Shown here: positions 1 through 64,000 of the stretch, one piece after another
How the letters are laid out: every line of letters starts with the position of its first letter
How positions within the stretch are numbered: the stretch's first letter is position 1
Origin: Pelosinus fermentans DSM 17108
GTDB lineage: Bacteria; Bacillota; Negativicutes; DSM-13327
Assembly: GCF_000271485.2 (NCBI RefSeq)
Contig: NZ_AKVN02000001.1
Span: 2,567,501-2,631,500 of the forward strand
Reading direction: 5' to 3'
DNA: 64,000 nt
Program-made: the position numbers and the translations under genes
The notes under the pieces: generated by a model
What the model was told of the DNA's origin: nothing
Database searches by the model: none
What the model saw: the letters and a program-made list of their open reading frames with translations, nothing else

Positions 1-283
1 GCAATTCATCAAGCAACTCTTGTTGATAGCGCTGACCAAGGCAGCCAGCTACAATTAAACATTTACAATTACCATGTTTTTTATAATCAGCCATTTGAAG
101 AATAGTAGATATGGATTCCTCTTTTGCTGAATCGATAAAACTACATGTATTGATGATAAGAATATCAGCTTCATGGGGATTATCCGTTATTTTAATATCA
201 TTGGTGGCTAATAGTCCTAGCATAACTTCTGTATCTACCAGATTTTTAGCACATCCCAGGCTTATAAACCCGGCTTTTAACAT
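1..283 (-). CDS. rimO: Ribosomal protein S12 methylthiotransferase RimO (5' part only)
   Basis: Radical SAM enzyme that adds a methylthio group to an aspartate of ribosomal protein S12. Only the first 94 codons are in the window; the gene runs off the left edge. The visible part is the N-terminal MTTase domain, with the three cysteines expected to bind the auxiliary iron-sulfur cluster at about C11, C47 and C81. The start reads [12 protein letters not shown], the RimO signature, which separates it from the tRNA enzyme MiaB. The ATG at 283 follows a perfect AGGAGG (complement at 291-296). The binding-protein gene upstream ends 31 bases away, so the two may be cotranscribed. Identification is firm; the catalytic CxxxCxxC lies outside the window. 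Confidence 0.93.
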
Positions 284-314
284 GAATGTTCCTCCTAGAT
301 TATAGATCAGATTT

Positions 315-1352
315 TTATTTTGGAGCGAGCCGTACTGTAGTTACCCATTTATCAAGTAGTTGACTTTTTTGTTCAATTGAAAAGGTTTCTTTTTTATCCA
401 AAAGCTTAATATGTTTTGTATCGTAATATTTATAAATGAGTGTTTCTGGATTTGTAGGAATTAAATAAAAACTGCTTGTATACAAAATACTATGGGCAGC
501 ATCTTGTAGCAACCAATCCATAAATTGCTTAGCTTCTGTTTCATTTTTTGCGCCTGTAACTAATGCAGATCCAGTTAATACAAAAGAGGTACCATCTTCC
601 GGATATAATAATGTTATAGGAAATTTGTCATTCATATAACGTATTGTTTCGCTCTGAGTCGCAATGGCAATATCTACCTCACCCATTCCAGCCATGCGCA
701 CAGGAGTAGATAGAAATTTAGCATATTGAACAATTTGGGGATGAAGCTTTTTCAGATAAGAAAATGCTTCAGACTCTCCAGTTGCAGATACTAAAGTATA
801 AAATAAATTAGCAGAAGCTTCTGCTGCTAAGAAATCAGTTATACCAATACGATATTTACTATCTTGAGTGAGATCACTCCATTTACTAGGTACTTTAGGA
901 AGGGTTTTTAAGAAATCACGATTCGCTGCAAAAACCATAGGGTCATACCAGATACCTGTCCAATAACCGTTTTCTTCTTTAAATCGTTCCGGTATAATAT
1001 CTGTTTGTTCAGAAGCATATGGTTTTAGTAGATTCATTTTTTGGATCTGTTCTAAAAGTGCACTGTTGGCAATAATAATGTCAGCATTAGGCGCAGCCAT
1101 TTCTACTCTAATCTTTGTTAGTAAATTTGCTTCAGAAAGAGGCACAAGGTTTACACGTACCTTTTGCGTTTTTTCATATTCCTGAGCCAATATTGATAGT
1201 TGCTCTATCGGCAACGTAGTATAAACATTAATACTTTTAATATTCTTCTCAGGATTTTGTTCATCAGCATAACCTTGGAGAGATGTACTCCCAGTGACTA
1301 TAGTAACTAGTACAAAGAAGGAGATTAATAAAATTGGCAGATAACGACGCAT
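315..1352 (-). CDS. Extracellular solute-binding protein of an ABC transporter (iron/Fbp-like family)
   Basis: Probable secreted binding protein of 345 aa. Residues 1-29 form a Sec signal peptide (basic start, hydrophobic core, then QGYA|DE); there is no lipobox cysteine. The body has the family-1 binding-protein pattern, with a start like [12 protein letters not shown] and a segment [19 protein letters not shown] in the first lobe, as in Fe(III)/AfuA-FbpA-type or other anion-binding proteins. No permease or ATPase gene lies beside it, so the substrate cannot be read from context. The ATG follows GGAGG with about 6 bases between. The downstream neighbour is rimO, 31 bases away. The family call is good; the ligand is unknown. 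Confidence 0.75.
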
Positions 1353-1537
1353 ATTCTACCTCCAGTACAAATTAGACCAATAATACTATACCTCTTATTG
1401 GTTCGGTATGCAAGTCAAATTTCTATAAAGTGTAAACAAAACATCTTGTAATGCTATTTTAAGTCGTTTACCTTTCTTCTGTCTTAGTATTATCTGAAAA
1501 TAATGGACTTATGTGAGCGGGGATGTATGAAAGAAAA

Positions 1538-1573
1538 GTAGAAGCAGCTATAGCAAATTATAGTTGCTTCTAC
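1538..1573 (-). terminator. Rho-independent terminator after the YgiQ-type gene
   Basis: A 15-bp stem (outer arms GTAGAAGCA/TGCTTCTAC, one G-T pair) with a 6-base loop starts 5 bases past the stop codon. On the minus strand it is followed by TTTTCTTTC. Confidence 0.85.
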
Positions 1574-1578
1574 TCGTA

Positions 1579-3501
1579 TTACGAGCGACTCCTAGAATGT
1601 TTCTTAGTATTATTCTTAAGCTGTGTAGTGGATTTTGTGTGCATGTTTCTACTACTACTATTTTTACTTGTGGTAGTACTACTATTTTGTTTATGATTTG
1701 TATTGTGTGGTGGACGAATGAGGCACTTGGGTCCATAGCCAATAAGATCCTGACGATTAGCCTTTGTCAGTGCTTCGTATACTAAATAATAATTTTTAGG
1801 ATCACGGTATTGCATTAATCCACGTTGCATTTTCTTTTCATGTATATCTTTAGCTACATACACTTTTTCATTTGTAAATGGGTTGATACCGGTATAGTAA
1901 ATACAAGTAGATAAACTGCCTGGAGTGGGAATGAAATCTTGTACTTGCTCTGGCCTATAATTCAGATCGCGGATGAATTCTGCTAATTCAATCGCTTCTT
2001 TAAGCCCAGACCCAGGATGGCTAGACATAAAGTAAGGAACGAGGTATTGCTCTTTTCCTATTCTTTCATTTACACGTTTATAAGCATGCATGAATTTTAA
2101 ATAAACCCCTTTTCCTGATTTCCCCATTAAATTGGTAACTTTAGGGGAAATGTGCTCGGGTGCTACTTTAAGTTGACCACTAATATGATGCTCACATAAT
2201 TCGCGTAAAAATTCTTCGTTGCTCGGATCTGCCATTAAATAATCGTAACGTAGTCCAGAGCGAATAAAAACTTTTTTTACACCTGGTAAAGCTCGTAAGG
2301 TGCGTAATAATGTTAAGTAATCAGTATGATTCGTCATTAATTCTTTGCATGGGGTTGGAGCTAAGCATTGCTTTGCTTTACAAGTACCGCGCTCAGATTG
2401 TTTTTGACAGGATTGTATACGAAAGTTAGCAGTAGGACCACCGATATCATGAATATAACCTTTAAAATCAGGCATAGCAATGATTATTTTAGCTTCATTC
2501 AAAATAGATTCGTGACTCCTGCTTTGAATAATACGTCCTTGATGAGAAACAATTGCACAAAATGAACACCCGCCAAAACAGCCACGATGGCTGACCAAAC
2601 TAAATTTTACTTCTTGAATTGCCGGCACTCCACCAGATTTCTCGTAAATTGGATGATAGGTGCGTTGATAAGGAAGATCATAGATCTCATCCATCTCTTC
2701 TGTAGTTAGCGGCAAAGCAGGCGCATTTTGTACGATAGAATATTCACCATGGTTCTGTACAATTGTTTTACCGCGGATAGCATCCTGCTCTTGGTATTGA
2801 ATTTTGAACGCTTGGCTAAATGCTTGTTTGTTCGTGTTTACATCATCGTAGCCAGGAGTTTCAATGAAATTCCATAAATGTTCAATGGAATCAGTCTTAT
2901 AACAAGTACCTTGAACGTTACGAATGTCAGAGATATTGAGTCCTTGTTGTAATTGTTCAGCAATTTCTTTTAATTGTTTTTCACCCATACCATATATTAA
3001 AATATCAGCTCTGCTGTCAATTAAAATAGAGCGCCGTATACTATTTGACCAGTAATCATAATGAGCAAATCTCCTGAGACTTGCTTCAATACCTCCAATA
3101 ATAATCGGTATGTCCTTCCAGACTTCTCGAATTCGGTTGCAATAAACAATAGTGGCTCTGTCAGGACGGCAGCCTGCTTTTCCTCCAGGTGAATAATTAT
3201 CTGAGCTGCGAAATTTTTTAGCAGCAGTGAATTTATTCAACATCGAATCCAAATTTCCAGCTGATACTAATACGCCTAACCGAGGTTTTCCCATTTTTTT
3301 AAAATCTAATGTTGAACGCCAGTCTGGTTGAGAGATAATACCCACTCGATATCCATACTTTTCTAATAAACGGCAGAGAATGGCAGGTCCAAAGCTGGGG
3401 TGATCTACATAAGCATCACCGCTAACAAATAAAAAATCTAGTCGATCCCATCCTCGTTTGGTCATATCTTCCTTAGAAATTGGTAAAAATTCATTTTTCA
3501 T
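1579..3501 (-). CDS. YgiQ family radical SAM protein
   Basis: 640-aa radical SAM protein of the YgiQ (UPF0313) family; the substrate is not known. An N-terminal B12-binding-like/YgiQ domain begins with the characteristic [14 protein letters not shown]. The radical SAM cluster motif CFGGCSFC lies near residues 307-314, and a second cysteine group ([15 protein letters not shown] and later Cys) lies near 360-385. The extreme C-terminus is a low-complexity Ser/Thr/Asn/Lys tail, probably disordered. A start 26 codons upstream (3579) is open, but the ATG at 3501 begins the conserved protein and has GGGG at suitable distance, so I use it. A strong terminator follows directly. It appears monocistronic. 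Confidence 0.9.
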
Positions 3502-3606
3502 AATTATTTCCCCTATGCAGTCATCACACACTCTAGAGAACGAATGTATAATTGAAGAATATTTTTGTATTATTTTCAAAACGGAAAAAATAATGCATTA
3601 CGTAAA

Positions 3607-3634
3607 ATAAGAAAAGACTTGGCTCATGCCAAGC
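3607..3634 (-). terminator. Terminator after rodZ
   Basis: Stem CTTGGC/GCCAAG with loop TCAT (3618-3633). On the minus strand it is followed by TCTTTTCTTATTTT. The flanks GAAAAGACT (3611-3619) and AGTCTTTTC (3656-3664) can also pair with each other as an alternative outer stem. Nearly the same hairpin occurs after rpsO. Confidence 0.75.
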
Positions 3635-3686
3635 TTTCAATAAAGCAACAATGTTAGTCTTTTCTTTAGTATAGTTGTAAACTCGT

Positions 3687-4427
3687 TTATCTGCTTAAGG
3701 CGAATGTTTTAACAAGTACTTCACCTTTTGTTCCCAGTTTCCCCAAGGATTGTCCATTATATACTATATCAATTCCATCAGCATTACCAGCTTTTATTGT
3801 AATATTTTGTTCTGCTTCCCAAGTAAGCGTTTCACCGGCTTGAGGAGTTCCCTCATAAATAATTTTATTATCAGCAGTCACTGAGGTCCAGCACTGATCA
3901 GTATATTTTGCAATAATAACTACCGGTTTTATTGAAACTGGAGTAGTAGGAATCGATACTTGTTCTTTTACTCCTTGGCTTGGTATTACTGGAGACGGTT
4001 GTTGCACCTTTTTGTCTATCTTAGGTTCTTGTGATGAACTTGAATTATTTTGAAGCCACCATGCACCACCAGCTACACATAGTGCCACTACACCAATAGC
4101 TAACCATTTGCTAGAAAGAGTTGTATTTGGTTTTTTCATGGATTTTTCTTTTAGAGGTGCATCCATTTTATTCATTTCTTCAGCCACTGTTGTAGGATTT
4201 TGAGATTGACGATATAAATCAACAATTTGTTGACCATCTAAACCTAGAAAATTAGCATAATTACGAATAAATCCTTTTAGGTATACCTCACCTGGTATAA
4301 TACCATAATTACCTTCCTCAATTGCTGTTATATATACAGTCCTTATACTGGTGGCAATTTCAATTTCTTTAACAGAAAGTCCTTTTTTTTCCCGCTCACT
4401 ACGCAAAATTTCACCAATTGTTTGCAC
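3687..4427 (-). CDS. rodZ: RodZ-like protein: helix-turn-helix, transmembrane, DUF4115
   Basis: Membrane-anchored cytoskeletal/cell-shape protein of the RodZ (YmfM) type, 246 aa. Residues 1-75 are a Cro/HTH_25 domain (TIGEILRSEREKKGLSVKEI). A basic stretch precedes one membrane span at about 108-125. A Pro/Gln/Ser linker follows, then a C-terminal DUF4115 beta domain at about 165-245. In Bacillus the homologue sits in the same neighbourhood (ymfM, after tepA-ylzJ), which fits. The start is GTG at 4427 with AGGAGG and 9 bases between. A promoter is predicted at 4557-4585, so it is transcribed separately from ylzJ. The family is certain; a role in rod shape is inferred. Confidence 0.88.
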   Translation of the reverse strand: MQTIGEILRSEREKKGLSVKEIEIATSIRTVYITAIEEGNYGIIPGEVYLKGFIRNYANFLGLDGQQIVDLYRQSQNPTTVAEEMNKMDAPLKEKSMKKPNTTLSSKWLAIGVVALCVAGGAWWLQNNSSSSQEPKIDKKVQQPSPVIPSQGVKEQVSIPTTPVSIKPVVIIAKYTDQCWTSVTADNKIIYEGTPQAGETLTWEAEQNITIKAGNADGIDIVYNGQSLGKLGTKGEVLVKTFALSR

Positions 4428-4556
4428 TCAAGATACCCTCCTTAACTTCTCTATGTAGTTAATAAATTTAAGAATTTTAGTTTTAGTTAGCTATAAACTT
4501 AGAATTTTTATAGTAGCAGTCTCAGTTCCAGATTTCTCCACCTTAACAATAGATAT

Positions 4557-4585
4557 ATTTTACCATTTATATGAGTATTTTTCAA
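4557..4585 (-). promoter_or_regulatory. Predicted sigma-A promoter of rodZ
   Basis: On the minus strand, TTGAAA (4580-4585) and TAAAAT (4557-4562) are separated by 17 bases, about 130 bases upstream of the GTG. The rest of the 343-base gap 4428-4770 holds only this promoter, the ylzJ terminator and A+T-rich sequence. Confidence 0.65.
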
Positions 4586-4704
4586 AGTTTCTTTTTATTT
4601 TGCGTAAATCGTCAAAAATAAAAAGGATTTTAGATATTAAATAGTAGAATTTTATGTTTTTATGTTACTATAAGGTACATTTTGTTGCATTGAATATAGA
4701 GCAG

Positions 4705-4742
4705 AAAGACCGCCAAGGTTAAGGTATCTTGCAGCGGTCTTT
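4705..4742 (-). terminator. Terminator after tepA-ylzJ
   Basis: Stem AAAGACCGC/GCGGTCTTT with a 20-base loop region, about 28 bases past the ylzJ stop. The T-tract is short, so efficiency is uncertain. Confidence 0.55.
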
Positions 4743-4770
4743 TGTACTACGTTATCTTAATATAAACATT

Positions 4771-4998
4771 TTATAAAATGGGCTTATATGTTAAAATCTT
4801 TCCTGGTTGTATTTCTGGTTGTAGGTAATCTTGGGGGTTTGTTGTTAGTAATCGGCTGACCTTACATTGAGTGGGACCTATTTTCTCGACTAGTAACTTT
4901 ATGTTATTGCATTGGATTTCTTCATAAAGAGGTGGGCTATCTGGTAAATTATTTGTACTAAAAATTAATTCTTCTGGTAATATACTCCAGAAAGTCAT
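4771..4998 (-). CDS. ylzJ: YlzJ-like protein
   Basis: Small protein of 75 aa, identified mainly by position and by its YlzJ-like character: it follows tepA exactly as in Bacillus (tepA-ylzJ). The N-terminus is [13 protein letters not shown] and the C-terminus is hydrophobic with a proline/glycine-rich motif. The start ATG overlaps the tepA stop by 4 bases (ATGA), implying translational coupling. No biochemical function is known for the family. The FtsK/SpoIIIE-type translocase gene that often follows in Bacillus is absent here; the next gene is rodZ. Confidence 0.75.
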
Positions 4999-5768
4999 TG
5001 CTTCAACCCCTTAGTTTCTTTTTGTATTTTAATTAATTCATTTAGTTTTGTTTGTGCGTGGGATAATCCTCCGATTTCGTTGATGATACCATAAGATACA
5101 GCATCTCTGCCAATGACGGATGTGCCAATATCACGAGATAGCTCCCCTGTTTTAAATAGCAGCTCTTTCCACTTTCTTTCAGAAACATTAGAATGATCTA
5201 CAACAAATTTATTAACCCTATCTTGCATTTTTTCTAGATAATCAAAAGAACTAGGAGCACCGATAACCAACCCAGTAAGCCGGATGGGATGAATTGTCAT
5301 GGTAGCACTTTCTACAATATAAGAATAAGTTGCAGATACAGCAATTGGCACACCAATACTATGTCCACCACCAAGTACGATAGAAACAGAAGGTTTGGAC
5401 ATACTAGCGATCATTTCTGCGATAGCTAATCCTGCCTCGACATCACCACCAACTGTATTTAAAAGCAGCAATAAGCCTTCAATATCAGAATTTTGTTCAA
5501 TTGCTACTAGCTGGGGCATAATATGTTCATACTTAGTAGTTTTATTTTGTGGTGGTAATATCATATGTCCTTCTACTTGTCCGATAATTGTCATGACATG
5601 TATGTTGGTTTTAGCTGTAGGAATTTCAGTGGCACCTAATTCTTGAATATTGTCTACGGTATCAGTCTTTCGAGCTGTCACCGTTTTTTTTGTATGCTCA
5701 ATTGGTGGTTTAGGGTTTTCTGGATTTATTCCAGGTGGTTCTATAGTTGGGTTATCATTTTCTAACAT
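4995..5768 (-). CDS. tepA: ClpP-fold serine protease TepA (translocation-enhancing protein family)
   Basis: 257-aa member of the ClpP/crotonase superfamily, close to Bacillus TepA (YmfB). The first 50 residues are a polar Pro/Thr-rich region. The ClpP fold starts near residue 55. The nucleophile Ser137 sits in GGGHSIGVP and the likely catalytic His160 in MTIHP, so it looks enzymatically intact. In Bacillus the protein is associated with protein translocation and degradation of spore small acid-soluble proteins; that role is carried over by family only. GGAGG lies 7 bases before the ATG. ylzJ follows with a 4-base overlap. It is separated from rnj by a terminator. Confidence 0.88.
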
Positions 5769-5844
5769 TGCATTACCTCCAATATAGTACTTTTTATTCT
5801 TTATAGTATTAGCTATGTATAAACTTTCATACAGCTTTGCACAA

Positions 5845-5884
5845 AAAATGGCTTATGCTGTTATAAAATCAGCATAAACCATTT
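5845..5884 (-). terminator. Terminator after rnj
   Basis: Long stem AAATGGTTTATGCTG/CAGCATAAGCCATTT (one G-T pair) ends in a T-run on the minus strand, 22 bases past the rnj stop. Confidence 0.85.
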
Positions 5885-5906
5885 AAAAAAATAACAAATT
5901 ATGTTT

Positions 5907-7571
5907 TTAGACTTCCATAATAATTGGCAGTATCATAGGACGACGACGTGTTTTTTCATATAAATATTTACCCAAGGTATCACGAACGCTTGATTTAATC
6001 ATAGCCCATTCGGTAACATTGTTCAATTCGCATTTATCCAGTGTTTGTCTTACTTTGTTCTTAGCTTCATCCATTAATTGCTCGGATTCCCTCACATAAA
6101 CAAAACCACGAGAGACAATATCGGGACCTGCAACAACACAGCCGCCTTGCTTGTCCATTGTAATAACAACAATCAAAATTCCCTCTTGGGAAAGCTGTCG
6201 GCGATCTCGTAGTACAATATTGCCGACATCGCCAACACCTAATCCATCAATTAACACAATGCCAGAAGATACTTTTCCTGTAACACTGCCTTTTTCAGGA
6301 GTAAACTCCAGTACCTGCCCATTCTCAGCAATGAAAATATGATCTTTAGCCATGCCAAGCTCTTGGGCTAATTTCGAATGCTTAACTAAATGACGATATT
6401 CACCATGTACTGGAATAAAAAACTTAGGACGAATTAAATTGTGCATCATTTTTAATTCTTCCTGGCTAGCATGACCTGAGACATGAATGCCAGAAGTTCT
6501 CTCGTAAAGCACTTCTGCACCCTGCCGTAATAAATAGTCAATAGTACGAGATACTAATTTTTCATTACCTGGAATTGGCGTAGCGGAGATAATAATGGTG
6601 TCACCAGGTACGATATCAACTTTACGGTGGTCAGACATTGCCATTCTAGTTAATGCTGACATAGGTTCACCTTGACTGCCAGTTGTGATGATAACCACGC
6701 CTGATGCAGGATAATTATTAATTTGGTCAATGTCAATGAGTATACCTTCTGGAATATTAAGATAACCTAATTCCGATGAAATCGTAACTACATTAATCAT
6801 ACTACGTCCCAAGACTGCTACCTTACGATTATATTTACAGGCGGTATCAATAGCTTGTTGCACGCGATGTACATTGGAAGAAAAACTCGCAATGATGATT
6901 CGTCCATTAGCATTATAGAACATCTCATCAAATGTAACACCAACTGATTTCTCACTCATCGTATATCCCGGATGCTCAGCATTCGTACTGTCTGCAAGCA
7001 TAACGAGTACTCCCTGATCACCCAATTCGGCCAATTTATGAAAATCGGTAACTTTACCATCAACTGGAGTTTGGTCAAATTTAAAATCTCCGGTATGCAC
7101 AATTGTGCCAACAGGAGTTTTAATAGAAAGGGCTACAGCATCTGCAATACTATGACTAATGCGAATAAAACCAATTTTAAAAGGTCCAACTTCAATTTGG
7201 TCGCCTGCCTTGACAGAAATTAAATTAGTTAATGGAACATTATTTTCTTTTAATCTGCCTTCAAGTATTCCCAATGTTAACCTTGTACCGTAGACAGGTA
7301 CGCTAAGTTGCTTCAGAACATATGGTAATGCACCAATATGATCTTCATGACCATGAGTAAGTATTATCCCCCGTACTAAATCACGATTTTCTAGTAGATA
7401 CGATATATCTGGAATGACTAGATCAATTCCGAGCATATCATCTTCCGGAAACATTAGACCAGCATCAATAACAATAATATCGTCTCCATAACGAACTACA
7501 GTCATATTTTTGCCAATTTCACCTAATCCGCCTAAAGGGATAATTTGAATTTTTTGTTGTGTTTTTACCAA
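5907..7571 (-). CDS. rnj: Ribonuclease J
   Basis: 554-aa metallo-beta-lactamase/beta-CASP ribonuclease with endonuclease and 5'-3' exonuclease activity in mRNA decay and rRNA maturation. The zinc motif HGHEDH is at residues 73-78. The N-terminus IPLGGLGEIGKNM is typical, and the beta-CASP motif region (GNEKLVSRTIDYLLRQG, then the SGHAS segment) is intact. The end TRRRPMILPIIMEV is the family's C-terminal tail. The start is TTG at 7571, 11 bases after GGAGG, with no better in-frame start nearby. The position next to dapA matches Bacillus rnjB, so it may be the RNase J2-type paralogue; a second copy elsewhere cannot be excluded. A predicted promoter lies at 7688-7717. Confidence 0.95.
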   Translation of the reverse strand: MVKTQQKIQIIPLGGLGEIGKNMTVVRYGDDIIVIDAGLMFPEDDMLGIDLVIPDISYLLENRDLVRGIILTHGHEDHIGALPYVLKQLSVPVYGTRLTLGILEGRLKENNVPLTNLISVKAGDQIEVGPFKIGFIRISHSIADAVALSIKTPVGTIVHTGDFKFDQTPVDGKVTDFHKLAELGDQGVLVMLADSTNAEHPGYTMSEKSVGVTFDEMFYNANGRIIIASFSSNVHRVQQAIDTACKYNRKVAVLGRSMINVVTISSELGYLNIPEGILIDIDQINNYPASGVVIITTGSQGEPMSALTRMAMSDHRKVDIVPGDTIIISATPIPGNEKLVSRTIDYLLRQGAEVLYERTSGIHVSGHASQEELKMMHNLIRPKFFIPVHGEYRHLVKHSKLAQELGMAKDHIFIAENGQVLEFTPEKGSVTGKVSSGIVLIDGLGVGDVGNIVLRDRRQLSQEGILIVVITMDKQGGCVVAGPDIVSRGFVYVRESEQLMDEAKNKVRQTLDKCELNNVTEWAMIKSSVRDTLGKYLYEKTRRRPMILPIIMEV

Positions 7572-7687
7572 AAAAAATCACACCTCCAGTTATTTTTATA
7601 AAGCAAGAAAAACAAACCATTATTTCTAGGTATTTGCCGTTCATTAGAAAATGAGCTAAAAACCGGCCCGTTCATTCACTTATTGTA

Positions 7688-7717
7688 ATTATAGCTTATT
7701 TTAAAGTGCATTTGCAA
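7688..7717 (-). promoter_or_regulatory. Predicted promoter of rnj
   Basis: TTGCAA (7712-7717), 18 bases, then a perfect TATAAT (7688-7693) on the minus strand. It lies between the dapA terminator and rnj. Confidence 0.75.
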
Positions 7718-7767
7718 TATATGATGCTTCTTTTGAAGGTATTATATGTAAGATTCTCTTGATAAAA

Positions 7768-7806
7768 GATAAGAACCTCACCCAAAATATGAATGAGGTT
7801 CTTATC
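7768..7806 (-). terminator. Terminator of the dapB-asd-lysC-dapA operon
   Basis: 13-bp stem GATAAGAACCTCA/TGAGGTTCTTATC directly after the dapA stop, followed by TTTTATC on the minus strand. Confidence 0.88.
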
Positions 7807-7807
7807 C

Positions 7808-8689
7808 TTATATACGATTTATTTTATGCAGATAGCTTTTTATTTGTTCTAATTCATTAATTGTCGGTGGTATTAAAGGTAACCTAAAGGTACCGCCATT
7901 TTGCCCAATTAGATTTACAGCTGTTTTTACTGGTATCGGATTGGTTGTAATAAACATCATTCTAAAAAATGGTATTAATTCGGATTGTATGGCTTGAGCT
8001 TTAGCAATATCATTATGGACAAAAGCTGTAATCATTTCTTGCATACGATTCCCTACAATGTGAGCTGCCACACTAATAATACCAACGCCACCCACAGATA
8101 GGATTGGTAATGTAAGGCTATCATCACCACTGTATACCATAAATTCATTAGGAGTCGTTCGAATAATTTCTGCAACTTGCTCAAGATTTCCGCTGGCTTC
8201 TTTAACAGCAACAATATTTTTAAGTTCTGCCAAACGCGCTATCGTTCCAGGTAAAATATTAGAACTAGTACGTCCAGGAACATTATATATGATTAGCGGT
8301 AAATTAGTACTGTCAGCAATAGTTTTAAAATGTTGATAAAGCCCTTCTTGCGGCGGTTTATTGTAGTAGGGGCCTACAAGCATAGCGCCATGTACACCTA
8401 ATTTCTCTGCTTCTTGCGTTAACTTTACGGAAGCCATAGTGTCGTTTGAACCAGTACCAGCGATCACGGTAGCTTTATCACCAACAGCATCAAGTACCGT
8501 GGAAAATAGCTTGAGCTTTTCTTCTTTATCTAATGTTGCTGATTCACCAGTGCTACCAGCAACTACTAAACCATCTGAACCATTTGCAACTAAATATTTT
8601 GCAAGGGTGGCTGCCGCATCATAATTGACGCTAAAATCATCATCAAATGGGGTTACCATGGCTGTTAAAATCCGTCCAAAAGTCTTCAT
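7808..8689 (-). CDS. dapA: 4-hydroxy-tetrahydrodipicolinate synthase
   Basis: Condenses pyruvate with aspartate semialdehyde, the first committed step to diaminopimelate and lysine (and to dipicolinate in spores). 293 aa, the usual length, TIM barrel. The GSTGES pyruvate-binding loop is at 45-50, Tyr134 is in YNVPGRT, and the Schiff-base Lys162 is in VAVKEASG. The open frame extends 24 codons upstream, but that part overlaps lysC. The ATG at 8689 begins the conserved [11 protein letters not shown] and has AAGGAG about 12 bases upstream. It is the last gene of the lysine-riboswitch operon, 19 bases after lysC. Confidence 0.96.
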
Positions 8690-8708
8690 AGTAATCTTTT
8701 TCTCCTTA

Positions 8709-9929
8709 TTAACATGATAAATTAAACTTTTCATGTAATGCTGTAACGGCTGATTGTACAAATGATTTCTTTATTAAAACGGAGATTGATGTATGAGAGT
8801 CTACTGTTTGTAATATAGGGATGTTATTCATAGACAGGGCTTCTATAAAACTGGCCATCACACCTGGGACACCATTAATTCCCCCACCTACAACTGAAAC
8901 TTTAGCACAGTCAAGAGTTGTGTGTACATCGCAACCAAATTCTTGAAGTTGAGCAGTTGCTTTCTCTGCAAGATCTTCTGCTATTGTAAACATGATTTGC
9001 CCAGGATGAACATTAATCAAATCTACACTGATTCCATTGTCCGCCATTGATTTGAAGATATTAAAGCTTGCAATATTATTTAAAGAATCATGTAAATTAA
9101 TTTTGATTTGGGCAATATTAGATATAAAGGTTACACCTGTAGCAACACGATCAGCAACATATGTGTCAGCTGTATCTTCTTTAGTAATGCTAGTTATAAG
9201 TGTACCAGGTTCATTGGAAAATGTTGACTTTACCACTAGAGGAATACTTTTCTGCATAGCAATTTCTACAGCTCGAGGATGAATAACTTTAGCACCTTGG
9301 TGAGCTAATTGACAGACTTCTCCATAGGTAATACAGTCGAGAATCTTTGCTGTACTTACAATTCTAGGATCGGCAGTCATAATTCCATCTACGTCTGTAT
9401 AAATTTCTATCAATTCAGCATCGAGAGCAGATCCCAAAGCAGCTGCAGTAGTGTCACTACCTCCACGGCCTAATGTAGTAAATTCATCATCAATAGTTAT
9501 ACCTTGAAAACCGCATACTACAGGAATTTTACCCATCTTAATTAAGTTGCATATGCGAGAAGGATCTACTTTTAAAATACGAGCGTTATTGAAATTATTA
9601 TCAGTTATTATGCCAGCTTGCCCACCTGTAAGCATAACAGCATCAAGTCCAGCGGCTTGTAATGTGCCAGCCATAATGACGGCGGAGATCATTTCGCCGC
9701 AGTATAAGATCTGATCAAGTTCGCGGCTTGCTATATCTTTATATGCTTTTCGTGCTAATTCAATAAAAGTATCGGTTGCATAGCATTCCCCTTTACGTCC
9801 CATAGCAGAGACGACAACGACAGGACTCAATTCGTTAGTAACAGCAGCTTTAATTTTTTCTATTACTAACTTTCTTGCCTCAGGAGTTGCAACTGAGGTA
9901 CCACCAAATTTTTGAATTATTATCCCCAT
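8709..9929 (-). CDS. lysC: Aspartate kinase
   Basis: Phosphorylates aspartate, the entry to the lysine/threonine/methionine family. 406 aa. The kinase domain starts with the KFGGTSV motif (residues 7-13), with a GRGGSDTTA segment in the active site. The C-terminal third carries tandem ACT domains ([15 protein letters not shown]... and TSISVLIKK), so allosteric control by end products is likely. The ATG at 9929 has GAGGTG 7 bases upstream. It lies between asd (10 bases) and dapA (19 bases). Because the operon has a lysine riboswitch, this copy is probably the lysine/DAP-dedicated aspartokinase; a threonine-controlled copy may exist elsewhere. Confidence 0.95.
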
Positions 9930-9939
9930 TATTTACACC

Positions 9940-10971
9940 TCAAATTAAGTTATGCTTAATCATATACTCGGCAATTTGTAAAGCATTTAAAGCAGCACCT
10001 TTACGTATTTGATCGCCAACAACCCATAAATTAAGGGCATTTTGAATGGAATTATCTTTTCTAATTCGACCAACAAAGACTTCATTTTGGTTTGAAGTGA
10101 ATAATGGCATTGGATACAACATTTCTGCAGGATTATCTTGTAAAATAACCCCAGGAAATGCAGCTAAAAGTTCTTTTGCCTGATCAACTGAGACTTCTTT
10201 TTCAAATTCTATATTGATTGACTCTGAATGGCTACGATAAATGGGCACTCTTACAGTAGTTGCTGTAATTCCCATTGTATAATCATTGAATATTTTCTGT
10301 GTTTCATGTACCATTTTCATTTCTTCTTTTGTGTAATCACCTTCCACAAATACATCAATGTGTGGAATGACATTAAAGGCAATCTGATAATGTTTTGGTA
10401 AGCTGGAACTTGGTAAAATAGTAGCTTCTACAGGACGATTTTCTACAATTGCTTGGACCTGGTTATCTAATTCATCAATCGCTTCTTTACCAGCACCAGA
10501 GACTGCTTGATATGTGGATACCACTACTCGCTTAATTTTAGCCTGATCATATAGTGGCTTTAAAGCCATTGCCATTATAATGGTAGAACAATTTGGATTT
10601 GCAATAATTCCTTTATGTTGTTGTATCGCTTCTGGATTCACTTCTGGTACAACTAATGGTACTGTAGGATCCATTCTAAAAGCGCTGGAATTATCAATGA
10701 CTACTGCACCATATTTTACTGCAGCAGGTGCAAACTTTGTGCTGGCAGAGCCACCAGCAAATAAAGCGATGTCTATATTCTTAAAAGAGTCATCAGTAGC
10801 TTCTTCTACAGTGAAATTTTTTCCCATAAAATTAATAATTTTACCGGCTGACCGTTTGGAAGCAAGCAATTTTAAATTATCATATGGAAAATTACGCTCT
10901 TCAATTAAATTTAAAAACTCCTGACCAACTGCTCCAGTAGCTCCGAGTATTGCTACATTATATTTTTTCAT
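9940..10971 (-). CDS. asd: Aspartate-semialdehyde dehydrogenase
   Basis: Reduces aspartyl phosphate to aspartate semialdehyde with NADPH, the branch-point precursor. 343 aa. The nucleotide-binding GATGAVGQ is at 10-17, the catalytic Cys128 in NPNCSTI, and a conserved His-containing SESINIEFE segment is near 240. The longer open frame starts at 10998, but the ATG at 10971 has GGGAG at a sensible distance and gives the canonical MKKYNVAILGATG. The gap to dapB upstream is 192 bases, without an obvious terminator, so read-through from the riboswitch promoter is expected. Confidence 0.96.
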   Translation of the reverse strand: MKKYNVAILGATGAVGQEFLNLIEERNFPYDNLKLLASKRSAGKIINFMGKNFTVEEATDDSFKNIDIALFAGGSASTKFAPAAVKYGAVVIDNSSAFRMDPTVPLVVPEVNPEAIQQHKGIIANPNCSTIIMAMALKPLYDQAKIKRVVVSTYQAVSGAGKEAIDELDNQVQAIVENRPVEATILPSSSLPKHYQIAFNVIPHIDVFVEGDYTKEEMKMVHETQKIFNDYTMGITATTVRVPIYRSHSESINIEFEKEVSVDQAKELLAAFPGVILQDNPAEMLYPMPLFTSNQNEVFVGRIRKDNSIQNALNLWVVGDQIRKGAALNALQIAEYMIKHNLI

Positions 10972-11163
10972 ATATATCGCTCCCTTTTGTTTTCTCATAA
11001 GATTCTATATACTTTATTATATTCATATTTTTTACTATAATTCTTGCTTAGAATGCTTAATTTAGTGCAAAAAATGCTATTAATTTAATAATGATTATGC
11101 CATTAATGCCATTATTTTGGGATATTTATATTTCATAAGCTATATGTTAAAGGATACAAGGGA

Positions 11164-11958
11164 TTATTTCAAAATTTCTTCAAGTCCTAAGACTAGGCCA
11201 TTTGCATTAAGTACGTGTTTACACGCTAGTAAAACTCCTGGCATAAATGATTCTCGTGATATAGAATCATGGCGAATCGTCAAGGTTTGACCAAGTCCAC
11301 CAAAAATAACTTCTTGATGTGCTACATAGCCAGGAAGACGAACGCTATGCATTCTGATACCTGAGAAGTCGCCACCACGTGCACCAGCGAGCTTTTCAAC
11401 CTCATCAGGGTGCCCTTGATGTAAGAAACCGCGCTTTTTGGCTATTAGCTCTGCAGTATGCAAGGCAGTTCCAGATGGTGCATCAAGTTTTTGATCATGA
11501 TGTAATTCAATAATTTCCACATGAGGAAAAAATTTCGCAGCATCTTGTGCCAGTTTCATCATTAAGATTGCCCCAATTGAAAAATTAGGAGAAATTAATG
11601 CATTTACCTTAGTTTCTACGCATAATCTTCTAATCTCTTCTATATTTTCTTCTGATAGACCAGTAGTTCCCACAACAGGACAGATTCCATTATTAATGGC
11701 GATGTGGATATTATTTAATACTACTTCTGGTCTTGTGAAATCAACCATTACTTGTGGCTTTGTTTCGTTAATAACGGTTTGCAAATCATTACCTATAACA
11801 ATGCCCGTTTTTCCTGCGCCGATTAAATCACCAATATCTGCAAAGTCAGATTTAGTATCCACAGCACCTACGATACTTAATTGAGTATCGTTATGTATGG
11901 CTTTGAGTACTTCACGCCCCATTTTACCGTAAGCTCCGCAAACTATCACTCTAATCAT
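11164..11958 (-). CDS. dapB: 4-hydroxy-tetrahydrodipicolinate reductase
   Basis: Second step of the DAP/lysine branch, an NAD(P)H-dependent reduction. 264 aa. The Rossmann motif CGAYGKMG is at 7-14. The signature ELHHDQKLDAPSGTA, with the catalytic His pair and Lys, is near 153-168. I start at the ATG at 11958, 8 bases after AGGAGG. A GTG nine bases further upstream overlaps the ribosome binding site and is unlikely. It is the first gene of the operon and lies directly behind the lysine riboswitch and its terminator. Confidence 0.96.
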   Translation of the reverse strand: MIRVIVCGAYGKMGREVLKAIHNDTQLSIVGAVDTKSDFADIGDLIGAGKTGIVIGNDLQTVINETKPQVMVDFTRPEVVLNNIHIAINNGICPVVGTTGLSEENIEEIRRLCVETKVNALISPNFSIGAILMMKLAQDAAKFFPHVEIIELHHDQKLDAPSGTALHTAELIAKKRGFLHQGHPDEVEKLAGARGGDFSGIRMHSVRLPGYVAHQEVIFGGLGQTLTIRHDSISRESFMPGVLLACKHVLNANGLVLGLEEILK

Positions 11959-12021
11959 CTTGTGCACCTCCTAATAGTAGCAATGTATTCATTCAAAGTG
12001 TTGAATGTTAATAATGAAGAC

Positions 12022-12056
12022 AAAAATAATAGCCGATGAGTAAAATCTCATCGGCT
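12022..12056 (-). terminator. Lysine-riboswitch terminator upstream of dapB
   Basis: Perfect 10-bp stem AGCCGATGAG/CTCATCGGCT with a 6-base loop, followed on the minus strand by ATTATTTTTG. It lies between the lysine aptamer and dapB, so it is the expected expression platform: lysine bound would mean termination. Confidence 0.88.
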
Positions 12057-12124
12057 GTCAATAGTAGGTAAGACAGTATAAGGATGGTGAGAAAACAAAA
12101 TAACAATGTTTTCCCACGCCTTAG

Positions 12125-12300
12125 ATAAGATAGCACTCCACTAGAAAATTAATTCTAGTGACAGTCTTACATCTATTAAATGAAAGACCAGCACAAAAGA
12201 TTTGGTGTCTTTTGCACTTCGGCAAACAACCCTTTTCTTTCAGATCATAAAAACCAATCTCCCTGAAAGTACTCTTGTTGTCTGCACCTCTATTCCATCC
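12125..12300 (-). ncRNA. Lysine riboswitch (L box) aptamer
   Basis: Read on the minus strand, it carries the L-box landmarks in order: AGAGGTGC, then AGAGTA, GAAAG, GGGTTGTTTGCCGAAG, GCTGG, CATTTAATAGATGTAAG, a P5-type hairpin with arms CACTAGAA/TTCTAGTG, and the closing GTGCTATC. This follows the same series as the Bacillus lysC leader as I recall it. It lies 3' of a predicted promoter and 5' of a terminator and dapB, so it should switch off dapB-asd-lysC-dapA when lysine is abundant. Confidence 0.93.
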
Positions 12301-12331
12301 CGCGCAGGATGAAGTCTATTGAATTACATAC

Positions 12332-12361
12332 ATTGTATACTAGTGCCTATAGAGGTGTCAA
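12332..12361 (-). promoter_or_regulatory. Promoter of the lysine operon
   Basis: Consensus TTGACA (12356-12361), 18 bases, TACAAT (12332-12337) on the minus strand. It is placed about 30 bases before the L-box aptamer. Confidence 0.82.
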
Positions 12362-12404
12362 TATATGAGTGGAGAAAAAAACGCTATTTCTCCATTCCTA
12401 TATT

Positions 12405-13022
12405 CTATTTACTATGATTCTCTACATCTTTAGCACCATTTTGCCGCAGGATTTGTGCTGCAGAACTGACTTTGGTTGTATCTGTCCGAATAATTGCCAG
12501 AATACTACCACCGGCAACTTCTTGCTCATAACGTTGACTTGCTTCGGCAGGAATGCCCCAATCAATCAATCCTCCTGCAATACCACCTGCGATTGCTCCT
12601 CCTACAGCAGCAGTAATAGGACCTACTGCGATAATCGGACCAATGCCGGGAAGCATTAAGGCTCCTGCTCCCATAAGTAAGCCACCAATTCCACCTAAAG
12701 TACCGCCTGTTAATGTACCATCAGTAATATCGTCATCATAGGTTCCATCTTGATTTTGATCTTGATTCTTTTGTTTTTTAGAGACAATATTAATTTCTTC
12801 AGTAGTAAAGCCTTGTTTTCGTAGCGTGTTCACAGCATTTTCAGCTTTAGCTCTTGATTCAAATACACCAATAACAGTTTGATTGGCTTGTTGTGTATTT
12901 GTGGTATTGTTGTTAGCTGGTGCTGCCATAGTAGTAGCATTTCCATTTCCTGCACTATAGCTGTTTACTAGTGAACTTTCATTTTCTTCATTGGAAACTT
13001 GATTATTGGTTTGATTTTTCAT
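12405..13022 (-). CDS. General stress protein with YflT-type domain and glycine zipper
   Basis: 205-aa protein, probably stress-related. The first 45 residues are Asn/Thr/Ala-rich and likely disordered. Residues about 48-90 resemble the YflT/GSP17M heat-induced domain (VIGVFESRAKAENAVNTLRKQGF). A long Gly/Ala segment at about 110-165 (GGTLGGIGGLLMGAGAL..., AVGGAIAGGIAGGLIDWGIP) is a glycine-zipper membrane-associated motif. The end is a small ferredoxin-like half (YEQEVAGGSILAIIRTD). AGGAGG lies 8 bases before the ATG. ymxH ends 65 bases upstream. The exact function is unknown. Confidence 0.72.
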   Translation of the reverse strand: MKNQTNNQVSNEENESSLVNSYSAGNGNATTMAAPANNNTTNTQQANQTVIGVFESRAKAENAVNTLRKQGFTTEEINIVSKKQKNQDQNQDGTYDDDITDGTLTGGTLGGIGGLLMGAGALMLPGIGPIIAVGPITAAVGGAIAGGIAGGLIDWGIPAEASQRYEQEVAGGSILAIIRTDTTKVSSAAQILRQNGAKDVENHSK

Positions 13023-13087
13023 GAGTAAAACCTCCTAACATTAAATGCATATCATGCAATTTAACGTTAGTGTCTCCATGATAATCA

Positions 13088-13369
13088 TTAATATGTATTT
13101 TCATGACGTTCTCGGTTAAAATTAGTATAAGCATTATTTATATCGACAATAATTACTTCATCTCCAATACGTTTTATTGTTTGCCAAGGAATAGTAGAAG
13201 ATTTTATATCATTAAAAAAACTAAATAATCCGTTTTTTCTTGGAAGTACAATTGTGAGTATTTTTCCTGATTTATGGTCAAATGTTAACTCACATTCTTC
13301 AATGATTCCTAAGCGAGCTCCATCACTTAAATTTATAACTTCTTTTCCGGATAGATTGCTTAAACGCAT
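13088..13369 (-). CDS. ymxH: YlmC/YmxH family sporulation protein (PRC-barrel)
   Basis: 93-aa PRC-barrel protein of the YlmC/YmxH family, found in spore-formers. The start MRLSNLSGKEVINLSDGARLG is nearly diagnostic. In Bacillus ymxH follows the M16 peptidase gene; here dut and a small membrane gene come between. AAGGGGTG precedes the ATG. It starts 4 bases after the membrane-protein gene, so the pair is an operon. The molecular role of the family is not established. Confidence 0.85.
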   Translation of the reverse strand: MRLSNLSGKEVINLSDGARLGIIEECELTFDHKSGKILTIVLPRKNGLFSFFNDIKSSTIPWQTIKRIGDEVIIVDINNAYTNFNRERHENTY

Positions 13370-13373
13370 TTTA

Positions 13374-13694
13374 TCACCCCTTATTATTTTTGCAAAAAAG
13401 TCTTATAAAGAAAGGTTGAATGATGGATAATAGAATGGCTATGCAGGCTACTGGGTCTATCCACATTTGAAAAAACAGTATTTTATGAGGGATATCTAAT
13501 TTTAAAAAAGATATTAGCATCACTAATGATAAGTATATACCTCCAGCAATTGCAACTAGCTCTTGAATTGCTAATGATAAGGGTGAGCTTTTTACATCAC
13601 CTGCATCATATGTTTGACGAAAGTATTTTATTCGTTCTAATAAAGATAAGATTAATAGTAAAGAAAATCCCAGTAAAATGCTCCAGGAATACAT
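13374..13694 (-). CDS. Small membrane protein of unknown function
   Basis: 106 aa; I do not recognise a family. Three hydrophobic segments are visible at about 3-19, 45-67 and 76-97, the first followed by a charged loop (ERIKYFRQTYDAGDVKSS). The C-terminus is basic (CKNNKG), suggesting a cytoplasmic end. A good GGAGG precedes the ATG, and the stop is 4 bases from the ymxH start, so it is translated with ymxH. That pairing hints at a sporulation or envelope role, but this is inference only. Confidence 0.65.
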   Translation of the reverse strand: MYSWSILLGFSLLLILSLLERIKYFRQTYDAGDVKSSPLSLAIQELVAIAGGIYLSLVMLISFLKLDIPHKILFFQMWIDPVACIAILLSIIQPFFIRLFCKNNKG

Positions 13695-13752
13695 GGTAAA
13701 CCTCCAGATACCTTCTACTTTAATAGTATGAGGTTAAAGTCAATAATATGTT

Positions 13753-13800
13753 AAAAAAGCTCTATGGAAAGTATACATAACTTTTCCATAGAACTTTTTT
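13753..13800 (-). terminator. Terminator after dut
   Basis: 15-bp stem AAGTTCTATGGAAAG/CTTTCCATAGAGCTT ending in TTTTTT on the minus strand, 9 bases after the dut stop. Confidence 0.88.
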
Positions 13801-13808
13801 AAAGTATA

Positions 13809-14261
13809 TTATTGACCTGTACTACCGAAACCACCTGTTCTTGTAATGAACAAGTTATTTTCATCATGATCCGCTAATAAATATTTATAAAAAATTCCTT
13901 GTGCGATTCTGGTCCCTTTATTTATAGGAATGCTCTGAGAGCTATGATTATAGATTGCAATGAAGATGTGTCCTTCATTTTCATTATTATTGAAATAATC
14001 AGCATCAATGATACCTTGGCCATTTACTAAACTTAAATTTTTTTTAATCGACAAGCCTGAGCGGATATGTATGCCAAGATATTCATCTGATTGCATATAT
14101 GCTTTTATTCCTGTTGGTACTAGCGTAACACTAGCTGGGGCTAATAATACATCTTCAGCTGCAGCTATATCATATCCTGCACTATATTGAGTTTTTCTAG
14201 TAGGTAATCGCAGATCATTTTTTTCATAACTAGAAATAAATTTAAAACCTCTTAATTGCAT
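13809..14261 (-). CDS. dut: dUTP diphosphatase
   Basis: Hydrolyses dUTP to dUMP, keeping uracil out of DNA and feeding dTMP synthesis. 150 aa, trimeric type. All five motifs are visible: SAGYD (27-31), RSGLS (67-71), GIIDADY with the catalytic Asp and Tyr (83-89), GTRIAQG (117-123) and RTGGFGSTG (141-149). The ATG at 14261 has GAGGAG 7 bases upstream; the earlier ATG at 14276 overlaps that site, so it is rejected. The 5' end overlaps the M16 peptidase gene by 20 bases, implying cotranscription. Confidence 0.95.
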   Translation of the reverse strand: MQLRGFKFISSYEKNDLRLPTRKTQYSAGYDIAAAEDVLLAPASVTLVPTGIKAYMQSDEYLGIHIRSGLSIKKNLSLVNGQGIIDADYFNNNENEGHIFIAIYNHSSQSIPINKGTRIAQGIFYKYLLADHDENNLFITRTGGFGSTGQ

Positions 14262-15495
14262 TATATATCTCCTCATTTACTGGACCTAATACTGTAAAAG
14301 CTAACCTATCTGGAATCAATAATGTATGTATAATATTGTGTAAGTTTTCTAAAGTTACCTTATCAATTTTATCAACTACTTCATCAAGAGTGATAAAGCT
14401 TCCCAATGTTAGTTCCATTTTACCGATTCTAAACATACGGCTGCTAGAACTTTCAAGACTTAATAATAAACTCCCCTTTAACTGCTCTTTGGTTTTTGCA
14501 AGTTCAACAGCATTAATTCCTACGTTTCTTAGTGTATTAATATTATCGATTATCAGTTCTATTACTTGAGAAGCATTACTAGGTCTTGTTCCAGCATAAA
14601 TAGTAAATAATCCGGCATCGCTATAGTTAGTTTGGTAAGAATAGATTGAATAGGCAAGTCCCTGTTCTTCTCTAATTGATTGAAATAAACGTGAACTTAT
14701 ACCACCGCCGACTATGGTATTTAATATATGCATGGTATAGATATCCGGCGATGTTTGAGGTACACTGGCGGTTCCGAGACAAATATGTACTTGCTCAATA
14801 TTTTTAGATTGTATAATTTGTGCAGGTATTAAGTTTGGTGCAGTGGAACTAAGAAACTTCTTTTGACCAGTCATATTACCAAAATAGTACTCTACTAAGG
14901 CTTCTAGTCTTTCATGGCTTAATTTTCCAGCCCCGGCAATAACAATATTATCAGGGGTATAAAAACTTTGATAGTATTCTAGAATCATATTCTTATTAAA
15001 ATTTTCAACAGATGGAGTGGTCCCAATAATGTTATGCCCTAAGGCATGACCGGCCCAAACATTATTATGATGTAGATCGTGGACTAATTCATCAGGCGTA
15101 TCTTCATACATACAAATTTCTTCTAGTACGACTTCTTTTTCGCGCTTGATATCTTCTTGGGTAAAAATAGATGTTCTCAGCATATCACTGAGGATTGCAA
15201 GAGCTAATTCTAGATGAGTATCAAGGACCTTTATATAATAACAAGTATGTTCTTTAGTAGTAAATGCATTGATTTGCCCTCCGACCCCATCGACTGTTTC
15301 GGCTATATCCTTGGCAGAACGATTTTCAGTTCCTTTGAAAACCATATGTTCAATAAAGTGAGAAATCCCATGATTATATTTTTGCTCAAAACGTGATCCA
15401 GTGCCTATCCAGATTCCTAAAGTAACCGATTTGACATAAGGAATAGCTTCTGATACGACTCGAATACCATTTGGTAATAATGATTTACAATACAT
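14242..15495 (-). CDS. mlpA: M16 family zinc peptidase (MlpA/YmxG type)
   Basis: 417-aa insulinase/processing-peptidase-like metalloprotease. The inverted zinc motif HFIEH is at 46-50, and the third ligand Glu is expected in the EVVLEEICMYED segment near 125. A second M16 half-domain occupies the C-terminal part. The position between pnp-ylxY and ymxH matches Bacillus mlpA (ymxG), a regulator of extracellular protease production. AAAGGAG precedes the ATG. dut overlaps its end by 20 bases. Confidence 0.9.
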   Translation of the reverse strand: MYCKSLLPNGIRVVSEAIPYVKSVTLGIWIGTGSRFEQKYNHGISHFIEHMVFKGTENRSAKDIAETVDGVGGQINAFTTKEHTCYYIKVLDTHLELALAILSDMLRTSIFTQEDIKREKEVVLEEICMYEDTPDELVHDLHHNNVWAGHALGHNIIGTTPSVENFNKNMILEYYQSFYTPDNIVIAGAGKLSHERLEALVEYYFGNMTGQKKFLSSTAPNLIPAQIIQSKNIEQVHICLGTASVPQTSPDIYTMHILNTIVGGGISSRLFQSIREEQGLAYSIYSYQTNYSDAGLFTIYAGTRPSNASQVIELIIDNINTLRNVGINAVELAKTKEQLKGSLLLSLESSSSRMFRIGKMELTLGSFITLDEVVDKIDKVTLENLHNIIHTLLIPDRLAFTVLGPVNEEIYNAIKRF

Positions 15496-15595
15496 ATAAT
15501 GCTCCTTTAACTCAATATATAATTAACTTCCGGCTGTAATCGAATAATTCCTGCACGACTCTTAGAATTTGCGAGAAAATCACTATAAATAAAGG

Positions 15596-15639
15596 GACTA
15601 GTACTCAGATAAAGTTTAAATTCTATCTGAATACTAGTC
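15596..15639 (-). terminator. Terminator after the GH18-amidase pair
   Basis: 16-bp stem GACTAGTATTCAGATA/TATCTGAGTACTAGTC (one G-T pair) with loop, followed by CCTTTATTTATAG on the minus strand. Confidence 0.75.
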
Positions 15640-15688
15640 GCAATTTAATCATTTTTTATACTAGAAAGCATCATCCTTAGAGCAGTTT

Positions 15689-16558
15689 TTAATTCTTATT
15701 AAAATAATTTACAATCCCTGTAAAAATCCCCTGTGCTAATTTGCTACGATAAGAATCACTGCTTAGTTGAGCTGCTTCTTCTTTATTAGATACGAATCCC
15801 ATTTCAACTAAAGTACTTGGCATAGACGTGTTACGTAGAACGTGGAAATTGGCAGAAGATGTTCCTTTATCAATTGCACCAGTTTGCACGACCATAGCGT
15901 TTTCTACTGCAGATGCCAGTGCAGATGATTTTCCCGTAGAGTAGAAAGTCATGGCACCTTTAATATTAGGATCAGAATTAGAATTGGAATGGATGCTGAC
16001 GAATGCATCTGCTTGGTTAGAGTTAGCCAGAGTAACTCTAGCCCCCAGCTCTTTACTCAAAGAGCTGCCTTCAGGCGCAACTGTCCGATCCGTTTCACGA
16101 GTCATGATGACTTTAGCACCAGCTTGTACTAATTTATCACGTAATTTTAAAGCTACGGATAAATTATTATCAGACTCTCTAGTATTATTGGCGACTGCCC
16201 CAGGATTGCTGCCACCATGTCCAGGGTCGACTACAATAATCTTATTTTTTAAAGTGGTATTACTATTTGTTGGTGGTAAAGGTTTTACAGTAACAGGATT
16301 ATTCTTCGATGGACTGGATGTACTGCTACTACCACCAAAAATATTGAATACTGGTCCCAGAATCTTATTAAACACTAAATCAAATATTTGCTGAAAAAAT
16401 CCATTTCCTGTTTGCGTACTGCTTGTCTCTAAGGTATTAGCTGCAAGAGAATTAACCACAGAATCAAGGGAGGCAGCATGTGTTGTTGAAATCGGTGCTA
16501 TTATGCTAATTAAAAGTAAGCATATAATACTATAAGTTAATAATTTGTTTTTATGCAC
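15689..16558 (-). CDS. Secreted N-acetylmuramoyl-L-alanine amidase (Amidase_3)
   Basis: Zinc amidase that cleaves the peptide from the glycan in peptidoglycan; CwlD/AmiC-like catalytic domain. 289 aa. Signal peptide 1-29 (THA|AS), a Ser/Asn-rich linker to about 105, then the catalytic domain with VVDPGHGG (zinc His114), NNTRESDNN (Glu128), and an IHSNS motif further on. I choose the GTG at 16558, with GGAGG 7 bases upstream; the longer ATG frame would overlap the GH18 gene. It lies 22 bases after the GH18 gene, in one operon. Its mature N-terminus resembles that of the GH18 protein. Confidence 0.9.
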   Translation of the reverse strand: MHKNKLLTYSIICLLLISIIAPISTTHAASLDSVVNSLAANTLETSSTQTGNGFFQQIFDLVFNKILGPVFNIFGGSSSTSSPSKNNPVTVKPLPPTNSNTTLKNKIIVVDPGHGGSNPGAVANNTRESDNNLSVALKLRDKLVQAGAKVIMTRETDRTVAPEGSSLSKELGARVTLANSNQADAFVSIHSNSNSDPNIKGAMTFYSTGKSSALASAVENAMVVQTGAIDKGTSSANFHVLRNTSMPSTLVEMGFVSNKEEAAQLSSDSYRSKLAQGIFTGIVNYFNKN

Positions 16559-16580
16559 TCTAACACCTCCATAAAGTAAG

Positions 16581-17816
16581 TTATTTTTTCGAAAATACAT
16601 TTTTCAATACGTTCCAAGCATTAGGGTCTTCTTCCCCTAATTTCCACATTGCAGCACCTGCGATGTCATACTTGGTAACCAAATCAATTTTATATTTAAG
16701 GCTTTCGCTATTTTCAAACCAAACTTGGTGCTTTATGCCATTTGAATCCGTATAATCAAAATGAGGAGATTTAGAAGAAGTATCCCATATAGCAGAACGA
16801 TTAAAATCTTGCATTAGTTTGGTGATAGCCTTATGTTCTAGGCTTTCTACACCCTTACTGGACCAATCATAACCGTAAGCTGCTAGTCCAATATACAGTT
16901 TATTTTTAGGGATAAATTTCAATGCATATTTTAGGTTATTTTCTACCCAATTGATATCAGCGATTGGTCCAGCATCACTCCAAGTACCATGATTATCATA
17001 AGTCATAAGAATGATCTTATCGGCATATTTGGCTAATTGTGCATAATCATATGCAATTGCTACATCATTTGATTCATCTTGTTTAGGGAATACGTCAATC
17101 GATATAATATACCCTTGGGGTTTAAGACGTGCAGAAAGTTCTTGCATAAAAGTAGATAGGTTATCTCGATCTTGGGCATCAACCATTTCGAAGTCCACAT
17201 TTATGCCATCCAGCTTATATTTTTTTATATAAGATTCTAAACTATTTATAGCTTTCTCTCGTAATGATGGAGTAGCTAAAATCTTATGAATGGATGATTG
17301 ACTGTCTTGTTGTTTAGCATTATTTACTAGTAGTAATACAGATATATTATTTTTATGAGCAAAATCAATTACAGACTCATGGTCATTACCACCACGATCT
17401 GTAAGTGTACCATCTTCTTCTAAAGTAGCCCAAAAGGGAGCAATCGTTTTAATTACGTCGGTATTTTTATATAGGGAATTAAAAGAAGAGGTATCGGTTG
17501 CCCACCATTCAGCGTAAAAACCGATCAGCTCTTTGGGAGAGCTTGTATTTATTCCTGAAGGGAGTTTAATCTTTTTTTGAAGATCTTGTGGAAGAGTCAG
17601 TATATCTCCAAAAAAGTTTCCCATTATACCAAGCAGCATGTCCACTAAGCCATTCCCGGAGGGCGCCTCCTTAGGAGTGGTAGAGTTAGCAGTAATCGCT
17701 GATTGTAAAATATCAGTAAAGGAAGATGCATATGCTGATGATGTTATCGGGAGCATAAAGGTAAATGCCATCATAAAAATGAGAAGCCATGAGATGGATC
17801 GATTATATTTTTTCAT
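16581..17816 (-). CDS. Secreted glycoside hydrolase family 18 protein (YaaH/spore-type)
   Basis: 411-aa GH18 enzyme, probably acting on cortex or cell-wall N-acetylglucosamine linkages. Signal peptide 1-30 (AYA|SS), linker to about 93, catalytic barrel from KELIGFYAEWW. The active-site strand is DGINVDFE (203-210), with Asn where chitinases often have Asp but with catalytic Glu210, as in spore YaaH-like proteins. A late IILMTYDNHG motif and YIGLAAYGYDW complete the fold. No LysM or SLH module is present. GGAGG lies before the ATG. It pairs with the downstream amidase, suggesting coordinated peptidoglycan remodelling. Confidence 0.87.
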   Translation of the reverse strand: MKKYNRSISWLLIFMMAFTFMLPITSSAYASSFTDILQSAITANSTTPKEAPSGNGLVDMLLGIMGNFFGDILTLPQDLQKKIKLPSGINTSSPKELIGFYAEWWATDTSSFNSLYKNTDVIKTIAPFWATLEEDGTLTDRGGNDHESVIDFAHKNNISVLLLVNNAKQQDSQSSIHKILATPSLREKAINSLESYIKKYKLDGINVDFEMVDAQDRDNLSTFMQELSARLKPQGYIISIDVFPKQDESNDVAIAYDYAQLAKYADKIILMTYDNHGTWSDAGPIADINWVENNLKYALKFIPKNKLYIGLAAYGYDWSSKGVESLEHKAITKLMQDFNRSAIWDTSSKSPHFDYTDSNGIKHQVWFENSESLKYKIDLVTKYDIAGAAMWKLGEEDPNAWNVLKNVFSKK

Positions 17817-17903
17817 GTATCAACCTCCAAGAAGTATTACAATATGAAGTTGTTCATAGTTATGTAAACATGATAACACAAATAAAAGTAGGTAGCAATA
17901 ACA

Positions 17904-17929
17904 AAAACAGGCAATTATATGCCTGTTTT
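17904..17929 (-). terminator. Terminator after the YlxY-type deacetylase
   Basis: AAAACAGGCA/TGCCTGTTTT stem with loop and TTTTTG on the minus strand, starting 2 bases from the stop codon. Confidence 0.85.
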
Positions 17930-17930
17930 A

Positions 17931-18647
17931 TCATTTGATGATATCAGATACTGTTGATATCGTATAGCCTTTACTTTGGATTTGCTGAATTAACTCTGGT
18001 AAAGCTTTGCTTGTAACTTCTGTGGGATGGATAAGAATAATGGCTCCATTATGTAGCTTTTTCATAACCCTATTAATGATGATTTCCGTTGGAGGACGCT
18101 GCCAGTCAATGGTGTCAATACTCCACATAATGGTTGTATATCCAAGATCGTTCGCTGCTGATAGTACAGTATCATTATATTCACCATAAGGTGGTGCATA
18201 TAGTGATGTTTTAATAGTGGTAAGCTCTTTCACCAGTTCTTCAGTGCGCAATATTTGTTCTTTATTTTTCTCTTTACTGATAGTGTTCGGGTGTGGATGA
18301 GTGTAAGTGTGATTACCTAATTCATGTCCTTGAGTTGCTAGTTCTGTAACTAAAGCAGGGAATCGTTTTCCCCAGCTACCACCAATAAAAAATGTTATTT
18401 TTATATTATTTTCATTAAGGGTGTTTAGCATAGTAGGCAGATATTCTTCACCCCAGAAAACATTGCATGCAAAAGCAACTTTCGGTGTCGCTGAGTTACC
18501 ATGAAAGATAGGAACTGGCTTATTTACAGGTTGTGTATTATTAAAAATGGGTTGCAATAGTCCTGACAAAATAATAATGGCAAAAAAAACTCCAGCAGAA
18601 AACAGCACATACCATTGTTGAATTCGAATAACAAAACACCATTTCAA
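17931..18647 (-). CDS. ylxY: Polysaccharide deacetylase family protein (YlxY-like)
   Basis: 238-aa NodB-fold protein anchored by one N-terminal membrane span (about 12-31). Motif 2 is intact (GHELGNHTYTHPHP, His113 and His117), and so is the PPYGEYND segment near 173. Motif 1, normally TFDDG with the base and metal Asp, reads CNVFWGEEYLP here. Loss of the Asp pair is, as I recall, also seen in YlxY-type proteins, so catalysis is doubtful. The position downstream of pnp matches Bacillus ylxY. The start is TTG at 18647 after GAGGTG; an ATG five bases on is out of frame. A strong terminator follows. Confidence 0.82.
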   Translation of the reverse strand: MKWCFVIRIQQWYVLFSAGVFFAIIILSGLLQPIFNNTQPVNKPVPIFHGNSATPKVAFACNVFWGEEYLPTMLNTLNENNIKITFFIGGSWGKRFPALVTELATQGHELGNHTYTHPHPNTISKEKNKEQILRTEELVKELTTIKTSLYAPPYGEYNDTVLSAANDLGYTTIMWSIDTIDWQRPPTEIIINRVMKKLHNGAIILIHPTEVTSKALPELIQQIQSKGYTISTVSDIIK

Positions 18648-18720
18648 AGGGAATCACCTCTAACTTCATACTATTCTATATTTAATCCTATTAATTAAGA
18701 AGTGATTTTATGAAACAAAA

Positions 18721-18746
18721 AAACATAAACCAAGTGGTTTATGTTT
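18721..18746 (-). terminator. Terminator after pnp
   Basis: Stem AAACATAAACC/GGTTTATGTTT with a 4-base loop and a following T-run on the minus strand (TTTTTTTG). Confidence 0.88.
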
Positions 18747-18762
18747 AAAATTTTTATTTACA

Positions 18763-20856
18763 TTATTCTTTTTTTTCAGATTCCACAGGTAAAAGCTCTT
18801 TACGTGAAAGGTTAATACGTCCTTGGCGATCCACTTCTGTAACTTTAACTAGAATTTCGTCTCCAACTTTTACAACATCTTCCACCTTTTCCACACGTTC
18901 ACGAGCTAATTGAGAAATGTGGACAAGTCCTTCCTTACCTGGGAGAATCTCGACAAAAGCACCAAAATTCATTAAACGTGTAACTTTGCCCGTATAAGAG
19001 CTGCCTACTTCTACTTCTCTAACCAGTGTTTCAATGATTTTTACAGCTTTTTGTCCTGCTTCCATATCTACAGCAGCAATAAATACTTTGCCGTCATCTT
19101 CAATGTCAATTTTAACACCAGTTTCTTCAATAATTTTTTTAATTGTTTTACCACCAGGTCCAATTACATCTCGAATCTTATCTGGATGAATCTCCATTGT
19201 AATAATACGAGGAGCAAAAGGCGACAACTCAGCCCTAGGTTCCTGAATCACTTCTACTATCTTACTCATGATGTGCATTCTGCCGCGATGAGCTTGAGAA
19301 AGCGCTGCAGATAAGATTTCCTCTGTAATACCAGCAATTTTAATATCCATTTGAATGGCTGTAATGCCAGATGTTGTACCAGCAACTTTAAAATCCATGT
19401 CACCTAATGCATCCTCTAAACCCTGAATATCAGTTAGTATAGAAAAATCTTCCCCCTCTTTAACTAAACCCATCGCAACTCCAGATACTGGACGTTTGAT
19501 CGGTACACCTGCGTCAAGAAGAGATAAGGTACTGCCGCAAACACTAGCCATGGAACTAGAACCATTTGATTCTAAAATTTCCGAAACCAAGCGAATTGTA
19601 TAAGGGAATTCAATTTCTGAAGGAATAACTGGAACTAATGCACGTTCCGCTAATGCACCATGACCAATTTCTCTTCGTCCTGGCCCTCTTGATGGTCTTG
19701 TTTCACCAACGCTAAATGATGGGAAATTATAATGATGCATATAACGTTTGGATTCTTCAACGCCTAAGCCATCAAGTATTTGTTCGTCTCCCATTGCACC
19801 AAGAGTTGTGATCGTTAATGCTTGGGTTTGTCCACGAGTAAATAAGGCAGAACCATGCGTACGCGCTAACAAACCAATATCACAACTAATAGGTCGTACT
19901 TCTTCTAATTGACGACCATCTGGACGTATTTTATCAACAGTTATCATTCTGCGAACTGCTTCTTTAATAATTTTTTGCATCATATTTTGAATGTCTTTAC
20001 CATTATCAGGATATATAGTCTCAAAATGTTCTGCAACTTGCTTTTTAGCTTGTTTTATATTTTCTTCTCGGGTTAATTTATCAGAATTTCTAACTGCCGT
20101 TGTAAGTTTTTCTGTAGCATAATCACGTATGGCATTACTGATCTCAGCTGGTATTTCATATAGTTTTATTTCACGTTTAGGTTTACCAATTTCAACAATC
20201 ATTTTTTCTTGGATAGCAATTAGATTGCGAATAATGTCATGTCCAAAGCTAATTGCTTGTAAAATAGTATCTTCGCTTAATTCATTAGCATTAGCTTCTA
20301 CCATAAGTACAGCATCTTTTGTACCTGCAACGACTAAATTAAGTTCACTTAATTTTTGCTGCTCAACAGTCGGATTCGTAATGAATTCATTATTAATCAA
20401 ACCAACTCTGACACCGCCAATTGGTCCATTAAATGGAATATCCGAAATTGATAAAGCACATGATGCGCCGATCATCGCTGGTATTTCTGGAGAATTATCC
20501 TGGTCGACTGATAATACGGTTGCTACAATTTGTACATCATTGCGAAAACCGCTAGCAAATAATGGTCGAATGGGTCTATCGATCAAACGGCTTGCAAGAA
20601 TAGAAGATTCACTAGGACGTCCTTCACGCTTGATAAAGCCACCCGGAATTTTACCTACCGAATATAATTTTTCTTCATAATCAACTGTCAGTGGGAAAAA
20701 ATCAATACCATCCCTTGGTTCTGCCGATGCTGTAGCAGTTACTAATACTGCAGTATCTCCATATCTGACGAACACTGATCCACCAGCTTGCTTAGCCATT
20801 CTGCCTGATTCTATAATCAGGGGTCTATCTCCAAGTTGCATTTCGATTTTATACAT
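18763..20856 (-). CDS. pnp: Polyribonucleotide nucleotidyltransferase (PNPase)
   Basis: 3'-5' phosphorolytic exoribonuclease of the mRNA decay machinery. 697 aa, the usual length: two RNase PH domains joined by an alpha-helical domain, KH domain ([14 protein letters not shown]) near 560-590, S1 domain near 620-690, then an acidic end. The frame is open 51 codons further, through the rpsO terminator; the ATG at 20856 has AGGAGG 10 bases upstream and starts the conserved [13 protein letters not shown]. It is separated from rpsO by a terminator, so pnp is probably expressed by partial read-through or its own promoter. Confidence 0.96.
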
Positions 20857-20974
20857 ATATGGCATTCCTCCTCTGTAACCCTTACTCTCTCTACCAAAGA
20901 TTAACACTTCGACATTTTTTTTAGTATTTCCTTTATTATTAACAGTTAATCTATAAAAAAATACTTCTTGCAAT

Positions 20975-21004
20975 AAAAAGAAAAGACTTGGCTTGTGCCA
21001 AGTC
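20975..21004 (-). terminator. Terminator between rpsO and pnp
   Basis: Perfect stem GACTTGGC/GCCAAGTC, loop ACAA, then TTTTCTTTTT on the minus strand, 8 bases past the rpsO stop. Confidence 0.9.
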
Positions 21005-21012
21005 CCCACTTG

Positions 21013-21279
21013 TTACTTTCTAAGATTCAATTTTTCAAGAATAGAACGATAACGCTCGATATCATTGTTGCGTACATAGTTCAATAATCCTCTACGCTGA
21101 CCAACCATTTTTAAAAGACCGCGTCTAGAATGATGGTCTTTTTTATGCTCTTTTAAATGATTTGTCAAGTAGTTGATACGTTCAGTTAAAATAGCTATTT
21201 GCACTTCTGGTGATCCAGTATCAGCTTCATGCGTACGGTATTTTTCAATCAGAGATTGTTTTAATTCTGGTGTTAACAA
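21013..21279 (-). CDS. rpsO: 30S ribosomal protein S15
   Basis: Primary 16S rRNA-binding protein of the small subunit. 88 aa, matching the family. The conserved [15 protein letters not shown] and [18 protein letters not shown] are present. The start is TTG at 21279, giving M-LTPELKQ, 8 bases after GGAGG; the frame stays open upstream to 21324, but that would add 15 residues no S15 has. It sits between ribF and pnp, as in Bacillus. Confidence 0.97.
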
Positions 21280-21395
21280 AATGGGCACCTCCTTTTTATA
21301 AATGATCCCCATTAGCCAAGACAATCGTTGGAGAATCGAATATCCTCGCTATGGTTACTTTCAATGACGACTTTCATCAATCATCAACAAAATAT

Positions 21396-21424
21396 AGTTT
21401 ATCATAAATCAATGCAATTGTAAA
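21396..21424 (-). promoter_or_regulatory. Possible promoter of rpsO
   Basis: TTTACA (21419-21424), 17 bases, TAAACT (21396-21401) on the minus strand, about 115 bases before the TTG start. The -10 match is only moderate. Confidence 0.45.
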
Positions 21425-21433
21425 TAATAAGTA

Positions 21434-22369
21434 CTATTTTCCCTGAGAAGTTTGGTAATATTTTTGGGCAGCCACGATATCTTTTGCTATTTGTAACTTA
21501 AGTTCTTCAGAATTGGAAAAGGTTTGTTCATTTCGAATATGATTCAAGAATCTTACGGTAACTGCTTCTCCATATAAATCTCCAGAAAAATCCAGAATGT
21601 GAACTTCTATACGACGTCCTATATCATGAAAGGTAGGATTCGTGCCAACATTGGCGATCCCATTATATTGATTATCTTGGATAATAAGTTCAACAGCATA
21701 TACTCCATTCTGAGGGACAGCAAGACCTGAGGCAATTCCTAGATTAATTGTTGGATAGCCTAATAAGCGACCTCGTTTAGCACCGTGGATGACCATACCC
21801 TTTAGTGTTACTGGTCTACCTAAAAGATTTGCTGCTTGGTGCACTTGACCTGCTGCAATCATTTGGCGAATTAATGTACTGCTGACCATAACATCATCTA
21901 CGTATACCGTGGGATTAATTTCTGTTGTAAATCCATATTGTAGTCCAGATTTTTGTAAAAGTTTTGGAGTACCACAACGCTTATATCCAAAAAAATAGTT
22001 TGGACCGATTAGAATATGCTTTGGATTTAATTGGTCTAATAATAAGCGAATAAATTGAGATGCTGATAATTTCAGAAACTCTGCAGTAAAAGGGATATTT
22101 AATAAAATATCCACACCCAATTTTTCAATTAATTCAACTTTGTCATCTTGCGTAATGATTTGTAAAGGACATCTTTCAGGAGCAATAATGGATAAAGGAT
22201 GATTGCTAAAAGTGAATACGACACTTGTTCCATTTAGTTGCTTGGCCGACTCTACAGAACGAGAAATTACTTTTTGATGACCAATATGTACGCCGTCAAA
22301 AGTTCCTAAGGCAACTGTAATTCTAGGGTACTGATCTTTTAAAGTTGTCAGTTGATTTAAAACTTCCAT
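21434..22369 (-). CDS. ribF: Bifunctional riboflavin kinase/FAD synthetase
   Basis: Makes FMN and then FAD from riboflavin. 311 aa. The N-terminal nucleotidyltransferase domain has TFDGVHIGH (23-31), and the C-terminal riboflavin kinase domain (about 180-305) has the GYPTINL motif. I start at the ATG at 22369, which has GGTGG about 5 bases upstream; a GTG four codons earlier overlaps that site. The position between truB and rpsO is conserved in Firmicutes. Confidence 0.94.
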   Translation of the reverse strand: MEVLNQLTTLKDQYPRITVALGTFDGVHIGHQKVISRSVESAKQLNGTSVVFTFSNHPLSIIAPERCPLQIITQDDKVELIEKLGVDILLNIPFTAEFLKLSASQFIRLLLDQLNPKHILIGPNYFFGYKRCGTPKLLQKSGLQYGFTTEINPTVYVDDVMVSSTLIRQMIAAGQVHQAANLLGRPVTLKGMVIHGAKRGRLLGYPTINLGIASGLAVPQNGVYAVELIIQDNQYNGIANVGTNPTFHDIGRRIEVHILDFSGDLYGEAVTVRFLNHIRNEQTFSNSEELKLQIAKDIVAAQKYYQTSQGK

Positions 22370-22456
22370 ATATTCCACCACACAATAACAATAATATCAG
22401 AAAATCTATCTATGGAACTCGGATTAGAAAGCTCTTTTAGATAGATTTCATTTTGA

Positions 22457-23335
22457 TTATTCTAATTTGATTACTTTTATTGGCGTAATCACTGCAGTAT
22501 CAGTATTTATTTGCCCGATTCCAATAAATGAATGTTCTTGGTCATATATTCGCAATACTGTTTGTTTAGAAACAGTATGAGTAGAATTTTCAATACTCTG
22601 ACCATATTGAAATGCCTGTGCTATTTCTGGAGTCAGTATTACTTTAGGCATATATCCAATAGCATAATCTAGAGGTAGAAGAGCAACAGGAGAATTGTTT
22701 TCAATTTCTTGTAATGTAAAAGAATTCTCTAAAGAAAAATCCCCTACACGAGTACGTACTAGAAAAGACATAACGACAGGGCAATTTATTTTTTTCCCTA
22801 TGTCAGAACATAAAGATCGAATATACGTCCCTTTGGAGCAGGTTACATCAAATAGGATGCGCGTATCATCTATATGTAATAAAGTTATATTATGAATCGT
22901 AATAATACGTGGCTGGCGTTCTACTGTTATACCGGCCCTTGCTAATTCATATAATTTTTTCCCTTGTATTTTTATAGCTGAATACATAGGAGGAATTTGT
23001 TCAATCGTACCAATAAATGACGATAATACCTTTTCAATTTCCGTTTTAACAGGCATAACACAAACAGCATTATTTAGAATCGCACCAGTATCATCACCAG
23101 TATCCGTTTCATAGCCAATAGTGAGTTCAACACGGTAACTTTTATCAGTATCTGTCATATACTCAAGCAATCGTGTAGCTGATCCTAATGCAACTGGCAA
23201 AACACCCGACGCTGCGGGGTCTAAAGTACCAGCATGACCTACACGCTTTAGATGATAGGTTCTGCGAATGAAGGAAACAACATCATGTGAGGTCATGCCC
23301 GGTGGTTTTAGAACATTTATCAAACCACTAGTCAT
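22457..23335 (-). CDS. truB: tRNA pseudouridine(55) synthase
   Basis: Makes pseudouridine 55 in the T-loop of tRNAs. 292 aa. Catalytic Asp39 lies in GHAGTLDPAASGVLP, and the start SGLINVLKPPGMTSHDVV is typical. A C-terminal PUA-like part follows. Its ATG overlaps the nrnA stop by 4 bases (ATGA), so translation is coupled. A possible weak hairpin (ATCTATCT/AGATAGAT, about 22402-22450) lies in the gap to ribF. Confidence 0.96.
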   Translation of the reverse strand: MTSGLINVLKPPGMTSHDVVSFIRRTYHLKRVGHAGTLDPAASGVLPVALGSATRLLEYMTDTDKSYRVELTIGYETDTGDDTGAILNNAVCVMPVKTEIEKVLSSFIGTIEQIPPMYSAIKIQGKKLYELARAGITVERQPRIITIHNITLLHIDDTRILFDVTCSKGTYIRSLCSDIGKKINCPVVMSFLVRTRVGDFSLENSFTLQEIENNSPVALLPLDYAIGYMPKVILTPEIAQAFQYGQSIENSTHTVSKQTVLRIYDQEHSFIGIGQINTDTAVITPIKVIKLE

Positions 23336-24285
23336 AGCAGTGTCTCTGCTAGTTGTTTGATGGCAGAATCAAGGACTCTTTTTTTGACTTCTTCAATTTT
23401 ACCAATGATAGCACAACCAGCTGCACGTATATGTCCACCGCCGCCAAAGGAAAATGCTAGTCGGCTTACATCTACTGTTTTTGAACGGAAACTAATTCTG
23501 ATCGTACCTTCATTCATGATTTTAAACATGATAGCAATTTCAACACCTTCAATAATTCGTGGATAATTGATAAAGCCTTCAGTACTATCTAAACTCTCAA
23601 GAGTATCTGGTGATACAGTTATTGTAGCAATTTTACCATGATGATGCAGTTCAAGAGTTTCTAATACTTTTGCTAAAGTTAAAATACTTTCGAGTGGCTT
23701 GGTTTCCATATATTCTGATATAGAATTTGGATTAGCTCCGTATTCCATCAAATCAGCAGCATAACGCATGGTTTGCACTGATGTATTCGCATAACGGAAA
23801 AAACCACAGTCAGTAGCGATAGCAGTGTACAAACAGGTTGCTATTGTAGGAGTCATTTTTGCATTTAATAAGCGTAGCAATTCCAAAATGATTTCCCCAG
23901 TTGCTGCTGATTGACTATTGATATACCAATAGTCAGCAAACTTAGTATTAGAAATATGATGATCAATATTTAAGATAGGGGCATTTACATGTTCTTTCAC
24001 TTTACCAATACGTTCAATATCACTGGCATCAAGTACTACTAATAAATCAGAACTAATTATTTTAGTTGTTGGTTTACCAATCGCTTCATAGCCAGGAAGA
24101 AAATTATATAATGCAGGTACTTCATCATCAAGCACCATTTTTACACTCTTTCCTCGTGAAGTAAGATATTCATTTAGCGCCAACATAGATCCCAAACAGT
24201 CACCATCTGGATGAACATGAGCAGTAATAATAATAGTGCTGCTATTTTGTAAAAGTTCAGCAATCTGCTTAAGTGAAAAATCCAT
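23332..24285 (-). CDS. nrnA: DHH-family oligoribonuclease/pAp phosphatase NrnA
   Basis: Degrades nanoRNA and 3'-phosphoadenosine 5'-phosphate. 317 aa. The DHH motifs are in order: HVHPDGDCLGS (23-33), DASD (86-89), NIDHH (106-110). The DHHA1 substrate loop GGGGHIRAAG is near 281-290. It is embedded between rbfA (3 bases upstream) and truB (4-base overlap), an arrangement common in Clostridia and Negativicutes; in Bacillus this slot between rbfA and truB is empty. Confidence 0.93.
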   Translation of the reverse strand: MDFSLKQIAELLQNSSTIIITAHVHPDGDCLGSMLALNEYLTSRGKSVKMVLDDEVPALYNFLPGYEAIGKPTTKIISSDLLVVLDASDIERIGKVKEHVNAPILNIDHHISNTKFADYWYINSQSAATGEIILELLRLLNAKMTPTIATCLYTAIATDCGFFRYANTSVQTMRYAADLMEYGANPNSISEYMETKPLESILTLAKVLETLELHHHGKIATITVSPDTLESLDSTEGFINYPRIIEGVEIAIMFKIMNEGTIRISFRSKTVDVSRLAFSFGGGGHIRAAGCAIIGKIEEVKKRVLDSAIKQLAETLL

Positions 24286-24288
24286 AAT

Positions 24289-24645
24289 TTATTGATTGCC
24301 CTCTTCCTGCTTGATTTTAATTAATAATTCTTGAATATGAGCGCTATAATCTAAGGACTCATCAAGGTGCAACGATAATTCAGGAGTGATTCTCATTCGA
24401 ATGCGCTTACCAATTTCGCTGCGCATGTAGCCTAAAGAACTTTGCAATCCTTTCCACGTATCAGCTTTTTGCTCATCACTGCCCATTAAGCTAACATAGA
24501 TCTTTGCACTACGCAAATCACCAGTTGCCTCAACTTGAGTAATCGTCGCAAAACCGACACGTGGATCTTTTAATTCGGTTAAAATAATTTTACTGATTTC
24601 TTGCTTTATAAACTCCTGAACTTTTTCAACTCGGAGCTGGCTCAT
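24289..24645 (-). CDS. rbfA: 30S ribosome-binding factor A
   Basis: Cold-shock/16S maturation factor that binds the small subunit. 118 aa, KH-like fold, with typical motifs LRVEKVQEFIKQEIS and LKDPRVGFATIT. GGAGG lies 6 bases before the ATG. It follows infB by 15 bases, in the conserved infB-rbfA order. Confidence 0.95.
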   Translation of the reverse strand: MSQLRVEKVQEFIKQEISKIILTELKDPRVGFATITQVEATGDLRSAKIYVSLMGSDEQKADTWKGLQSSLGYMRSEIGKRIRMRITPELSLHLDESLDYSAHIQELLIKIKQEEGNQ

Positions 24646-24660
24646 ATATATCCTCCGCCT

Positions 24661-27192
24661 TTAACCTTTAGGTTTTATTTCTTCCATAGTGAAAGCTTCA
24701 ATGATATCGCCTTCTTTAATATCACGGAATTTATCAATTGTAATACCACATTCATAACCTGCAGCTACTTCTTTTACATCATCTTTGAAGCGTCGCAAGG
24801 ATTCTAATTCACCTTCATGAATCACAATGCCATTACGGATTACACGTACTTGAGACGAATTGAGTATTTTTCCTTCTAATACATAAGCACCAGCAATAAC
24901 AACCTTTGATATTGTAAACAACTGACGTATTTCTACGCGACCTTGAAGTACTTCTTTGTATTCTGGAGCCAGCATACCTGTCATAGCAGCTTCTACGTCA
25001 TGCAATGCTTCATAAATAACGCGATATAATCGAATGTCTATCTTTTCAGATTCGCCAGCTTTGCGGGCATTACCATCTGGGCGGACGTTAAATCCGATAA
25101 TTAACGCATTAGCAGCAGAAGCTAACATGACGTCAGATTCATTAATAGCACCTACTCCAGCATGCACAATGTTCACTCGTACTTCTTTGTTATTAGCATT
25201 TAAGGCTAGTAATGACTGACGTAATGCTTCAACAGAGCCCTGAACATCGGCTTTAATAACAATATTAAGATCTTGGATATTTCCATCTTGAATCTGTTTA
25301 AATAAATCATCTAGTGAAACCTTTTGTGACTGCATTAATTCATCTGTACGCCTTTTAGCAATACGTTTTTCAGCTACCGCTCTTGCTATTTTTTCATCGA
25401 CTGCAACCAGAACATCACCTGCTTGTGGTACATCAGCCAACCCAAGTACCTCTACAGGAGTAGAAGGTTCAGCTTTTTTCACTTTCTCACCACGATCATT
25501 TACCATGGCTCGAACTTTACCATAGGCAATTCCAGCAATAATAGTGTCACCGATATGCAGAGTTCCTTTTTGCACTAATACAGTAGCGACTGGACCGCGT
25601 CCTTTATCAAGCTTTGCTTCAATAATTGTACCATAAGCCTGACGATTCGGATTTGCTTTAATTTCTTGCATCTCCGCTACTAATAAGATCATTTCCAAAA
25701 GCTCATTTATACCGGTTTTTTTCTGTGCAGAGACAGGTACCATGATGGCTTCGCCACCCCAGTCCTCAGCAACAAGACCGTAATCAGATAGCTGTTGTTT
25801 GATTCGATCAGGGTTCGCACCAGGACGATCCATTTTATTAATTGCTACGATGATAGGAACATTAGCAGACTTAGCATGATTGATAGCTTCAATCGTTTGT
25901 GGCATAACGCCATCATCTGCTGCTACTACTAAAATTGCAATATCTGTTACCTGTGCTCCACGAGCTCGCATAGCAGTGAAAGCCTCATGTCCAGGAGTAT
26001 CGAGAAAAACAATTTTTTTACCTTGGCAAGTTACTTTATATGCACCAATATGTTGTGTAATTCCACCAGCTTCTTGAGAAGTTACATGTGTTTGCCTGAT
26101 AGAATCTAATAAAGAGGTTTTACCATGATCGACATGTCCCATAACGGTAACAACTGGTGGTCTAAGAACAAGGCTGGAAGGATCATCTTCAATTTCCGCA
26201 ATTTCAGTGGGGTCTTCTTCAGGTGGTAATTCTAATACTTCAACTCCAAATTCTGTTGCTAACAATGAAGCCGTTTCAAAATCAAGATCTTGATTTATCG
26301 TAGCCATAACACCAAGCATCATAAGCTTTTTGATTACTTCACCAACATCACGGCACAATTTGCTCGATAGTTCTTTGACTGTGATAGATTCACCTAATTT
26401 AACGCTTTTAGGTTTTGGTGGTTCAATTTTAACCGCTGGTGCAGCACCACGGGATTGGAAACCACGATTTGCTTGCGGCCGTCTATTGAAATTACCTCCC
26501 CCTTGGTTTCGTTGAGCGTTATTATTGTTAGTAGGGCGGTTGTTATTTGATTGGAACTTATTAGGAGGAGCAGCAGGCCTAGATTGTACAGGAGGTTGCT
26601 GGGTTCCTGCATTCCTTGGTTGAAAATTTTGTTGTGGTGGACGTTGTTGATTTTGGGTATTTTGCTGTGGACGTTGTCCTTGGAAAGGTGCTTGTGGCGG
26701 ACGTTGTTGATTCTGGGTATTTTGCTGTGGACGTTGTCCTTGGAAAGGTGCTTGCGGCGGACGTTGTTGATTCTGGGTATTTTGCTGTGGGCGTTGTCCT
26801 TGGAAAGGTGTTTGTGGCGGACGTTGCTGATTTTGTTGCGGTCTGTTTTGGTTAGATTGACTTTGCCAAGGACGTTGTGGTTGCGGATTAGAAGAAGGAC
26901 GCTGTTCACCACTATTACTTAGCGCTTGTGGCCTGCCATCATTTCCAGCAGAACGTGTTGTTTGCGTTGGCTGTTCTTGAGTTCTTGGTTTATTTTCAAT
27001 AGTTGAGGTTCCTGCTGTAGGTGTGGAAGTTATTTTATGCGCAAAGGTCCGGGTAATAACATTCTTGGCATCTTCGTCCACACTACTCATATGATTTTTT
27101 GCTTCCATATTGTTACGGTTTAAAATATCAATAATAACTTTACTTGTTGTATTAAAATCTTTGGCTAATTCATATATTCTATATTTGGACAT
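24661..27192 (-). CDS. infB: Translation initiation factor IF-2
   Basis: GTPase that places initiator tRNA on the 30S subunit. 843 aa. N-terminal IF2_N domain (1-50), then a long Pro/Gln/Asn-rich linker (about 60-250) containing three 20-residue repeats, second IF2_N-like segment (about 270-320), G domain with [12 protein letters not shown] near 349-360, [12 protein letters not shown], then the IF2 C-terminal domains. GGGGG lies 7 bases before the ATG. It is the fifth gene of the rimP operon. The Gln/Pro repeat linker is unusual; the catalytic core is normal. Confidence 0.97.
26639..26818 (-). repeat. Three tandem 60-bp repeats inside infB
   Basis: Three head-to-tail copies of exactly 60 bases (26639-26698, 26699-26758, 26759-26818) differ at only a few positions, and a diverged partial copy follows. 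They encode the 20-residue unit [20 protein letters not shown] in the IF-2 linker. Near-identity at DNA level suggests recent expansion. Confidence 0.93.
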
Positions 27193-27234
27193 TCATCTAC
27201 CCCCATTTTCTTTTTCAATAGTGAGTTGTAATAC

Positions 27235-27543
27235 TTAACTATTGAGTAATTTCTTAACTGCATTTGTAAATCCAGTATCTGTTATTGCTAATGCAGCACG
27301 ATATACTTTTCCGATACATTGTCCTAATTGCTCTTTTGAAAATATTTCATAAAGATCAACTTTGTAATAGGCAGCCATATCATTATAACTTTTTTTTGTA
27401 GCATCCGAGCAGTCTATGGCAACGATAAGAAGTTTAGCTTTACCCGATTTTACTGCCTTTTCAACAGATAATTCTCCTGATGAAATTTCCCCTGCTTTTT
27501 GTGCTAAACCGAGTAATGAAATTACCTTTTCTTCTTTGGTCAT
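27235..27543 (-). CDS. rplGA: L7Ae-family ribosomal protein (YlxQ/RplGA)
   Basis: 102-aa L7Ae/L30e/S12e/Gadd45 family protein, likely a kink-turn RNA binder associated with the ribosome or RNase P. It shows the family pattern LLGLAQKAGEISSGELSVEKAVKSG and LLIVAIDCSDATKK. The start overlaps the rnpM stop by 4 bases, so the two are translated together. The order nusA-rnpM-rplGA-infB is conserved across Firmicutes. Confidence 0.88.
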   Translation of the reverse strand: MTKEEKVISLLGLAQKAGEISSGELSVEKAVKSGKAKLLIVAIDCSDATKKSYNDMAAYYKVDLYEIFSKEQLGQCIGKVYRAALAITDTGFTNAVKKLLNS

Positions 27544-27806
27544 GTTATAATCCCAGATCGTAATTGTTCATATATTTCAGGATTAATTACTCTTTTTAAT
27601 GCTCGTTCTAATCTTTTTTCTTTAAATGCTTTAGCCAAGCATTGTTCATTGCAGCAAAGATATGCACCTCTTCCTGATTTTTTACCGGTTGGATCTAAAA
27701 TAACATCATCGTCAGGAGTGCGGACAATTCGCAATAACTCTTTTTTATTTTTCATTTCTTGACAACCAACACACATACGTTGAGGAGTTTTTTTCTGTAT
27801 AACCAT
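27540..27806 (-). CDS. rnpM: RNase P modulator RnpM (YlxR family)
   Basis: 88-aa YlxR-family RNA-binding protein; the family has been shown to bind RNase P RNA and modulate its activity. The signature MCVGCQEMKNKKELLRIV has Cys12 and Cys15, DPTGKKSGRGAYLC follows, and further cysteines (51, 52, 56) suggest a small metal site. It lies 9 bases after nusA and overlaps rplGA. Confidence 0.88.
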   Translation of the reverse strand: MVIQKKTPQRMCVGCQEMKNKKELLRIVRTPDDDVILDPTGKKSGRGAYLCCNEQCLAKAFKEKRLERALKRVINPEIYEQLRSGIIT

Positions 27807-27815
27807 AAAATCCTC

Positions 27816-28853
27816 CTAAGAACCAACTTGAGATTCGCTTTTAATATCAATTTTCCAACCAGTAAGTTTGGCAGCTAGACGAGCATTTTGCCCTTCTTTA
27901 CCAATTGCTAACGATAATTGATAATCAGGCACTACCACTCTCGATATTTTCTCAACTTCATTAATTTCTACACTGACTACCTTAGCTGGACTTAATGCAT
28001 TAGCGATATATTTAGCAGGGTCAGTATTCCATTTTACAATATCAACCTTTTCACCTTTCAGTTCATTAACGATTGATTGTACACGCATGCCTTTATGACC
28101 AACACAGGCGCCTACCGGATCAACATTTTCATCACGTGAATATACTGCGAATTTCGAACGTAAGCCTGGTTCTCTAGCCACAGACTTAATTTCAACAATT
28201 CCATCATGAATTTCTGGAACCTCTAATTCAAATAATCGTTTTAATAATCCTGGATGTGTTCGTGATACTAATATTTGAGGTCCTTTCGTTGTTTTCTTCA
28301 CTTCAATTATGTACGTTTTTAATCGATCACCATGTTTATAGACTTCCCCGGCAATTTGTTCAGAAGGAGCTAAAATGGCTTCTGCTTTACCAAGATCAAT
28401 AAAAACATTTTTTTGTTCAATACGTTGAACAATACCGGTTAGAATATCGCTTTCTCTATTTGAAAATTCATCATAAATAATACCACGTTCCGCTTCCCGA
28501 ATACGTTGTACTACTACCTGCTTGGCTGTTTGAGCTGCAATTCGGCCAAAGTTTTTCGGTGTAACTTCGACCTCGACAATATCTTCTAAATCATAGCGTA
28601 TATCTAATAATCTTGCCTCAGTGAGATCGATTTCCAGACGTGAATCGGTTACTGCCTCAACAACTGCTTTACGGGCGTAAACATGAATTTCACCTGTTGT
28701 GCGCTCTAATGATACCCGTACATTTTGAGCTGAGCTAAAGTTTCTTTTGTAAGCTGAGATAAGTGCTGCTTCTATTGCCTCAAACAAGACTTCAGGGGCA
28801 ATCCCCTTTTCCTTGCCTAATTGTTCAAAAGCCTGCATAAATTCTGCGTTCAC
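27816..28853 (-). CDS. nusA: Transcription termination/antitermination protein NusA
   Basis: RNA-polymerase-binding pausing and termination factor. 345 aa, the short Firmicute form without the acidic C-terminal repeats. NusA N-domain, S1 domain near 135-200, then two KH domains (VDPVGACVGHKGMRVQ, LAIGKEGQNARLAAKLTG). The start is GTG at 28853, 7 bases after AGGAGG. It lies 28 bases after rimP, in the classic operon. Confidence 0.96.
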   Translation of the reverse strand: MNAEFMQAFEQLGKEKGIAPEVLFEAIEAALISAYKRNFSSAQNVRVSLERTTGEIHVYARKAVVEAVTDSRLEIDLTEARLLDIRYDLEDIVEVEVTPKNFGRIAAQTAKQVVVQRIREAERGIIYDEFSNRESDILTGIVQRIEQKNVFIDLGKAEAILAPSEQIAGEVYKHGDRLKTYIIEVKKTTKGPQILVSRTHPGLLKRLFELEVPEIHDGIVEIKSVAREPGLRSKFAVYSRDENVDPVGACVGHKGMRVQSIVNELKGEKVDIVKWNTDPAKYIANALSPAKVVSVEINEVEKISRVVVPDYQLSLAIGKEGQNARLAAKLTGWKIDIKSESQVGS

Positions 28854-28881
28854 CTAAATTCCTCCTATTCAATTTTGCGTA

Positions 28882-29340
28882 TTAAAAATCAACAAATAAC
28901 CTAACTTGTGAAGTTTGATTGCGTGGAATGATCATTTCAACACCATCAATATCAATGCTGATATTACCATTATTTAAGTTGTTTAATGTACCTACGGTAC
29001 GTTTCTGACCATTAATTGGTGCAAATGTAGTAATTTCAATTTTATCGCCAATGTGACGGACAAAATCCCTGTCTTTTCTTAATGCACGGTCAAGTCCTGG
29101 CGAAGAAACTTCTAAATAGTAACTTTCTTTAATGGGGTCAAGCTCTTCTAATTTTGCTTCAAGCTGCTCGCTTACCCAATGACAGTCTTCAATTTCAATA
29201 CCGCCTTCTTTATCTAAAAAGATGCGAAGATACCACTCGCGTTCTTTGATATATTCTACATCTACTAATTCAATTGGACTGTTAGCGACAATATTTTGAA
29301 CAATATTCTCTATCAAATTCTCAATATGCTCTTTTGACAT
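28882..29340 (-). CDS. rimP: Ribosome maturation factor RimP
   Basis: 30S assembly factor. 152 aa with the N-terminal alpha/beta domain (VDVEYIKEREWYLRIFLDKEGGI), the motif YYLEVSSPGLDRAL, and a C-terminal SH3-like part. AGGAGG precedes the ATG. It is the first gene of the rimP-nusA-rnpM-rplGA-infB-rbfA-nrnA-truB run, with a predicted promoter and a leader hairpin upstream. Confidence 0.95.
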   Translation of the reverse strand: MSKEHIENLIENIVQNIVANSPIELVDVEYIKEREWYLRIFLDKEGGIEIEDCHWVSEQLEAKLEELDPIKESYYLEVSSPGLDRALRKDRDFVRHIGDKIEITTFAPINGQKRTVGTLNNLNNGNISIDIDGVEMIIPRNQTSQVRLFVDF

Positions 29341-29440
29341 ACAAAACCTCCTACCTAAGTATATTTTTCTATTATCTTAGTCTTGCCTAAAAATATGTAA
29401 GCTTATACCCTATATTTGGTAGGCTAAAATAACCACTAAG

Positions 29441-29473
29441 CTGAAAGAGTGGGTATTATACCCACTCTTTCAG
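29441..29473 (-). promoter_or_regulatory. 15-bp leader hairpin upstream of rimP
   Basis: Perfect stem CTGAAAGAGTGGGTA/TACCCACTCTTTCAG with a 3-base loop, 3' of the predicted start point and preceded (not followed) by a T8 run on the minus strand. It is therefore not a normal terminator for either strand. It may be a leader structure stabilising or regulating the rimP-nusA mRNA. Confidence 0.6.
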
Positions 29474-29501
29474 CGCAAAAAAAACATTTATACTACCACT
29501 T

Positions 29502-29530
29502 AGTATATCATTATATAGTGGTATTTACAA
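29502..29530 (-). promoter_or_regulatory. Predicted promoter of the rimP-nusA-infB operon
   Basis: TTGTAA (29525-29530), 17 bases, TATACT (29502-29507) on the minus strand. An inverted repeat ACCACT...AGTGGT (29496-29523) surrounds the -10 region. Confidence 0.65.
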
Positions 29531-29588
29531 TAACATTTTGATTTAAACAGGAAATTAGAATCGGTTCGCATTAATTAGTTGTTATTCA

Positions 29589-32500
29589 TTATCCGAAAAG
29601 CATCATTTGATCCGATTCAGGTAAATCAGTGAGGCAACCGTGGGTTTTTAATATATCCACTACTGTTTTTGATAGACGTGCTCGATTTCTCAGGTCTTCC
29701 ATAGATGAAAAGGGAATTCCTTCACGTGTAAGGGCAATATTATGCGCTGCATTTTCTCCCAAACCTTGTAGAGAGGATAAGGGCGGTAAGAGTCCATTAT
29801 CCACAACTAAGAACTTAGTTGCATCTGATTTATATAGGTCAACTCTTTGAAAAGTAAAACCACGCAAATACATTTCCAAAGCCATTTCAATAATAGTAAC
29901 AAGTCCCTTTTCTTTAACAGTTATATTATTTCCTTTTGATTCAAATTCATTTAACTTATTTCGTAACATAACCTCTCCTTGTAACACAAGTTCTGCATCA
30001 AAATCAGTACCTCTTACCGTAAAATAAGAAGCATAAAAAGCTAAAGGGTGATGAACTTTGCAATACGCTATACGAAAGGCCATCATAACATAAGCAACTG
30101 CATGGGCTTTTGGAAACATATATTTAATTTTTTGGCAAGATTCAATATACCACTCTGGTACATTTTTCTCACGCAATTTTGCGACATCCTCCGGCTTTAT
30201 GCCTTTTCCCTTGCGTACACCCTCCATAGTCTTGAAGGCCAAAGAAGGATCAACACCTTTATGAATAAGGTACATCATAATATCATCACGGGCTGAAATA
30301 GCTTCAGATAATTTGGCTGTACCTGCTTTAATCAAGTCTTGAGCATTATTGAGCCATACATCTGTACCATGGGAAAAACCACTGATCCGCACTAATTCAC
30401 TAAATGTTTTAGGTTTGGTGTCTTCTAACATTTGCCGTACAAATTTTGTCCCGAATTCGGGGATGCCAAAAGTTCCAACGTTGCTCCCCAACTGCGCAGG
30501 TGTTAAATTTAATGCAGTAGTTGAGGAAAATAAACTCATTGTTTCGGTATCATCCAGTGAAATCGTTTGGGCATCAATTCCAGTTAGATCTTCTAACATG
30601 CGAATAACTGTTGGATCGTCATGACCGAGAATATCAAGCTTAACTAAACGGCTACTAATAGAATGATAATCAAAATGAGTGGTAATTGTTCCAGAAGTCT
30701 TATCGTCAGCAGGATGCTGTATGGGTGTAAAATGATGAACATCCATATCCCTTGGTACAACCATAATACCTCCTGGATGTTGTCCAGTAGTTCGCTTCAC
30801 TCCAGTGCAGCCATTAATCAAAGCATTAATGTAAGCATTGCGCGGGGTTATTCCTTTATCATTAAAATAATTTTTCACATAACCATATGCTGTTTTATCT
30901 GCAACAGTAGCAATCGTTCCTGCACGAAATACATTGTCCTTGCCAAATAATTCTTCTGTATATTTATGAGCAGTAGGCTGATAATGTCCAGAAAAGTTTA
31001 AATCAATATCAGGAACCTTGTCACCATGAAAACCCATAAAAACAGCAAATGGAATATCATGTCCATTTTTTTCCGTAGGAGTATTGCATTGTGGACAAAT
31101 TTTGTCAGGCAAGTCAAATCCGCCTCCATAGCTGCCATCCGTAACAAATTCACTATATTTACAGCTCGGGCAGCTCCAGTGTGGAGGCAAAGGGTTAACT
31201 TCCGTTATATCTGTCATAGTGGCAACAAAAGAAGAGCCAACAGAACCCCTTGAACCTACCAGATAGCCATCGTCTAATGATTTTTTTACTAATTTATGAG
31301 CAATAAGATATAAAACAGCAAAACCATTATTAATAATAGCATCCAATTCATATTTTAATCGTTCTGCTACCACTGGCGGCAATGGATTGCCATATAATTG
31401 TTCTGCCTTATGATAGGACATCGATCGGATTTGATCTTCAGCACCCGGAATTTGTGGTGAGTAAAGCTCATCAGGAATCGGTTTAATTATTTCAATTAGC
31501 TCGTTAATACGTCGTGGATTTTCTACAACGACTTCATAAGCCTTGTCATTGCCAAGATATACAAATTCATTCATCATTTCTTCTGTAGTACGAAAATACA
31601 AAGGCGGTTGTTGATCAGCATCACTAAAGCCTTTGCCAGCCATCATGATTCGTCGATATACTTCGTCTTCGGGGTTTAAGAAATGTACATCGCAGGTTGC
31701 TACCACAAGTTTATTAAGCTTAACACCAATTTCGCAGACTTTGCGATTGATTTTTCTTAAGCCCTCTTCATTTGCGACCATCCCTTCTCGGATTAAGAAA
31801 GAATTATTGCCGATAGGCTGAATTTCCAAATAATCATAAAACTCAGCAATTCTAAATAATTCTTCGTCATTTTCTCCACGCAGTATAGCTTGAATCAATT
31901 CGCCTGCTTCACAGGCTGATCCTAATAATAAGCCTTCTCGATACTCCATTAGTATTTTGCGAGGAACACGAGGTGTTCTATATAAATATTTTATGTGGGA
32001 TAATGAAACTAACCGATATAAATTTCGCAAACCAATACTATTTTGGGCTAATATAATAATGTGACGAGCTTTCTTGAGATCTTCGTCAACTAGGTAGCCT
32101 TCCATACCGTAAATTACTTTAATGCCTGCTTTGAGGGCGGCTTCATGAGCTTCTGGGAACGCTTGGACTACACCGTGATCAGTAATTGCAACGGCAGAGT
32201 GCCCCCAGTTAGCAGCAGTCTTGATAAGATCTTTGGCTGATACCACAGCATCCATATTACTCATGCGTGTATGAGCATGTAATTCAATTCGTGTTGTTGG
32301 AGCATTATCCATGCGCGTGACGGTATTAACCTTGCACATACTGTCAGCATAGAGAACTAGTTCATTGCTGTATTTATCAAATTGAACAGTACCTTTCGCT
32401 TTTACTGTCATCCCTTTTTTCAAAATTGCTGATACTTTAGCAAACTGTTCTTTGTCTTTATCTTCAAAGAATACTTTGCCACTAAGACCATCCGTTAAAT

Positions 32501-33254
32501 CCCCCATATCAAAAGTTAAGAGCTGTCGTCCTGAACGTAATTCTCGCAACTCAAAATTTACAAGTTGACCCTCTACTACAATATTACGTGCTTCATCTTG
32601 AATACTGCTCATAGGTACCGAGTCAGCTTTAATATTTCTCCCAAAAATAATGGGATTGTCTGCCTTGGCCTCACTAGGGGATTTATGTTCTGTTAATGCT
32701 TCTAAATATTCAGGAGTTAATAAGTCTTCATGGCGAGTGACTCTAGTAGTAGCTGTAGTGATACATTTGACAGTGCAGTTTCGATTAAACTCAGCCAATA
32801 TAAAGGACTGCATATTTTGTATGGTTCCATGAGTGGAAAAGATTTCAGCAGCTAATTCACCGATGGCTTCAATCGTTAGGGTTTGACCATCAAAGTTCCA
32901 CGTGGCGTTTGTAAGTAAATGTTTAATAGAATGTACATTATTAGAGATTTTAGCAACGAAATCTAACCAATTATGTGCTAAATAATCTTCTAATACTTTA
33001 ATACTTTGAATAAAATTTACTTTTTTTAAACCGCAATCAGTGCAGAACTTTTCTTCCGCTACCATCAACATGTTTGTGGATAATTCTTTTGGTACAGTTA
33101 TGAATATATCCCAAGTACTTAGCGCAGTATGAACCTCAACCTTGGTAATTTTGCAATATTTAATTAGCTCTTTATCTTCGCTTTTTATTGGTAATTGTGA
33201 AAGGAAAGACAAGAATTTCTCAGGATTATCAGGTATAATACAATAACTATACAT
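29589..33254 (-). CDS. polC: DNA polymerase III subunit alpha, PolC type, without exonuclease insert
   Basis: Replicative polymerase of low-GC Gram-positives. 1221 aa, about 200 shorter than usual PolC. N-terminal domain 1-200, OB fold about 210-310, PHP domain beginning ELHAHTRMSNMDAV near 327, zinc cysteines CPSC/CPQC near 690-725, polymerase motif PDIDLNFSG near 750, then the palm/finger and C-terminal helix-hairpin parts. The DnaQ-like 3'-5' exonuclease normally inserted in the PHP domain (VFDVETTG-type motif) is absent: GYLVDEDLKK runs directly into ARHIIILAQN near 390. The ATG at 33254 is preferred over a GTG two codons earlier that crowds the AGAGG. Confidence 0.95.
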   Translation of the reverse strand: MYSYCIIPDNPEKFLSFLSQLPIKSEDKELIKYCKITKVEVHTALSTWDIFITVPKELSTNMLMVAEEKFCTDCGLKKVNFIQSIKVLEDYLAHNWLDFVAKISNNVHSIKHLLTNATWNFDGQTLTIEAIGELAAEIFSTHGTIQNMQSFILAEFNRNCTVKCITTATTRVTRHEDLLTPEYLEALTEHKSPSEAKADNPIIFGRNIKADSVPMSSIQDEARNIVVEGQLVNFELRELRSGRQLLTFDMGDLTDGLSGKVFFEDKDKEQFAKVSAILKKGMTVKAKGTVQFDKYSNELVLYADSMCKVNTVTRMDNAPTTRIELHAHTRMSNMDAVVSAKDLIKTAANWGHSAVAITDHGVVQAFPEAHEAALKAGIKVIYGMEGYLVDEDLKKARHIIILAQNSIGLRNLYRLVSLSHIKYLYRTPRVPRKILMEYREGLLLGSACEAGELIQAILRGENDEELFRIAEFYDYLEIQPIGNNSFLIREGMVANEEGLRKINRKVCEIGVKLNKLVVATCDVHFLNPEDEVYRRIMMAGKGFSDADQQPPLYFRTTEEMMNEFVYLGNDKAYEVVVENPRRINELIEIIKPIPDELYSPQIPGAEDQIRSMSYHKAEQLYGNPLPPVVAERLKYELDAIINNGFAVLYLIAHKLVKKSLDDGYLVGSRGSVGSSFVATMTDITEVNPLPPHWSCPSCKYSEFVTDGSYGGGFDLPDKICPQCNTPTEKNGHDIPFAVFMGFHGDKVPDIDLNFSGHYQPTAHKYTEELFGKDNVFRAGTIATVADKTAYGYVKNYFNDKGITPRNAYINALINGCTGVKRTTGQHPGGIMVVPRDMDVHHFTPIQHPADDKTSGTITTHFDYHSISSRLVKLDILGHDDPTVIRMLEDLTGIDAQTISLDDTETMSLFSSTTALNLTPAQLGSNVGTFGIPEFGTKFVRQMLEDTKPKTFSELVRISGFSHGTDVWLNNAQDLIKAGTAKLSEAISARDDIMMYLIHKGVDPSLAFKTMEGVRKGKGIKPEDVAKLREKNVPEWYIESCQKIKYMFPKAHAVAYVMMAFRIAYCKVHHPLAFYASYFTVRGTDFDAELVLQGEVMLRNKLNEFESKGNNITVKEKGLVTIIEMALEMYLRGFTFQRVDLYKSDATKFLVVDNGLLPPLSSLQGLGENAAHNIALTREGIPFSSMEDLRNRARLSKTVVDILKTHGCLTDLPESDQMMLFG

Positions 33255-33401
33255 TGTCACAAACCTCTTTCGTGATCAAACACTCTTTAGAAATATAATA
33301 AGGGATAAGAGAATTTTGATACTATATCATTTTTATATTTTAACATAGTTTTTATAAAATAGAGAGTGTAATTGAAGACCTACTTAGTATATATATCAAC
33401 A

Positions 33402-33448
33402 GAAAGTATACCCCAAAAGAGATCTCAATTCTTTTTAGGTATACTTTC
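33402..33448 (-). terminator. Probable terminator after the cobalamin operon
   Basis: Stem GAAAGTATACC/GGTATACTTTC with a long A/T-rich loop, 37 bases past the cobC stop. The T-tract is weak. Confidence 0.55.
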
Positions 33449-33484
33449 CCTACTATGCAAGGGGCATAAGTTAAAATAACATTG

Positions 33485-34105
33485 CTATTCTATTGAACCA
33501 ACCTTTAAATGATGCGTACCATTTACCAGTGAAACCAATACTTGATTGTCATAATACTCAAGAATATTAATAGCAGTATTATCTTGCTTTATATTCCATA
33601 GATAGTTCAAATGGATATTAAGCACTGCACATAAAATAGTACGTATGGTTCCTCCATGAGAAACAACAACAATTGTTTGGTCTGGGTGTTTTTCCACCAA
33701 TTTTGTTAAGGCAATGGTAGATCTTTCTTTTACTGCTCTAAAGGTTTCACCTTCTGGGATTTCAATTTCATCAGGATGAGTAAGAAGCTTAGCCATCAGA
33801 TCTGACCACTGATCATTGATAGCAGCGTAGGTAAGACCTTCCCATTTACCAAAATTAATTTCCCTAAATTCAGGTATAGTTTTAACCTGCAGCTGATGCT
33901 TTTTAGCAATACATTCGGCTGTCGCAAAGGCACGGCATAAATCACTGGCATATACAGCAGAAAGTGATTCTTCTGCCAGACTATTTGCTGCCAGATTAGC
34001 TTGTCGTATGCCTTCTTCAGTTAAAGCTACATCACAATGCCCTTGATATTTCATTTCTAAGTTCCACTGTGTTTGTCCATGACGGACTAAAATCACTTTT
34101 GTCAT
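33485..34105 (-). CDS. cobC: Histidine phosphatase, probable alpha-ribazole phosphatase
   Basis: 206-aa phosphoglycerate-mutase-like phosphatase. The catalytic RHG is at 8-10 (VRHGQTQWN), and a second conserved His is in VVVSHGGTIR near 150. The position as last gene of the B12 operon supports removal of phosphate from alpha-ribazole phosphate or cobalamin phosphate. The family is broad, so the substrate is from context. Its ATG overlaps the cobD stop by one base. Confidence 0.85.
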   Translation of the reverse strand: MTKVILVRHGQTQWNLEMKYQGHCDVALTEEGIRQANLAANSLAEESLSAVYASDLCRAFATAECIAKKHQLQVKTIPEFREINFGKWEGLTYAAINDQWSDLMAKLLTHPDEIEIPEGETFRAVKERSTIALTKLVEKHPDQTIVVVSHGGTIRTILCAVLNIHLNYLWNIKQDNTAINILEYYDNQVLVSLVNGTHHLKVGSIE

Positions 34106-35202
34106 TAAATTCCTCCTAACAATCTTTTTAATGTATCGACTAAAATATAATTTTGTTTCTTTTGTTTTACAGCTACCCGAATATATTCTGAAGATAAGCC
34201 TGGGTAATTACTACAATCACGAATTAAAATATTATGCTTTTCCATAGTGTTTCGTAATTGCTTTGCTGTCATAGCTGTCTCTTTAATATTTATTAAAATG
34301 AAATTTACAGATGGTAAGTATGGTTTTAATTTTTTTATTGCTAATAAGTTATTATATAACTCTATTTTTGCTTCTGCAACATAGTCTTGGCTTATACGTT
34401 GATAATCATTATCAGACAATGCCACAACACCAGCATTTTGCGCTAAAGTATTAACATTCCAAGGATCTTTTCCTGCGTGTAACATCATGGTAATTCTAGG
34501 ACTGGCTAGACTAAAACCAAGTCGTAGCCCTGGTATGGCGTAAAACTTGGTAAGTGAATGCAAAATGATAAGGTTTTCATATTGCGTTAATAAATGACGG
34601 CAAGTGTACGTAACTGCATTAGGTAAAAAGTCGATAAATGATTCATCAATGACTACATAAGTATTCTGTATTCTAGCGACTTCTAATAGCTTTTCTAGCT
34701 GTTTATTTGTCAATAAGGTACCAGTTGGATTATTAGGATTGCAAATGAATATCACATCGATATCAGTGAGTCGTTTAGTTAGTTTTTCTATATCAATCTC
34801 AAAATTATCTCGCTCATCAAGATAAAAATATTCGATATTTGCTCCACTAGCCCTTGCTGCACATTCGTATTCACTAAACGTTGGTGCCGTCACCAATACT
34901 CGTTTGGGGGCTAGCATATGACATAAAATGTACATCAGCTCTACCGCTCCATTACCTATTGTTATTGATGCAGAGTCTACTTGATAATGTTGGCTGATTG
35001 CATTCTTTAAAGCATAACCTTGTGCATCAGGATAATGGATAATGGATTCTAGAGACTCATGTAATGTTTGTCGAATTTTATCTGAAATACCTAGAGGATT
35101 AATATTAGCACTAAAATCTAATATTTCAGATAAACCGCCGCCTGTCTCTCGCATTTTAGCATACAAATTACCGCCATGTTCAAAAACATTGAGTCCACTC
35201 AT
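34105..35202 (-). CDS. cobD: L-threonine-O-3-phosphate decarboxylase
   Basis: PLP enzyme making (R)-1-aminopropan-2-ol phosphate, the linker of the B12 nucleotide loop. 365 aa, aminotransferase class I/II fold. PLP Lys219 is in SLTKFYAIPGLRLGF; FSANINPLG and CNPNNPTG are typical. The ATG at 35202 has AGGTG 6 bases upstream; a GTG three codons before overlaps it. The gene overlaps pduX by 23 bases. With pduX (threonine kinase) upstream, the pair provides the linker from threonine. Confidence 0.93.
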   Translation of the reverse strand: MSGLNVFEHGGNLYAKMRETGGGLSEILDFSANINPLGISDKIRQTLHESLESIIHYPDAQGYALKNAISQHYQVDSASITIGNGAVELMYILCHMLAPKRVLVTAPTFSEYECAARASGANIEYFYLDERDNFEIDIEKLTKRLTDIDVIFICNPNNPTGTLLTNKQLEKLLEVARIQNTYVVIDESFIDFLPNAVTYTCRHLLTQYENLIILHSLTKFYAIPGLRLGFSLASPRITMMLHAGKDPWNVNTLAQNAGVVALSDNDYQRISQDYVAEAKIELYNNLLAIKKLKPYLPSVNFILINIKETAMTAKQLRNTMEKHNILIRDCSNYPGLSSEYIRVAVKQKKQNYILVDTLKRLLGGI

Positions 35203-36076
35203 TACTATCACCTTCTTGTTTCTTTAATCCACCAGAAATAAATTTTACAATACGCAAAAATTTAACACTATCACAATGCCTATTGATTTCTTCGATACAA
35301 GGCGAACAATGATGCAGTTGATTTGGCGGAAATAGGATTCCAACCACAGTACCGCTGTGAGCAATATTTACTCCTACTGCTCCCCAGGATAAACTAATGC
35401 TGATCATTTCTTCTAAATAGGGTTTAAACAATATTTTCTGATTTGCTAGTGCACTAAGAGTAGCTCCTTCACCAAGAAGAGAGAGATCATTTGTAGTAAG
35501 TCCTTTAACGATTAAATTCATAGCTTCTTGTACTTGCAACTCCTTAGCTTGGTTTAATTTTTCTAAGTCATTGCGTTGATTAAAGTAAAGGGTATCTATT
35601 TCTCCTCCAACATCAAGAATTGCAATATACATTGGAATTGCATTTCCTAAGCACTGACGAATCTGTCCTTGTATATGATCAAATAATACAATACCTGGAT
35701 AGAATATACCATCGGTAGGTTCTATCGATAAAGCAATATCAGCTATTTCATCAGGTGATAAAATCTTTCCGCTGCTTAAAGCAATACTTTGGCAAGTGGC
35801 ACTAATATCTGCACTGCTGGAAGCCATTCCTTTACCAATTGGTAATTCTGATCTTAGATTGACATAAAAATTATCCGTAATTTTTAAATAATGGAGTGTT
35901 TTCTCGATAGCGGACATAATCTTATTGCCAACATTCAATGATGCCGTATCCTTACATGGTTTTACTGTCACTTCAGAATATAGATCAATGGGACAAGTAA
36001 TCAAAAAGTTTTTTCCAGCAATTGTACCTTGTGCTAATTCACCACAAGACCCAGGAGCTTTGACTGTTACCCTCAT
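35180..36076 (-). CDS. pduX: GHMP-family L-threonine kinase (PduX-like)
   Basis: Phosphorylates L-threonine to give the CobD substrate. 298 aa. The ATP loop PIGKGMASSSADISA is at 79-93, and the start RVTVKAPGSCGELAQG is typical of PduX and related GHMP kinases. I choose the ATG at 36076, with GGAG 9 bases upstream; the frame is open 20 codons more, without a good ribosome site. Location between cobS and cobD supports the role. Confidence 0.85.
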   Translation of the reverse strand: MRVTVKAPGSCGELAQGTIAGKNFLITCPIDLYSEVTVKPCKDTASLNVGNKIMSAIEKTLHYLKITDNFYVNLRSELPIGKGMASSSADISATCQSIALSSGKILSPDEIADIALSIEPTDGIFYPGIVLFDHIQGQIRQCLGNAIPMYIAILDVGGEIDTLYFNQRNDLEKLNQAKELQVQEAMNLIVKGLTTNDLSLLGEGATLSALANQKILFKPYLEEMISISLSWGAVGVNIAHSGTVVGILFPPNQLHHCSPCIEEINRHCDSVKFLRIVKFISGGLKKQEGDSNEWTQCF

Positions 36077-36146
36077 ACAATTGTTCTCCAATGAAGTTAT
36101 TATTTTTAGATGCATATTACATTTGACGATATACAATATCTACTAA

Positions 36147-36893
36147 TTAGTACAAAAATACAAGGAGTAAAACTATTTCGGTTATTTCAGTAATTGCACC
36201 ATAAATATCACCAGTCAAACCCCCGATTAGTTTTTTTACATAATTAGAAAATAGTAGAGTAACAACAATCACAGCAAATAGACTCACAATAGCCTGCTTA
36301 CCCAAAGGTATTATAAATAATAAGGTGAGTACGGTGGCAATGCATAAAGTGTATTTACCTGCATATTGAGCAAAAGCTTTACCGATGCCATCAGGGCGGG
36401 CATAGGGAAATACAGTAATTCCAATGACCATTGCAAATCGACCTACTAATGGCATCATAAACAAAGCTGTAGGAAGCCCTTGGGGAGGAATGTCCATAAT
36501 GAGCGACCACTTTAGTATGGCAAGCAATACAAAAGACATCACACCATTAGCTCCAATTCTGCTGTCTTTCATTATTTCTAACATTCGGTCTTTCGATCGA
36601 CCGGAAAAAATGCCATCCATAGTATCCATGAAACCATCACAAGTTAGACCACCAGTAAGTAAAACATTAGAAATGATCAAAAAAATTGCTAATATATGGG
36701 GTGGTAGATACATCCCAATATAAGGGAGGAACTCAGCCAATACATGATAAACTAGCACGAGAATAATCCCAAGGATAGCACCTATTAAAGGGAAATATTT
36801 GACACTTCGGCCAAAGCTTTCAGGTGACCACTCTGATTGTTTAGCAATTTGAATTCGCGTTAAAAACTGTAATCCTGTTATAAAATTATTCAT
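36147..36893 (-). CDS. cobS: Adenosylcobinamide-GDP ribazoletransferase (cobalamin synthase)
   Basis: Integral membrane enzyme joining adenosylcobinamide-GDP and alpha-ribazole. 248 aa, about six membrane spans. The signature GGLTCDGFMDTMDGIFSG is near 80-97, with the acidic metal-binding residues. There is no ribosome site directly before the ATG; the nearest, GGAGG at 36921-36925, is separated from it by a hairpin (see below). It lies between cbiB and pduX. Confidence 0.94.
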   Translation of the reverse strand: MNNFITGLQFLTRIQIAKQSEWSPESFGRSVKYFPLIGAILGIILVLVYHVLAEFLPYIGMYLPPHILAIFLIISNVLLTGGLTCDGFMDTMDGIFSGRSKDRMLEIMKDSRIGANGVMSFVLLAILKWSLIMDIPPQGLPTALFMMPLVGRFAMVIGITVFPYARPDGIGKAFAQYAGKYTLCIATVLTLLFIIPLGKQAIVSLFAVIVVTLLFSNYVKKLIGGLTGDIYGAITEITEIVLLLVFLY

Positions 36894-36902
36894 TTTTATT
36901 CT

Positions 36903-36925
36903 ATAGCGTAAGTACGCTATCCTCC
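36903..36925 (-). promoter_or_regulatory. Hairpin between Shine-Dalgarno and start codon of cobS
   Basis: GGAGG (36921-36925) is followed by the palindrome ATAGCGTA-CT-TACGCTAT (36903-36920), then 9 bases and the ATG. Linear spacing is 27 bases; with the stem folded, the effective spacing is 9. Confidence 0.5.
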
Positions 36926-36958
36926 AACATTGTCAATTTTAGCACTGCTTAAAAAATA

Positions 36959-37909
36959 TTATACCATCAGCTTAGAATAGATGAATAAACTCGCAATAAA
37001 AAAAGCCGTTGTTATGTACATGATATGAATTGTCTGTTTGATATGAATTGGAATTAAAGGAGTTTTTCCTTCTCCCATGTAAGCACGTTGTGAAGCGATT
37101 CCCCCATAATAATTTAAACCACCTAAGCGGATGCCTAGCGCGCCAGCGACAGCTGCTTCTGATAGTCCACTATTAGGACTGGGATGTTTTGCTGCATCCT
37201 TCCAAATTGTCTTACTTGCTCCGATAAAGTTAAAGCGCAGCACAATTGTAGCTAGCAGGATGAAGAGCGCTGTTAAACGCGCTGGAATATAATTAAAGAG
37301 ATCATCAACACGAGCTGCGCACATGCCGAAATCCTTATATTTATCGTTCTTGTACCCCACCATAGAGTCCAGAGTATTTACTGCTCGATATAAAAACGCT
37401 AATGGAACTCCACCAACTATAAAATAAAAGAGGGGGGAAATAACACCATCAACAATATTTTCTGCGATGGTTTCTACTGTTGCCCTTGTAATTTCTGGAA
37501 CAGTAAGTTTATCTGTATCTCGTCCCACAATCCAGCCTACCTTAAATCGAGCTTGTTTTAAATCACCAAATACTAAGTAATAGTAAATTTCATTTCCTGC
37601 CTTAGCTAAACTGTTAGGTGAAATTGTAAGGCTCAACAAAAGAGCTCCTCCAAGAAATTCGGCCCAGGGATGAATTTGAGATAAGAGTTTTAATATCCAC
37701 CAAGTAACACTATAAGTTATCCCTAAAACTAAGATTACAAGCAGCATACCAGTTATTTTTTTAAATCTATGAGAATATCGAGGATTTAATAGCTTTTTTT
37801 CAAAAAAAGCAATACAATTACCAATCATTACTACAGGATGCAGAGAGGATCGAGGGTCGCCAAGGAATGTATCAATTAATATGGCAACTAGTGGCAGATA
37901 TTGCTCCAT
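36959..37909 (-). CDS. cbiB: Adenosylcobinamide-phosphate synthase
   Basis: Membrane enzyme attaching aminopropanol phosphate to adenosylcobyric acid. 316 aa with 4-5 membrane spans. The family motifs DTFLGDPRSSLHPVVMIG near the start and VETIAENIVDGVISPLFY near 143-160 are clear. It starts one base after the cobQ stop, so it is translationally linked; no strong separate ribosome site is visible. Confidence 0.94.
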   Translation of the reverse strand: MEQYLPLVAILIDTFLGDPRSSLHPVVMIGNCIAFFEKKLLNPRYSHRFKKITGMLLVILVLGITYSVTWWILKLLSQIHPWAEFLGGALLLSLTISPNSLAKAGNEIYYYLVFGDLKQARFKVGWIVGRDTDKLTVPEITRATVETIAENIVDGVISPLFYFIVGGVPLAFLYRAVNTLDSMVGYKNDKYKDFGMCAARVDDLFNYIPARLTALFILLATIVLRFNFIGASKTIWKDAAKHPSPNSGLSEAAVAGALGIRLGGLNYYGGIASQRAYMGEGKTPLIPIHIKQTIHIMYITTAFFIASLFIYSKLMV

Positions 37910-37910
37910 T

Positions 37911-39431
37911 TTATTCTGAACCCAGAAGTGTATAAATTAATTCCATATTAAGACTATTCCTCACTGTGTCTGCTAAACGATTATAACTATTTTCTTTTCG
38001 GGTGTGAGTGTCATTCACTGATTCAATAGGAGCTAAACCTTTACGTATTCTTAAGGAATTCAGTAGGTTACGGCGATATTCATCATTATCAAAAATACCA
38101 TGGATATAAGTTCCCATGACTAAGCCATCCGAACGTACCACCCCATCAACAGATGTTAGTGGCTGATCTGATCGACTAGTGATCGTAAAAGCGTGTTGGA
38201 GATTATCCAAAAACTCAGTACGTCCCATATGAATTTCGTATCCTGTCAAATCATCACAGCTAAATTTTACGCCTAAGAAACCATTATTATTACAGATAGC
38301 AGTTACTTGATGAGTCACTTTACTAGGTGTAAATGTTGTGGCAATATCTAACAGTCCGATACCTGCAATACTATCTAAATTCGACTCTGTATGTTCAGGG
38401 TCTGCTATTTTTTTCCCTAACATTTGATATCCACCGCAAATACCAATAAGCGGAGTACCTGAGTTTACTAATTCTAAGATTTGTTCTTCATATCCTTGTT
38501 GGCGTATATATAATAAATCTTCAATCGTATTTTTACTTCCTGGTAACAGTATAAGATCAGGTTTGCCAATGGACTCGCCTTGTTTAATATAACGGACATT
38601 GACATCTATTTCACTGGCAAAGGCCGCAAAATCTGTAAAGTTAGATATTTTAGGTGTTCTAATGACTACGATCTCAAGTTCACGGACGCTCATTATTTGT
38701 TTATCATCAAGAGAAACTGAATCTTCATCGTCAATGCCTAATTGATCAAGATGTGGCACTACACCTACTACAGGTTTACCTGTTTTTTCTTCTAAAAATT
38801 CTAAAGCCGGCTTTAATAGATCGATATCGCCACGAAATTTATTAATAATAATTCCCTTAACTAAATCACGTTCATCAGGATCTAATAATTCCAAGGTACC
38901 AACAACAGATGCCAAAGCGCCTCCGCGATCAATGTCGGCGATTAATAAAACGGGTGCTGTCAGCATTTTCGCAATACGCATATTCACAATATCATTTGCC
39001 TTGAGATTTACTTCAGCTGGGCTGCCAGCTCCTTCAATCACGATGACATCAAATTCAGAACCTAAATGATCCAAACACTCTTTAATAACACCTAATGCTT
39101 TGAGACTGTAACCAGTATGATATTCTTTAGCTGTCATATTACCGATGGGTTTACCCATTAAAACAACCTGTGAACAAGAATTACCTGTTGGTTTTAATAA
39201 GACTGGATTCATTTCTACTACAGGTTCCAAACCAGCAGCTTCTGCTTGGGCAACTTGAGCTCGGCCCATTTCGCCACCTGTTTTAGTTACATATGAATTT
39301 AAAGCCATATTTTGTGCCTTAAAAGGTACTACCCTTTGTCCATCTTGTAAGAAGATGCGGCATAAAGCGGTTGTTATTATGCTTTTTCCCACATGTGAGC
39401 TTGTTCCTTGTAGCATAATGGTTTTAGCCAT
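37911..39431 (-). CDS. cobQ: Cobyric acid synthase
   Basis: Glutamine- and ATP-dependent amidation of the b, d, e and g side chains (also called CbiP). 506 aa. P-loop-like GTSSHVGKS at 9-17 in the dethiobiotin-synthetase fold, a DRGGALASV motif, and a C-terminal glutaminase with the catalytic Cys in LIGICGGYQMLG near 334 and a late HGIFDN. It overlaps cobU by 8 bases. Confidence 0.96.
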   Translation of the reverse strand: MAKTIMLQGTSSHVGKSIITTALCRIFLQDGQRVVPFKAQNMALNSYVTKTGGEMGRAQVAQAEAAGLEPVVEMNPVLLKPTGNSCSQVVLMGKPIGNMTAKEYHTGYSLKALGVIKECLDHLGSEFDVIVIEGAGSPAEVNLKANDIVNMRIAKMLTAPVLLIADIDRGGALASVVGTLELLDPDERDLVKGIIINKFRGDIDLLKPALEFLEEKTGKPVVGVVPHLDQLGIDDEDSVSLDDKQIMSVRELEIVVIRTPKISNFTDFAAFASEIDVNVRYIKQGESIGKPDLILLPGSKNTIEDLLYIRQQGYEEQILELVNSGTPLIGICGGYQMLGKKIADPEHTESNLDSIAGIGLLDIATTFTPSKVTHQVTAICNNNGFLGVKFSCDDLTGYEIHMGRTEFLDNLQHAFTITSRSDQPLTSVDGVVRSDGLVMGTYIHGIFDNDEYRRNLLNSLRIRKGLAPIESVNDTHTRKENSYNRLADTVRNSLNMELIYTLLGSE

Positions 39432-40005
39432 GATGTACCTCCTTAGAAATCTGCAGAGCTATTTTCTTTAATTCGACAGGCAAACCACAAATGACCAAGT
39501 ATACTTCATCAGATTCGGCAGCTATTTTTTGATTAACCATACCTGCGATATCACGATATTCACGAGCCAGCGCATTTTCTGGCACAATACCCATACCTAC
39601 TTCATTTGTAACAAATATTACTGTAGCTTGACTTTTACGAGAAGAATACAATAATTTATCGATTTCTTCCATGATGTATTGATATCTTTCTTCTCGCTTG
39701 GCAGGTGTACTATCTGACAATAACAAATTACTCGTGTATAATGTCAAGCAGTCGAATAAGATAACATCCGCTTTTTTAGCGGCCTCCAGGAATATTTGGT
39801 CAGCATGATATGGTGCTTCAAATGTTTGCCACGTATCTGGCCGACGTTTACGGTGCAGATTTACGCGGCTTTGCATTTCTTGATCATAAATATGAGCAGT
39901 AGCAATATACGCTACTTGATCGGATTGTGCAGCGGCATATTGCTCAGCAAAAACACTTTTCCCACTTCTGGTACCGCCTGTAATAAGTACAATTTTTCCT
40001 TGCAT
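39424..40005 (-). CDS. cobU: Adenosylcobinamide kinase/guanylyltransferase
   Basis: Bifunctional enzyme making adenosylcobinamide-GDP. 193 aa. P-loop GGTRSGKS at 10-17, and the guanylylated His is probably His51 in LHRKRRPDTW. The family motif TNEVGMGIVPENALAREYRD is near 130-150. GGGAG lies 10 bases before the ATG. It overlaps cobQ. Confidence 0.95.
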   Translation of the reverse strand: MQGKIVLITGGTRSGKSVFAEQYAAAQSDQVAYIATAHIYDQEMQSRVNLHRKRRPDTWQTFEAPYHADQIFLEAAKKADVILFDCLTLYTSNLLLSDSTPAKREERYQYIMEEIDKLLYSSRKSQATVIFVTNEVGMGIVPENALAREYRDIAGMVNQKIAAESDEVYLVICGLPVELKKIALQISKEVHHG

Positions 40006-40028
40006 TTATATCAATCTCCCAAGGATCT

Positions 40029-41426
40029 TTATTTTCTTTCTTGTTTAAACTCCATACATTTAGTAAGAAAACGCAAGGCATTCTGCTCATTGCCAGCAAA
40101 ATGCATATGCAGATAAGAGGCAACTATATTTTTATGAGCATAACCACCAGAATAAACTGCTCCTGTACGTGTTTTCTTAAACTCAAAAGCCCAGGGAAAT
40201 GGTTCCTGAATATCGTCGTCGTCATGAGTCATCTGTGAAAAATGAAACTCATGACCTCGTAAGACATCTCCTGCAGCACATAAAACACTATCAGTCAACG
40301 CAGTTGCCTCTACATAACCCACCGTTTGCAATTTAGATTGCATATTGCATTTGGCTGGTATTACTCCCACCATATCATATTCTTGTCCATTAAAATCAAT
40401 AATCTTTTTGGTCAAATACATAAAACCGCCACATTCAGCATAAAGGGGCATACCTTCCCGGCAGGCTTGCCGAATGGATTCATGCATGCTTGTATTGTTA
40501 GTTAATTCATTGACAAACATTTCGGGAAATCCACCGCCAAATATCAAACCATCAACTGGAGGAAGTGTACTATCTTTGATCGGACTAAAGGGGATGATTT
40601 CTGCCCCCAAAGCTTTAAGAACATCAAGACTTTCTGGATAGTAAAAGGAAAAAGCTTCATCTTGTGCGACACCGATACGTATATGTAGTGGCGAGTGATG
40701 AAAATCATTTGTCTTTTCTGATTTTGTATTTAAGGTTGAAGATTGATATGCGATTTTTAAAAGCTCTTCAAGATCAACTTGAGCAGAAATTTGTTCTTGC
40801 AATTGACTCATCATACCATGAGCGTTATGTTCCGTAACTGGAGTTAAACCTAAATGTCGTTCTGGCATATGTAAGGCTTCATTACGATAAATACTACCTA
40901 ATACAGGAATTTTTATTTTTTCTAAGGCTTCACAGATCATATTCTGATGATTTTTTGATCCCAATCGATTAATGATGACTCCTGCCAAATTGACCTCTTG
41001 GTCATACATTTTAAACCCTAGTGCAATGGCTGCAGCGCTTTCACCGATAGACTTTGCATCAATCACTAAAATGACGGGAGCATCGAGCAGCTTTGCTATA
41101 GCAGCTGTGCTGCTTATACCTGTACGGCCTCCATCATATAACCCCATTACTCCTTCAATAATAACGATATCATTATCAAGAGCTGTTTTAGCAAAAATAG
41201 GTACTAACTTATCGGCCGGGATTAACCAAGTATCTAAATTATGTGCGACTTTTCCACTTGCTAATTGATGATATCCTGGATCAATATAGTCAGGTCCTAC
41301 TTTATAAGATTGAACGGTAAGACCTTTTTGCTTTAAAGCTGCTAAAATTCCTGTAACAATCGTGGTTTTCCCCACACCACTGTTTGTGCCCGCGATAATG
41401 ATACGTGGGATCTTAAAGTGGGACAT
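40029..41426 (-). CDS. cbiA: Cobyrinate a,c-diamide synthase
   Basis: Amidates the a and c side chains using glutamine and ATP. 465 aa. P-loop GTNSGVGKTT at 13-22; C-terminal class-I glutaminase with Cys in YAECGGFMYL near 330 and a late SYLHMHFAGN. A strong GGAGG precedes the ATG. CbiA of the anaerobic route fits the cbi genes around it. Confidence 0.95.
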   Translation of the reverse strand: MSHFKIPRIIIAGTNSGVGKTTIVTGILAALKQKGLTVQSYKVGPDYIDPGYHQLASGKVAHNLDTWLIPADKLVPIFAKTALDNDIVIIEGVMGLYDGGRTGISSTAAIAKLLDAPVILVIDAKSIGESAAAIALGFKMYDQEVNLAGVIINRLGSKNHQNMICEALEKIKIPVLGSIYRNEALHMPERHLGLTPVTEHNAHGMMSQLQEQISAQVDLEELLKIAYQSSTLNTKSEKTNDFHHSPLHIRIGVAQDEAFSFYYPESLDVLKALGAEIIPFSPIKDSTLPPVDGLIFGGGFPEMFVNELTNNTSMHESIRQACREGMPLYAECGGFMYLTKKIIDFNGQEYDMVGVIPAKCNMQSKLQTVGYVEATALTDSVLCAAGDVLRGHEFHFSQMTHDDDDIQEPFPWAFEFKKTRTGAVYSGGYAHKNIVASYLHMHFAGNEQNALRFLTKCMEFKQERK

Positions 41427-41467
41427 AGTTCTCCTCCCTCCTTAGTACATTGTATCTCATCAACGCT

Positions 41468-42094
41468 TTATCTTCTATGCATATACAATAGAGCATTTGT
41501 GACTGCAGCAGCGATTGGACTACCACCTTTATTACCCCTGACTGTAATATATGGAACAGGTGACGTTTCAGCTAAAAAGTCCTTGGATTCACTGGCACCA
41601 ACAAAGCCTACAGGAACACCAATAATAAGGGCAGGCCTGATTGTTGTTTCCTTCATCAAATTAAGTACTTCAAATAAAGCAGTTGGTGCATTGCCGATAG
41701 CTACAATCGAGCCGTGCAAACGTTCACCGAACGTACGCATAGCTACCATTGAGCGGGTTATACCAAGCTCTTTTGCTGTAGACGCGACCTTTTCATCCCC
41801 AATTAAACAATGGACAGTTCCGCCATTGTCTGCCAAACGACGCTTATTTATGCCAGTACGCACCATTTCCACATCACAGAAAATATCGCATCCACTCTCC
41901 AATGCAGCACATCCGGCCCGAATAGCATCTTTATGAATTTCAATAATTTTCGAATATTCTGGGTCACCCGCTGCGTGAATGATCCGTGAGAAAACCTTTA
42001 CTTCTTCCGGTGTCAAATTTAGTTCAGCCAAATAAGGAGCAATGATTTCCATACTGCGCTCTTCTATAGCCATAGGTTCTGTTATATAGTGCAT
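41468..42094 (-). CDS. cbiC: Cobalt-precorrin-8 methylmutase
   Basis: Moves the C11 methyl group to C12, giving cobyrinate. 208 aa. The active-site His40 is in SRIIHAAGDPEYSK, and GNAPTALFEVLNL and GVPVGFVGASESK are family signatures. GGGAGG lies before the ATG. It overlaps cbiJ by 13 bases. Confidence 0.95.
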   Translation of the reverse strand: MHYITEPMAIEERSMEIIAPYLAELNLTPEEVKVFSRIIHAAGDPEYSKIIEIHKDAIRAGCAALESGCDIFCDVEMVRTGINKRRLADNGGTVHCLIGDEKVASTAKELGITRSMVAMRTFGERLHGSIVAIGNAPTALFEVLNLMKETTIRPALIIGVPVGFVGASESKDFLAETSPVPYITVRGNKGGSPIAAAVTNALLYMHRR

Positions 42095-42855
42095 TTATGT
42101 ACCTCCCTAATAAACTTTATTACATCCTCCATATCATATACTACATTATGATATGGAATAACCGGTCTATCGATCATTACTAAAGGCAGATTTAGTGACA
42201 TGGCAGCGGTAATTTTAGTATCGCTACCGCCAATTTGTCCACTATTTTTTGTTATAATTACCTCGGTGTTATATTCTTGAAATAATGCGATATTCAGATT
42301 ATGAGAAAAAGGCCCTTGCATTGCTACGATATCCTTAGGCTTAAAGCCTAAAGATAGGCACTCTGTTAATACGCTTGGTTCGGGTAATACACGGGCAATT
42401 AACCTGTGATTTTGCAGGCAGCTTGTGTTTTTAAAGAGTTTGAGATGACGACTGCCAGTGGTGAGAAAGACAACCTTGCCTAAGGCGGATGCCATTTTTG
42501 CAGCTTCATCATAATCATGAACAACATGTAAGCCATGATATGCTGGCAAAGGGGCTTTAGGGCGTTCATATCTAACATAGGATATGCCAGTAGATTGACA
42601 GGCTTTCATTGCATTTTGAGAAACATTAATAGCATACGGGTGGCTAGCATCTACAATTAAATGAATATGATTAATGCCGATGAAAGAAATAAATCCATCT
42701 GTATCTAGAGGACCAGTATGCACTAATTCTTTATCCAGTTGTATCAAATCACGACCATAATCACTAAAAACTGATACTACGACTGGATAGCCTTTTTCGG
42801 TTAATAAGGCTGCCAGATCTCGTCCATCTTTTGTTCCTCCAAGAACTAAAATCAT
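42082..42855 (-). CDS. cbiJ: Cobalt-precorrin-6A reductase
   Basis: NADH/NADPH-dependent ring reduction in the corrin pathway. 257 aa. N-terminal LVLGGTKDGRDLA (Rossmann-like) and DASHPYAINVSQNA are diagnostic, with later VITKNSGQIGGSDTKI. The ATG overlaps the cbiH stop by 4 bases (ATGA). It precedes cbiC, which overlaps its end. Confidence 0.93.
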   Translation of the reverse strand: MILVLGGTKDGRDLAALLTEKGYPVVVSVFSDYGRDLIQLDKELVHTGPLDTDGFISFIGINHIHLIVDASHPYAINVSQNAMKACQSTGISYVRYERPKAPLPAYHGLHVVHDYDEAAKMASALGKVVFLTTGSRHLKLFKNTSCLQNHRLIARVLPEPSVLTECLSLGFKPKDIVAMQGPFSHNLNIALFQEYNTEVIITKNSGQIGGSDTKITAAMSLNLPLVMIDRPVIPYHNVVYDMEDVIKFIREVHKCTI

Positions 42856-43676
42856 AACTTGTATCCACGAGGTGTAATCATACGATTTTCTTGTACATAG
42901 GTTTGACTATTGCCGATAATTACCAAAGAGAACATATCAATGAATTCTTGGGTAAAGTCGTTAAGATTCGATATGACCATATTTTCGCCTTCCCTAGTGG
43001 CATGATGGACAATTCCTACAGGAGTGGCTGCCGTTCGATGTTTTAGTACAATTTCTCGCACTTCTCTAATTTGGCTGGTACGACGTTTACTTTTTGGATT
43101 ATATAAGGCAATAACAAAATCTCCTGCTGCTGCCATTTCTACCCGCTTTCTAATAACGTCCCAAGGTGTTAATAGATCACTTAAGCTAATTACAGCAAAA
43201 TCATGCATGAGAGGTGCTCCTAATACGGCAGCAGAAGCTCCCACGGCACTTATTCCTGGTATGATAATGACTTCTGGGCGAATAGCTGCTTCGTATTTCA
43301 TGGCTAACTCTAAAACCAGACCTGCCATGCCATACACACCTGGGTCGCCGCTAGAAATAACGGCAACCTTTTTTCCTGCTAAGGCTTGATCCACGGCACT
43401 TTGACAGCGCTCAATTTCTTGCATCATACCAGTGCCGATAATTTTTTTATCAGTTAATAATTCAGAAACTAATTGAACATAGGTATTGTAACCCACGATT
43501 ACATCCGCATTTTCAATACTTTCTCTGGCTCTAGGACTCATGTCAAGCAAACTGCCTGGTCCTATTCCAACTACTGCTATTTGACCGGGGCAATGGCCAC
43601 CGTTACATTCTTGTACTTGGTCTTTGGAAGAAGAAGTTTGTTCGACTGTCCCGCTAAGATTGCTGCTGCTGCACAT
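42852..43676 (-). CDS. cbiH: Cobalt-precorrin-3B C17-methyltransferase
   Basis: SAM-dependent ring-contraction methyltransferase. 274 aa. The tetrapyrrole methylase core begins AVVGIGPGSLLDMSPRA (34-50), with SSGDPGVYGMAGLVLE near 110. It has a 30-residue N-terminal extension rich in Ser, Gln and Cys (C2, C24, C29) that is encoded within the end of cbiG, a 100-base overlap in another frame. There is no alternative start between 43676 and the conserved core, and AGGAG lies 10 bases before this ATG, so the overlap is probably real. Confidence 0.9.
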   Translation of the reverse strand: MCSSSNLSGTVEQTSSSKDQVQECNGGHCPGQIAVVGIGPGSLLDMSPRARESIENADVIVGYNTYVQLVSELLTDKKIIGTGMMQEIERCQSAVDQALAGKKVAVISSGDPGVYGMAGLVLELAMKYEAAIRPEVIIIPGISAVGASAAVLGAPLMHDFAVISLSDLLTPWDVIRKRVEMAAAGDFVIALYNPKSKRRTSQIREVREIVLKHRTAATPVGIVHHATREGENMVISNLNDFTQEFIDMFSLVIIGNSQTYVQENRMITPRGYKL

Positions 43677-44638
43677 ACATTTCCCACTCCTATCTCTTTT
43701 TTAACAAAATTTGATTCTTCTAATTGATATGTTTCAATACACTCCTGCAATTGCTCGTTAACGAAGAAAATACTAGGTACATTCAACTGTTGTATGGCTG
43801 ATAGTAATCCTTCTTCATCCTGTTTTACAATCGTACTGCCAATAATTGAAATGCTGTTTATACTACGTCCAATTTGTGTACAAGCATCTTTCATTGCTGC
43901 TAAGATTTCTTCCTTGCTAGTATTGCGCCTGCAACCTATACCAACTGCAAGAGTCAAGGGACGTAAATATAATTGATTCTTGTTGATGGGCAATGATTGA
44001 TCCGTAATAATAACAGCGGCATCATATTTTTCATTAGGTAATTGAGATAAATCTTTAAAAATAACACCTTGTTTTGCTGCTTCTTGATCATATCGATTTT
44101 GATTGATCAAAGTTTTATCTAAGAAAAATTTGACAGTATCATTATTGACAATAGCAGAATTAATTGTTTTTAATTGGGTAAATGGTTCTATCTTTAAATT
44201 CAGTTTTATGGCTAACATATCTGCTGCTGGTTTTTGTGCAAGATCGGTAGCTGTAGTAATGACAGGCTCAGCATCTGAAATTTCTGCAATTAAGTGTGCC
44301 AGTTCGTTAGCTCCACCAATATGTCCTGACAATAGACTAATTATATGTTTTCCATTATCCCCCATTACCACAATAGCTGGGTCAACACGTTTATCAGAGA
44401 TATGGGGAGCGATCACTCTCACTACAATACCTGCTGCCATTATAAACAAAAATCCATTATATTTAGAAAATATATCACCGATTAGCTTGCTTAATGAATC
44501 ATAAGATATTGATTTTATTGGATTGCGTCCTGTTTTAGCAAAAACATCCGCTTTTTTTCCCAGTTTAGCCAGCTTTTCTGCTAATGCATCACCCAGTAAT
44601 GCGCCCTGGTTTGTTACGGAAATGATTGCTAACTTCAT
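43577..44638 (-). CDS. cbiG: Cobalt-precorrin-5A hydrolase
   Basis: Opens the delta-lactone, releasing acetaldehyde; specific to the anaerobic pathway. 353 aa. N-terminal domain with VRVIAPHISDKRVDPAIVV, conserved GGANELAHLIAE, and the C-terminal CbiG domain with AVGIGCRRNTSKEEI and GNVCAAAAILAG. It overlaps cbiF by 4 bases and cbiH by 100. Confidence 0.94.
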   Translation of the reverse strand: MKLAIISVTNQGALLGDALAEKLAKLGKKADVFAKTGRNPIKSISYDSLSKLIGDIFSKYNGFLFIMAAGIVVRVIAPHISDKRVDPAIVVMGDNGKHIISLLSGHIGGANELAHLIAEISDAEPVITTATDLAQKPAADMLAIKLNLKIEPFTQLKTINSAIVNNDTVKFFLDKTLINQNRYDQEAAKQGVIFKDLSQLPNEKYDAAVIITDQSLPINKNQLYLRPLTLAVGIGCRRNTSKEEILAAMKDACTQIGRSINSISIIGSTIVKQDEEGLLSAIQQLNVPSIFFVNEQLQECIETYQLEESNFVKKEIGVGNVCAAAAILAGQSNKLLLPKTKYKNVTVAIAPVK

Positions 44639-45390
44639 TTTGCATCTCGGTACATATGCCCAAATTCGGGGGCATACAATCTAGAAAGTGCATATTGACT
44701 GTCTAAACAGCGCCCTACAACAATCATCGCAGTGCGATCAATCTTTGCATCAGTGACAATTTTCCCAATTGTAGAAACTGTACCTCTAAAGATTTTTTGA
44801 TCAGGCCACGATGCTTTTTGTACGATCGCTACTGGAGTATCTTGCTGATAACCACCATCTATTAATTCTTTCATAACGCTGTCTATCATATGTACACTCA
44901 AAAAGATACACATAGTAGCATTATGACTGGCCAATAAAGCCAGTTTTTCTTTTTCAGGCACTGGTGTACGGCCCTCAAGACGTGTAATGATAACCGTTTG
45001 CGATACATCAGGTAACGTATATTCACGTTGTAAAGCTGCGGCAGTTGCCAAGAAAGAACTGACGCCAGGTATCACTTCATAAGAAATATTCTTCTTATCC
45101 AGGGCATCCATTTGTTCTTGAATAGCCCCATAAATACTTGGATCTCCAGTATGTAATCGAACCGTTTTCTGGCCACGTTCTGTGGCCTTCTCCATAACTT
45201 CTATAACCTGATCCAAAGTCATAGAGGCACTATTATAAATAGAGGCTCCCTGCTTTGCTAGCGACAGCAAGGCTGGGTTTACTAACGAACCCGCATAAAT
45301 AATAACATCTGCCTCACCTAATAAACGTTGTCCTTTTACAGTAATAAGCTCAGGGTCCCCTGGACCTGCTCCTACAAATGATACATGCAT
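44635..45390 (-). CDS. cbiF: Cobalt-precorrin-4 C11-methyltransferase
   Basis: SAM-dependent methylase. 251 aa. VGAGPGDPELITVKG at 5-19, LHTGDPSIYGAIQEQ near 100, and the PVAIVQKASWPDQ motif are typical of CbiF/CobM. AGGAGG lies 7 bases before the ATG. It overlaps cbiG. Confidence 0.95.
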   Translation of the reverse strand: MHVSFVGAGPGDPELITVKGQRLLGEADVIIYAGSLVNPALLSLAKQGASIYNSASMTLDQVIEVMEKATERGQKTVRLHTGDPSIYGAIQEQMDALDKKNISYEVIPGVSSFLATAAALQREYTLPDVSQTVIITRLEGRTPVPEKEKLALLASHNATMCIFLSVHMIDSVMKELIDGGYQQDTPVAIVQKASWPDQKIFRGTVSTIGKIVTDAKIDRTAMIVVGRCLDSQYALSRLYAPEFGHMYRDAK

Positions 45391-45432
45391 GAATGAACCT
45401 CCTGATTAATTAAAATTCTCTAACGAATAGAG

Positions 45433-46014
45433 TCAGATATTCTTAGTGGATGTAATAACATAAATTGGATTTAAAGCTTGCAGCATATTACTTGTTTTAA
45501 TATGTTTGATACGTGTTACTTGCATACCGAAAGCTTCTACGGTAAATTCAGGTTTAGCTTGCATAGTATGTAAAGCTTCATATAAAGTTTCAACGGTAAT
45601 TGCCGTAATTACTAATCGTCCATTTGATTTTAATAAATAATTACTTTGCTTTAAGATTTCCTGTAAATGACCACCGCTGCCTCCAATAAAGATTACATCA
45701 GCCTTTGGAATGTTCTGTAATACTGTTGGAGCAGTTCCAGAAATGACTTCAACATTAGCCGCCCCAAATTTTACAGCATTAGCACGAATTAAATCAACTC
45801 CCTCTGGATGACGCTCTATAGCATATACAGTACCTTGGGGAGCCTGAAGAGCAGCTTCAATTGAAAGAGACCCAGTACCTGCACCGATATCTATAATAAT
45901 ATCGGTGGGGCATATCTTAGCTTTATTCAGAACTAAGATACGAACTTCCTGCTTCGTCATTGGTATGTCGCCCCGCAGAAATTCATCATCGTTAATACCT
46001 GGAAAATATGTCAT
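45433..46014 (-). CDS. cbiT: Cobalt-precorrin-6B C15-methyltransferase (decarboxylating)
   Basis: Methylates C15 and decarboxylates the acetate side chain. 193 aa. The SAM motif DIGAGTGSLSIE is at 42-53, and the start GINDDEFLRGDIPMTKQEVR is diagnostic. I start at the ATG at 46014, which overlaps the cbiE stop (ATGA) and has GGTGG upstream, rather than the ATG seven codons earlier. CbiE and CbiT, fused in CobL, are separate here. Confidence 0.93.
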   Translation of the reverse strand: MTYFPGINDDEFLRGDIPMTKQEVRILVLNKAKICPTDIIIDIGAGTGSLSIEAALQAPQGTVYAIERHPEGVDLIRANAVKFGAANVEVISGTAPTVLQNIPKADVIFIGGSGGHLQEILKQSNYLLKSNGRLVITAITVETLYEALHTMQAKPEFTVEAFGMQVTRIKHIKTSNMLQALNPIYVITSTKNI

Positions 46015-46637
46015 ATTGTCACCACCATTACACAATGAGCAAATCCATCGACTTCTTTGATTTCACCTAATGTTAAGTGTTTAATTTTCTCATTTTCATA
46101 AGATAAATTAGCACATAACCATACCTTTGAATGTAATGGCCACCCATGCCCAATGAGTACGTTTGCAATATATAAAGGATTTTGTTCAAAATCAGTTAAT
46201 ATGCCAAGTTTTTTTTCAGGATCATAATTCAGATCAATATCTTTGGCTTGTCGTCCATGCATACTAATCAAAACTGCATCCTGCCAGATTTCAGTGATCC
46301 TGGCAAAAGCTAACTGCATCGAACTAATACCAGGAATAACCGTTATCTGTGCCGGGGAAAATTTGGTTTTAAGGGTAGCTAAAAAACTATAAAAGCCAGG
46401 ATCACCGGAAACCATTACAACTACATCGTTATCCATTAGGGAGGTAGCGATAAATGTTAATACCCCTTTTAGGTCATTGTCAATTACCTTAGTAATCCCA
46501 TGATCAGGAGCAAAGGTTGCAAGAGCACGCTTACTGCCTGCTATCACCTTTGCATCTGCAATGATGCGGCTAGCCACTGGCAAGATGTAATCAGGTGAAC
46601 CTGGTCCTATTCCTACAACTATTATTTTATGTTCCAT
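46011..46637 (-). CDS. cbiE: Cobalt-precorrin-7 C5-methyltransferase
   Basis: SAM-dependent methylase. 208 aa. VVGIGPGSPDYILP is at 7-20, MVSGDPGFYSFLATL near 84, then VIPGISSMQLAFAR. The start overlaps the cbiD end by 16 bases. Together with cbiT it covers the two late ring methylations. Confidence 0.93.
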   Translation of the reverse strand: MEHKIIVVGIGPGSPDYILPVASRIIADAKVIAGSKRALATFAPDHGITKVIDNDLKGVLTFIATSLMDNDVVVMVSGDPGFYSFLATLKTKFSPAQITVIPGISSMQLAFARITEIWQDAVLISMHGRQAKDIDLNYDPEKKLGILTDFEQNPLYIANVLIGHGWPLHSKVWLCANLSYENEKIKHLTLGEIKEVDGFAHCVMVVTI

Positions 46638-47722
46638 CCTAACTTGCCTCCAATTTCTCGTGCCGTATCATCAACCGCCAATAAATCACCTTGCAGAGTG
46701 ATCATTGCGGTACCTACTTTTAAATCACCAAATACATATCGTTCAGCCCGAATGCTGACTCTTTCAGCAATTACACGATACACATCATTTAATTTAAATT
46801 GTGCAATTATGGGCATAGCGGCTTCTGTAGTATTGCACATTAATATCTCTTGTATAGCTTGCTGCGGAGCACCAAGGGCAGCCATGTAGGCGGCTAAAGT
46901 TTCAAAGCGAGCATCAGCTACACGGTTATGAGTATGAAAAATTCCAGCAGCTACTTTTACGAGCTTTCCTAAGTGCCCAAAAATTAATACTTGTTTCATA
47001 CCATATTGCACAGCACTTTCTAACATATGTCCGATAAAATTACTAGTTTGGATTACCGTTTCTGTTGGCAGATGATATCGGTTAATAGCAATATCCTGAC
47101 CAATTTTTCCAGGAGCAAAGACCACTTCATCATATCCTAAGGCCCTCACCATTGATATTTGCGGTGACAGTGAATTTTTAAAGGCTTCCTCTGACATTGG
47201 CTCAACAATGCCTGTAGTACCTATAATCGATAAACCGCCGATAATACCTAAAGTAGAATTTAACGTACGTTTTGCTAATTTTTCACCTTCAGGTATCGAA
47301 ATAGTAACCGTTACGCCATGACCATCAGGTAATACATCCTGTATTGCTTGCATGATCATTTTACGTGGGCCAGGATTAATAGCAGGTTGTCCAACAGCTA
47401 CAGATAGACCTGGCTTTGTTACAATACCGACTCCTATACCAGCTTGCAGGATTATTTCATTCGTAGTATTAATTTCTATTTCGGCAGATATAGTTGTGCC
47501 ATGTGTTACATCGGGATCATCGCCAGCATCTTTTATTACACTGGCTTTTCCACCAGTATTCAGGCGTTGACTTGTGGCAATGTCTACTTTAATAAGATGT
47601 CCCTGTGGTGATGTAACATCAACCATTGTGGGGGATTCACCTTTCCACGCTAACAGGGCTGCTTTAGTGGCAGCAGCTGCACAAGTACCTGTAGTAATTC
47701 CTGATCTCATCTTTTTTGACAA
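46622..47722 (-). CDS. cbiD: Cobalt-precorrin-5B C1-methyltransferase
   Basis: Methylates C1; specific to the anaerobic pathway. 366 aa. The signature RSGITTGTCAAAATKAAL is near 6-23, then GDDPDVTHG and later FGHLGKLVKVAAGIFHTHN. The start is TTG at 47722 with GGGGG 8 bases upstream; the ORF is open to 47761, but that part holds the ribosome-site hairpin. It is the first gene of the B12 operon, immediately behind the cobalamin riboswitch. Confidence 0.94.
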   Translation of the reverse strand: MSKKMRSGITTGTCAAAATKAALLAWKGESPTMVDVTSPQGHLIKVDIATSQRLNTGGKASVIKDAGDDPDVTHGTTISAEIEINTTNEIILQAGIGVGIVTKPGLSVAVGQPAINPGPRKMIMQAIQDVLPDGHGVTVTISIPEGEKLAKRTLNSTLGIIGGLSIIGTTGIVEPMSEEAFKNSLSPQISMVRALGYDEVVFAPGKIGQDIAINRYHLPTETVIQTSNFIGHMLESAVQYGMKQVLIFGHLGKLVKVAAGIFHTHNRVADARFETLAAYMAALGAPQQAIQEILMCNTTEAAMPIIAQFKLNDVYRVIAERVSIRAERYVFGDLKVGTAMITLQGDLLAVDDTAREIGGKLGWNIK

Positions 47723-47730
47723 AATAAAAT

Positions 47731-47748
47731 CCCCCTGCAGACAGAGGG
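47731..47748 (-). promoter_or_regulatory. Hairpin sequestering the cbiD ribosome binding site
   Basis: On the minus strand, CCCTCTG-TCTG-CAGGGGG forms a 7-bp stem with one G-T pair and a tetraloop. The GGGGG arm is the cbiD Shine-Dalgarno. It lies about 65 bases 3' of the cobalamin riboswitch, so translational control is likely. Confidence 0.7.
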
Positions 47749-47814
47749 TACAATAAACCAAGTGATTAATTTATTCTACCACCTGCCTATCCTTCGTAGT
47801 CATAATGGTGTGCT

Positions 47815-47970
47815 AGAATAGGTAGGTCTCCTGACTTTGGTTCATTATACAGCTAAACCTTCCCGGGATTTCCCAGTGGTATTCCTTAGCTGCATTCCCC
47901 AATACAGTGGCGGGACCGTGCTGGCTTTTAACCAGTCTTCCCTTTTAAGCGTAAGCACCTATTCCCATAG
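47815..47970 (-). ncRNA. Cobalamin riboswitch
   Basis: On the minus strand, conserved landmarks occur in order: AATAGGTGC, TTAAAAGGGAA, GCCAGCACGGTCCCGCCACTGTA, AGCTAAGGAATACCACTGG, and the B12 box AGTCAGGAGACCTACC (47821-47836). It precedes the 16-gene B12 operon. The remaining upstream part of the 400-base gap, 47971-48122, is A+T-rich and shows no convincing promoter. Confidence 0.96.
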
Positions 47971-48122
47971 AGATATTAAATTATTGTTATACTCGGCATT
48001 AAACTTCTGATGTTGTATGTATTCCACCAGCGAATAAATATTTCCTGCTATTCTTTGATTAAATATAAAAGTTAAACTTTATTTTGATAGTAGAGAACAT
48101 TTTTCGACCCACATTTTTAGTA

Positions 48123-49664
48123 TCACTCTTTTAGCAACAATAGTTTGTCACTAATGCAAGATAAAATGATAATCGATTGGCGGGTTGCAACTGTTAAACG
48201 ATCATATTCAGATTTTCTGATTAGAAAATAAGAACGCTGGCTTTCTTGAATCAACTCATTAAAATCGGTACCTAGCACGATCTCCTTGCCATAAACGTTG
48301 GTGTAAAAAGCAAAACCAGGACGCAAGAATTTTACTACATACACTGGAGATTTGCCATCGTATTGACGGTTAAATTCTTGAGCAATATTTTTAGTTGTGA
48401 ACATAGGCGCTGCAGCGGGAATCAGTATAGCTGTTAGAACCATGGAAAATAAAGTCATCGATATGATTTTAGTCCAAAAAGCGAGACGAATTTCGTTTTT
48501 CCATCCAAAATACGCTACCAAGGAAGACATTAAAATAAAAATTATGGCGGATATATATATGCCATTTGCCAATAGCGGCATAGCTTTAATCCCTATAAAC
48601 ATAATTCCTATAAATAATGCAGTTAGTATACTTAAACCTATAGACAAACTTGTAAAATGACTTTTATCATGTGATGTCCAAAGACGATCAATATACCAAC
48701 CAACAATCATGGATAATGGTGGGTACATAGGTAAAATATAGGATACCAGCTTTGTTTGAGAAATAGTAAAAAAGGCAAAAATAAATAATGACCAGATATT
48801 TAGAAATAATAGAGTTGAAGAATCATATGTACTTTTCGTTAGAGAACTCCATATGGATTGAATTATGAACCCTGTCCAAGGAAAGAAACCCAGAATAAGA
48901 ACTGGAACATAATAATACCAGAGTACACCCTCAGGATGCTCTGGAGATGTGAACCTTGTAATATTATGAAAGCCAAGAAACGTATCGACAAAAATACTTC
49001 CGTGAATATTATACATCAAGATATACCAAGGTGCAGCTATCGCAGCGTAGAGCAACAATCCCGAGAATATTTTCATACTTTTTAATAAAGCCCAGTTACG
49101 TGTAATAAGTAGATAAAAAAAGATAATTCCTCCAGGAAATAATAATCCAATAGGTCCTTTCGTTAATGTAGCTAATCCAGCGAATAAATATGCAATATAA
49201 TATTTTTTCTCTACAAAAGCTAATAAAGAAGCAGATAGAAAAAAAAGTAAAGTAATATCAGTTACGGCAGCCTTTCCCAAATAAAAAAATTCAATACTGG
49301 TAGCTAATACTAACGCTCCAGCAACACCGGCTCGTTCATTAAATAATCTGCGACCAGATTGGTATACCAGTACTGTACAAGCAACAGCTAATACTGCAGA
49401 GGGAAAGCGAGCAGCAAATTCATTCATACCAAAAAGTTTATAAGAGGCAGCTACTAACCAATAATACATGGGAGGCTTATCATACCAATACTCCCCATAA
49501 ATACGAGGGGAAAGAAATTCATTAAAGCTAAACATTTCTTTAGGCGTTTCTGCATATACAGGTTCATCAGGATCTAACAAAGGGATTCCGCCCAAATTAA
49601 AAAAAACGATTAATAATGTAATTATAGCCACCAGCCAAAAACCAGTTTCTAACTTTTTAAACAT
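48123..49664 (-). CDS. GT83 (ArnT-like) integral-membrane glycosyltransferase
   Basis: 513-aa GT-C fold transferase that would use a polyprenyl-phosphate sugar donor and act on the outer face of the inner membrane. The family's acidic motif DPDEPVYAE is at 31-39, followed by WYDKPPMYYWLVAASYKLFG and RFPSAV. About 11-12 hydrophobic segments and a soluble C-terminal domain follow. In Gram-negatives ArnT adds aminoarabinose to lipid A; the acceptor here cannot be told. It is the last gene of a four-gene cluster, 135 bases after the epimerase gene. Confidence 0.85.
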   Translation of the reverse strand: MFKKLETGFWLVAIITLLIVFFNLGGIPLLDPDEPVYAETPKEMFSFNEFLSPRIYGEYWYDKPPMYYWLVAASYKLFGMNEFAARFPSAVLAVACTVLVYQSGRRLFNERAGVAGALVLATSIEFFYLGKAAVTDITLLFFLSASLLAFVEKKYYIAYLFAGLATLTKGPIGLLFPGGIIFFYLLITRNWALLKSMKIFSGLLLYAAIAAPWYILMYNIHGSIFVDTFLGFHNITRFTSPEHPEGVLWYYYVPVLILGFFPWTGFIIQSIWSSLTKSTYDSSTLLFLNIWSLFIFAFFTISQTKLVSYILPMYPPLSMIVGWYIDRLWTSHDKSHFTSLSIGLSILTALFIGIMFIGIKAMPLLANGIYISAIIFILMSSLVAYFGWKNEIRLAFWTKIISMTLFSMVLTAILIPAAAPMFTTKNIAQEFNRQYDGKSPVYVVKFLRPGFAFYTNVYGKEIVLGTDFNELIQESQRSYFLIRKSEYDRLTVATRQSIIILSCISDKLLLLKE

Positions 49665-49799
49665 TTGGTCCGCAACCTCCGAAAGTTGAATTAATTAGAT
49701 GAATAGGATTTATAACAGCAATGGATATATTATTACTTAACAACGCTGGTCATGTATTTGCGTGTTAATAATAATATATCCCAAAGAAAAATTTAAGGT

Positions 49800-50711
49800 T
49801 TAGATGAGGGAGTGATATGTTTTGGCTAATCCCTCTAAAAGCATCATATGTGGTTGCCAGTCTAAATTTTTCCGTGCTGTGGCATTTGATAAAGAAGATT
49901 TATAAATATCGCCTTCACGTTTTTCATTATAGTTTCTCACTACCATCTTACCAGCGACATTTCCCATATAATCGATTAACATATTAACACTTGTTTCTGT
50001 TTGTGTACTAATATTGCATATTTTGTTAGCATGATCGACTAATAATGATTGATAATTAGCATTGGCGACATCTCCAACGTAAATAAAATCTCTTGTCTGG
50101 CTGCCGTCACCAAAAATCAAGACTGGTTGATCTTGACGAATCTTGCGAGCGAAAATACTAATAACACCACCCTCGCCCCCGTCACCTTGACGGTCTCCGT
50201 ATACATTAGCATACCGTAATATCATATAATCAAGACCATAGACTTCCTTATATAATGACAAATAATTTTCACAGGTTAACTTGCTCAATCCATAAAAAGA
50301 AGTAGGTGCTTTTGGACTTGTTTCCACTACAGGTAGTGCTGTTACATTGCCGTACACTGCGGCTGTAGAAGAAAAAATAATACGCTTTACATTCGCTTTT
50401 CGGCATGCTTCTAAAATATTTACAGTACCTAATATATTTATATCACAATCATAGTCTGGCATTTCTAACGATTTATGTACCATAGTCTGAGCAGCAAGAT
50501 GAATTACAAAATCAAATTTTTCAGTCATAAATAGACTAAAAATTTCATCATTACGAATATCTAACTGAATAAATGTAGCGGCCGGATTGATGTTTTCCCT
50601 TAATCCAGTACTCAAATTATCAATAATCACTACCTGACATTTTTCTTGTATTAATTTATCAACAACATGTGAGCCGATAAAACCAGCTCCGCCAGTTACT
50701 AATACTTTCAC
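49800..50711 (-). CDS. NAD-dependent epimerase/dehydratase (UDP-glucose 4-epimerase-like)
   Basis: 303-aa extended short-chain dehydrogenase acting on a nucleotide sugar. GGAGFIGSHV at 7-16 binds NAD; catalytic Tyr140 and Lys144 are in SFYGLSK; HLAAQ is near 71. It is shorter than classical GalE (about 330) and resembles the WbpP/GalE-like group. It lies 12 bases after the membrane-protein gene, in the same operon. The exact sugar is unknown. Confidence 0.85.
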   Translation of the reverse strand: MKVLVTGGAGFIGSHVVDKLIQEKCQVVIIDNLSTGLRENINPAATFIQLDIRNDEIFSLFMTEKFDFVIHLAAQTMVHKSLEMPDYDCDINILGTVNILEACRKANVKRIIFSSTAAVYGNVTALPVVETSPKAPTSFYGLSKLTCENYLSLYKEVYGLDYMILRYANVYGDRQGDGGEGGVISIFARKIRQDQPVLIFGDGSQTRDFIYVGDVANANYQSLLVDHANKICNISTQTETSVNMLIDYMGNVAGKMVVRNYNEKREGDIYKSSLSNATARKNLDWQPHMMLLEGLAKTYHSLI

Positions 50712-50723
50712 TCTACATTCCTC

Positions 50724-51707
50724 CTATTTAACATGATTGGCTAAAAATCTATGTCCAAACACTTTAATGGTAAAATATAAACCAATAACAAAGGGGAGAT
50801 ACTCGACAATAATTCGCCAGGCTACAGCCACTATCCCTACAGTTCCTGATGGTAGAAAGCCACTAAATAAAAGAACAAATCCGCCTTCAGCAATACCAGA
50901 TCCTCCTGGTGTGGGAGCAAAGTAAAGTAAAATGTTTAACAAAATCATCCTCCCCATAATTTGGGGGATATTAACTGTTATGCCCATTCCCATAAACAAT
51001 ATTGGTACAACACTATATAAAGCTAGTAAACTGACAGCTGATTCAATAAATACTTTCCCCATGCTTAAAGGGGAAGATGATAGCATGAATACAGCACCTC
51101 TAACGTCACGATAGAGAAGAAAAATCCGACGACGATTCCGATGACTAAATTTCTTTGTAAGTGCCACTAACCAATAGTAAGGCAAACTAGTACGAAATAA
51201 CCAAATCAAACCTAGAATAATGGCAATAAGTGAGGCAAAACAAATTGTAAGGATATCATCTGAAAGACCTGGCATAATCTCTGGATCATAATAAAAAATA
51301 ACTGGTAGGCAAAGCACTAAAAAAATAATAGATAACAATGTTCTAACAACTATTAATACAGTCGCTTTACCAGTAGGTACTCCTGCTTTTCGCAAAAACA
51401 TGACCTGCGCTACTGCACCACCTGCAGCTCCAGGCGTTAGGAGAGCCAAAAAATAATTTCCAAAGACAACATGAACAGCTTCAATCAGACGAATCTTTTC
51501 CCCTGAAATGGATACAAGATGCATAAGACGAATTCCATCAAAGTATAAACCGATTATTAAGAAAACAAAAGCTAAAGCTAAAGACCAAGGCTGAAAACTA
51601 TCAAGGTGGCGTAAGGTATGAATATCAACAGTAAAATAGATTACAATGCTGGAAATACTACCTACGAACAGTAATAAGAGAATCAGCCGTTGATAAAACT
51701 TAATCAT
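50724..51707 (-). CDS. LPG-synthase-TM/UPF0104 family membrane protein, possible flippase
   Basis: 327 aa with about eight membrane spans and no soluble domain. It matches the transmembrane part of lysylphosphatidylglycerol synthase and the AglD/HpnL-like UPF0104 group (HLVSISGEKIRLIEAVHVVFGNYF, TPGAAGGAVAQVMFLRKAGV, PTPGGSGIAEGGFVLLF). Such proteins are often found with envelope lipid and glycan genes and have been proposed as flippases. Here it lies between a deacetylase (8-base overlap) and an epimerase. Confidence 0.8.
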   Translation of the reverse strand: MIKFYQRLILLLLFVGSISSIVIYFTVDIHTLRHLDSFQPWSLALAFVFLIIGLYFDGIRLMHLVSISGEKIRLIEAVHVVFGNYFLALLTPGAAGGAVAQVMFLRKAGVPTGKATVLIVVRTLLSIIFLVLCLPVIFYYDPEIMPGLSDDILTICFASLIAIILGLIWLFRTSLPYYWLVALTKKFSHRNRRRIFLLYRDVRGAVFMLSSSPLSMGKVFIESAVSLLALYSVVPILFMGMGITVNIPQIMGRMILLNILLYFAPTPGGSGIAEGGFVLLFSGFLPSGTVGIVAVAWRIIVEYLPFVIGLYFTIKVFGHRFLANHVK

Positions 51708-52554
51708 TTTCTAACTCCCTAAAAGAAATTAATTGTATATGGTGGTCCATGATATATTGAGAGATTTCTGGGCTGGTTACTGAATGTAATTCAGCTTGCC
51801 AGTGATAATTCCAGTTATACATTTTTTGCAAAATAGAATCGTTCGTTCCTGGGTGAATCATAATTTCCGAGGTACCTTCTGGTAAAGATGATAATATGCG
51901 TAATAAATACTCCTCATGCATATGTCCTCCAGCTAACATTCCAAAAAAGTGTTCAGTGGCAGAAAATCTGTGCTTTTGTATCTTCCGCCGTGCTATTTCG
52001 GCTAAAAACGTTAGACCTCCACGTGCTATAATTCGTGCTGTTTGGAATGGATATCCACCTGAAAATAAATAAGGCTCAGCAGGAATACGTATTTTTTTTA
52101 TACCAAAACTTTTAGCAATGTCGATTGTAATATCAATGATCCCAGGTACAATATGCATATGTTGATGACTATCCAGATGAGTAATCGCTATTCCAGAGTC
52201 CAATACTTTCTGTACCTGGGCAGTAAATTCTTTATGAATGTCATTAAGCTTTATCTTTCCTAAACAATAACGTCGTAAGAACTCAGAGTAATGAAGTGAT
52301 AAACATCCTTCACTATTCACTAAAGAGGGTATCGTCTGAGGATCACAAAGTGGTGTTTCACCTACTAATGTTAAGTGTATACCAATTCCTAATTCTTTAT
52401 TAACTGAAGCTAGTGTTATAGCATGATCAAAAGCACTACCTGAGGGCATAATGGTTGTGCTGGTAATGATTCCATTTAGATGTCCTTGAATAATGCCTAC
52501 GTTTACCATTTCATTAATGCCAAAATCATCAGCATTTATGATTAATTGTCGCAT
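51700..52554 (-). CDS. ChbG/HpnK family deacetylase (YdjC-like)
   Basis: 284-aa carbohydrate deacetylase. Metal-binding NADDFGIN at 7-14 and HLDSHQHMHIVPG near 119-131 are typical of the YdjC/ChbG/HpnK family. The ATG at 52554 has AAGGAG 9 bases upstream; the frame is open 15 codons further, without support. First gene of the cluster, with a predicted promoter at 52590-52618. By analogy with ArnD it could deacylate a lipid-linked sugar; that is inference. Confidence 0.85.
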   Translation of the reverse strand: MRQLIINADDFGINEMVNVGIIQGHLNGIITSTTIMPSGSAFDHAITLASVNKELGIGIHLTLVGETPLCDPQTIPSLVNSEGCLSLHYSEFLRRYCLGKIKLNDIHKEFTAQVQKVLDSGIAITHLDSHQHMHIVPGIIDITIDIAKSFGIKKIRIPAEPYLFSGGYPFQTARIIARGGLTFLAEIARRKIQKHRFSATEHFFGMLAGGHMHEEYLLRILSSLPEGTSEIMIHPGTNDSILQKMYNWNYHWQAELHSVTSPEISQYIMDHHIQLISFRELEND

Positions 52555-52589
52555 AGTGAACAACTCCTTATTATACACCTCAACTATAT

Positions 52590-52618
52590 ATGGTAGCATG
52601 TATAAGGAGATATGGCAA
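52590..52618 (-). promoter_or_regulatory. Predicted promoter of the envelope-sugar cluster
   Basis: TTGCCA (52613-52618), 17 bases, extended -10 TGCTACCAT (TACCAT at 52590-52595) on the minus strand, about 36 bases before the ATG. Confidence 0.55.
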
Positions 52619-52663
52619 TTTGTGCTTAAATAATTTTATATAAAAGTTCGAGCACAAAGAGGA

Positions 52664-52684
52664 AGGAGCCTAGATTAGGCTCCT
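52664..52684 (-). terminator. Terminator after queC-folE2
   Basis: Perfect 9-bp stem AGGAGCCTA/TAGGCTCCT with a 3-base loop, followed by TCCTCTTTG on the minus strand. It lies 8 bases past the folE2 stop. Confidence 0.65.
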
Positions 52685-52692
52685 GTATTGTA

Positions 52693-53481
52693 TTAAGCTT
52701 TTAGATGTTCAACATGTTTGGCATAAGCGCTGTGATTATGAATAGACTCGTAATTTTCACATTGTACTTCAAACCATCGAATTGATTTTTGCTGGCGTAA
52801 AGATAAAACCAAATCCCTTAAGACATCTTCAACGAATTTTGCATTTTCATAAGCATGCTCTGTTACGTACTTCTCATCTTCACGTTTTAATAGAGGATAA
52901 ATAGGGCAGCTTCCTTCTGCCTCCATTAAAGCCACCAAATCCTCAATCCAAATAAACTGTCCATCTGTATTTTTGATTTTCACCTTCATCAGTCCCCGCT
53001 GGTTATGTGCACCATATGCTGAAATCTCTTTACTGCAAGGGCATAAGGAGGTAAATGGAACATCAACACCTAAAATAAAATCTAAAGGTTTGCCTTTGGT
53101 TAGCTGAGCTGAAAACAGGCAATCAACATCAAGCATACTTTTAAAGCCGCTAATAGGAGCAGTTTTTTCAATAAAATATTTAAAATAAATATCCATTTGT
53201 GCATGCTCAGCATCAAGTTTATTGACAGTATCCATTAAGATCAATTCCATTTCTCGATAAGAGACAGGTTTTTGACTCCACTCACTCAAAATTTCGATGA
53301 AGCGGCTCATATGAGTGCCTTTATATTCTTTTGGTAAATTAACAGTAAGGCTTATCGTTGCTAAAACAGACTGAAGGGAGTCTGCCTTCGTCTTTATAAG
53401 AAACGGCAAGCGTACATCGCTAACACCTACATTTTGAATTGCGATGCCACGATTGTCGGAAATATTTTGAACGTCTTTCAA
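52693..53481 (-). CDS. folE2: GTP cyclohydrolase FolE2 (type IB)
   Basis: Converts GTP to dihydroneopterin triphosphate for folate and 7-deazaguanines, without the strict zinc need of FolE. 262 aa. Active-site Cys147 in SLCPCSKEISAYGAHNQRG and His159 are present; the start SDNRGIAIQNVGVSDVRLP is diagnostic. The start is TTG at 53481 with AGGAG 10 bases upstream. It follows queC by 3 bases, tying it to queuosine synthesis. Confidence 0.93.
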   Translation of the reverse strand: MKDVQNISDNRGIAIQNVGVSDVRLPFLIKTKADSLQSVLATISLTVNLPKEYKGTHMSRFIEILSEWSQKPVSYREMELILMDTVNKLDAEHAQMDIYFKYFIEKTAPISGFKSMLDVDCLFSAQLTKGKPLDFILGVDVPFTSLCPCSKEISAYGAHNQRGLMKVKIKNTDGQFIWIEDLVALMEAEGSCPIYPLLKREDEKYVTEHAYENAKFVEDVLRDLVLSLRQQKSIRWFEVQCENYESIHNHSAYAKHVEHLKA

Positions 53482-53484
53482 ATC

Positions 53485-54165
53485 TTATTCACTCCTAGTT
53501 CTATAAATAATAGGATCTATTGTACCTGCTTCAGCAAAACCTTTTAAACGCAAAAGGCAGCTATCACATTCTCCGCAGGCAACTGGCTCTCCATTATAAC
53601 AACTGGTAGTAAATTGAAGAGGAGCATCTAGATTCTTACCCAACAAAACAATATCTTTCTTAGTTAATTGCAATAAGGGAGTTTCTATTACTATCTTTCG
53701 ATGATCCTGTACCCCAGCTTTTGTACTATAATCGGCAACTTGTTGAAAGAGATTGATAAATTCAGGTCGACAATCAGGATAACCTGAATAATCAAGAGCA
53801 TTCACACCAATAAAAATTTTATCTGCTCCCGTCACCTCTGCATAACCTAAAGCATAGCTTAAAAAAATCAAATTCCTAGCAGGCACATACGTTACAGGAA
53901 TTTGATGGCTATCGATATTACCAGTAGGTACTGTCAATTGCCCATCGGTTAAAGCACTGCCGCCGATTACATTCATGTTGGTTTCAATAATAATATGTTT
54001 AGTGACATTATAATATTGAGCTACACTTTCAGCGCTTTCTAATTCACGAGCATGACGCTGATTATAATTAAAGCTGATAGGAAAAAGCTCATAACCTTTA
54101 CTATGGGCTACAGCCATGCATACTGTAGAATCTAATCCACCTGACAATAATACAACTGCTTTCAT
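53485..54165 (-). CDS. queC: 7-cyano-7-deazaguanine synthase
   Basis: Makes preQ0 from 7-carboxy-7-deazaguanine. 226 aa. ATP-pyrophosphatase loop SGGLDST is at 8-14, and the four zinc cysteines are in TSCYNGEPVACGECDSCLLR near the end. The ATG at 54165 has AGGAG 11 bases upstream; the open frame extends 13 codons more. It is coupled with folE2. queD and queE are not in the window. I looked for a preQ1 riboswitch upstream and saw none. Confidence 0.94.
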   Translation of the reverse strand: MKAVVLLSGGLDSTVCMAVAHSKGYELFPISFNYNQRHARELESAESVAQYYNVTKHIIIETNMNVIGGSALTDGQLTVPTGNIDSHQIPVTYVPARNLIFLSYALGYAEVTGADKIFIGVNALDYSGYPDCRPEFINLFQQVADYSTKAGVQDHRKIVIETPLLQLTKKDIVLLGKNLDAPLQFTTSCYNGEPVACGECDSCLLRLKGFAEAGTIDPIIYRTRSE

Positions 54166-54318
54166 GCTAAGAAACACTCCTAAGTTTATATAAATTTTAT
54201 TCAAATGCTTAGACTATAGTTATTTTATCCGATGATCAAGATACTCTATACTCGTCTCAACAAATGCAACTGGCAAGAAGGATTTTCTTCCCAAAGTACT
54301 CCTCACATGAAGAAAGAG

Positions 54319-55545
54319 TTAATTTTCTGGAATCGCGTCTTTTTTGATAATAATAGATGCTGTTTCTAAAGCAGTTTGCTGTACTTTTTTCAGAGGAATT
54401 TTATATTCGTCTGCTATGATTTTACAATCTTCATATTCAGGAGTTATACTGCATATTTTTCCTTCATATGCACTTACTTTCACTTTGACTTTACCCCAGG
54501 GGAGTTTCACATCGATTATTTCCCGCATCGCAATTTTTCTTTCAGTTTCATAAAATCGTAATCCAATAGTAGATGTTTGCTCAAAGATGAGCTTAATAAC
54601 TTGATCCAACATGGAATCATTTACTAATACAGACAGCATCGTGGCAGAACGATTCTTTTTCATAATAATTGGGGTGAGCCAAACATCAAAAACATCCATA
54701 TTAAGCAATTTTTCCATAACATATGGATAAATCTGAGGATTTAAATCGTCAATATTGGCCTCCACAACGAAAGCTTTTGTTATTATACGTTCTTCTTTTA
54801 TTTCGCCCACATGCATTCTTAGCACGTTAGGAATTTCTAAATCCCATGTTCCTGCTCCATAGCCAATTGTTTCACTAAGAAAATTAGCTGGCATATTTCC
54901 ATGTCCAGCACTTAGTGCTGCAATTACAGCAGCTCCTGTAGGTGTTACTAATTCTTTACTCATTTCTCCGTTATAGTATGGGATGTTCTTAAGTAACTCT
55001 GCAGTAGCTGGTGCTGGTATTGGCATTAGCCCATGGGCGCATTTTATAAATCCTTTGCCAACTTGTAATGCAGAAGTATAAATAGCCTGAATTCCTAAAT
55101 AGTCTAAACCAATCGCTGTACCTACAATATCAACAATTGAATCAACAGCTCCTACTTCGTGAAAGTGAATTTCTTCTACTCCTACCCCATGTACCTTAGC
55201 CTCTGCTTGAGCTAATAATAAGAAAATTTTCTTACTATCAGTTTTAATTTTAGAGGATAATTGAGAATCATCAATGATCTGAAAGACATCTGATAGATGA
55301 CGATGATGATGATGGCCATGGTGATGATCAGCATCATGATGATCGTCATCATTGAGTTTTACATCTACATAAATGGCACTAATACCACATTTGTTTACTT
55401 TTGTAACAATTAAATCATAACCATGAACAGGCAAGAGTGATAAATTTTTTCTTAATACTTCCTCTGGTAATCCTACATGTAATAATGCTCCTAATAACAT
55501 GTTACCACTAATACCGGAAAAACAATCTAAATAAAGAGTTTTCAT
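54319..55545 (-). CDS. larC: Nickel-pincer cofactor biosynthesis protein LarC
   Basis: CTP-dependent nickel insertase that completes the nickel-pincer nucleotide of lactate racemase (LarA) and relatives. 408 aa in one frame. The start LDCFSGISGNMLLGAL is typical, and a His/Asp-rich nickel-binding stretch lies at 67-83. VEEIHFHEVGAVDSIVDIVG and the late C-terminal domain are intact. In some species larC is split by a frameshift; here it is continuous. It starts 4 bases after larB. Confidence 0.93.
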   Translation of the reverse strand: MKTLYLDCFSGISGNMLLGALLHVGLPEEVLRKNLSLLPVHGYDLIVTKVNKCGISAIYVDVKLNDDDHHDADHHHGHHHHRHLSDVFQIIDDSQLSSKIKTDSKKIFLLLAQAEAKVHGVGVEEIHFHEVGAVDSIVDIVGTAIGLDYLGIQAIYTSALQVGKGFIKCAHGLMPIPAPATAELLKNIPYYNGEMSKELVTPTGAAVIAALSAGHGNMPANFLSETIGYGAGTWDLEIPNVLRMHVGEIKEERIITKAFVVEANIDDLNPQIYPYVMEKLLNMDVFDVWLTPIIMKKNRSATMLSVLVNDSMLDQVIKLIFEQTSTIGLRFYETERKIAMREIIDVKLPWGKVKVKVSAYEGKICSITPEYEDCKIIADEYKIPLKKVQQTALETASIIIKKDAIPEN

Positions 55546-55549
55546 GATA

Positions 55550-56302
55550 TCACCTCATTTTATTAATAATACTCGCTAATCGTCCTGCTCCAAACCCATT
55601 GTCAATATTTACCACTGATATTCCGGCTGCACAGCTATTTAACATACTTAATAAAGCTGCTAACCCATTAAAACTAGCACCGTAGCCCACACTAGTAGGC
55701 AATGCAATTACTGGTTTAGCAACCATACCTCCAACGACACTAGCCAAGGCGCCTTCCATACCTGCAGCTACAATAATTACATTAGCATTTTGAATAATAT
55801 CTTGATGCGCAAATAATCGGTGGATACCAGCAACGCCAACATCATAAACGCGCTCTACTTTATTTCCCATGATTTCTGCTGTAACAGCGGCCTCTTCAGC
55901 GACAGGTATGTCGCTTGTACCCGCAGACATAACGAGAACAAATCGTTGACTATCAGGTTCTATCGTATCACGTTTAACATAAATTATTTTAGGTACTTCG
56001 TAGAACTGTGCTTCTGGCAGTACAGCCTTTACCACTGCATACATAGCTTCAGTTGCTCGAGTAGCTAATATACTATTGTTATGTACAGCTAAACTTTTCA
56101 TAATTGTTGCTACTTGTTCTGCTGTTTTCCCTTGACAAAATATCACTTCAGGGAATCCCTGTCTGATCATACGATGATGATCAATTTTTACAAAGTCTAA
56201 ATCTTCATATGGTAAAATTTTAAGCTTATCTATTGCTTCATCCAAAGACAATCGACTTGCTTGAAAGTCTTGCAATACATTGCGTAAATTATTAATATCC
56301 AT
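55550..56302 (-). CDS. larB: Nickel-pincer cofactor biosynthesis protein LarB
   Basis: Carboxylates and hydrolyses nicotinic acid adenine dinucleotide, the first step to the nickel-pincer cofactor. 250 aa. N-terminal helical region and C-terminal PurE/AIR-carboxylase-like domain with SAGTSDIPVAEEAAVTAE and GMEGALASVVGG. AAGGAG precedes the ATG. larC follows; larE and a LarA-type enzyme are not in the window. Confidence 0.93.
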   Translation of the reverse strand: MDINNLRNVLQDFQASRLSLDEAIDKLKILPYEDLDFVKIDHHRMIRQGFPEVIFCQGKTAEQVATIMKSLAVHNNSILATRATEAMYAVVKAVLPEAQFYEVPKIIYVKRDTIEPDSQRFVLVMSAGTSDIPVAEEAAVTAEIMGNKVERVYDVGVAGIHRLFAHQDIIQNANVIIVAAGMEGALASVVGGMVAKPVIALPTSVGYGASFNGLAALLSMLNSCAAGISVVNIDNGFGAGRLASIINKMR

Positions 56303-56388
56303 GTTTGTCTCCTTAATTAATAGTTTAGTTCAATTGAATAAGATTGCTTTCTATTATATCACTTTTCTAATTTATAAGCATATAATAC

Positions 56389-56416
56389 TAAAAACTTGGC
56401 CTTAGCCAAGTTTTTA
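56389..56416 (-). terminator. Terminator after the HD-GYP gene
   Basis: Palindrome CTAAAAACTTGGC-CTTA-GCCAAGTTTTTAG overlaps the HD-GYP stop codon (56414-56416). It ends in a T-run on the minus strand and is symmetrical enough to act on both strands. Confidence 0.8.
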
Positions 56417-57442
56417 GTAACTTGTAGCAATAATAGCAATATCTGGTTCGTGTAATAGATTTATTATGCCAGCCGGAGTCGTAATTAATGGTCGTGCTAA
56501 ATTACTACTGTTGAGTCTAAGAACCTTACCTTCTATACCATTCGTAAGTTTGACATTACTATCAATTTGATAAGGAATAGCAATGCGATTAAATGCTTCT
56601 ATTACATTTGAATCAAAATGAATCTCACTGCCTTTGTTAATAATTTCCATTGCCTCAAAAGAGCTCAGGCGTGAGCGGTATACTCGATTTGTAGTCAGCG
56701 CATCATAAACATCTGCAACAGCTACAATTCGTGCTAATGGATGGATCTGATGCCCTGATATTCCCCAAGGATATCCACTGCCATCGCAGCGTTCATGGTG
56801 CTGTAATGCCATAAATGTAACACGATAATCTAGGTAAGTATCTATTTTAAGAATATTATAACCAAGAGCAGCGTGTTCTTTAATTTCGTTAAACTCTTCT
56901 GATGTTAGTTGACCTTGCTTATCTAAAATATACTTTGTGATTCTAGTTTTCCCAAAATCATGCAGTAATCCGCCCATACCTAAAAGGCATAATTCATCAT
57001 AAGGCAAATCCATCGCAATACCGATAATTATAGAGAACAGACCCACGTTGACGCTATGCATAAATAAATAATCACTTGTAGAATTAACGTCATCTAAATA
57101 CATGAGAACATTTTTATTTTTCGCTAATGTAGATACAATATCATTTACATAATTCTGCAATTGTGTTAAATGTCGAACTAAACCATCAGTACTGTTAAAA
57201 GCATCTTCAACATTTGAAATTAATTTTAACCTAGTATCCATATTAATTAAATCATATGCTTTACTAATTTCATAATTACTAGTTTTATCATCACGCACAG
57301 AAATAGAAAAGATTTCATGCTTTTTAAGTAAATTAATTAATTCCTGTTTTAATGGCATACCTGCTGTTACGAGTGTCCTACCATATCTATCGACGATATC
57401 TTGTGCTAAAATCATATTTTCCTTGACATCATTTAACAACAT
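56414..57442 (-). CDS. HD-GYP domain protein, probable cyclic-di-GMP phosphodiesterase
   Basis: 342 aa. The HD pair is at 161-162 in LLHDFGKTRI and the GYP motif at 223-225 in HHERCDGSGYP, so the catalytic residues are intact. The first 110 residues have no recognised sensor domain, and there is no membrane span, so it is cytoplasmic. The ATG at 57442 lies 16 bases after AGGAGG; an in-frame ATT only 8 bases after it is an alternative start adding three residues. The 296-base region upstream (57443-57738) holds three AACGT copies (57686-57710) and no clear gene. Confidence 0.85.
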   Translation of the reverse strand: MLLNDVKENMILAQDIVDRYGRTLVTAGMPLKQELINLLKKHEIFSISVRDDKTSNYEISKAYDLINMDTRLKLISNVEDAFNSTDGLVRHLTQLQNYVNDIVSTLAKNKNVLMYLDDVNSTSDYLFMHSVNVGLFSIIIGIAMDLPYDELCLLGMGGLLHDFGKTRITKYILDKQGQLTSEEFNEIKEHAALGYNILKIDTYLDYRVTFMALQHHERCDGSGYPWGISGHQIHPLARIVAVADVYDALTTNRVYRSRLSSFEAMEIINKGSEIHFDSNVIEAFNRIAIPYQIDSNVKLTNGIEGKVLRLNSSNLARPLITTPAGIINLLHEPDIAIIATSY

Positions 57443-57738
57443 TTGCTGAATTTTTGTTACCTCCTATCCAGGGTATGTTCTCCTTATGTAGCAAACCCAG
57501 CTTGTTTATGATAATTCTACATAAATTTAACATTTCCCTTCTAAATCTAAAGAAAATATTGGCTGTAATATTATATGGATCTAAAATAAATGTTGTGACA
57601 TTCTCATCGAAAGGAAAGTACAAGATCGCATAATCAAGGATATAGTCGTCTATTAAGATTATATTTTTATCAGGGAATATTGTTAAACGTCAAATTAACG
57701 TTAGAACGTTTCTAAGTGAAAAATATCTTAAAGGATAA

Positions 57739-57936
57739 TTAATCTTGTCTGCAAAAGTCTAGAAAGTTATTGTTTTTACCAAGTTCTTCAATTTTGTGTT
57801 TTGCATCTCTTATGGTTTTTCCAAGATTAGCAACTTTTTTCATTTTAGTATCTGTTAAAATAAATTCACGATTTGACATTATAATATGTTCTTTCAAATC
57901 ATTACCACACCAAAATTGAGTAATTTCCGCTTCCAT
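57739..57936 (-). CDS. Small hypothetical protein (65 aa)
   Basis: I do not recognise this protein. It is charged, with a predicted helical, Lys-rich segment at about 30-55 (TKMKKVANLGKTIRDAKHKI) and two cysteines (10 and 62). GGGAG lies 9 bases before the ATG, supporting translation. It stands alone between the HD-GYP gene and the plus-strand genes. A shorter start at Met20 is possible. Confidence 0.5.
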   Translation of the reverse strand: MEAEITQFWCGNDLKEHIIMSNREFILTDTKMKKVANLGKTIRDAKHKIEELGKNNNFLDFCRQD

Positions 57937-58114
57937 TTAAACAGCTCCCTTTACTAAATTCTTAAATTAATATTTCGGCAAAAGGACATGATTCCCTGCA
58001 AAGTTAATCACTTCTAGGACCGTGTTTAATTTTCATAGAAAATAACCAGAAGTATAACTAACTAAATATAACCAGACAATGTGGAAGGCATAACATCTGA
58101 CTATATTTTACCAA

Positions 58115-58144
58115 TAGACTTTATTAGATTCAAAAAGATATACT
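58115..58144 (+). promoter_or_regulatory. Predicted promoter of the 47-aa gene
   Basis: TAGACT (58115-58120), 18 bases, TATACT (58139-58144) on the plus strand, about 40 bases before the start codon. The -35 match is weak. Confidence 0.5.
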
Positions 58145-58184
58145 AAAAAATATCCACAAAAATAATTTAAAATGAGGCGATATT

Positions 58185-58328
58185 TTGAGACGTTTTAATC
58201 GCACGATTGATTGGACTGTCAAATGGAGTAAAAAATTATATCCAGATCGCACGAATGAATGGGACAAGCAGCAACAAGCCTTGAAGAATCTGAAAACAAT
58301 CGATATATTATTACATAAGAAATTATAA
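58185..58328 (+). CDS. Small basic protein of unknown function (47 aa, TTG start)
   Basis: An unrecognised plus-strand gene. It starts with TTG at 58185, 7 bases after GAGG, and ends with TAA at 58328. The product (MRRFNRTIDWTVKWSKKLYP... ILLHKKL) is strongly basic, rich in Trp and Lys, without a signal peptide or membrane span. A candidate promoter lies upstream and a very strong terminator 3 bases downstream, which together argue for a real transcription unit. It is convergent with the minus-strand 65-aa gene's neighbourhood. No function can be assigned. Confidence 0.6.
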   Translation: MRRFNRTIDWTVKWSKKLYPDRTNEWDKQQQALKNLKTIDILLHKKL

Positions 58329-58330
58329 GG

Positions 58331-58368
58331 CAATAAAAATAGGTGACAAATATCACCTATTTTTATTG
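58331..58368 (+). terminator. Strong terminator after the 47-aa gene
   Basis: 16-bp perfect stem CAATAAAAATAGGTGA/TCACCTATTTTTATTG with a 6-base loop; the 3' arm contains a T5 run. It starts 3 bases after the stop. Confidence 0.85.
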
Positions 58369-58473
58369 GCCTTATTCCTCGTATAAGTATTTTATTCATC
58401 TAGCTCGTTGTCATACATAATTAGCTAATATCAAGGTATACTTATATTATCCGTTTAGTTGGAGATGGTGTAT

Positions 58474-58998
58474 ATGAGCAATCAAACGCTATTTTGGGCA
58501 AGTCTAATATTTTCATGGTTGTCTACTCTATTTCTAAAAAAAGAAGATCTAAGGCGATATATGCCTGTTTCTTTATTTTGTATGCTTACTTTTGCTTTTA
58601 TCTTTGAGACTGGTATTACCTTACATTGGTGGGCAGTAAAAGAGACCTTTTTCCCTCTTATAAATTTGCCAATATTCCTTTATGGTGCTTATCCTATTGG
58701 TACAATCTGGATTTTCAAATACACTTATGGACACTTTTGGCTGTTTCTTATCACAAATATCATTTTAGATTATATCTTGATATTTTTCCTGATTGATTGG
58801 TTTGTTCAGCGCGGTGTCTGGGAAGCTTACATAACTTATTCTCAAGTATTATTTATCACTACCTCACTCGCTATCCTTATCTACGGATACCAGATGTGGC
58901 AAGAAGGGCAGCAGGAAACAGGAGTTATGCTTAATGGACGGTCTGCAATCTGCAAACCACTTAGCAAGGAAAATCCGGATGAACCTAACAATCAGTAA
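58474..58998 (+). CDS. CBO0543-like integral membrane protein
   Basis: 174 aa with about five hydrophobic segments (LFWASLIFSWLSTLF, MPVSLFCMLTFAFIF, FPLINLPIFLYGAY, FWLFLITNIILDYILIFFLI, VLFITTSLAILIYGYQMW) and a polar tail. It resembles the CBO0543 family of Firmicute membrane proteins of unknown function, which often occur in spore-formers. I start at the ATG at 58474, 9 bases after GGAG, rather than the one 5 codons earlier, which overlaps that site. It stands alone on the plus strand. Confidence 0.65.
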   Translation: MSNQTLFWASLIFSWLSTLFLKKEDLRRYMPVSLFCMLTFAFIFETGITLHWWAVKETFFPLINLPIFLYGAYPIGTIWIFKYTYGHFWLFLITNIILDYILIFFLIDWFVQRGVWEAYITYSQVLFITTSLAILIYGYQMWQEGQQETGVMLNGRSAICKPLSKENPDEPNNQ

Positions 58999-59152
58999 AT
59001 TCACTTTCAACAATCACATCTTAATGATCCCTCACGATATTCAGCTCATGAAAACTATAAAAAAAAACGACGGTCAAATTAAATCTTTCCGTCATATATA
59101 TATTCTTTAATTTTTTTACATAAAATCCCTCAGAAACACTTTTATCTAAACA

Positions 59153-59179
59153 AAGGGTTCGCAAAAAATGCGAACCCTT
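59153..59179 (-). terminator. Terminator after tRNA-Pro
   Basis: Stem AAGGGTTCGCA/TGCGAACCCTT with loop TTTTT, followed by TGTTTAG on the minus strand, 19 bases past the tRNA 3' end. Confidence 0.75.
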
Positions 59180-59197
59180 AAATTTACTATGTTTTGC

Positions 59198-59274
59198 TGG
59201 TCGGAGCGGCGAGATTCGAACTCACGGCCTCTACCACCCCAAGGTAGCGCTCTACCAAACTGAGCCACGCCCCG
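59198..59274 (-). tRNA. tRNA-Pro (anticodon GGG)
   Basis: 77 bases on the minus strand. Acceptor arms CGGGGCG/CGCTCCG (one G-T pair), discriminator A, and encoded CCA (59198-59200). Anticodon stem CTACC/GGTAG with loop TTGGGGT puts GGG at 59238-59240, for proline codons CCC/CCU. The T-loop GTTCGAATC is normal. It sits between thrB and a terminator. Confidence 0.96.
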
Positions 59275-59321
59275 ACTGACAGAATCTATTGTACCCTTTT
59301 TTAGGTAGTATGTCAATAAAT

Positions 59322-60230
59322 TCATTCAATAACTTTTGCGCCTTCAGCATCAATGCTAAGCGTAATATATTTGGATTTTACATCACACTTAGCAAAAGCT
59401 TGAACCATAGCCATACCTATTCTATCGCAATTAGATTCTGTAAAGGCAATTAAACAAGGGCCGGCACCGCTTAAAGCTGCACCATACGCACCTTTAGCTA
59501 CAGCTGCATCAAATACCTGCTGCATACCAGGAATAAGCTGCAGCCTATAGGGTTGATGAACTTTATCTTCAAGTGCATATTGCAAATGATGAAATTCGCC
59601 TTTACACAATGCTCCAATTAATAACGCCACCCTGCTAATATTAAAGACGGCATCTTTCATTGTTATTGTGTCTGGTAATACTTGACGTGCTGTATGCGTA
59701 GATAAATTAAACTCAGGAATTGCCACTACCATATTGAGCATTTTCTCGGGCATAAAACGTAAATAGACAGGTTGATTACCTTGCATTACACTTATGGTAA
59801 TTCCTCCAAAAATTGCAGGTGCTACATTATCTGGATGACCTTCTATTATAGTAGCCATGGAGAATATCTCCTCTTGAGTTAATGTATTTCCTGTTGCCTG
59901 ATTTGCTGCTATAAGCCCGCCTACAATAGCAGCAGCGCTACTGCCTAAACCACGGGCAAGAGGAATCTTGTTATATAACTTAAGATATATTCCTTGATAG
60001 GGCTTTCCTACTTTATCTAATACTGCTTGCACAGCTTGATAAATAATATTATTCCTATCAGTTGGAATACGCCCGTTACCTTCACCCTCTATCTCAATCC
60101 TTAAAGTTCCTTCGTCACTTAAAGATAATTCGAGCTCACTATAAATAGTACAAGCTATGCCTACCGTGTCAAAACCAGGTCCACAATTAGCAGTAGTTCC
60201 TGGCACACGAACTTTAACTGTAATCGACAT
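59322..60230 (-). CDS. thrB: Homoserine kinase
   Basis: Phosphorylates homoserine for threonine synthesis. 302 aa, GHMP family. ATP loop PLARGLGSSAAAIVGG is at 90-105, and VRVPGTTANCGPGFDTVG is the conserved start. GGGAG precedes the ATG. It follows hom by 31 bases. thrC is not adjacent, unlike Bacillus hom-thrC-thrB. Confidence 0.95.
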   Translation of the reverse strand: MSITVKVRVPGTTANCGPGFDTVGIACTIYSELELSLSDEGTLRIEIEGEGNGRIPTDRNNIIYQAVQAVLDKVGKPYQGIYLKLYNKIPLARGLGSSAAAIVGGLIAANQATGNTLTQEEIFSMATIIEGHPDNVAPAIFGGITISVMQGNQPVYLRFMPEKMLNMVVAIPEFNLSTHTARQVLPDTITMKDAVFNISRVALLIGALCKGEFHHLQYALEDKVHQPYRLQLIPGMQQVFDAAVAKGAYGAALSGAGPCLIAFTESNCDRIGMAMVQAFAKCDVKSKYITLSIDAEGAKVIE

Positions 60231-60261
60231 ATAATATCTCCCATCTCATTATCGTGGAATA

Positions 60262-61557
60262 TTATGCAAAGTCTTCTGCTTCTACTCGAATTACGCTACT
60301 TATTTTATTTACTACTGACATGCCGGAAATTGTATTAATAGCCAATCGTAGATTAGCATCAGATACTTGGTAAGTAATCAATACCAGTTCAGAAGAGTTA
60401 TTTACTTTTCGTTTTTGAATAACAGAGTGCAAACTTACTTGCTGTGCGCCAAAAGCACCAGCGATTGCAGCTAATACACCAGGCTTATCTGCTACTAATA
60501 ATCGAATATAATAAGGTGATTCTGTATTTTGTACAGGGCAAAAACTTTTTTGTGAAAAACAAGTGCAAAGAATACGGCTGTTTGCATTATGGGTAATATT
60601 ACGAGCTACATCAATAATATCAGACACTACAGCACTAGCTGTAGGCATGCCGCCAGCACCGCGTCCATAAAACATAGTTTCTCCTACCGCATCACCTTTT
60701 ATATAAATAGCATTAAAAACGTCGTGAACTGAAGCTAACGGGTGCTTTGCAGGGATAAAGGCTGGGTGCACACGTACATCAATACCACGTTCATCATCTT
60801 TAGCAATTGCCAATAATTTAATTACATATCCAAGTTCTTTTGCATAAGTAATATCTTCTGTGGAAATAGTAGTAATACCCTCAACGTAAACATCATCGAT
60901 AGATACTCTGCTACCGAAAGCAATCGAAGCTAGTATTGCAATTTTGCGAGCAGCATCAAATCCTCCTACATCAGCAGTAGGGTCAGCTTCAGCGTATCCC
61001 TTAGCCTGAGCTTCGGCTAAGACACTATTAAAATCCAGACCTTCATTTGCCATTTTAGTAAGCATGTAATTTGTTGTACCATTAATGATTCCCATAACTT
61101 CGCTAATTTTGTTTGCTGCCAAACATTGCTTTAAAGGGCGAATAATAGGAATTCCTCCAGCAACGCTGGCTTCAAATAAAAAGTCTACCTTACTTTTATC
61201 AGCAGCTTCAAATATTTCCTGACCATGTTTTGCTACAACATCCTTATTGGCTGTTACTACATGTTTACCAGCGACTAATGCTTGAACAATATAGTCCTTA
61301 GTAGGATTCATGCCACCCATGACTTCCACTATAATATCAATATCTGGGTCATTAATAATATCATCAATTGTAGTGGTAAATTCAGCATCGACATCTATAT
61401 TTCGATTTTTATCAAGTTGACGGACCATTATTTTTTTTATATTTACAGGTATACCAACCTTTTGTGAAATATCATTTGCATTTTCGGTAAGTATTTTAAC
61501 AACGCTAGTTCCGACAGTTCCCATGCCAAGTAAACCAATAGTAATTGTCTTTCTCAT
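60262..61557 (-). CDS. hom: Homoserine dehydrogenase
   Basis: Reduces aspartate semialdehyde to homoserine, the branch to threonine and methionine. 431 aa. NAD(P) motif GLLGMGTVGTSV is near 8-19, the catalytic region has GIINGTTNYMLTKM and GYAEADPTADVGGFDAARK, and a C-terminal ACT domain (about 350-425) suggests threonine feedback. AAAGGAG precedes the ATG. It follows the ACT-domain gene by 17 bases. Confidence 0.96.
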   Translation of the reverse strand: MRKTITIGLLGMGTVGTSVVKILTENANDISQKVGIPVNIKKIMVRQLDKNRNIDVDAEFTTTIDDIINDPDIDIIVEVMGGMNPTKDYIVQALVAGKHVVTANKDVVAKHGQEIFEAADKSKVDFLFEASVAGGIPIIRPLKQCLAANKISEVMGIINGTTNYMLTKMANEGLDFNSVLAEAQAKGYAEADPTADVGGFDAARKIAILASIAFGSRVSIDDVYVEGITTISTEDITYAKELGYVIKLLAIAKDDERGIDVRVHPAFIPAKHPLASVHDVFNAIYIKGDAVGETMFYGRGAGGMPTASAVVSDIIDVARNITHNANSRILCTCFSQKSFCPVQNTESPYYIRLLVADKPGVLAAIAGAFGAQQVSLHSVIQKRKVNNSSELVLITYQVSDANLRLAINTISGMSVVNKISSVIRVEAEDFA

Positions 61558-61574
61558 TATTGTTTCGCTCCTTT

Positions 61575-62021
61575 TTAAGCTTGACCTAACACTTCTAAGC
61601 GTTTAACGCCTTCAACCATTCTTACTTTATCTAGTAAAGCTTCTAAATCAATTACTAATTCAGCCGTTTCAATAGAAATAGTAGCATTGGCCACACCTTG
61701 AAGCGGTATACCTTGGTTAATTGTTAGCACACTACCACGTTCATTGGCAATTGTATTTAAGACTCTTGATAGAACACCTTGTTTATGCTCAAGCAAAAGT
61801 GCTAATGTTACTATTTTTTCTTTACTTGCTTCGTAAAAAGGAAAGACATAATCTTTATATTTATAGTAAGCACTGCGACTCAACTCCATTTTTTCTACAG
61901 CCTCATTAATTGTACGTGCTTCACCACGTTTTAACATATCTTTTACTTTAATTGTCTTTTTTATCGCTTCAGGTAATATTTCTTCACGAACTAGAAAAAA
62001 TACAGATTTTTGTCCTATCAC
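61575..62021 (-). CDS. ACT domain-containing protein (PheB-like)
   Basis: 148 aa. An N-terminal helix-turn-helix-like region (RGEARTINEAVEKMELSRSAYYKYKDYVFPF) is followed by an ACT domain (about 70-145). This is the PheB/UPF0735 family often found just before hom in Firmicutes; an amino-acid-sensing regulatory role is likely but unproven. The start is GTG at 62021 with GGGGG 7 bases upstream. First gene of the hom-thrB operon. Confidence 0.87.
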   Translation of the reverse strand: MIGQKSVFFLVREEILPEAIKKTIKVKDMLKRGEARTINEAVEKMELSRSAYYKYKDYVFPFYEASKEKIVTLALLLEHKQGVLSRVLNTIANERGSVLTINQGIPLQGVANATISIETAELVIDLEALLDKVRMVEGVKRLEVLGQA

Positions 62022-62074
62022 TGCTATACCCCCTTAGTATTACTCATGCGGATAATAATCTATTCTCAGTAGAC

Positions 62075-62104
62075 AGTATAGCACTACTACACTACAAAAA
62101 ACAA
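62075..62104 (-). promoter_or_regulatory. Predicted promoter of the ACT-hom-thrB operon
   Basis: TTGTTT (62099-62104), 18 bases, extended -10 TGCTATACT (TATACT at 62075-62080) on the minus strand. No T-box or riboswitch is visible in the short leader. Confidence 0.6.
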
Positions 62105-62116
62105 GTATTATTAATA

Positions 62117-62153
62117 AAAAAAATGGTCAATCTGTACAGATTGACCATTTTTA
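62117..62153 (-). terminator. Terminator after spoIVA
   Basis: Perfect palindrome TGGTCAATCT-GTAC-AGATTGACCA flanked by A- and T-runs, so it could work on both strands. It lies about 41 bases past the spoIVA stop. Confidence 0.88.
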
Positions 62154-62193
62154 TCAATTTCTCAGCTATCATTTTTGTTTTTATAAGTTTTAT

Positions 62194-63672
62194 TTAAAAA
62201 ATAATACATATTAATCCGCCACTCCCATCGTTTACAACTTTTTGTAAGGTATCACGCAATTTTATCTGTGTATTTTCTGGCATACCAGCAAGTTTATTTT
62301 GAATGCCTTCCCGGACTAAAGCATTTAGTGATTTACCAAATAAATTTGTCCGCCATATTTTTTCTGGCTCTCCTTCAAATTCTCTCATGAGATATTGAAC
62401 GAGTTCTTCGCTTTGCTTTTCACTGCCAATAATAGGTGATATTTCAGCTTGAACATCAGTTCTAATAATATGTAATGACGGTGCAGATGCTTTTAATCTC
62501 ACACCAAAGCGATTCCCTGTTTTTATAATTTCTGGTTCCTCTAGAACCATTTCATCCAGCTGTGGTGATACAATGCCATATCCAGTTAAATTAACTTGCT
62601 CTAGCGCACTTGCTATTTTATCATACTCACGTTTTGCAACAGATAAGTCTTGCATTAGACGCAATAAATGGTGTTCACCTGATATCGTAAAGCCTGTCAA
62701 TTCTTCTAATACTTGATAAAATAAATCAGTTCTGGCTGTAATCTCAATTACTGCAATACCATTTCCAAGATCCATATCGTGCAAAATTACATCTGCAATA
62801 AAATCGTAACCTGATAAATCATCAATGGCTCGATCAATGTCTCTAAGTCTTCTTACATATTGGACTACCTCGCGTACTGCACCATCAAACTTTTCTCTAA
62901 GCCAATGATCAGTTTCCAATTCTTCAATCCATTTCGGCAAAGAAATATTTACTTCTTTTACTGGAAATTCATATAAAACTTCTTGTAAAATGGCATAAAT
63001 ATCATCTTGATTAAGTTGAATACAATCTACAGGTACTACAGGAACATCATATTCATTTTCTAACTTTGCTACTAATTCACGGGTTTCTTTTGAAGTTGGC
63101 CGGCATGTATTTAATATGACTAAGAATGGTTTTTCTAATGCTTTTAATTCGTTAATAACTCGCTCTTCAGCAGGTACATATTTTTCGCGGGGTAAGTCTG
63201 TTACACTGCCATCAGTAGTAATTACTAAACCAATCGTAGAATGCTCATCAATTACTTTCTTTGTACCAACTTCTGCGGCCTCTTGAAATGGAATTTCATG
63301 ATCAAACCAAGGTGTAAGGACCATACGGGGGCCATCTTGCTCTTCATATCCTAATGCACCATCGACAGTATAGCCCACGCAATCAACCATTCTGACTCTA
63401 ACATTTATATTATCCTTAACACTAATTTCGACAGCTTCGTTTGGAATAAATTTAGGCTCCGTTGTCATAATTGTTTTGCCAGCGGCACTTTGTGGCAGCT
63501 CATCCTTAGCTCTTTCTTTCTCATATGGATCAATCATGTTAGGTAAAACCATCGTTTCCATGAATCGTTTAATAAACGTTGATTTTCCTGTTCTGACTGG
63601 GCCTACAACACCAATGTAAATATCACCACCAGTGCGTTCGGCAATATCCCGAAATAAATCGAATTTTTCCAT
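62194..63672 (-). CDS. spoIVA: Stage IV sporulation protein A
   Basis: ATPase that polymerises on the forespore surface as the basement layer of the spore coat. 492 aa, the usual length. Walker A GPVRTGKS is at 24-31, a conserved start MEKFDLFRDIAERTGGDIYIG, middle and C-terminal domains intact, ending in the hydrophobic GGLICIIF used for membrane or SpoVM contact. A GGGAGGG ribosome site precedes the ATG. A SigE-like promoter is predicted. Its presence is the strongest evidence for sporulation in this organism. Confidence 0.97.
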   Translation of the reverse strand: MEKFDLFRDIAERTGGDIYIGVVGPVRTGKSTFIKRFMETMVLPNMIDPYEKERAKDELPQSAAGKTIMTTEPKFIPNEAVEISVKDNINVRVRMVDCVGYTVDGALGYEEQDGPRMVLTPWFDHEIPFQEAAEVGTKKVIDEHSTIGLVITTDGSVTDLPREKYVPAEERVINELKALEKPFLVILNTCRPTSKETRELVAKLENEYDVPVVPVDCIQLNQDDIYAILQEVLYEFPVKEVNISLPKWIEELETDHWLREKFDGAVREVVQYVRRLRDIDRAIDDLSGYDFIADVILHDMDLGNGIAVIEITARTDLFYQVLEELTGFTISGEHHLLRLMQDLSVAKREYDKIASALEQVNLTGYGIVSPQLDEMVLEEPEIIKTGNRFGVRLKASAPSLHIIRTDVQAEISPIIGSEKQSEELVQYLMREFEGEPEKIWRTNLFGKSLNALVREGIQNKLAGMPENTQIKLRDTLQKVVNDGSGGLICIIF

Positions 63673-63697
63673 TTACCGTTTCCCTCCCTACAGCTAT

Positions 63698-63725
63698 GCT
63701 TTATGGAAAATACTAGCGTATATTC
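63698..63725 (-). promoter_or_regulatory. Possible sigma-E promoter of spoIVA
   Basis: GAATATA (63719-63725), 13 bases, CATAAAGC (63698-63705) on the minus strand resembles the SigE pattern (ATA-type -35, CATA-type -10). Bacillus spoIVA is SigE-controlled. The -10 match is partial. Confidence 0.4.
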
Positions 63726-63867
63726 TACACTCGCAAACCATCCCTCCCTTAATGAAAAAATAAGAATCGAATGAAATGAAATGAAATAGTATTTTAAAAT
63801 TAACTAAATAGTAGTCAATTAATCATTATAAATATATGACATGCCAGCAATATTATTACAAAGTAAG

Positions 63868-63899
63868 AAAAAAGACTGGGCCTAAGCCCAGTCTTTTTT
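63868..63899 (-). terminator. Terminator after plsY
   Basis: Perfect stem GACTGGGC/GCCCAGTC with a 4-base loop, flanked by A6 and T6, so bidirectional. It lies 7 bases past the plsY stop. Confidence 0.9.
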
Positions 63900-63905
63900 C
63901 TTACT

Positions 63906-64000
63906 TTATTTTTCTTTAGAATTAACACTCATATTGCCTGCTTTTATTTTTAATTCTGTACCTTTCAATAGCCTTTCAATATTTGGCTTATGCCTGCCGA
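63906..64000 (-). CDS. plsY: Glycerol-3-phosphate acyltransferase PlsY (3' end only)
   Basis: Only the last 31 codons lie in the window. The readable end (GRHKPNIERLLKGTELKI followed by a short polar tail) matches the PlsY C-terminus, where RH.ENI.RLL.GTE is conserved. PlsY makes lysophosphatidate from acyl phosphate at the membrane. In many Clostridia plsY and gpsA lie next to spoIVA; here plsY is the direct upstream neighbour and gpsA is not between them. Confidence 0.75.
   Translation of the reverse strand, partial: GRHKPNIERLLKGTELKIKAGNMSVNSKEK

Follow-up and report, generated by a model that had tools for sequence, protein, structure and literature searches.

A run of four genes in Pelosinus fermentans DSM 17108, lying within the 64,000-nucleotide stretch of DNA analysed here (the window), probably encodes the greater part of a pathway that uses a lipid carrier to decorate the outer envelope with a cationic amino-hexose. 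The acceptor is most likely lipid A/LPS, and we hold this reading with slightly more confidence than doubt. In the scheme that we infer, including the identity of the sugar, the order of the reactions, the flippase role and lipid A as the acceptor, the epimerase would make or balance UDP-GalNAc and UDP-GlcNAc, and a GtrB/ArnC-type glycosyltransferase (GT2) encoded elsewhere would load N-acetylhexosamine onto undecaprenyl phosphate (Und-P). Next, deacetylation by the YdjC protein at the cytoplasmic face would yield a lipid-linked aminosugar, which would be flipped, possibly by the UPF0104 protein, and the ArnT-like enzyme would transfer the aminosugar (GalN/GlcN) to its acceptor, most likely lipid A. 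This reading is based on which genes are present and intact, on the conservation of their grouping and of catalytic residues, on a GT2 in trans, on a strong co-occurrence of YdjC with GT2 and on a paralogous cluster in which GT2 and a two-component system are added.

Table 1. Features of the four-gene run and its flanks (positions in the window).
Feature	Position	Strand	Remarks
YdjC/HpnK-family N-deacetylase, 284 aa	51700..52554	-	Pfam YdjC; ORF extendable to 52599
LPG_synthase_TM / UPF0104 membrane protein (LPG_TM), 327 aa	50724..51707	-	Pfam; 8 bp overlap with ydjC
GalE-like SDR epimerase, 303 aa, GTG start	49800..50711	-	Pfam Epimerase
ArnT-like PMT_2 (GT83-type) membrane glycosyltransferase, 513 aa	48123..49664	-	Pfam PMT_2, PDB ArnT match
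Promoter-like site TTGCCA-17-TACCAT, TG before -10	52590..52618	-	upstream of YdjC; conserved in Pelosinus
Terminator-like hairpin, 9 bp stem	52664..52684	-	between unit and folE2; stem conserved in Pelosinus
Cobalamin riboswitch	47977-47804		precedes cbiD; downstream limit of unit

All four reading frames are open, with 0 internal stops, and lie on the same strand (Table 1), separated by -8, +12 and +135 bp in the order YdjC, LPG_TM, SDR, ArnT. Each product is recognized by its Pfam model: YdjC 238 bits (cut-off 29.7), LPG_synthase_TM 126 (33.4), Epimerase 218 (20.9) and PMT_2 94 (26.1). The initial annotation described one run with its own predicted promoter. The intact, same-strand, tightly spaced genes agree with the first part of this description, but a single transcript spanning all four genes can only be presumed, because the gap between the SDR and ArnT genes is 135 bp. 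The site upstream of YdjC is conserved in Pelosinus, with the -35 element kept in 7/7 aligned sequences (the window among them) and the -10 element in 6/7, with a single change in L042, but promoter-like sites as such occur at chance level in this region (positions 46000-54500: 38 found, 33.8 +/- 5.1 in shuffled sequences). Terminator-like sites in the same region exceed chance (11 found, 5.0 +/- 2.3 in shuffles); the hairpin stem upstream of the unit is kept in 7/7 Pelosinus sequences, and the stretch between it and the promoter-like site diverges.

The grouping is conserved far beyond the genus. YdjC, epimerase and ArnT-like genes stand beside LPG_TM in 26 of 60 neighbourhoods from relatives, representing 14 of the 20 sampled families, so that the linkage on which the initial annotation had staked its proposal is indeed found. 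Of the 212 genomes with an LPG_TM match, 59 supplied these neighbourhoods, genera being represented by one or a few of the matches listed, which is why the weaker-matching families f3, f8, f22, f25 and f28 are absent from them. The median distance between the SDR and ArnT genes across relatives is 16 bp (27 loci). In one family (f11) LPG_TM occurs without a nearby YdjC, SDR or ArnT gene in 20 of 24 neighbourhoods; there the grouping is mostly lost or dispersed, which speaks against the pathway reading. Matches were also seen in plasmid records. Those to YdjC show 27-31% identity and are mostly annotated as ChbG (25 of 74 matching records listed), one of them, from Alicyclobacillus, lying near glycosyltransferase and spore coat genes; LPG_TM has 32 matches, and in the one examined, from an alphaproteobacterium, it adjoins a glycosyltransferase. 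These relatives come from outside the class and are uninformative.

Alignments for residue analysis comprised rows covering at least 70% of a reference, with reference proteins counted and one of them duplicating the copy in the second Pelosinus cluster (L007). Residues D9, D10, H60, D128, H130, H132, H134 and H234 of the YdjC protein are invariant in 53/53 aligned rows, and its PDB matches, four in all, are YdjC/UPF0249 proteins that include a chitooligosaccharide deacetylase. We rejected a hopanoid-related HpnK role (TIGR03473: 210 bits, cut-off 232.6) and a ChbG role as chitobiose or chitin disaccharide deacetylase (NF002559: 170 bits, cut-off 227), and propose on the basis of sequence that the protein deacetylates a lipid-carrier-linked N-acetylhexosamine, in a NaxD-like role. 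The SDR protein scores below the cut-off of the galE equivalog model (215 bits, cut-off 262), and its best PDB relatives are named UDP-glucose 4-epimerases. Its Y140-x3-K144 motif is present in 38/38 rows, and the position of E. coli GalE Tyr299 is occupied by Ser in all 37 rows with a residue there, including that of the window; we propose that it may be a UDP-GlcNAc/UDP-GalNAc 4-epimerase.

The four-gene run is not self-sufficient, because an Und-P-loading, ArnC/GtrB-like GT2 is missing from it. A candidate for this enzyme is encoded at an unlinked site in the same genome (C1:2216132-2217067). The Pelosinus GT2 matches the solved structures of GtrB (E 8e-81) and ArnC (E 9e-47); among NCBIfam models it scores highest with PgfS (266-273 bits, below the cut-off of 500) and lower with ArnC (173 bits, also below its cut-off of 529), a point against the pathway reading. 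The unlinked copy is 72% identical to the GT2 of a second, paralogous Pelosinus cluster, which combines GT2, YdjC and two ArnT-like genes beside an OmpR/kinase pair. Clusters of this second type were found in five further loci (L063, L085, L118, L122, L123), and SDR is also present in 5 of the 6. They serve as examples and not as frequencies, because the 30 other stretches inspected, two of which span 2 bases, were picked for having or lacking YdjC, GT2 and ArnT matches.

Over 300 genomes (thresholds: GT2 E<=1e-88, YdjC E<=1e-38), 207 contain both YdjC and GT2, 34 YdjC only, 14 GT2 only and 45 neither (odds ratio 20), counts that ignore kinship, depend on the thresholds and include some incomplete genomes; the underlying genome lists (lengths 212, 221 and 241) agree with the tallies. 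The 34 and 14 genomes with one partner count against the pathway reading, and 20 of the 34 belong to a single genus of 24 genomes (g65); the LPG_TM statistics below are given with and without it. Joint absences of YdjC and GT2 outside g65 are spread over 16 genera (counted by hand) and 7 families, and one genome (G014) lacks YdjC, GT2 and ArnT together.

The transferase has a single PDB match at E<=0.001, namely ArnT (5ezm/5f15, E 4.6e-40), and scores below the cut-off of the NCBIfam ArnT model (147 bits, cut-off 567). Tyr, Lys and Arg occupy the positions of ArnT Y43, K69 and R254 in 74, 73 and 72 of 74 rows, respectively; these three residues were the ones examined, and their positions were assigned from motifs and an alignment with the ArnT structure. 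We suggest from these similarities that the enzyme moves an aminosugar from Und-P to lipid A/LPS. The genome carries LpxC, as do 290 of the 300 genomes in all, so that an LPS target exists and the modification of LPS considered in the initial annotation is possible. Our search of the open-licence literature returned nothing, by title, on lipid A of Pelosinus or Negativicutes, and its extension to Pectinatus and Veillonella yielded no paper drawn on here.

In the Arn pathway the deacylase is ArnD and the flippase is ArnE/F. The parallel drawn with it in the initial annotation is right in outline: polyprenyl phosphate is loaded, an N-blocking group is removed, the product is flipped and an ArnT-like enzyme transfers it, with ArnT-type residues conserved and with the solved ArnC and ArnT being relatives of the Pelosinus GT2 and transferase. 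It had overlooked the Und-P-loading GT2, however, and Pelosinus differs in having YdjC in place of ArnD and a putative UPF0104 flippase in place of ArnE/F, as well as in missing the cut-offs of the ArnT and ArnC models. The Arn (Ara4N) pathway proper is unsupported: fused bifunctional ArnA, the form that the search covered, was not found above cut-off in the genome (best 186 bits, cut-off 777), which speaks against Ara4N.

A closer counterpart can be sought in the galactosamine pathway of Francisella and Acinetobacter, with FlmF2, NaxD and, as the ArnT-like member, FlmK. According to the cited literature, NaxD of the YdjC superfamily acts in both Francisella and Acinetobacter, converting Und-P-linked GalNAc to the GalN destined for lipid A, with naxD under PmrAB control in Acinetobacter (PMC11279074, PMC12330716), and FlmF2 was named as an arnC-like glycosyltransferase in Francisella (PMC8149597). 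The claim that three of the four roles are filled by non-Arn families thus holds with respect to Arn, but the YdjC family is not unprecedented in this role, because NaxD, as described there, acts on carrier-linked GalNAc. At the level of families, which is what we compared, rather than of the named proteins' sequences, the two systems share a YdjC-family deacetylase, an ArnC-like GT2 and an ArnT-like transferase, and the OmpR/kinase pair adjoining the second Pelosinus cluster recalls the described PmrAB control of naxD. Pelosinus differs in that its operon includes an epimerase and a UPF0104 protein, its GT2 is unlinked, the regulator of its second cluster falls below the cut-off of the PmrA model (166 bits, cut-off 330) and the host is a Negativicute.

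Flipping by the UPF0104/LPG_TM protein, a putative role, is the step of the scheme with the least support, because the presence of the protein tracks YdjC weakly. The protein does reach the cut-off of the "flippase-like" model TIGR00374 (72.3 bits, cut-off 43.2), but among the 300 genomes 176 contain both LPG_TM and YdjC, 65 YdjC only, 36 LPG_TM only and 23 neither (odds 1.7, p=0.08; without g65 odds 2.1, p=0.03), a weak tie that also counts against the pathway as a whole. LPG_TM is also associated with GT2 (p=0.0005), but this signal disappears once g65 is excluded (p=0.86). At the thresholds used, 32 genomes have LPG_TM but neither YdjC nor GT2, and 42 combine YdjC with GT2 in the absence of LPG_TM. 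A profile of 11 relatives matched 0 PDB chains at E<=1, and the AlphaFold model, made from an alignment of five close sequences, was unusable (pLDDT 38.6). A bolder joint reading, which we regard as rather unlikely, is that UPF0104 exports Und-P-amino-hexose solely in the cationic form left by YdjC, which would make deacetylation the gate for export, and that the decoration is ancestral in Negativicutes and survives both as a stand-alone cluster with GT2 in trans and as a cluster tied to a two-component system.

The same lipid-linked aminosugar pathway might instead serve a surface protein or another glycan, as in the Pgf-type O-glycosylation of Streptococcus mutans, with YdjC adding a deacetylation step. 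The pgf operon, as described in the cited source, joins the GT2 PgfS, the epimerase PgfE and two PMT-like membrane proteins, PgfM1 and PgfM2 (PMC5856776), and thus resembles Pelosinus in its PgfS/GtrB-type GT2, GalE-like epimerase and PMT-like membrane transferases. PgfS is the best NCBIfam match of the Pelosinus GT2, and two ArnT-like genes adjoin each other in 13 of 60 neighbourhoods. However, the PgfS cut-off is missed, the four pgf genes as described there include neither a deacetylase nor a UPF0104 protein, and the transferase finds only ArnT in the PDB and keeps its functional residues; we judge a non-LPS acceptor of this kind to be unlikely.

Less probable still is that YdjC and UPF0104 form an aminosugar membrane-lipid module that acts on a glycolipid or GlcN-phosphatidylglycerol through deacetylation and flipping, with ArnT as a neighbour that serves a different purpose. 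The GpgSDF (P. aeruginosa GlcN-PG) and HexSDF (C. difficile aminoglycolipid) systems, as far as their sources describe them, likewise pair a deacetylase with a UPF0104/MprF-like putative flippase, hexSDF adjoining a two-component system (PMC12713373, PMC10128005), and YdjC-LPG_TM is the tightest pair across relatives (median spacing -8 bp, n=32; 26/32 overlap, with ORF starts set at the first start codon), found on its own, with neither SDR nor ArnT, in L134 and L136. On the other hand, those systems are described with a differently annotated deacetylase, a GT4 or MGDG-synthase-like glycosyltransferase and no ArnT among their genes, whereas the partner of YdjC, both in co-occurrence and in clusters, is a GT2 of the polyprenyl-phosphate type; LPG_TM, besides tracking YdjC weakly class-wide, falls below the cut-off of the GlcN-PG flippase model (51 bits, cut-off 320). 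That the four are independent housekeeping envelope genes sharing a conserved island, with no single pathway, seems to us very improbable: the island order LarBC-QueC-FolE2-...-CbiD is itself conserved and LPG_TM persists without its neighbours in most f11 neighbourhoods, but YdjC, GT2 and ArnT come together again beside a two-component system in the six loci of the second type, and YdjC and GT2 are jointly absent elsewhere.

If the preferred reading, an aminosugar pathway directed at lipid A/LPS, is right, a positive-charge envelope decoration would be widespread in diderm Firmicutes, and its plan would be that of the galactosamine-lipid A pathway, not that of Arn. The flipping step would gain a testable candidate in UPF0104, although its distribution argues against a role dedicated to this pathway. 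The cluster may also offer candidates for steps open in other organisms, such as the transfer of GalN to lipid A in Acinetobacter, attributed to "an unknown enzyme" in the cited part of a 2025 paper (PMC12330716).

The four-gene run described in the initial annotation was borne out: in this 5.03 Mb genome (2 contigs) all four genes are intact and spaced by -8, +12 and +135 bp, and the LPG_synthase_TM/UPF0104 protein (LPG_TM) is 97% identical to its counterpart in P. fermentans JBW45. The run is flanked by folE2 on one side and by a cobalamin riboswitch and cbiD on the other. Upstream of folE2 lie genes recognized by eye as queC-, larC- and larB-like, and this island around the unit is conserved in many relatives. 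A hairpin and a promoter-like site precede the YdjC gene. The suggestion that the run has its own promoter calls for caution: such sites occur at chance level in a scan of the region (38 found vs 33.8 expected), but in seven aligned Pelosinus sequences the hairpin stem and the -35 element are kept in all seven and the -10 element in six, while the sequence between hairpin and promoter-like site is divergent.

Locations of the features discussed (C1, own-genome contig; L007, L046 and L103, locus stretches, L007 and L103 from the own genome)
Feature	Location	Strand	Remarks
Four-gene run: YdjC-family deacetylase, LPG_synthase_TM/UPF0104 membrane protein, GalE-like epimerase, ArnT-like PMT_2 transferase	window 52554-48123	same strand	
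Cobalamin riboswitch	window 47804-47977	-	Rfam RF00174, 104 bits; precedes cbiD; downstream limit of the four-gene unit
queC-, larC-, larB-like genes	window 53485-56302	-	
Unlinked GT2	C1:2216132-2217067 (= L103:7633-8571)		own genome
Paralogous cluster	C1:3156106-3166312		YdjC, DedA (VTT domain), LPG_TM, PAP2-like, GT2, two ArnT-like, OmpR-type regulator, histidine kinase
Split ArnT-like gene	L007:8098-9800 (C1:3158097-3159799)		
DNA methyltransferase	L046:6097-8049		650 aa

Of 300 genomes from the class, 212 have an LPG_TM match at E<=1e-15. The linkage was assessed in 60 LPG_TM neighbourhoods from 59 genomes, with one to a few taken from any one genus. In 26 of them, representing 14 of 20 families, all three partners (YdjC, epimerase and ArnT-like) are encoded nearby on the same strand; the others have YdjC and ArnT (4), epimerase and ArnT (1), YdjC only (4), ArnT only (2), epimerase only (1) or none (22). 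The spacing is operon-like: median -8 bp between YdjC and LPG_TM (n=32; 26 overlaps, possibly overstated because ORF starts were set at the first start codon), 12 bp between LPG_TM and epimerase (n=27) and 16 bp between epimerase and ArnT (n=27). Given these linked neighbourhoods and this spacing, the grouping in the initial annotation, against which lack of linkage in relatives would have counted, therefore stands. In family f11, 20 of 24 neighbourhoods have none of the three partners and 4 have YdjC only; LPG_TM directly follows folE2 in 15 of the 24 and sits directly between folE2 and cbiD in 10. In L046 a DNA methyltransferase gene (Eco57I/TaqI_C domains; domain scan of that locus alone) separates folE2 from the ydjC unit; similar-sized ORFs occur there in several other loci, and the window and L043-L045 have no such gene at this place. 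In L048, genes for pyruvate:ferredoxin oxidoreductase subunits are found on the downstream side of the unit.

Conserved residues are retained. The ArnT-like rows, with positions assigned via motifs and alignment with 5ezm, have Tyr at Y43 in 74/74, Lys at K69 in 73/74 and Arg at R254 in 72/74; excerpts of PMC5377068 report these residues as needed for Burkholderia ArnT activity. In a second ArnT-like type Val replaces the Asp preceding the conserved Glu in 25/26. The YdjC Asp/His residues are invariant (53/53), and the epimerase has Tyr-x3-Lys in 38/38 rows and Ser at the position of E. coli GalE Tyr299 in all 37 rows with a residue there. A small residue at this position permits N-acetylated substrates, which is not proof of UDP-GalNAc use here.

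The run is incomplete alone: no ArnC-like glycosyltransferase is encoded within it. An unlinked GT2, matching structures of GtrB (E 8e-81) and ArnC (9e-47), has no obvious partner among its adjoining genes (ORF list, by eye). A second GT2, 72% identical to it, belongs to a paralogous cluster, whose YdjC, LPG_TM and ArnT are 42%, 53% and 46% identical to those of the window. Beyond this cluster come EamA, UppP and a further PAP2-like gene (by eye; the PAP2-like protein within the cluster was also named by eye, its sole model match scoring 24 bits). The cluster's second ArnT-like gene is split into two overlapping ORFs (399 and 197 aa) that are read in different frames, either by a frameshift or by a sequencing error; its L063 counterpart is a single ORF of 551 aa. 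Similar second clusters that include an epimerase occur in relatives with LPG_TM (L063, L085) or without it (L118, L122, L123), and some f11 and f10 genomes have YdjC beside GT2 elsewhere (L114-L117, L121; three of these GT2s are just 37-39% identical to the reference). Of the 300 genomes surveyed for LPG_TM, 221 carry GT2 (E<=1e-88) and 241 carry YdjC (E<=1e-38): both in 207, YdjC only in 34, GT2 only in 14, neither in 45 (odds ratio 20, Fisher p ~6e-20, phylogeny not corrected). Without genus g65 (24 genomes) the counts are 207, 14, 14 and 41 (odds ratio 43), the 41 joint absences spanning 16 genera, counted by hand and including some incomplete genomes, and 7 families. In the 60-genome searches, G014 lacks YdjC, GT2 and ArnT together and retains LPG_TM and the epimerase.

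The flippase role proposed for UPF0104 is the weakest part of the reading. LPG_TM tracks YdjC only weakly (both 176, YdjC only 65, LPG_TM only 36, neither 23): the odds are 1.7 (p=0.08), or 2.1 (p=0.03) once g65 is excluded. With GT2, LPG_TM shows an association (odds 2.7, p=0.0005) that is gone after the same exclusion (odds 0.9, p=0.86). LPG_TM is present without YdjC and GT2 in 32 genomes and absent from 42 that have both; L106, L107 and L132 have YdjC and epimerase without adjoining LPG_TM, together with ArnT in L106 and L132. In f11 loci (e.g. L064, L065, L066) the UPF0104 gene stands between folE2 and cbiD, sugar genes being absent, and some genomes retain it although neither YdjC nor GT2 is detected in them.

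We propose as the most probable scheme that the epimerase would balance UDP-GlcNAc and UDP-GalNAc, that GT2, encoded in trans, would load HexNAc onto undecaprenyl phosphate, and that YdjC would deacetylate the lipid-linked sugar, which would be flipped, perhaps by UPF0104, before the ArnT-like enzyme transfers the cationic hexosamine. Sugar identity, flipping and acceptor are inferred here. Lipid A is favoured as acceptor, because ArnT is the transferase's sole PDB match, LpxC is encoded in the genome, and in Francisella and Acinetobacter the corresponding deacetylation in lipid A modification is carried out by a YdjC deacetylase, according to PMC11279074 and PMC12330716. The canonical Ara4N pathway is unlikely, since no fused ArnA passes the model cut-off in this genome.

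The best-scoring model for GT2 is PgfS, which points instead to a protein or other glycan as acceptor, as in the pgf operon (described in PMC5856776); beside the evidence for lipid A, we consider this less likely. Less likely still, and rather improbable, is that YdjC and UPF0104 form a membrane aminoglycolipid module resembling GpgSDF or HexSDF (sections of PMC12713373 and PMC10128005, respectively), and it is very improbable that the four genes share a conserved island without being related in function. The preferred interpretation, a genuine and conserved candidate operon for aminosugar decoration, bears out the initial annotation in part, with GT2 outside the run and the flippase role as its weakest point. 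The plan of such an operon is already known; its arrangement and lineage are new.
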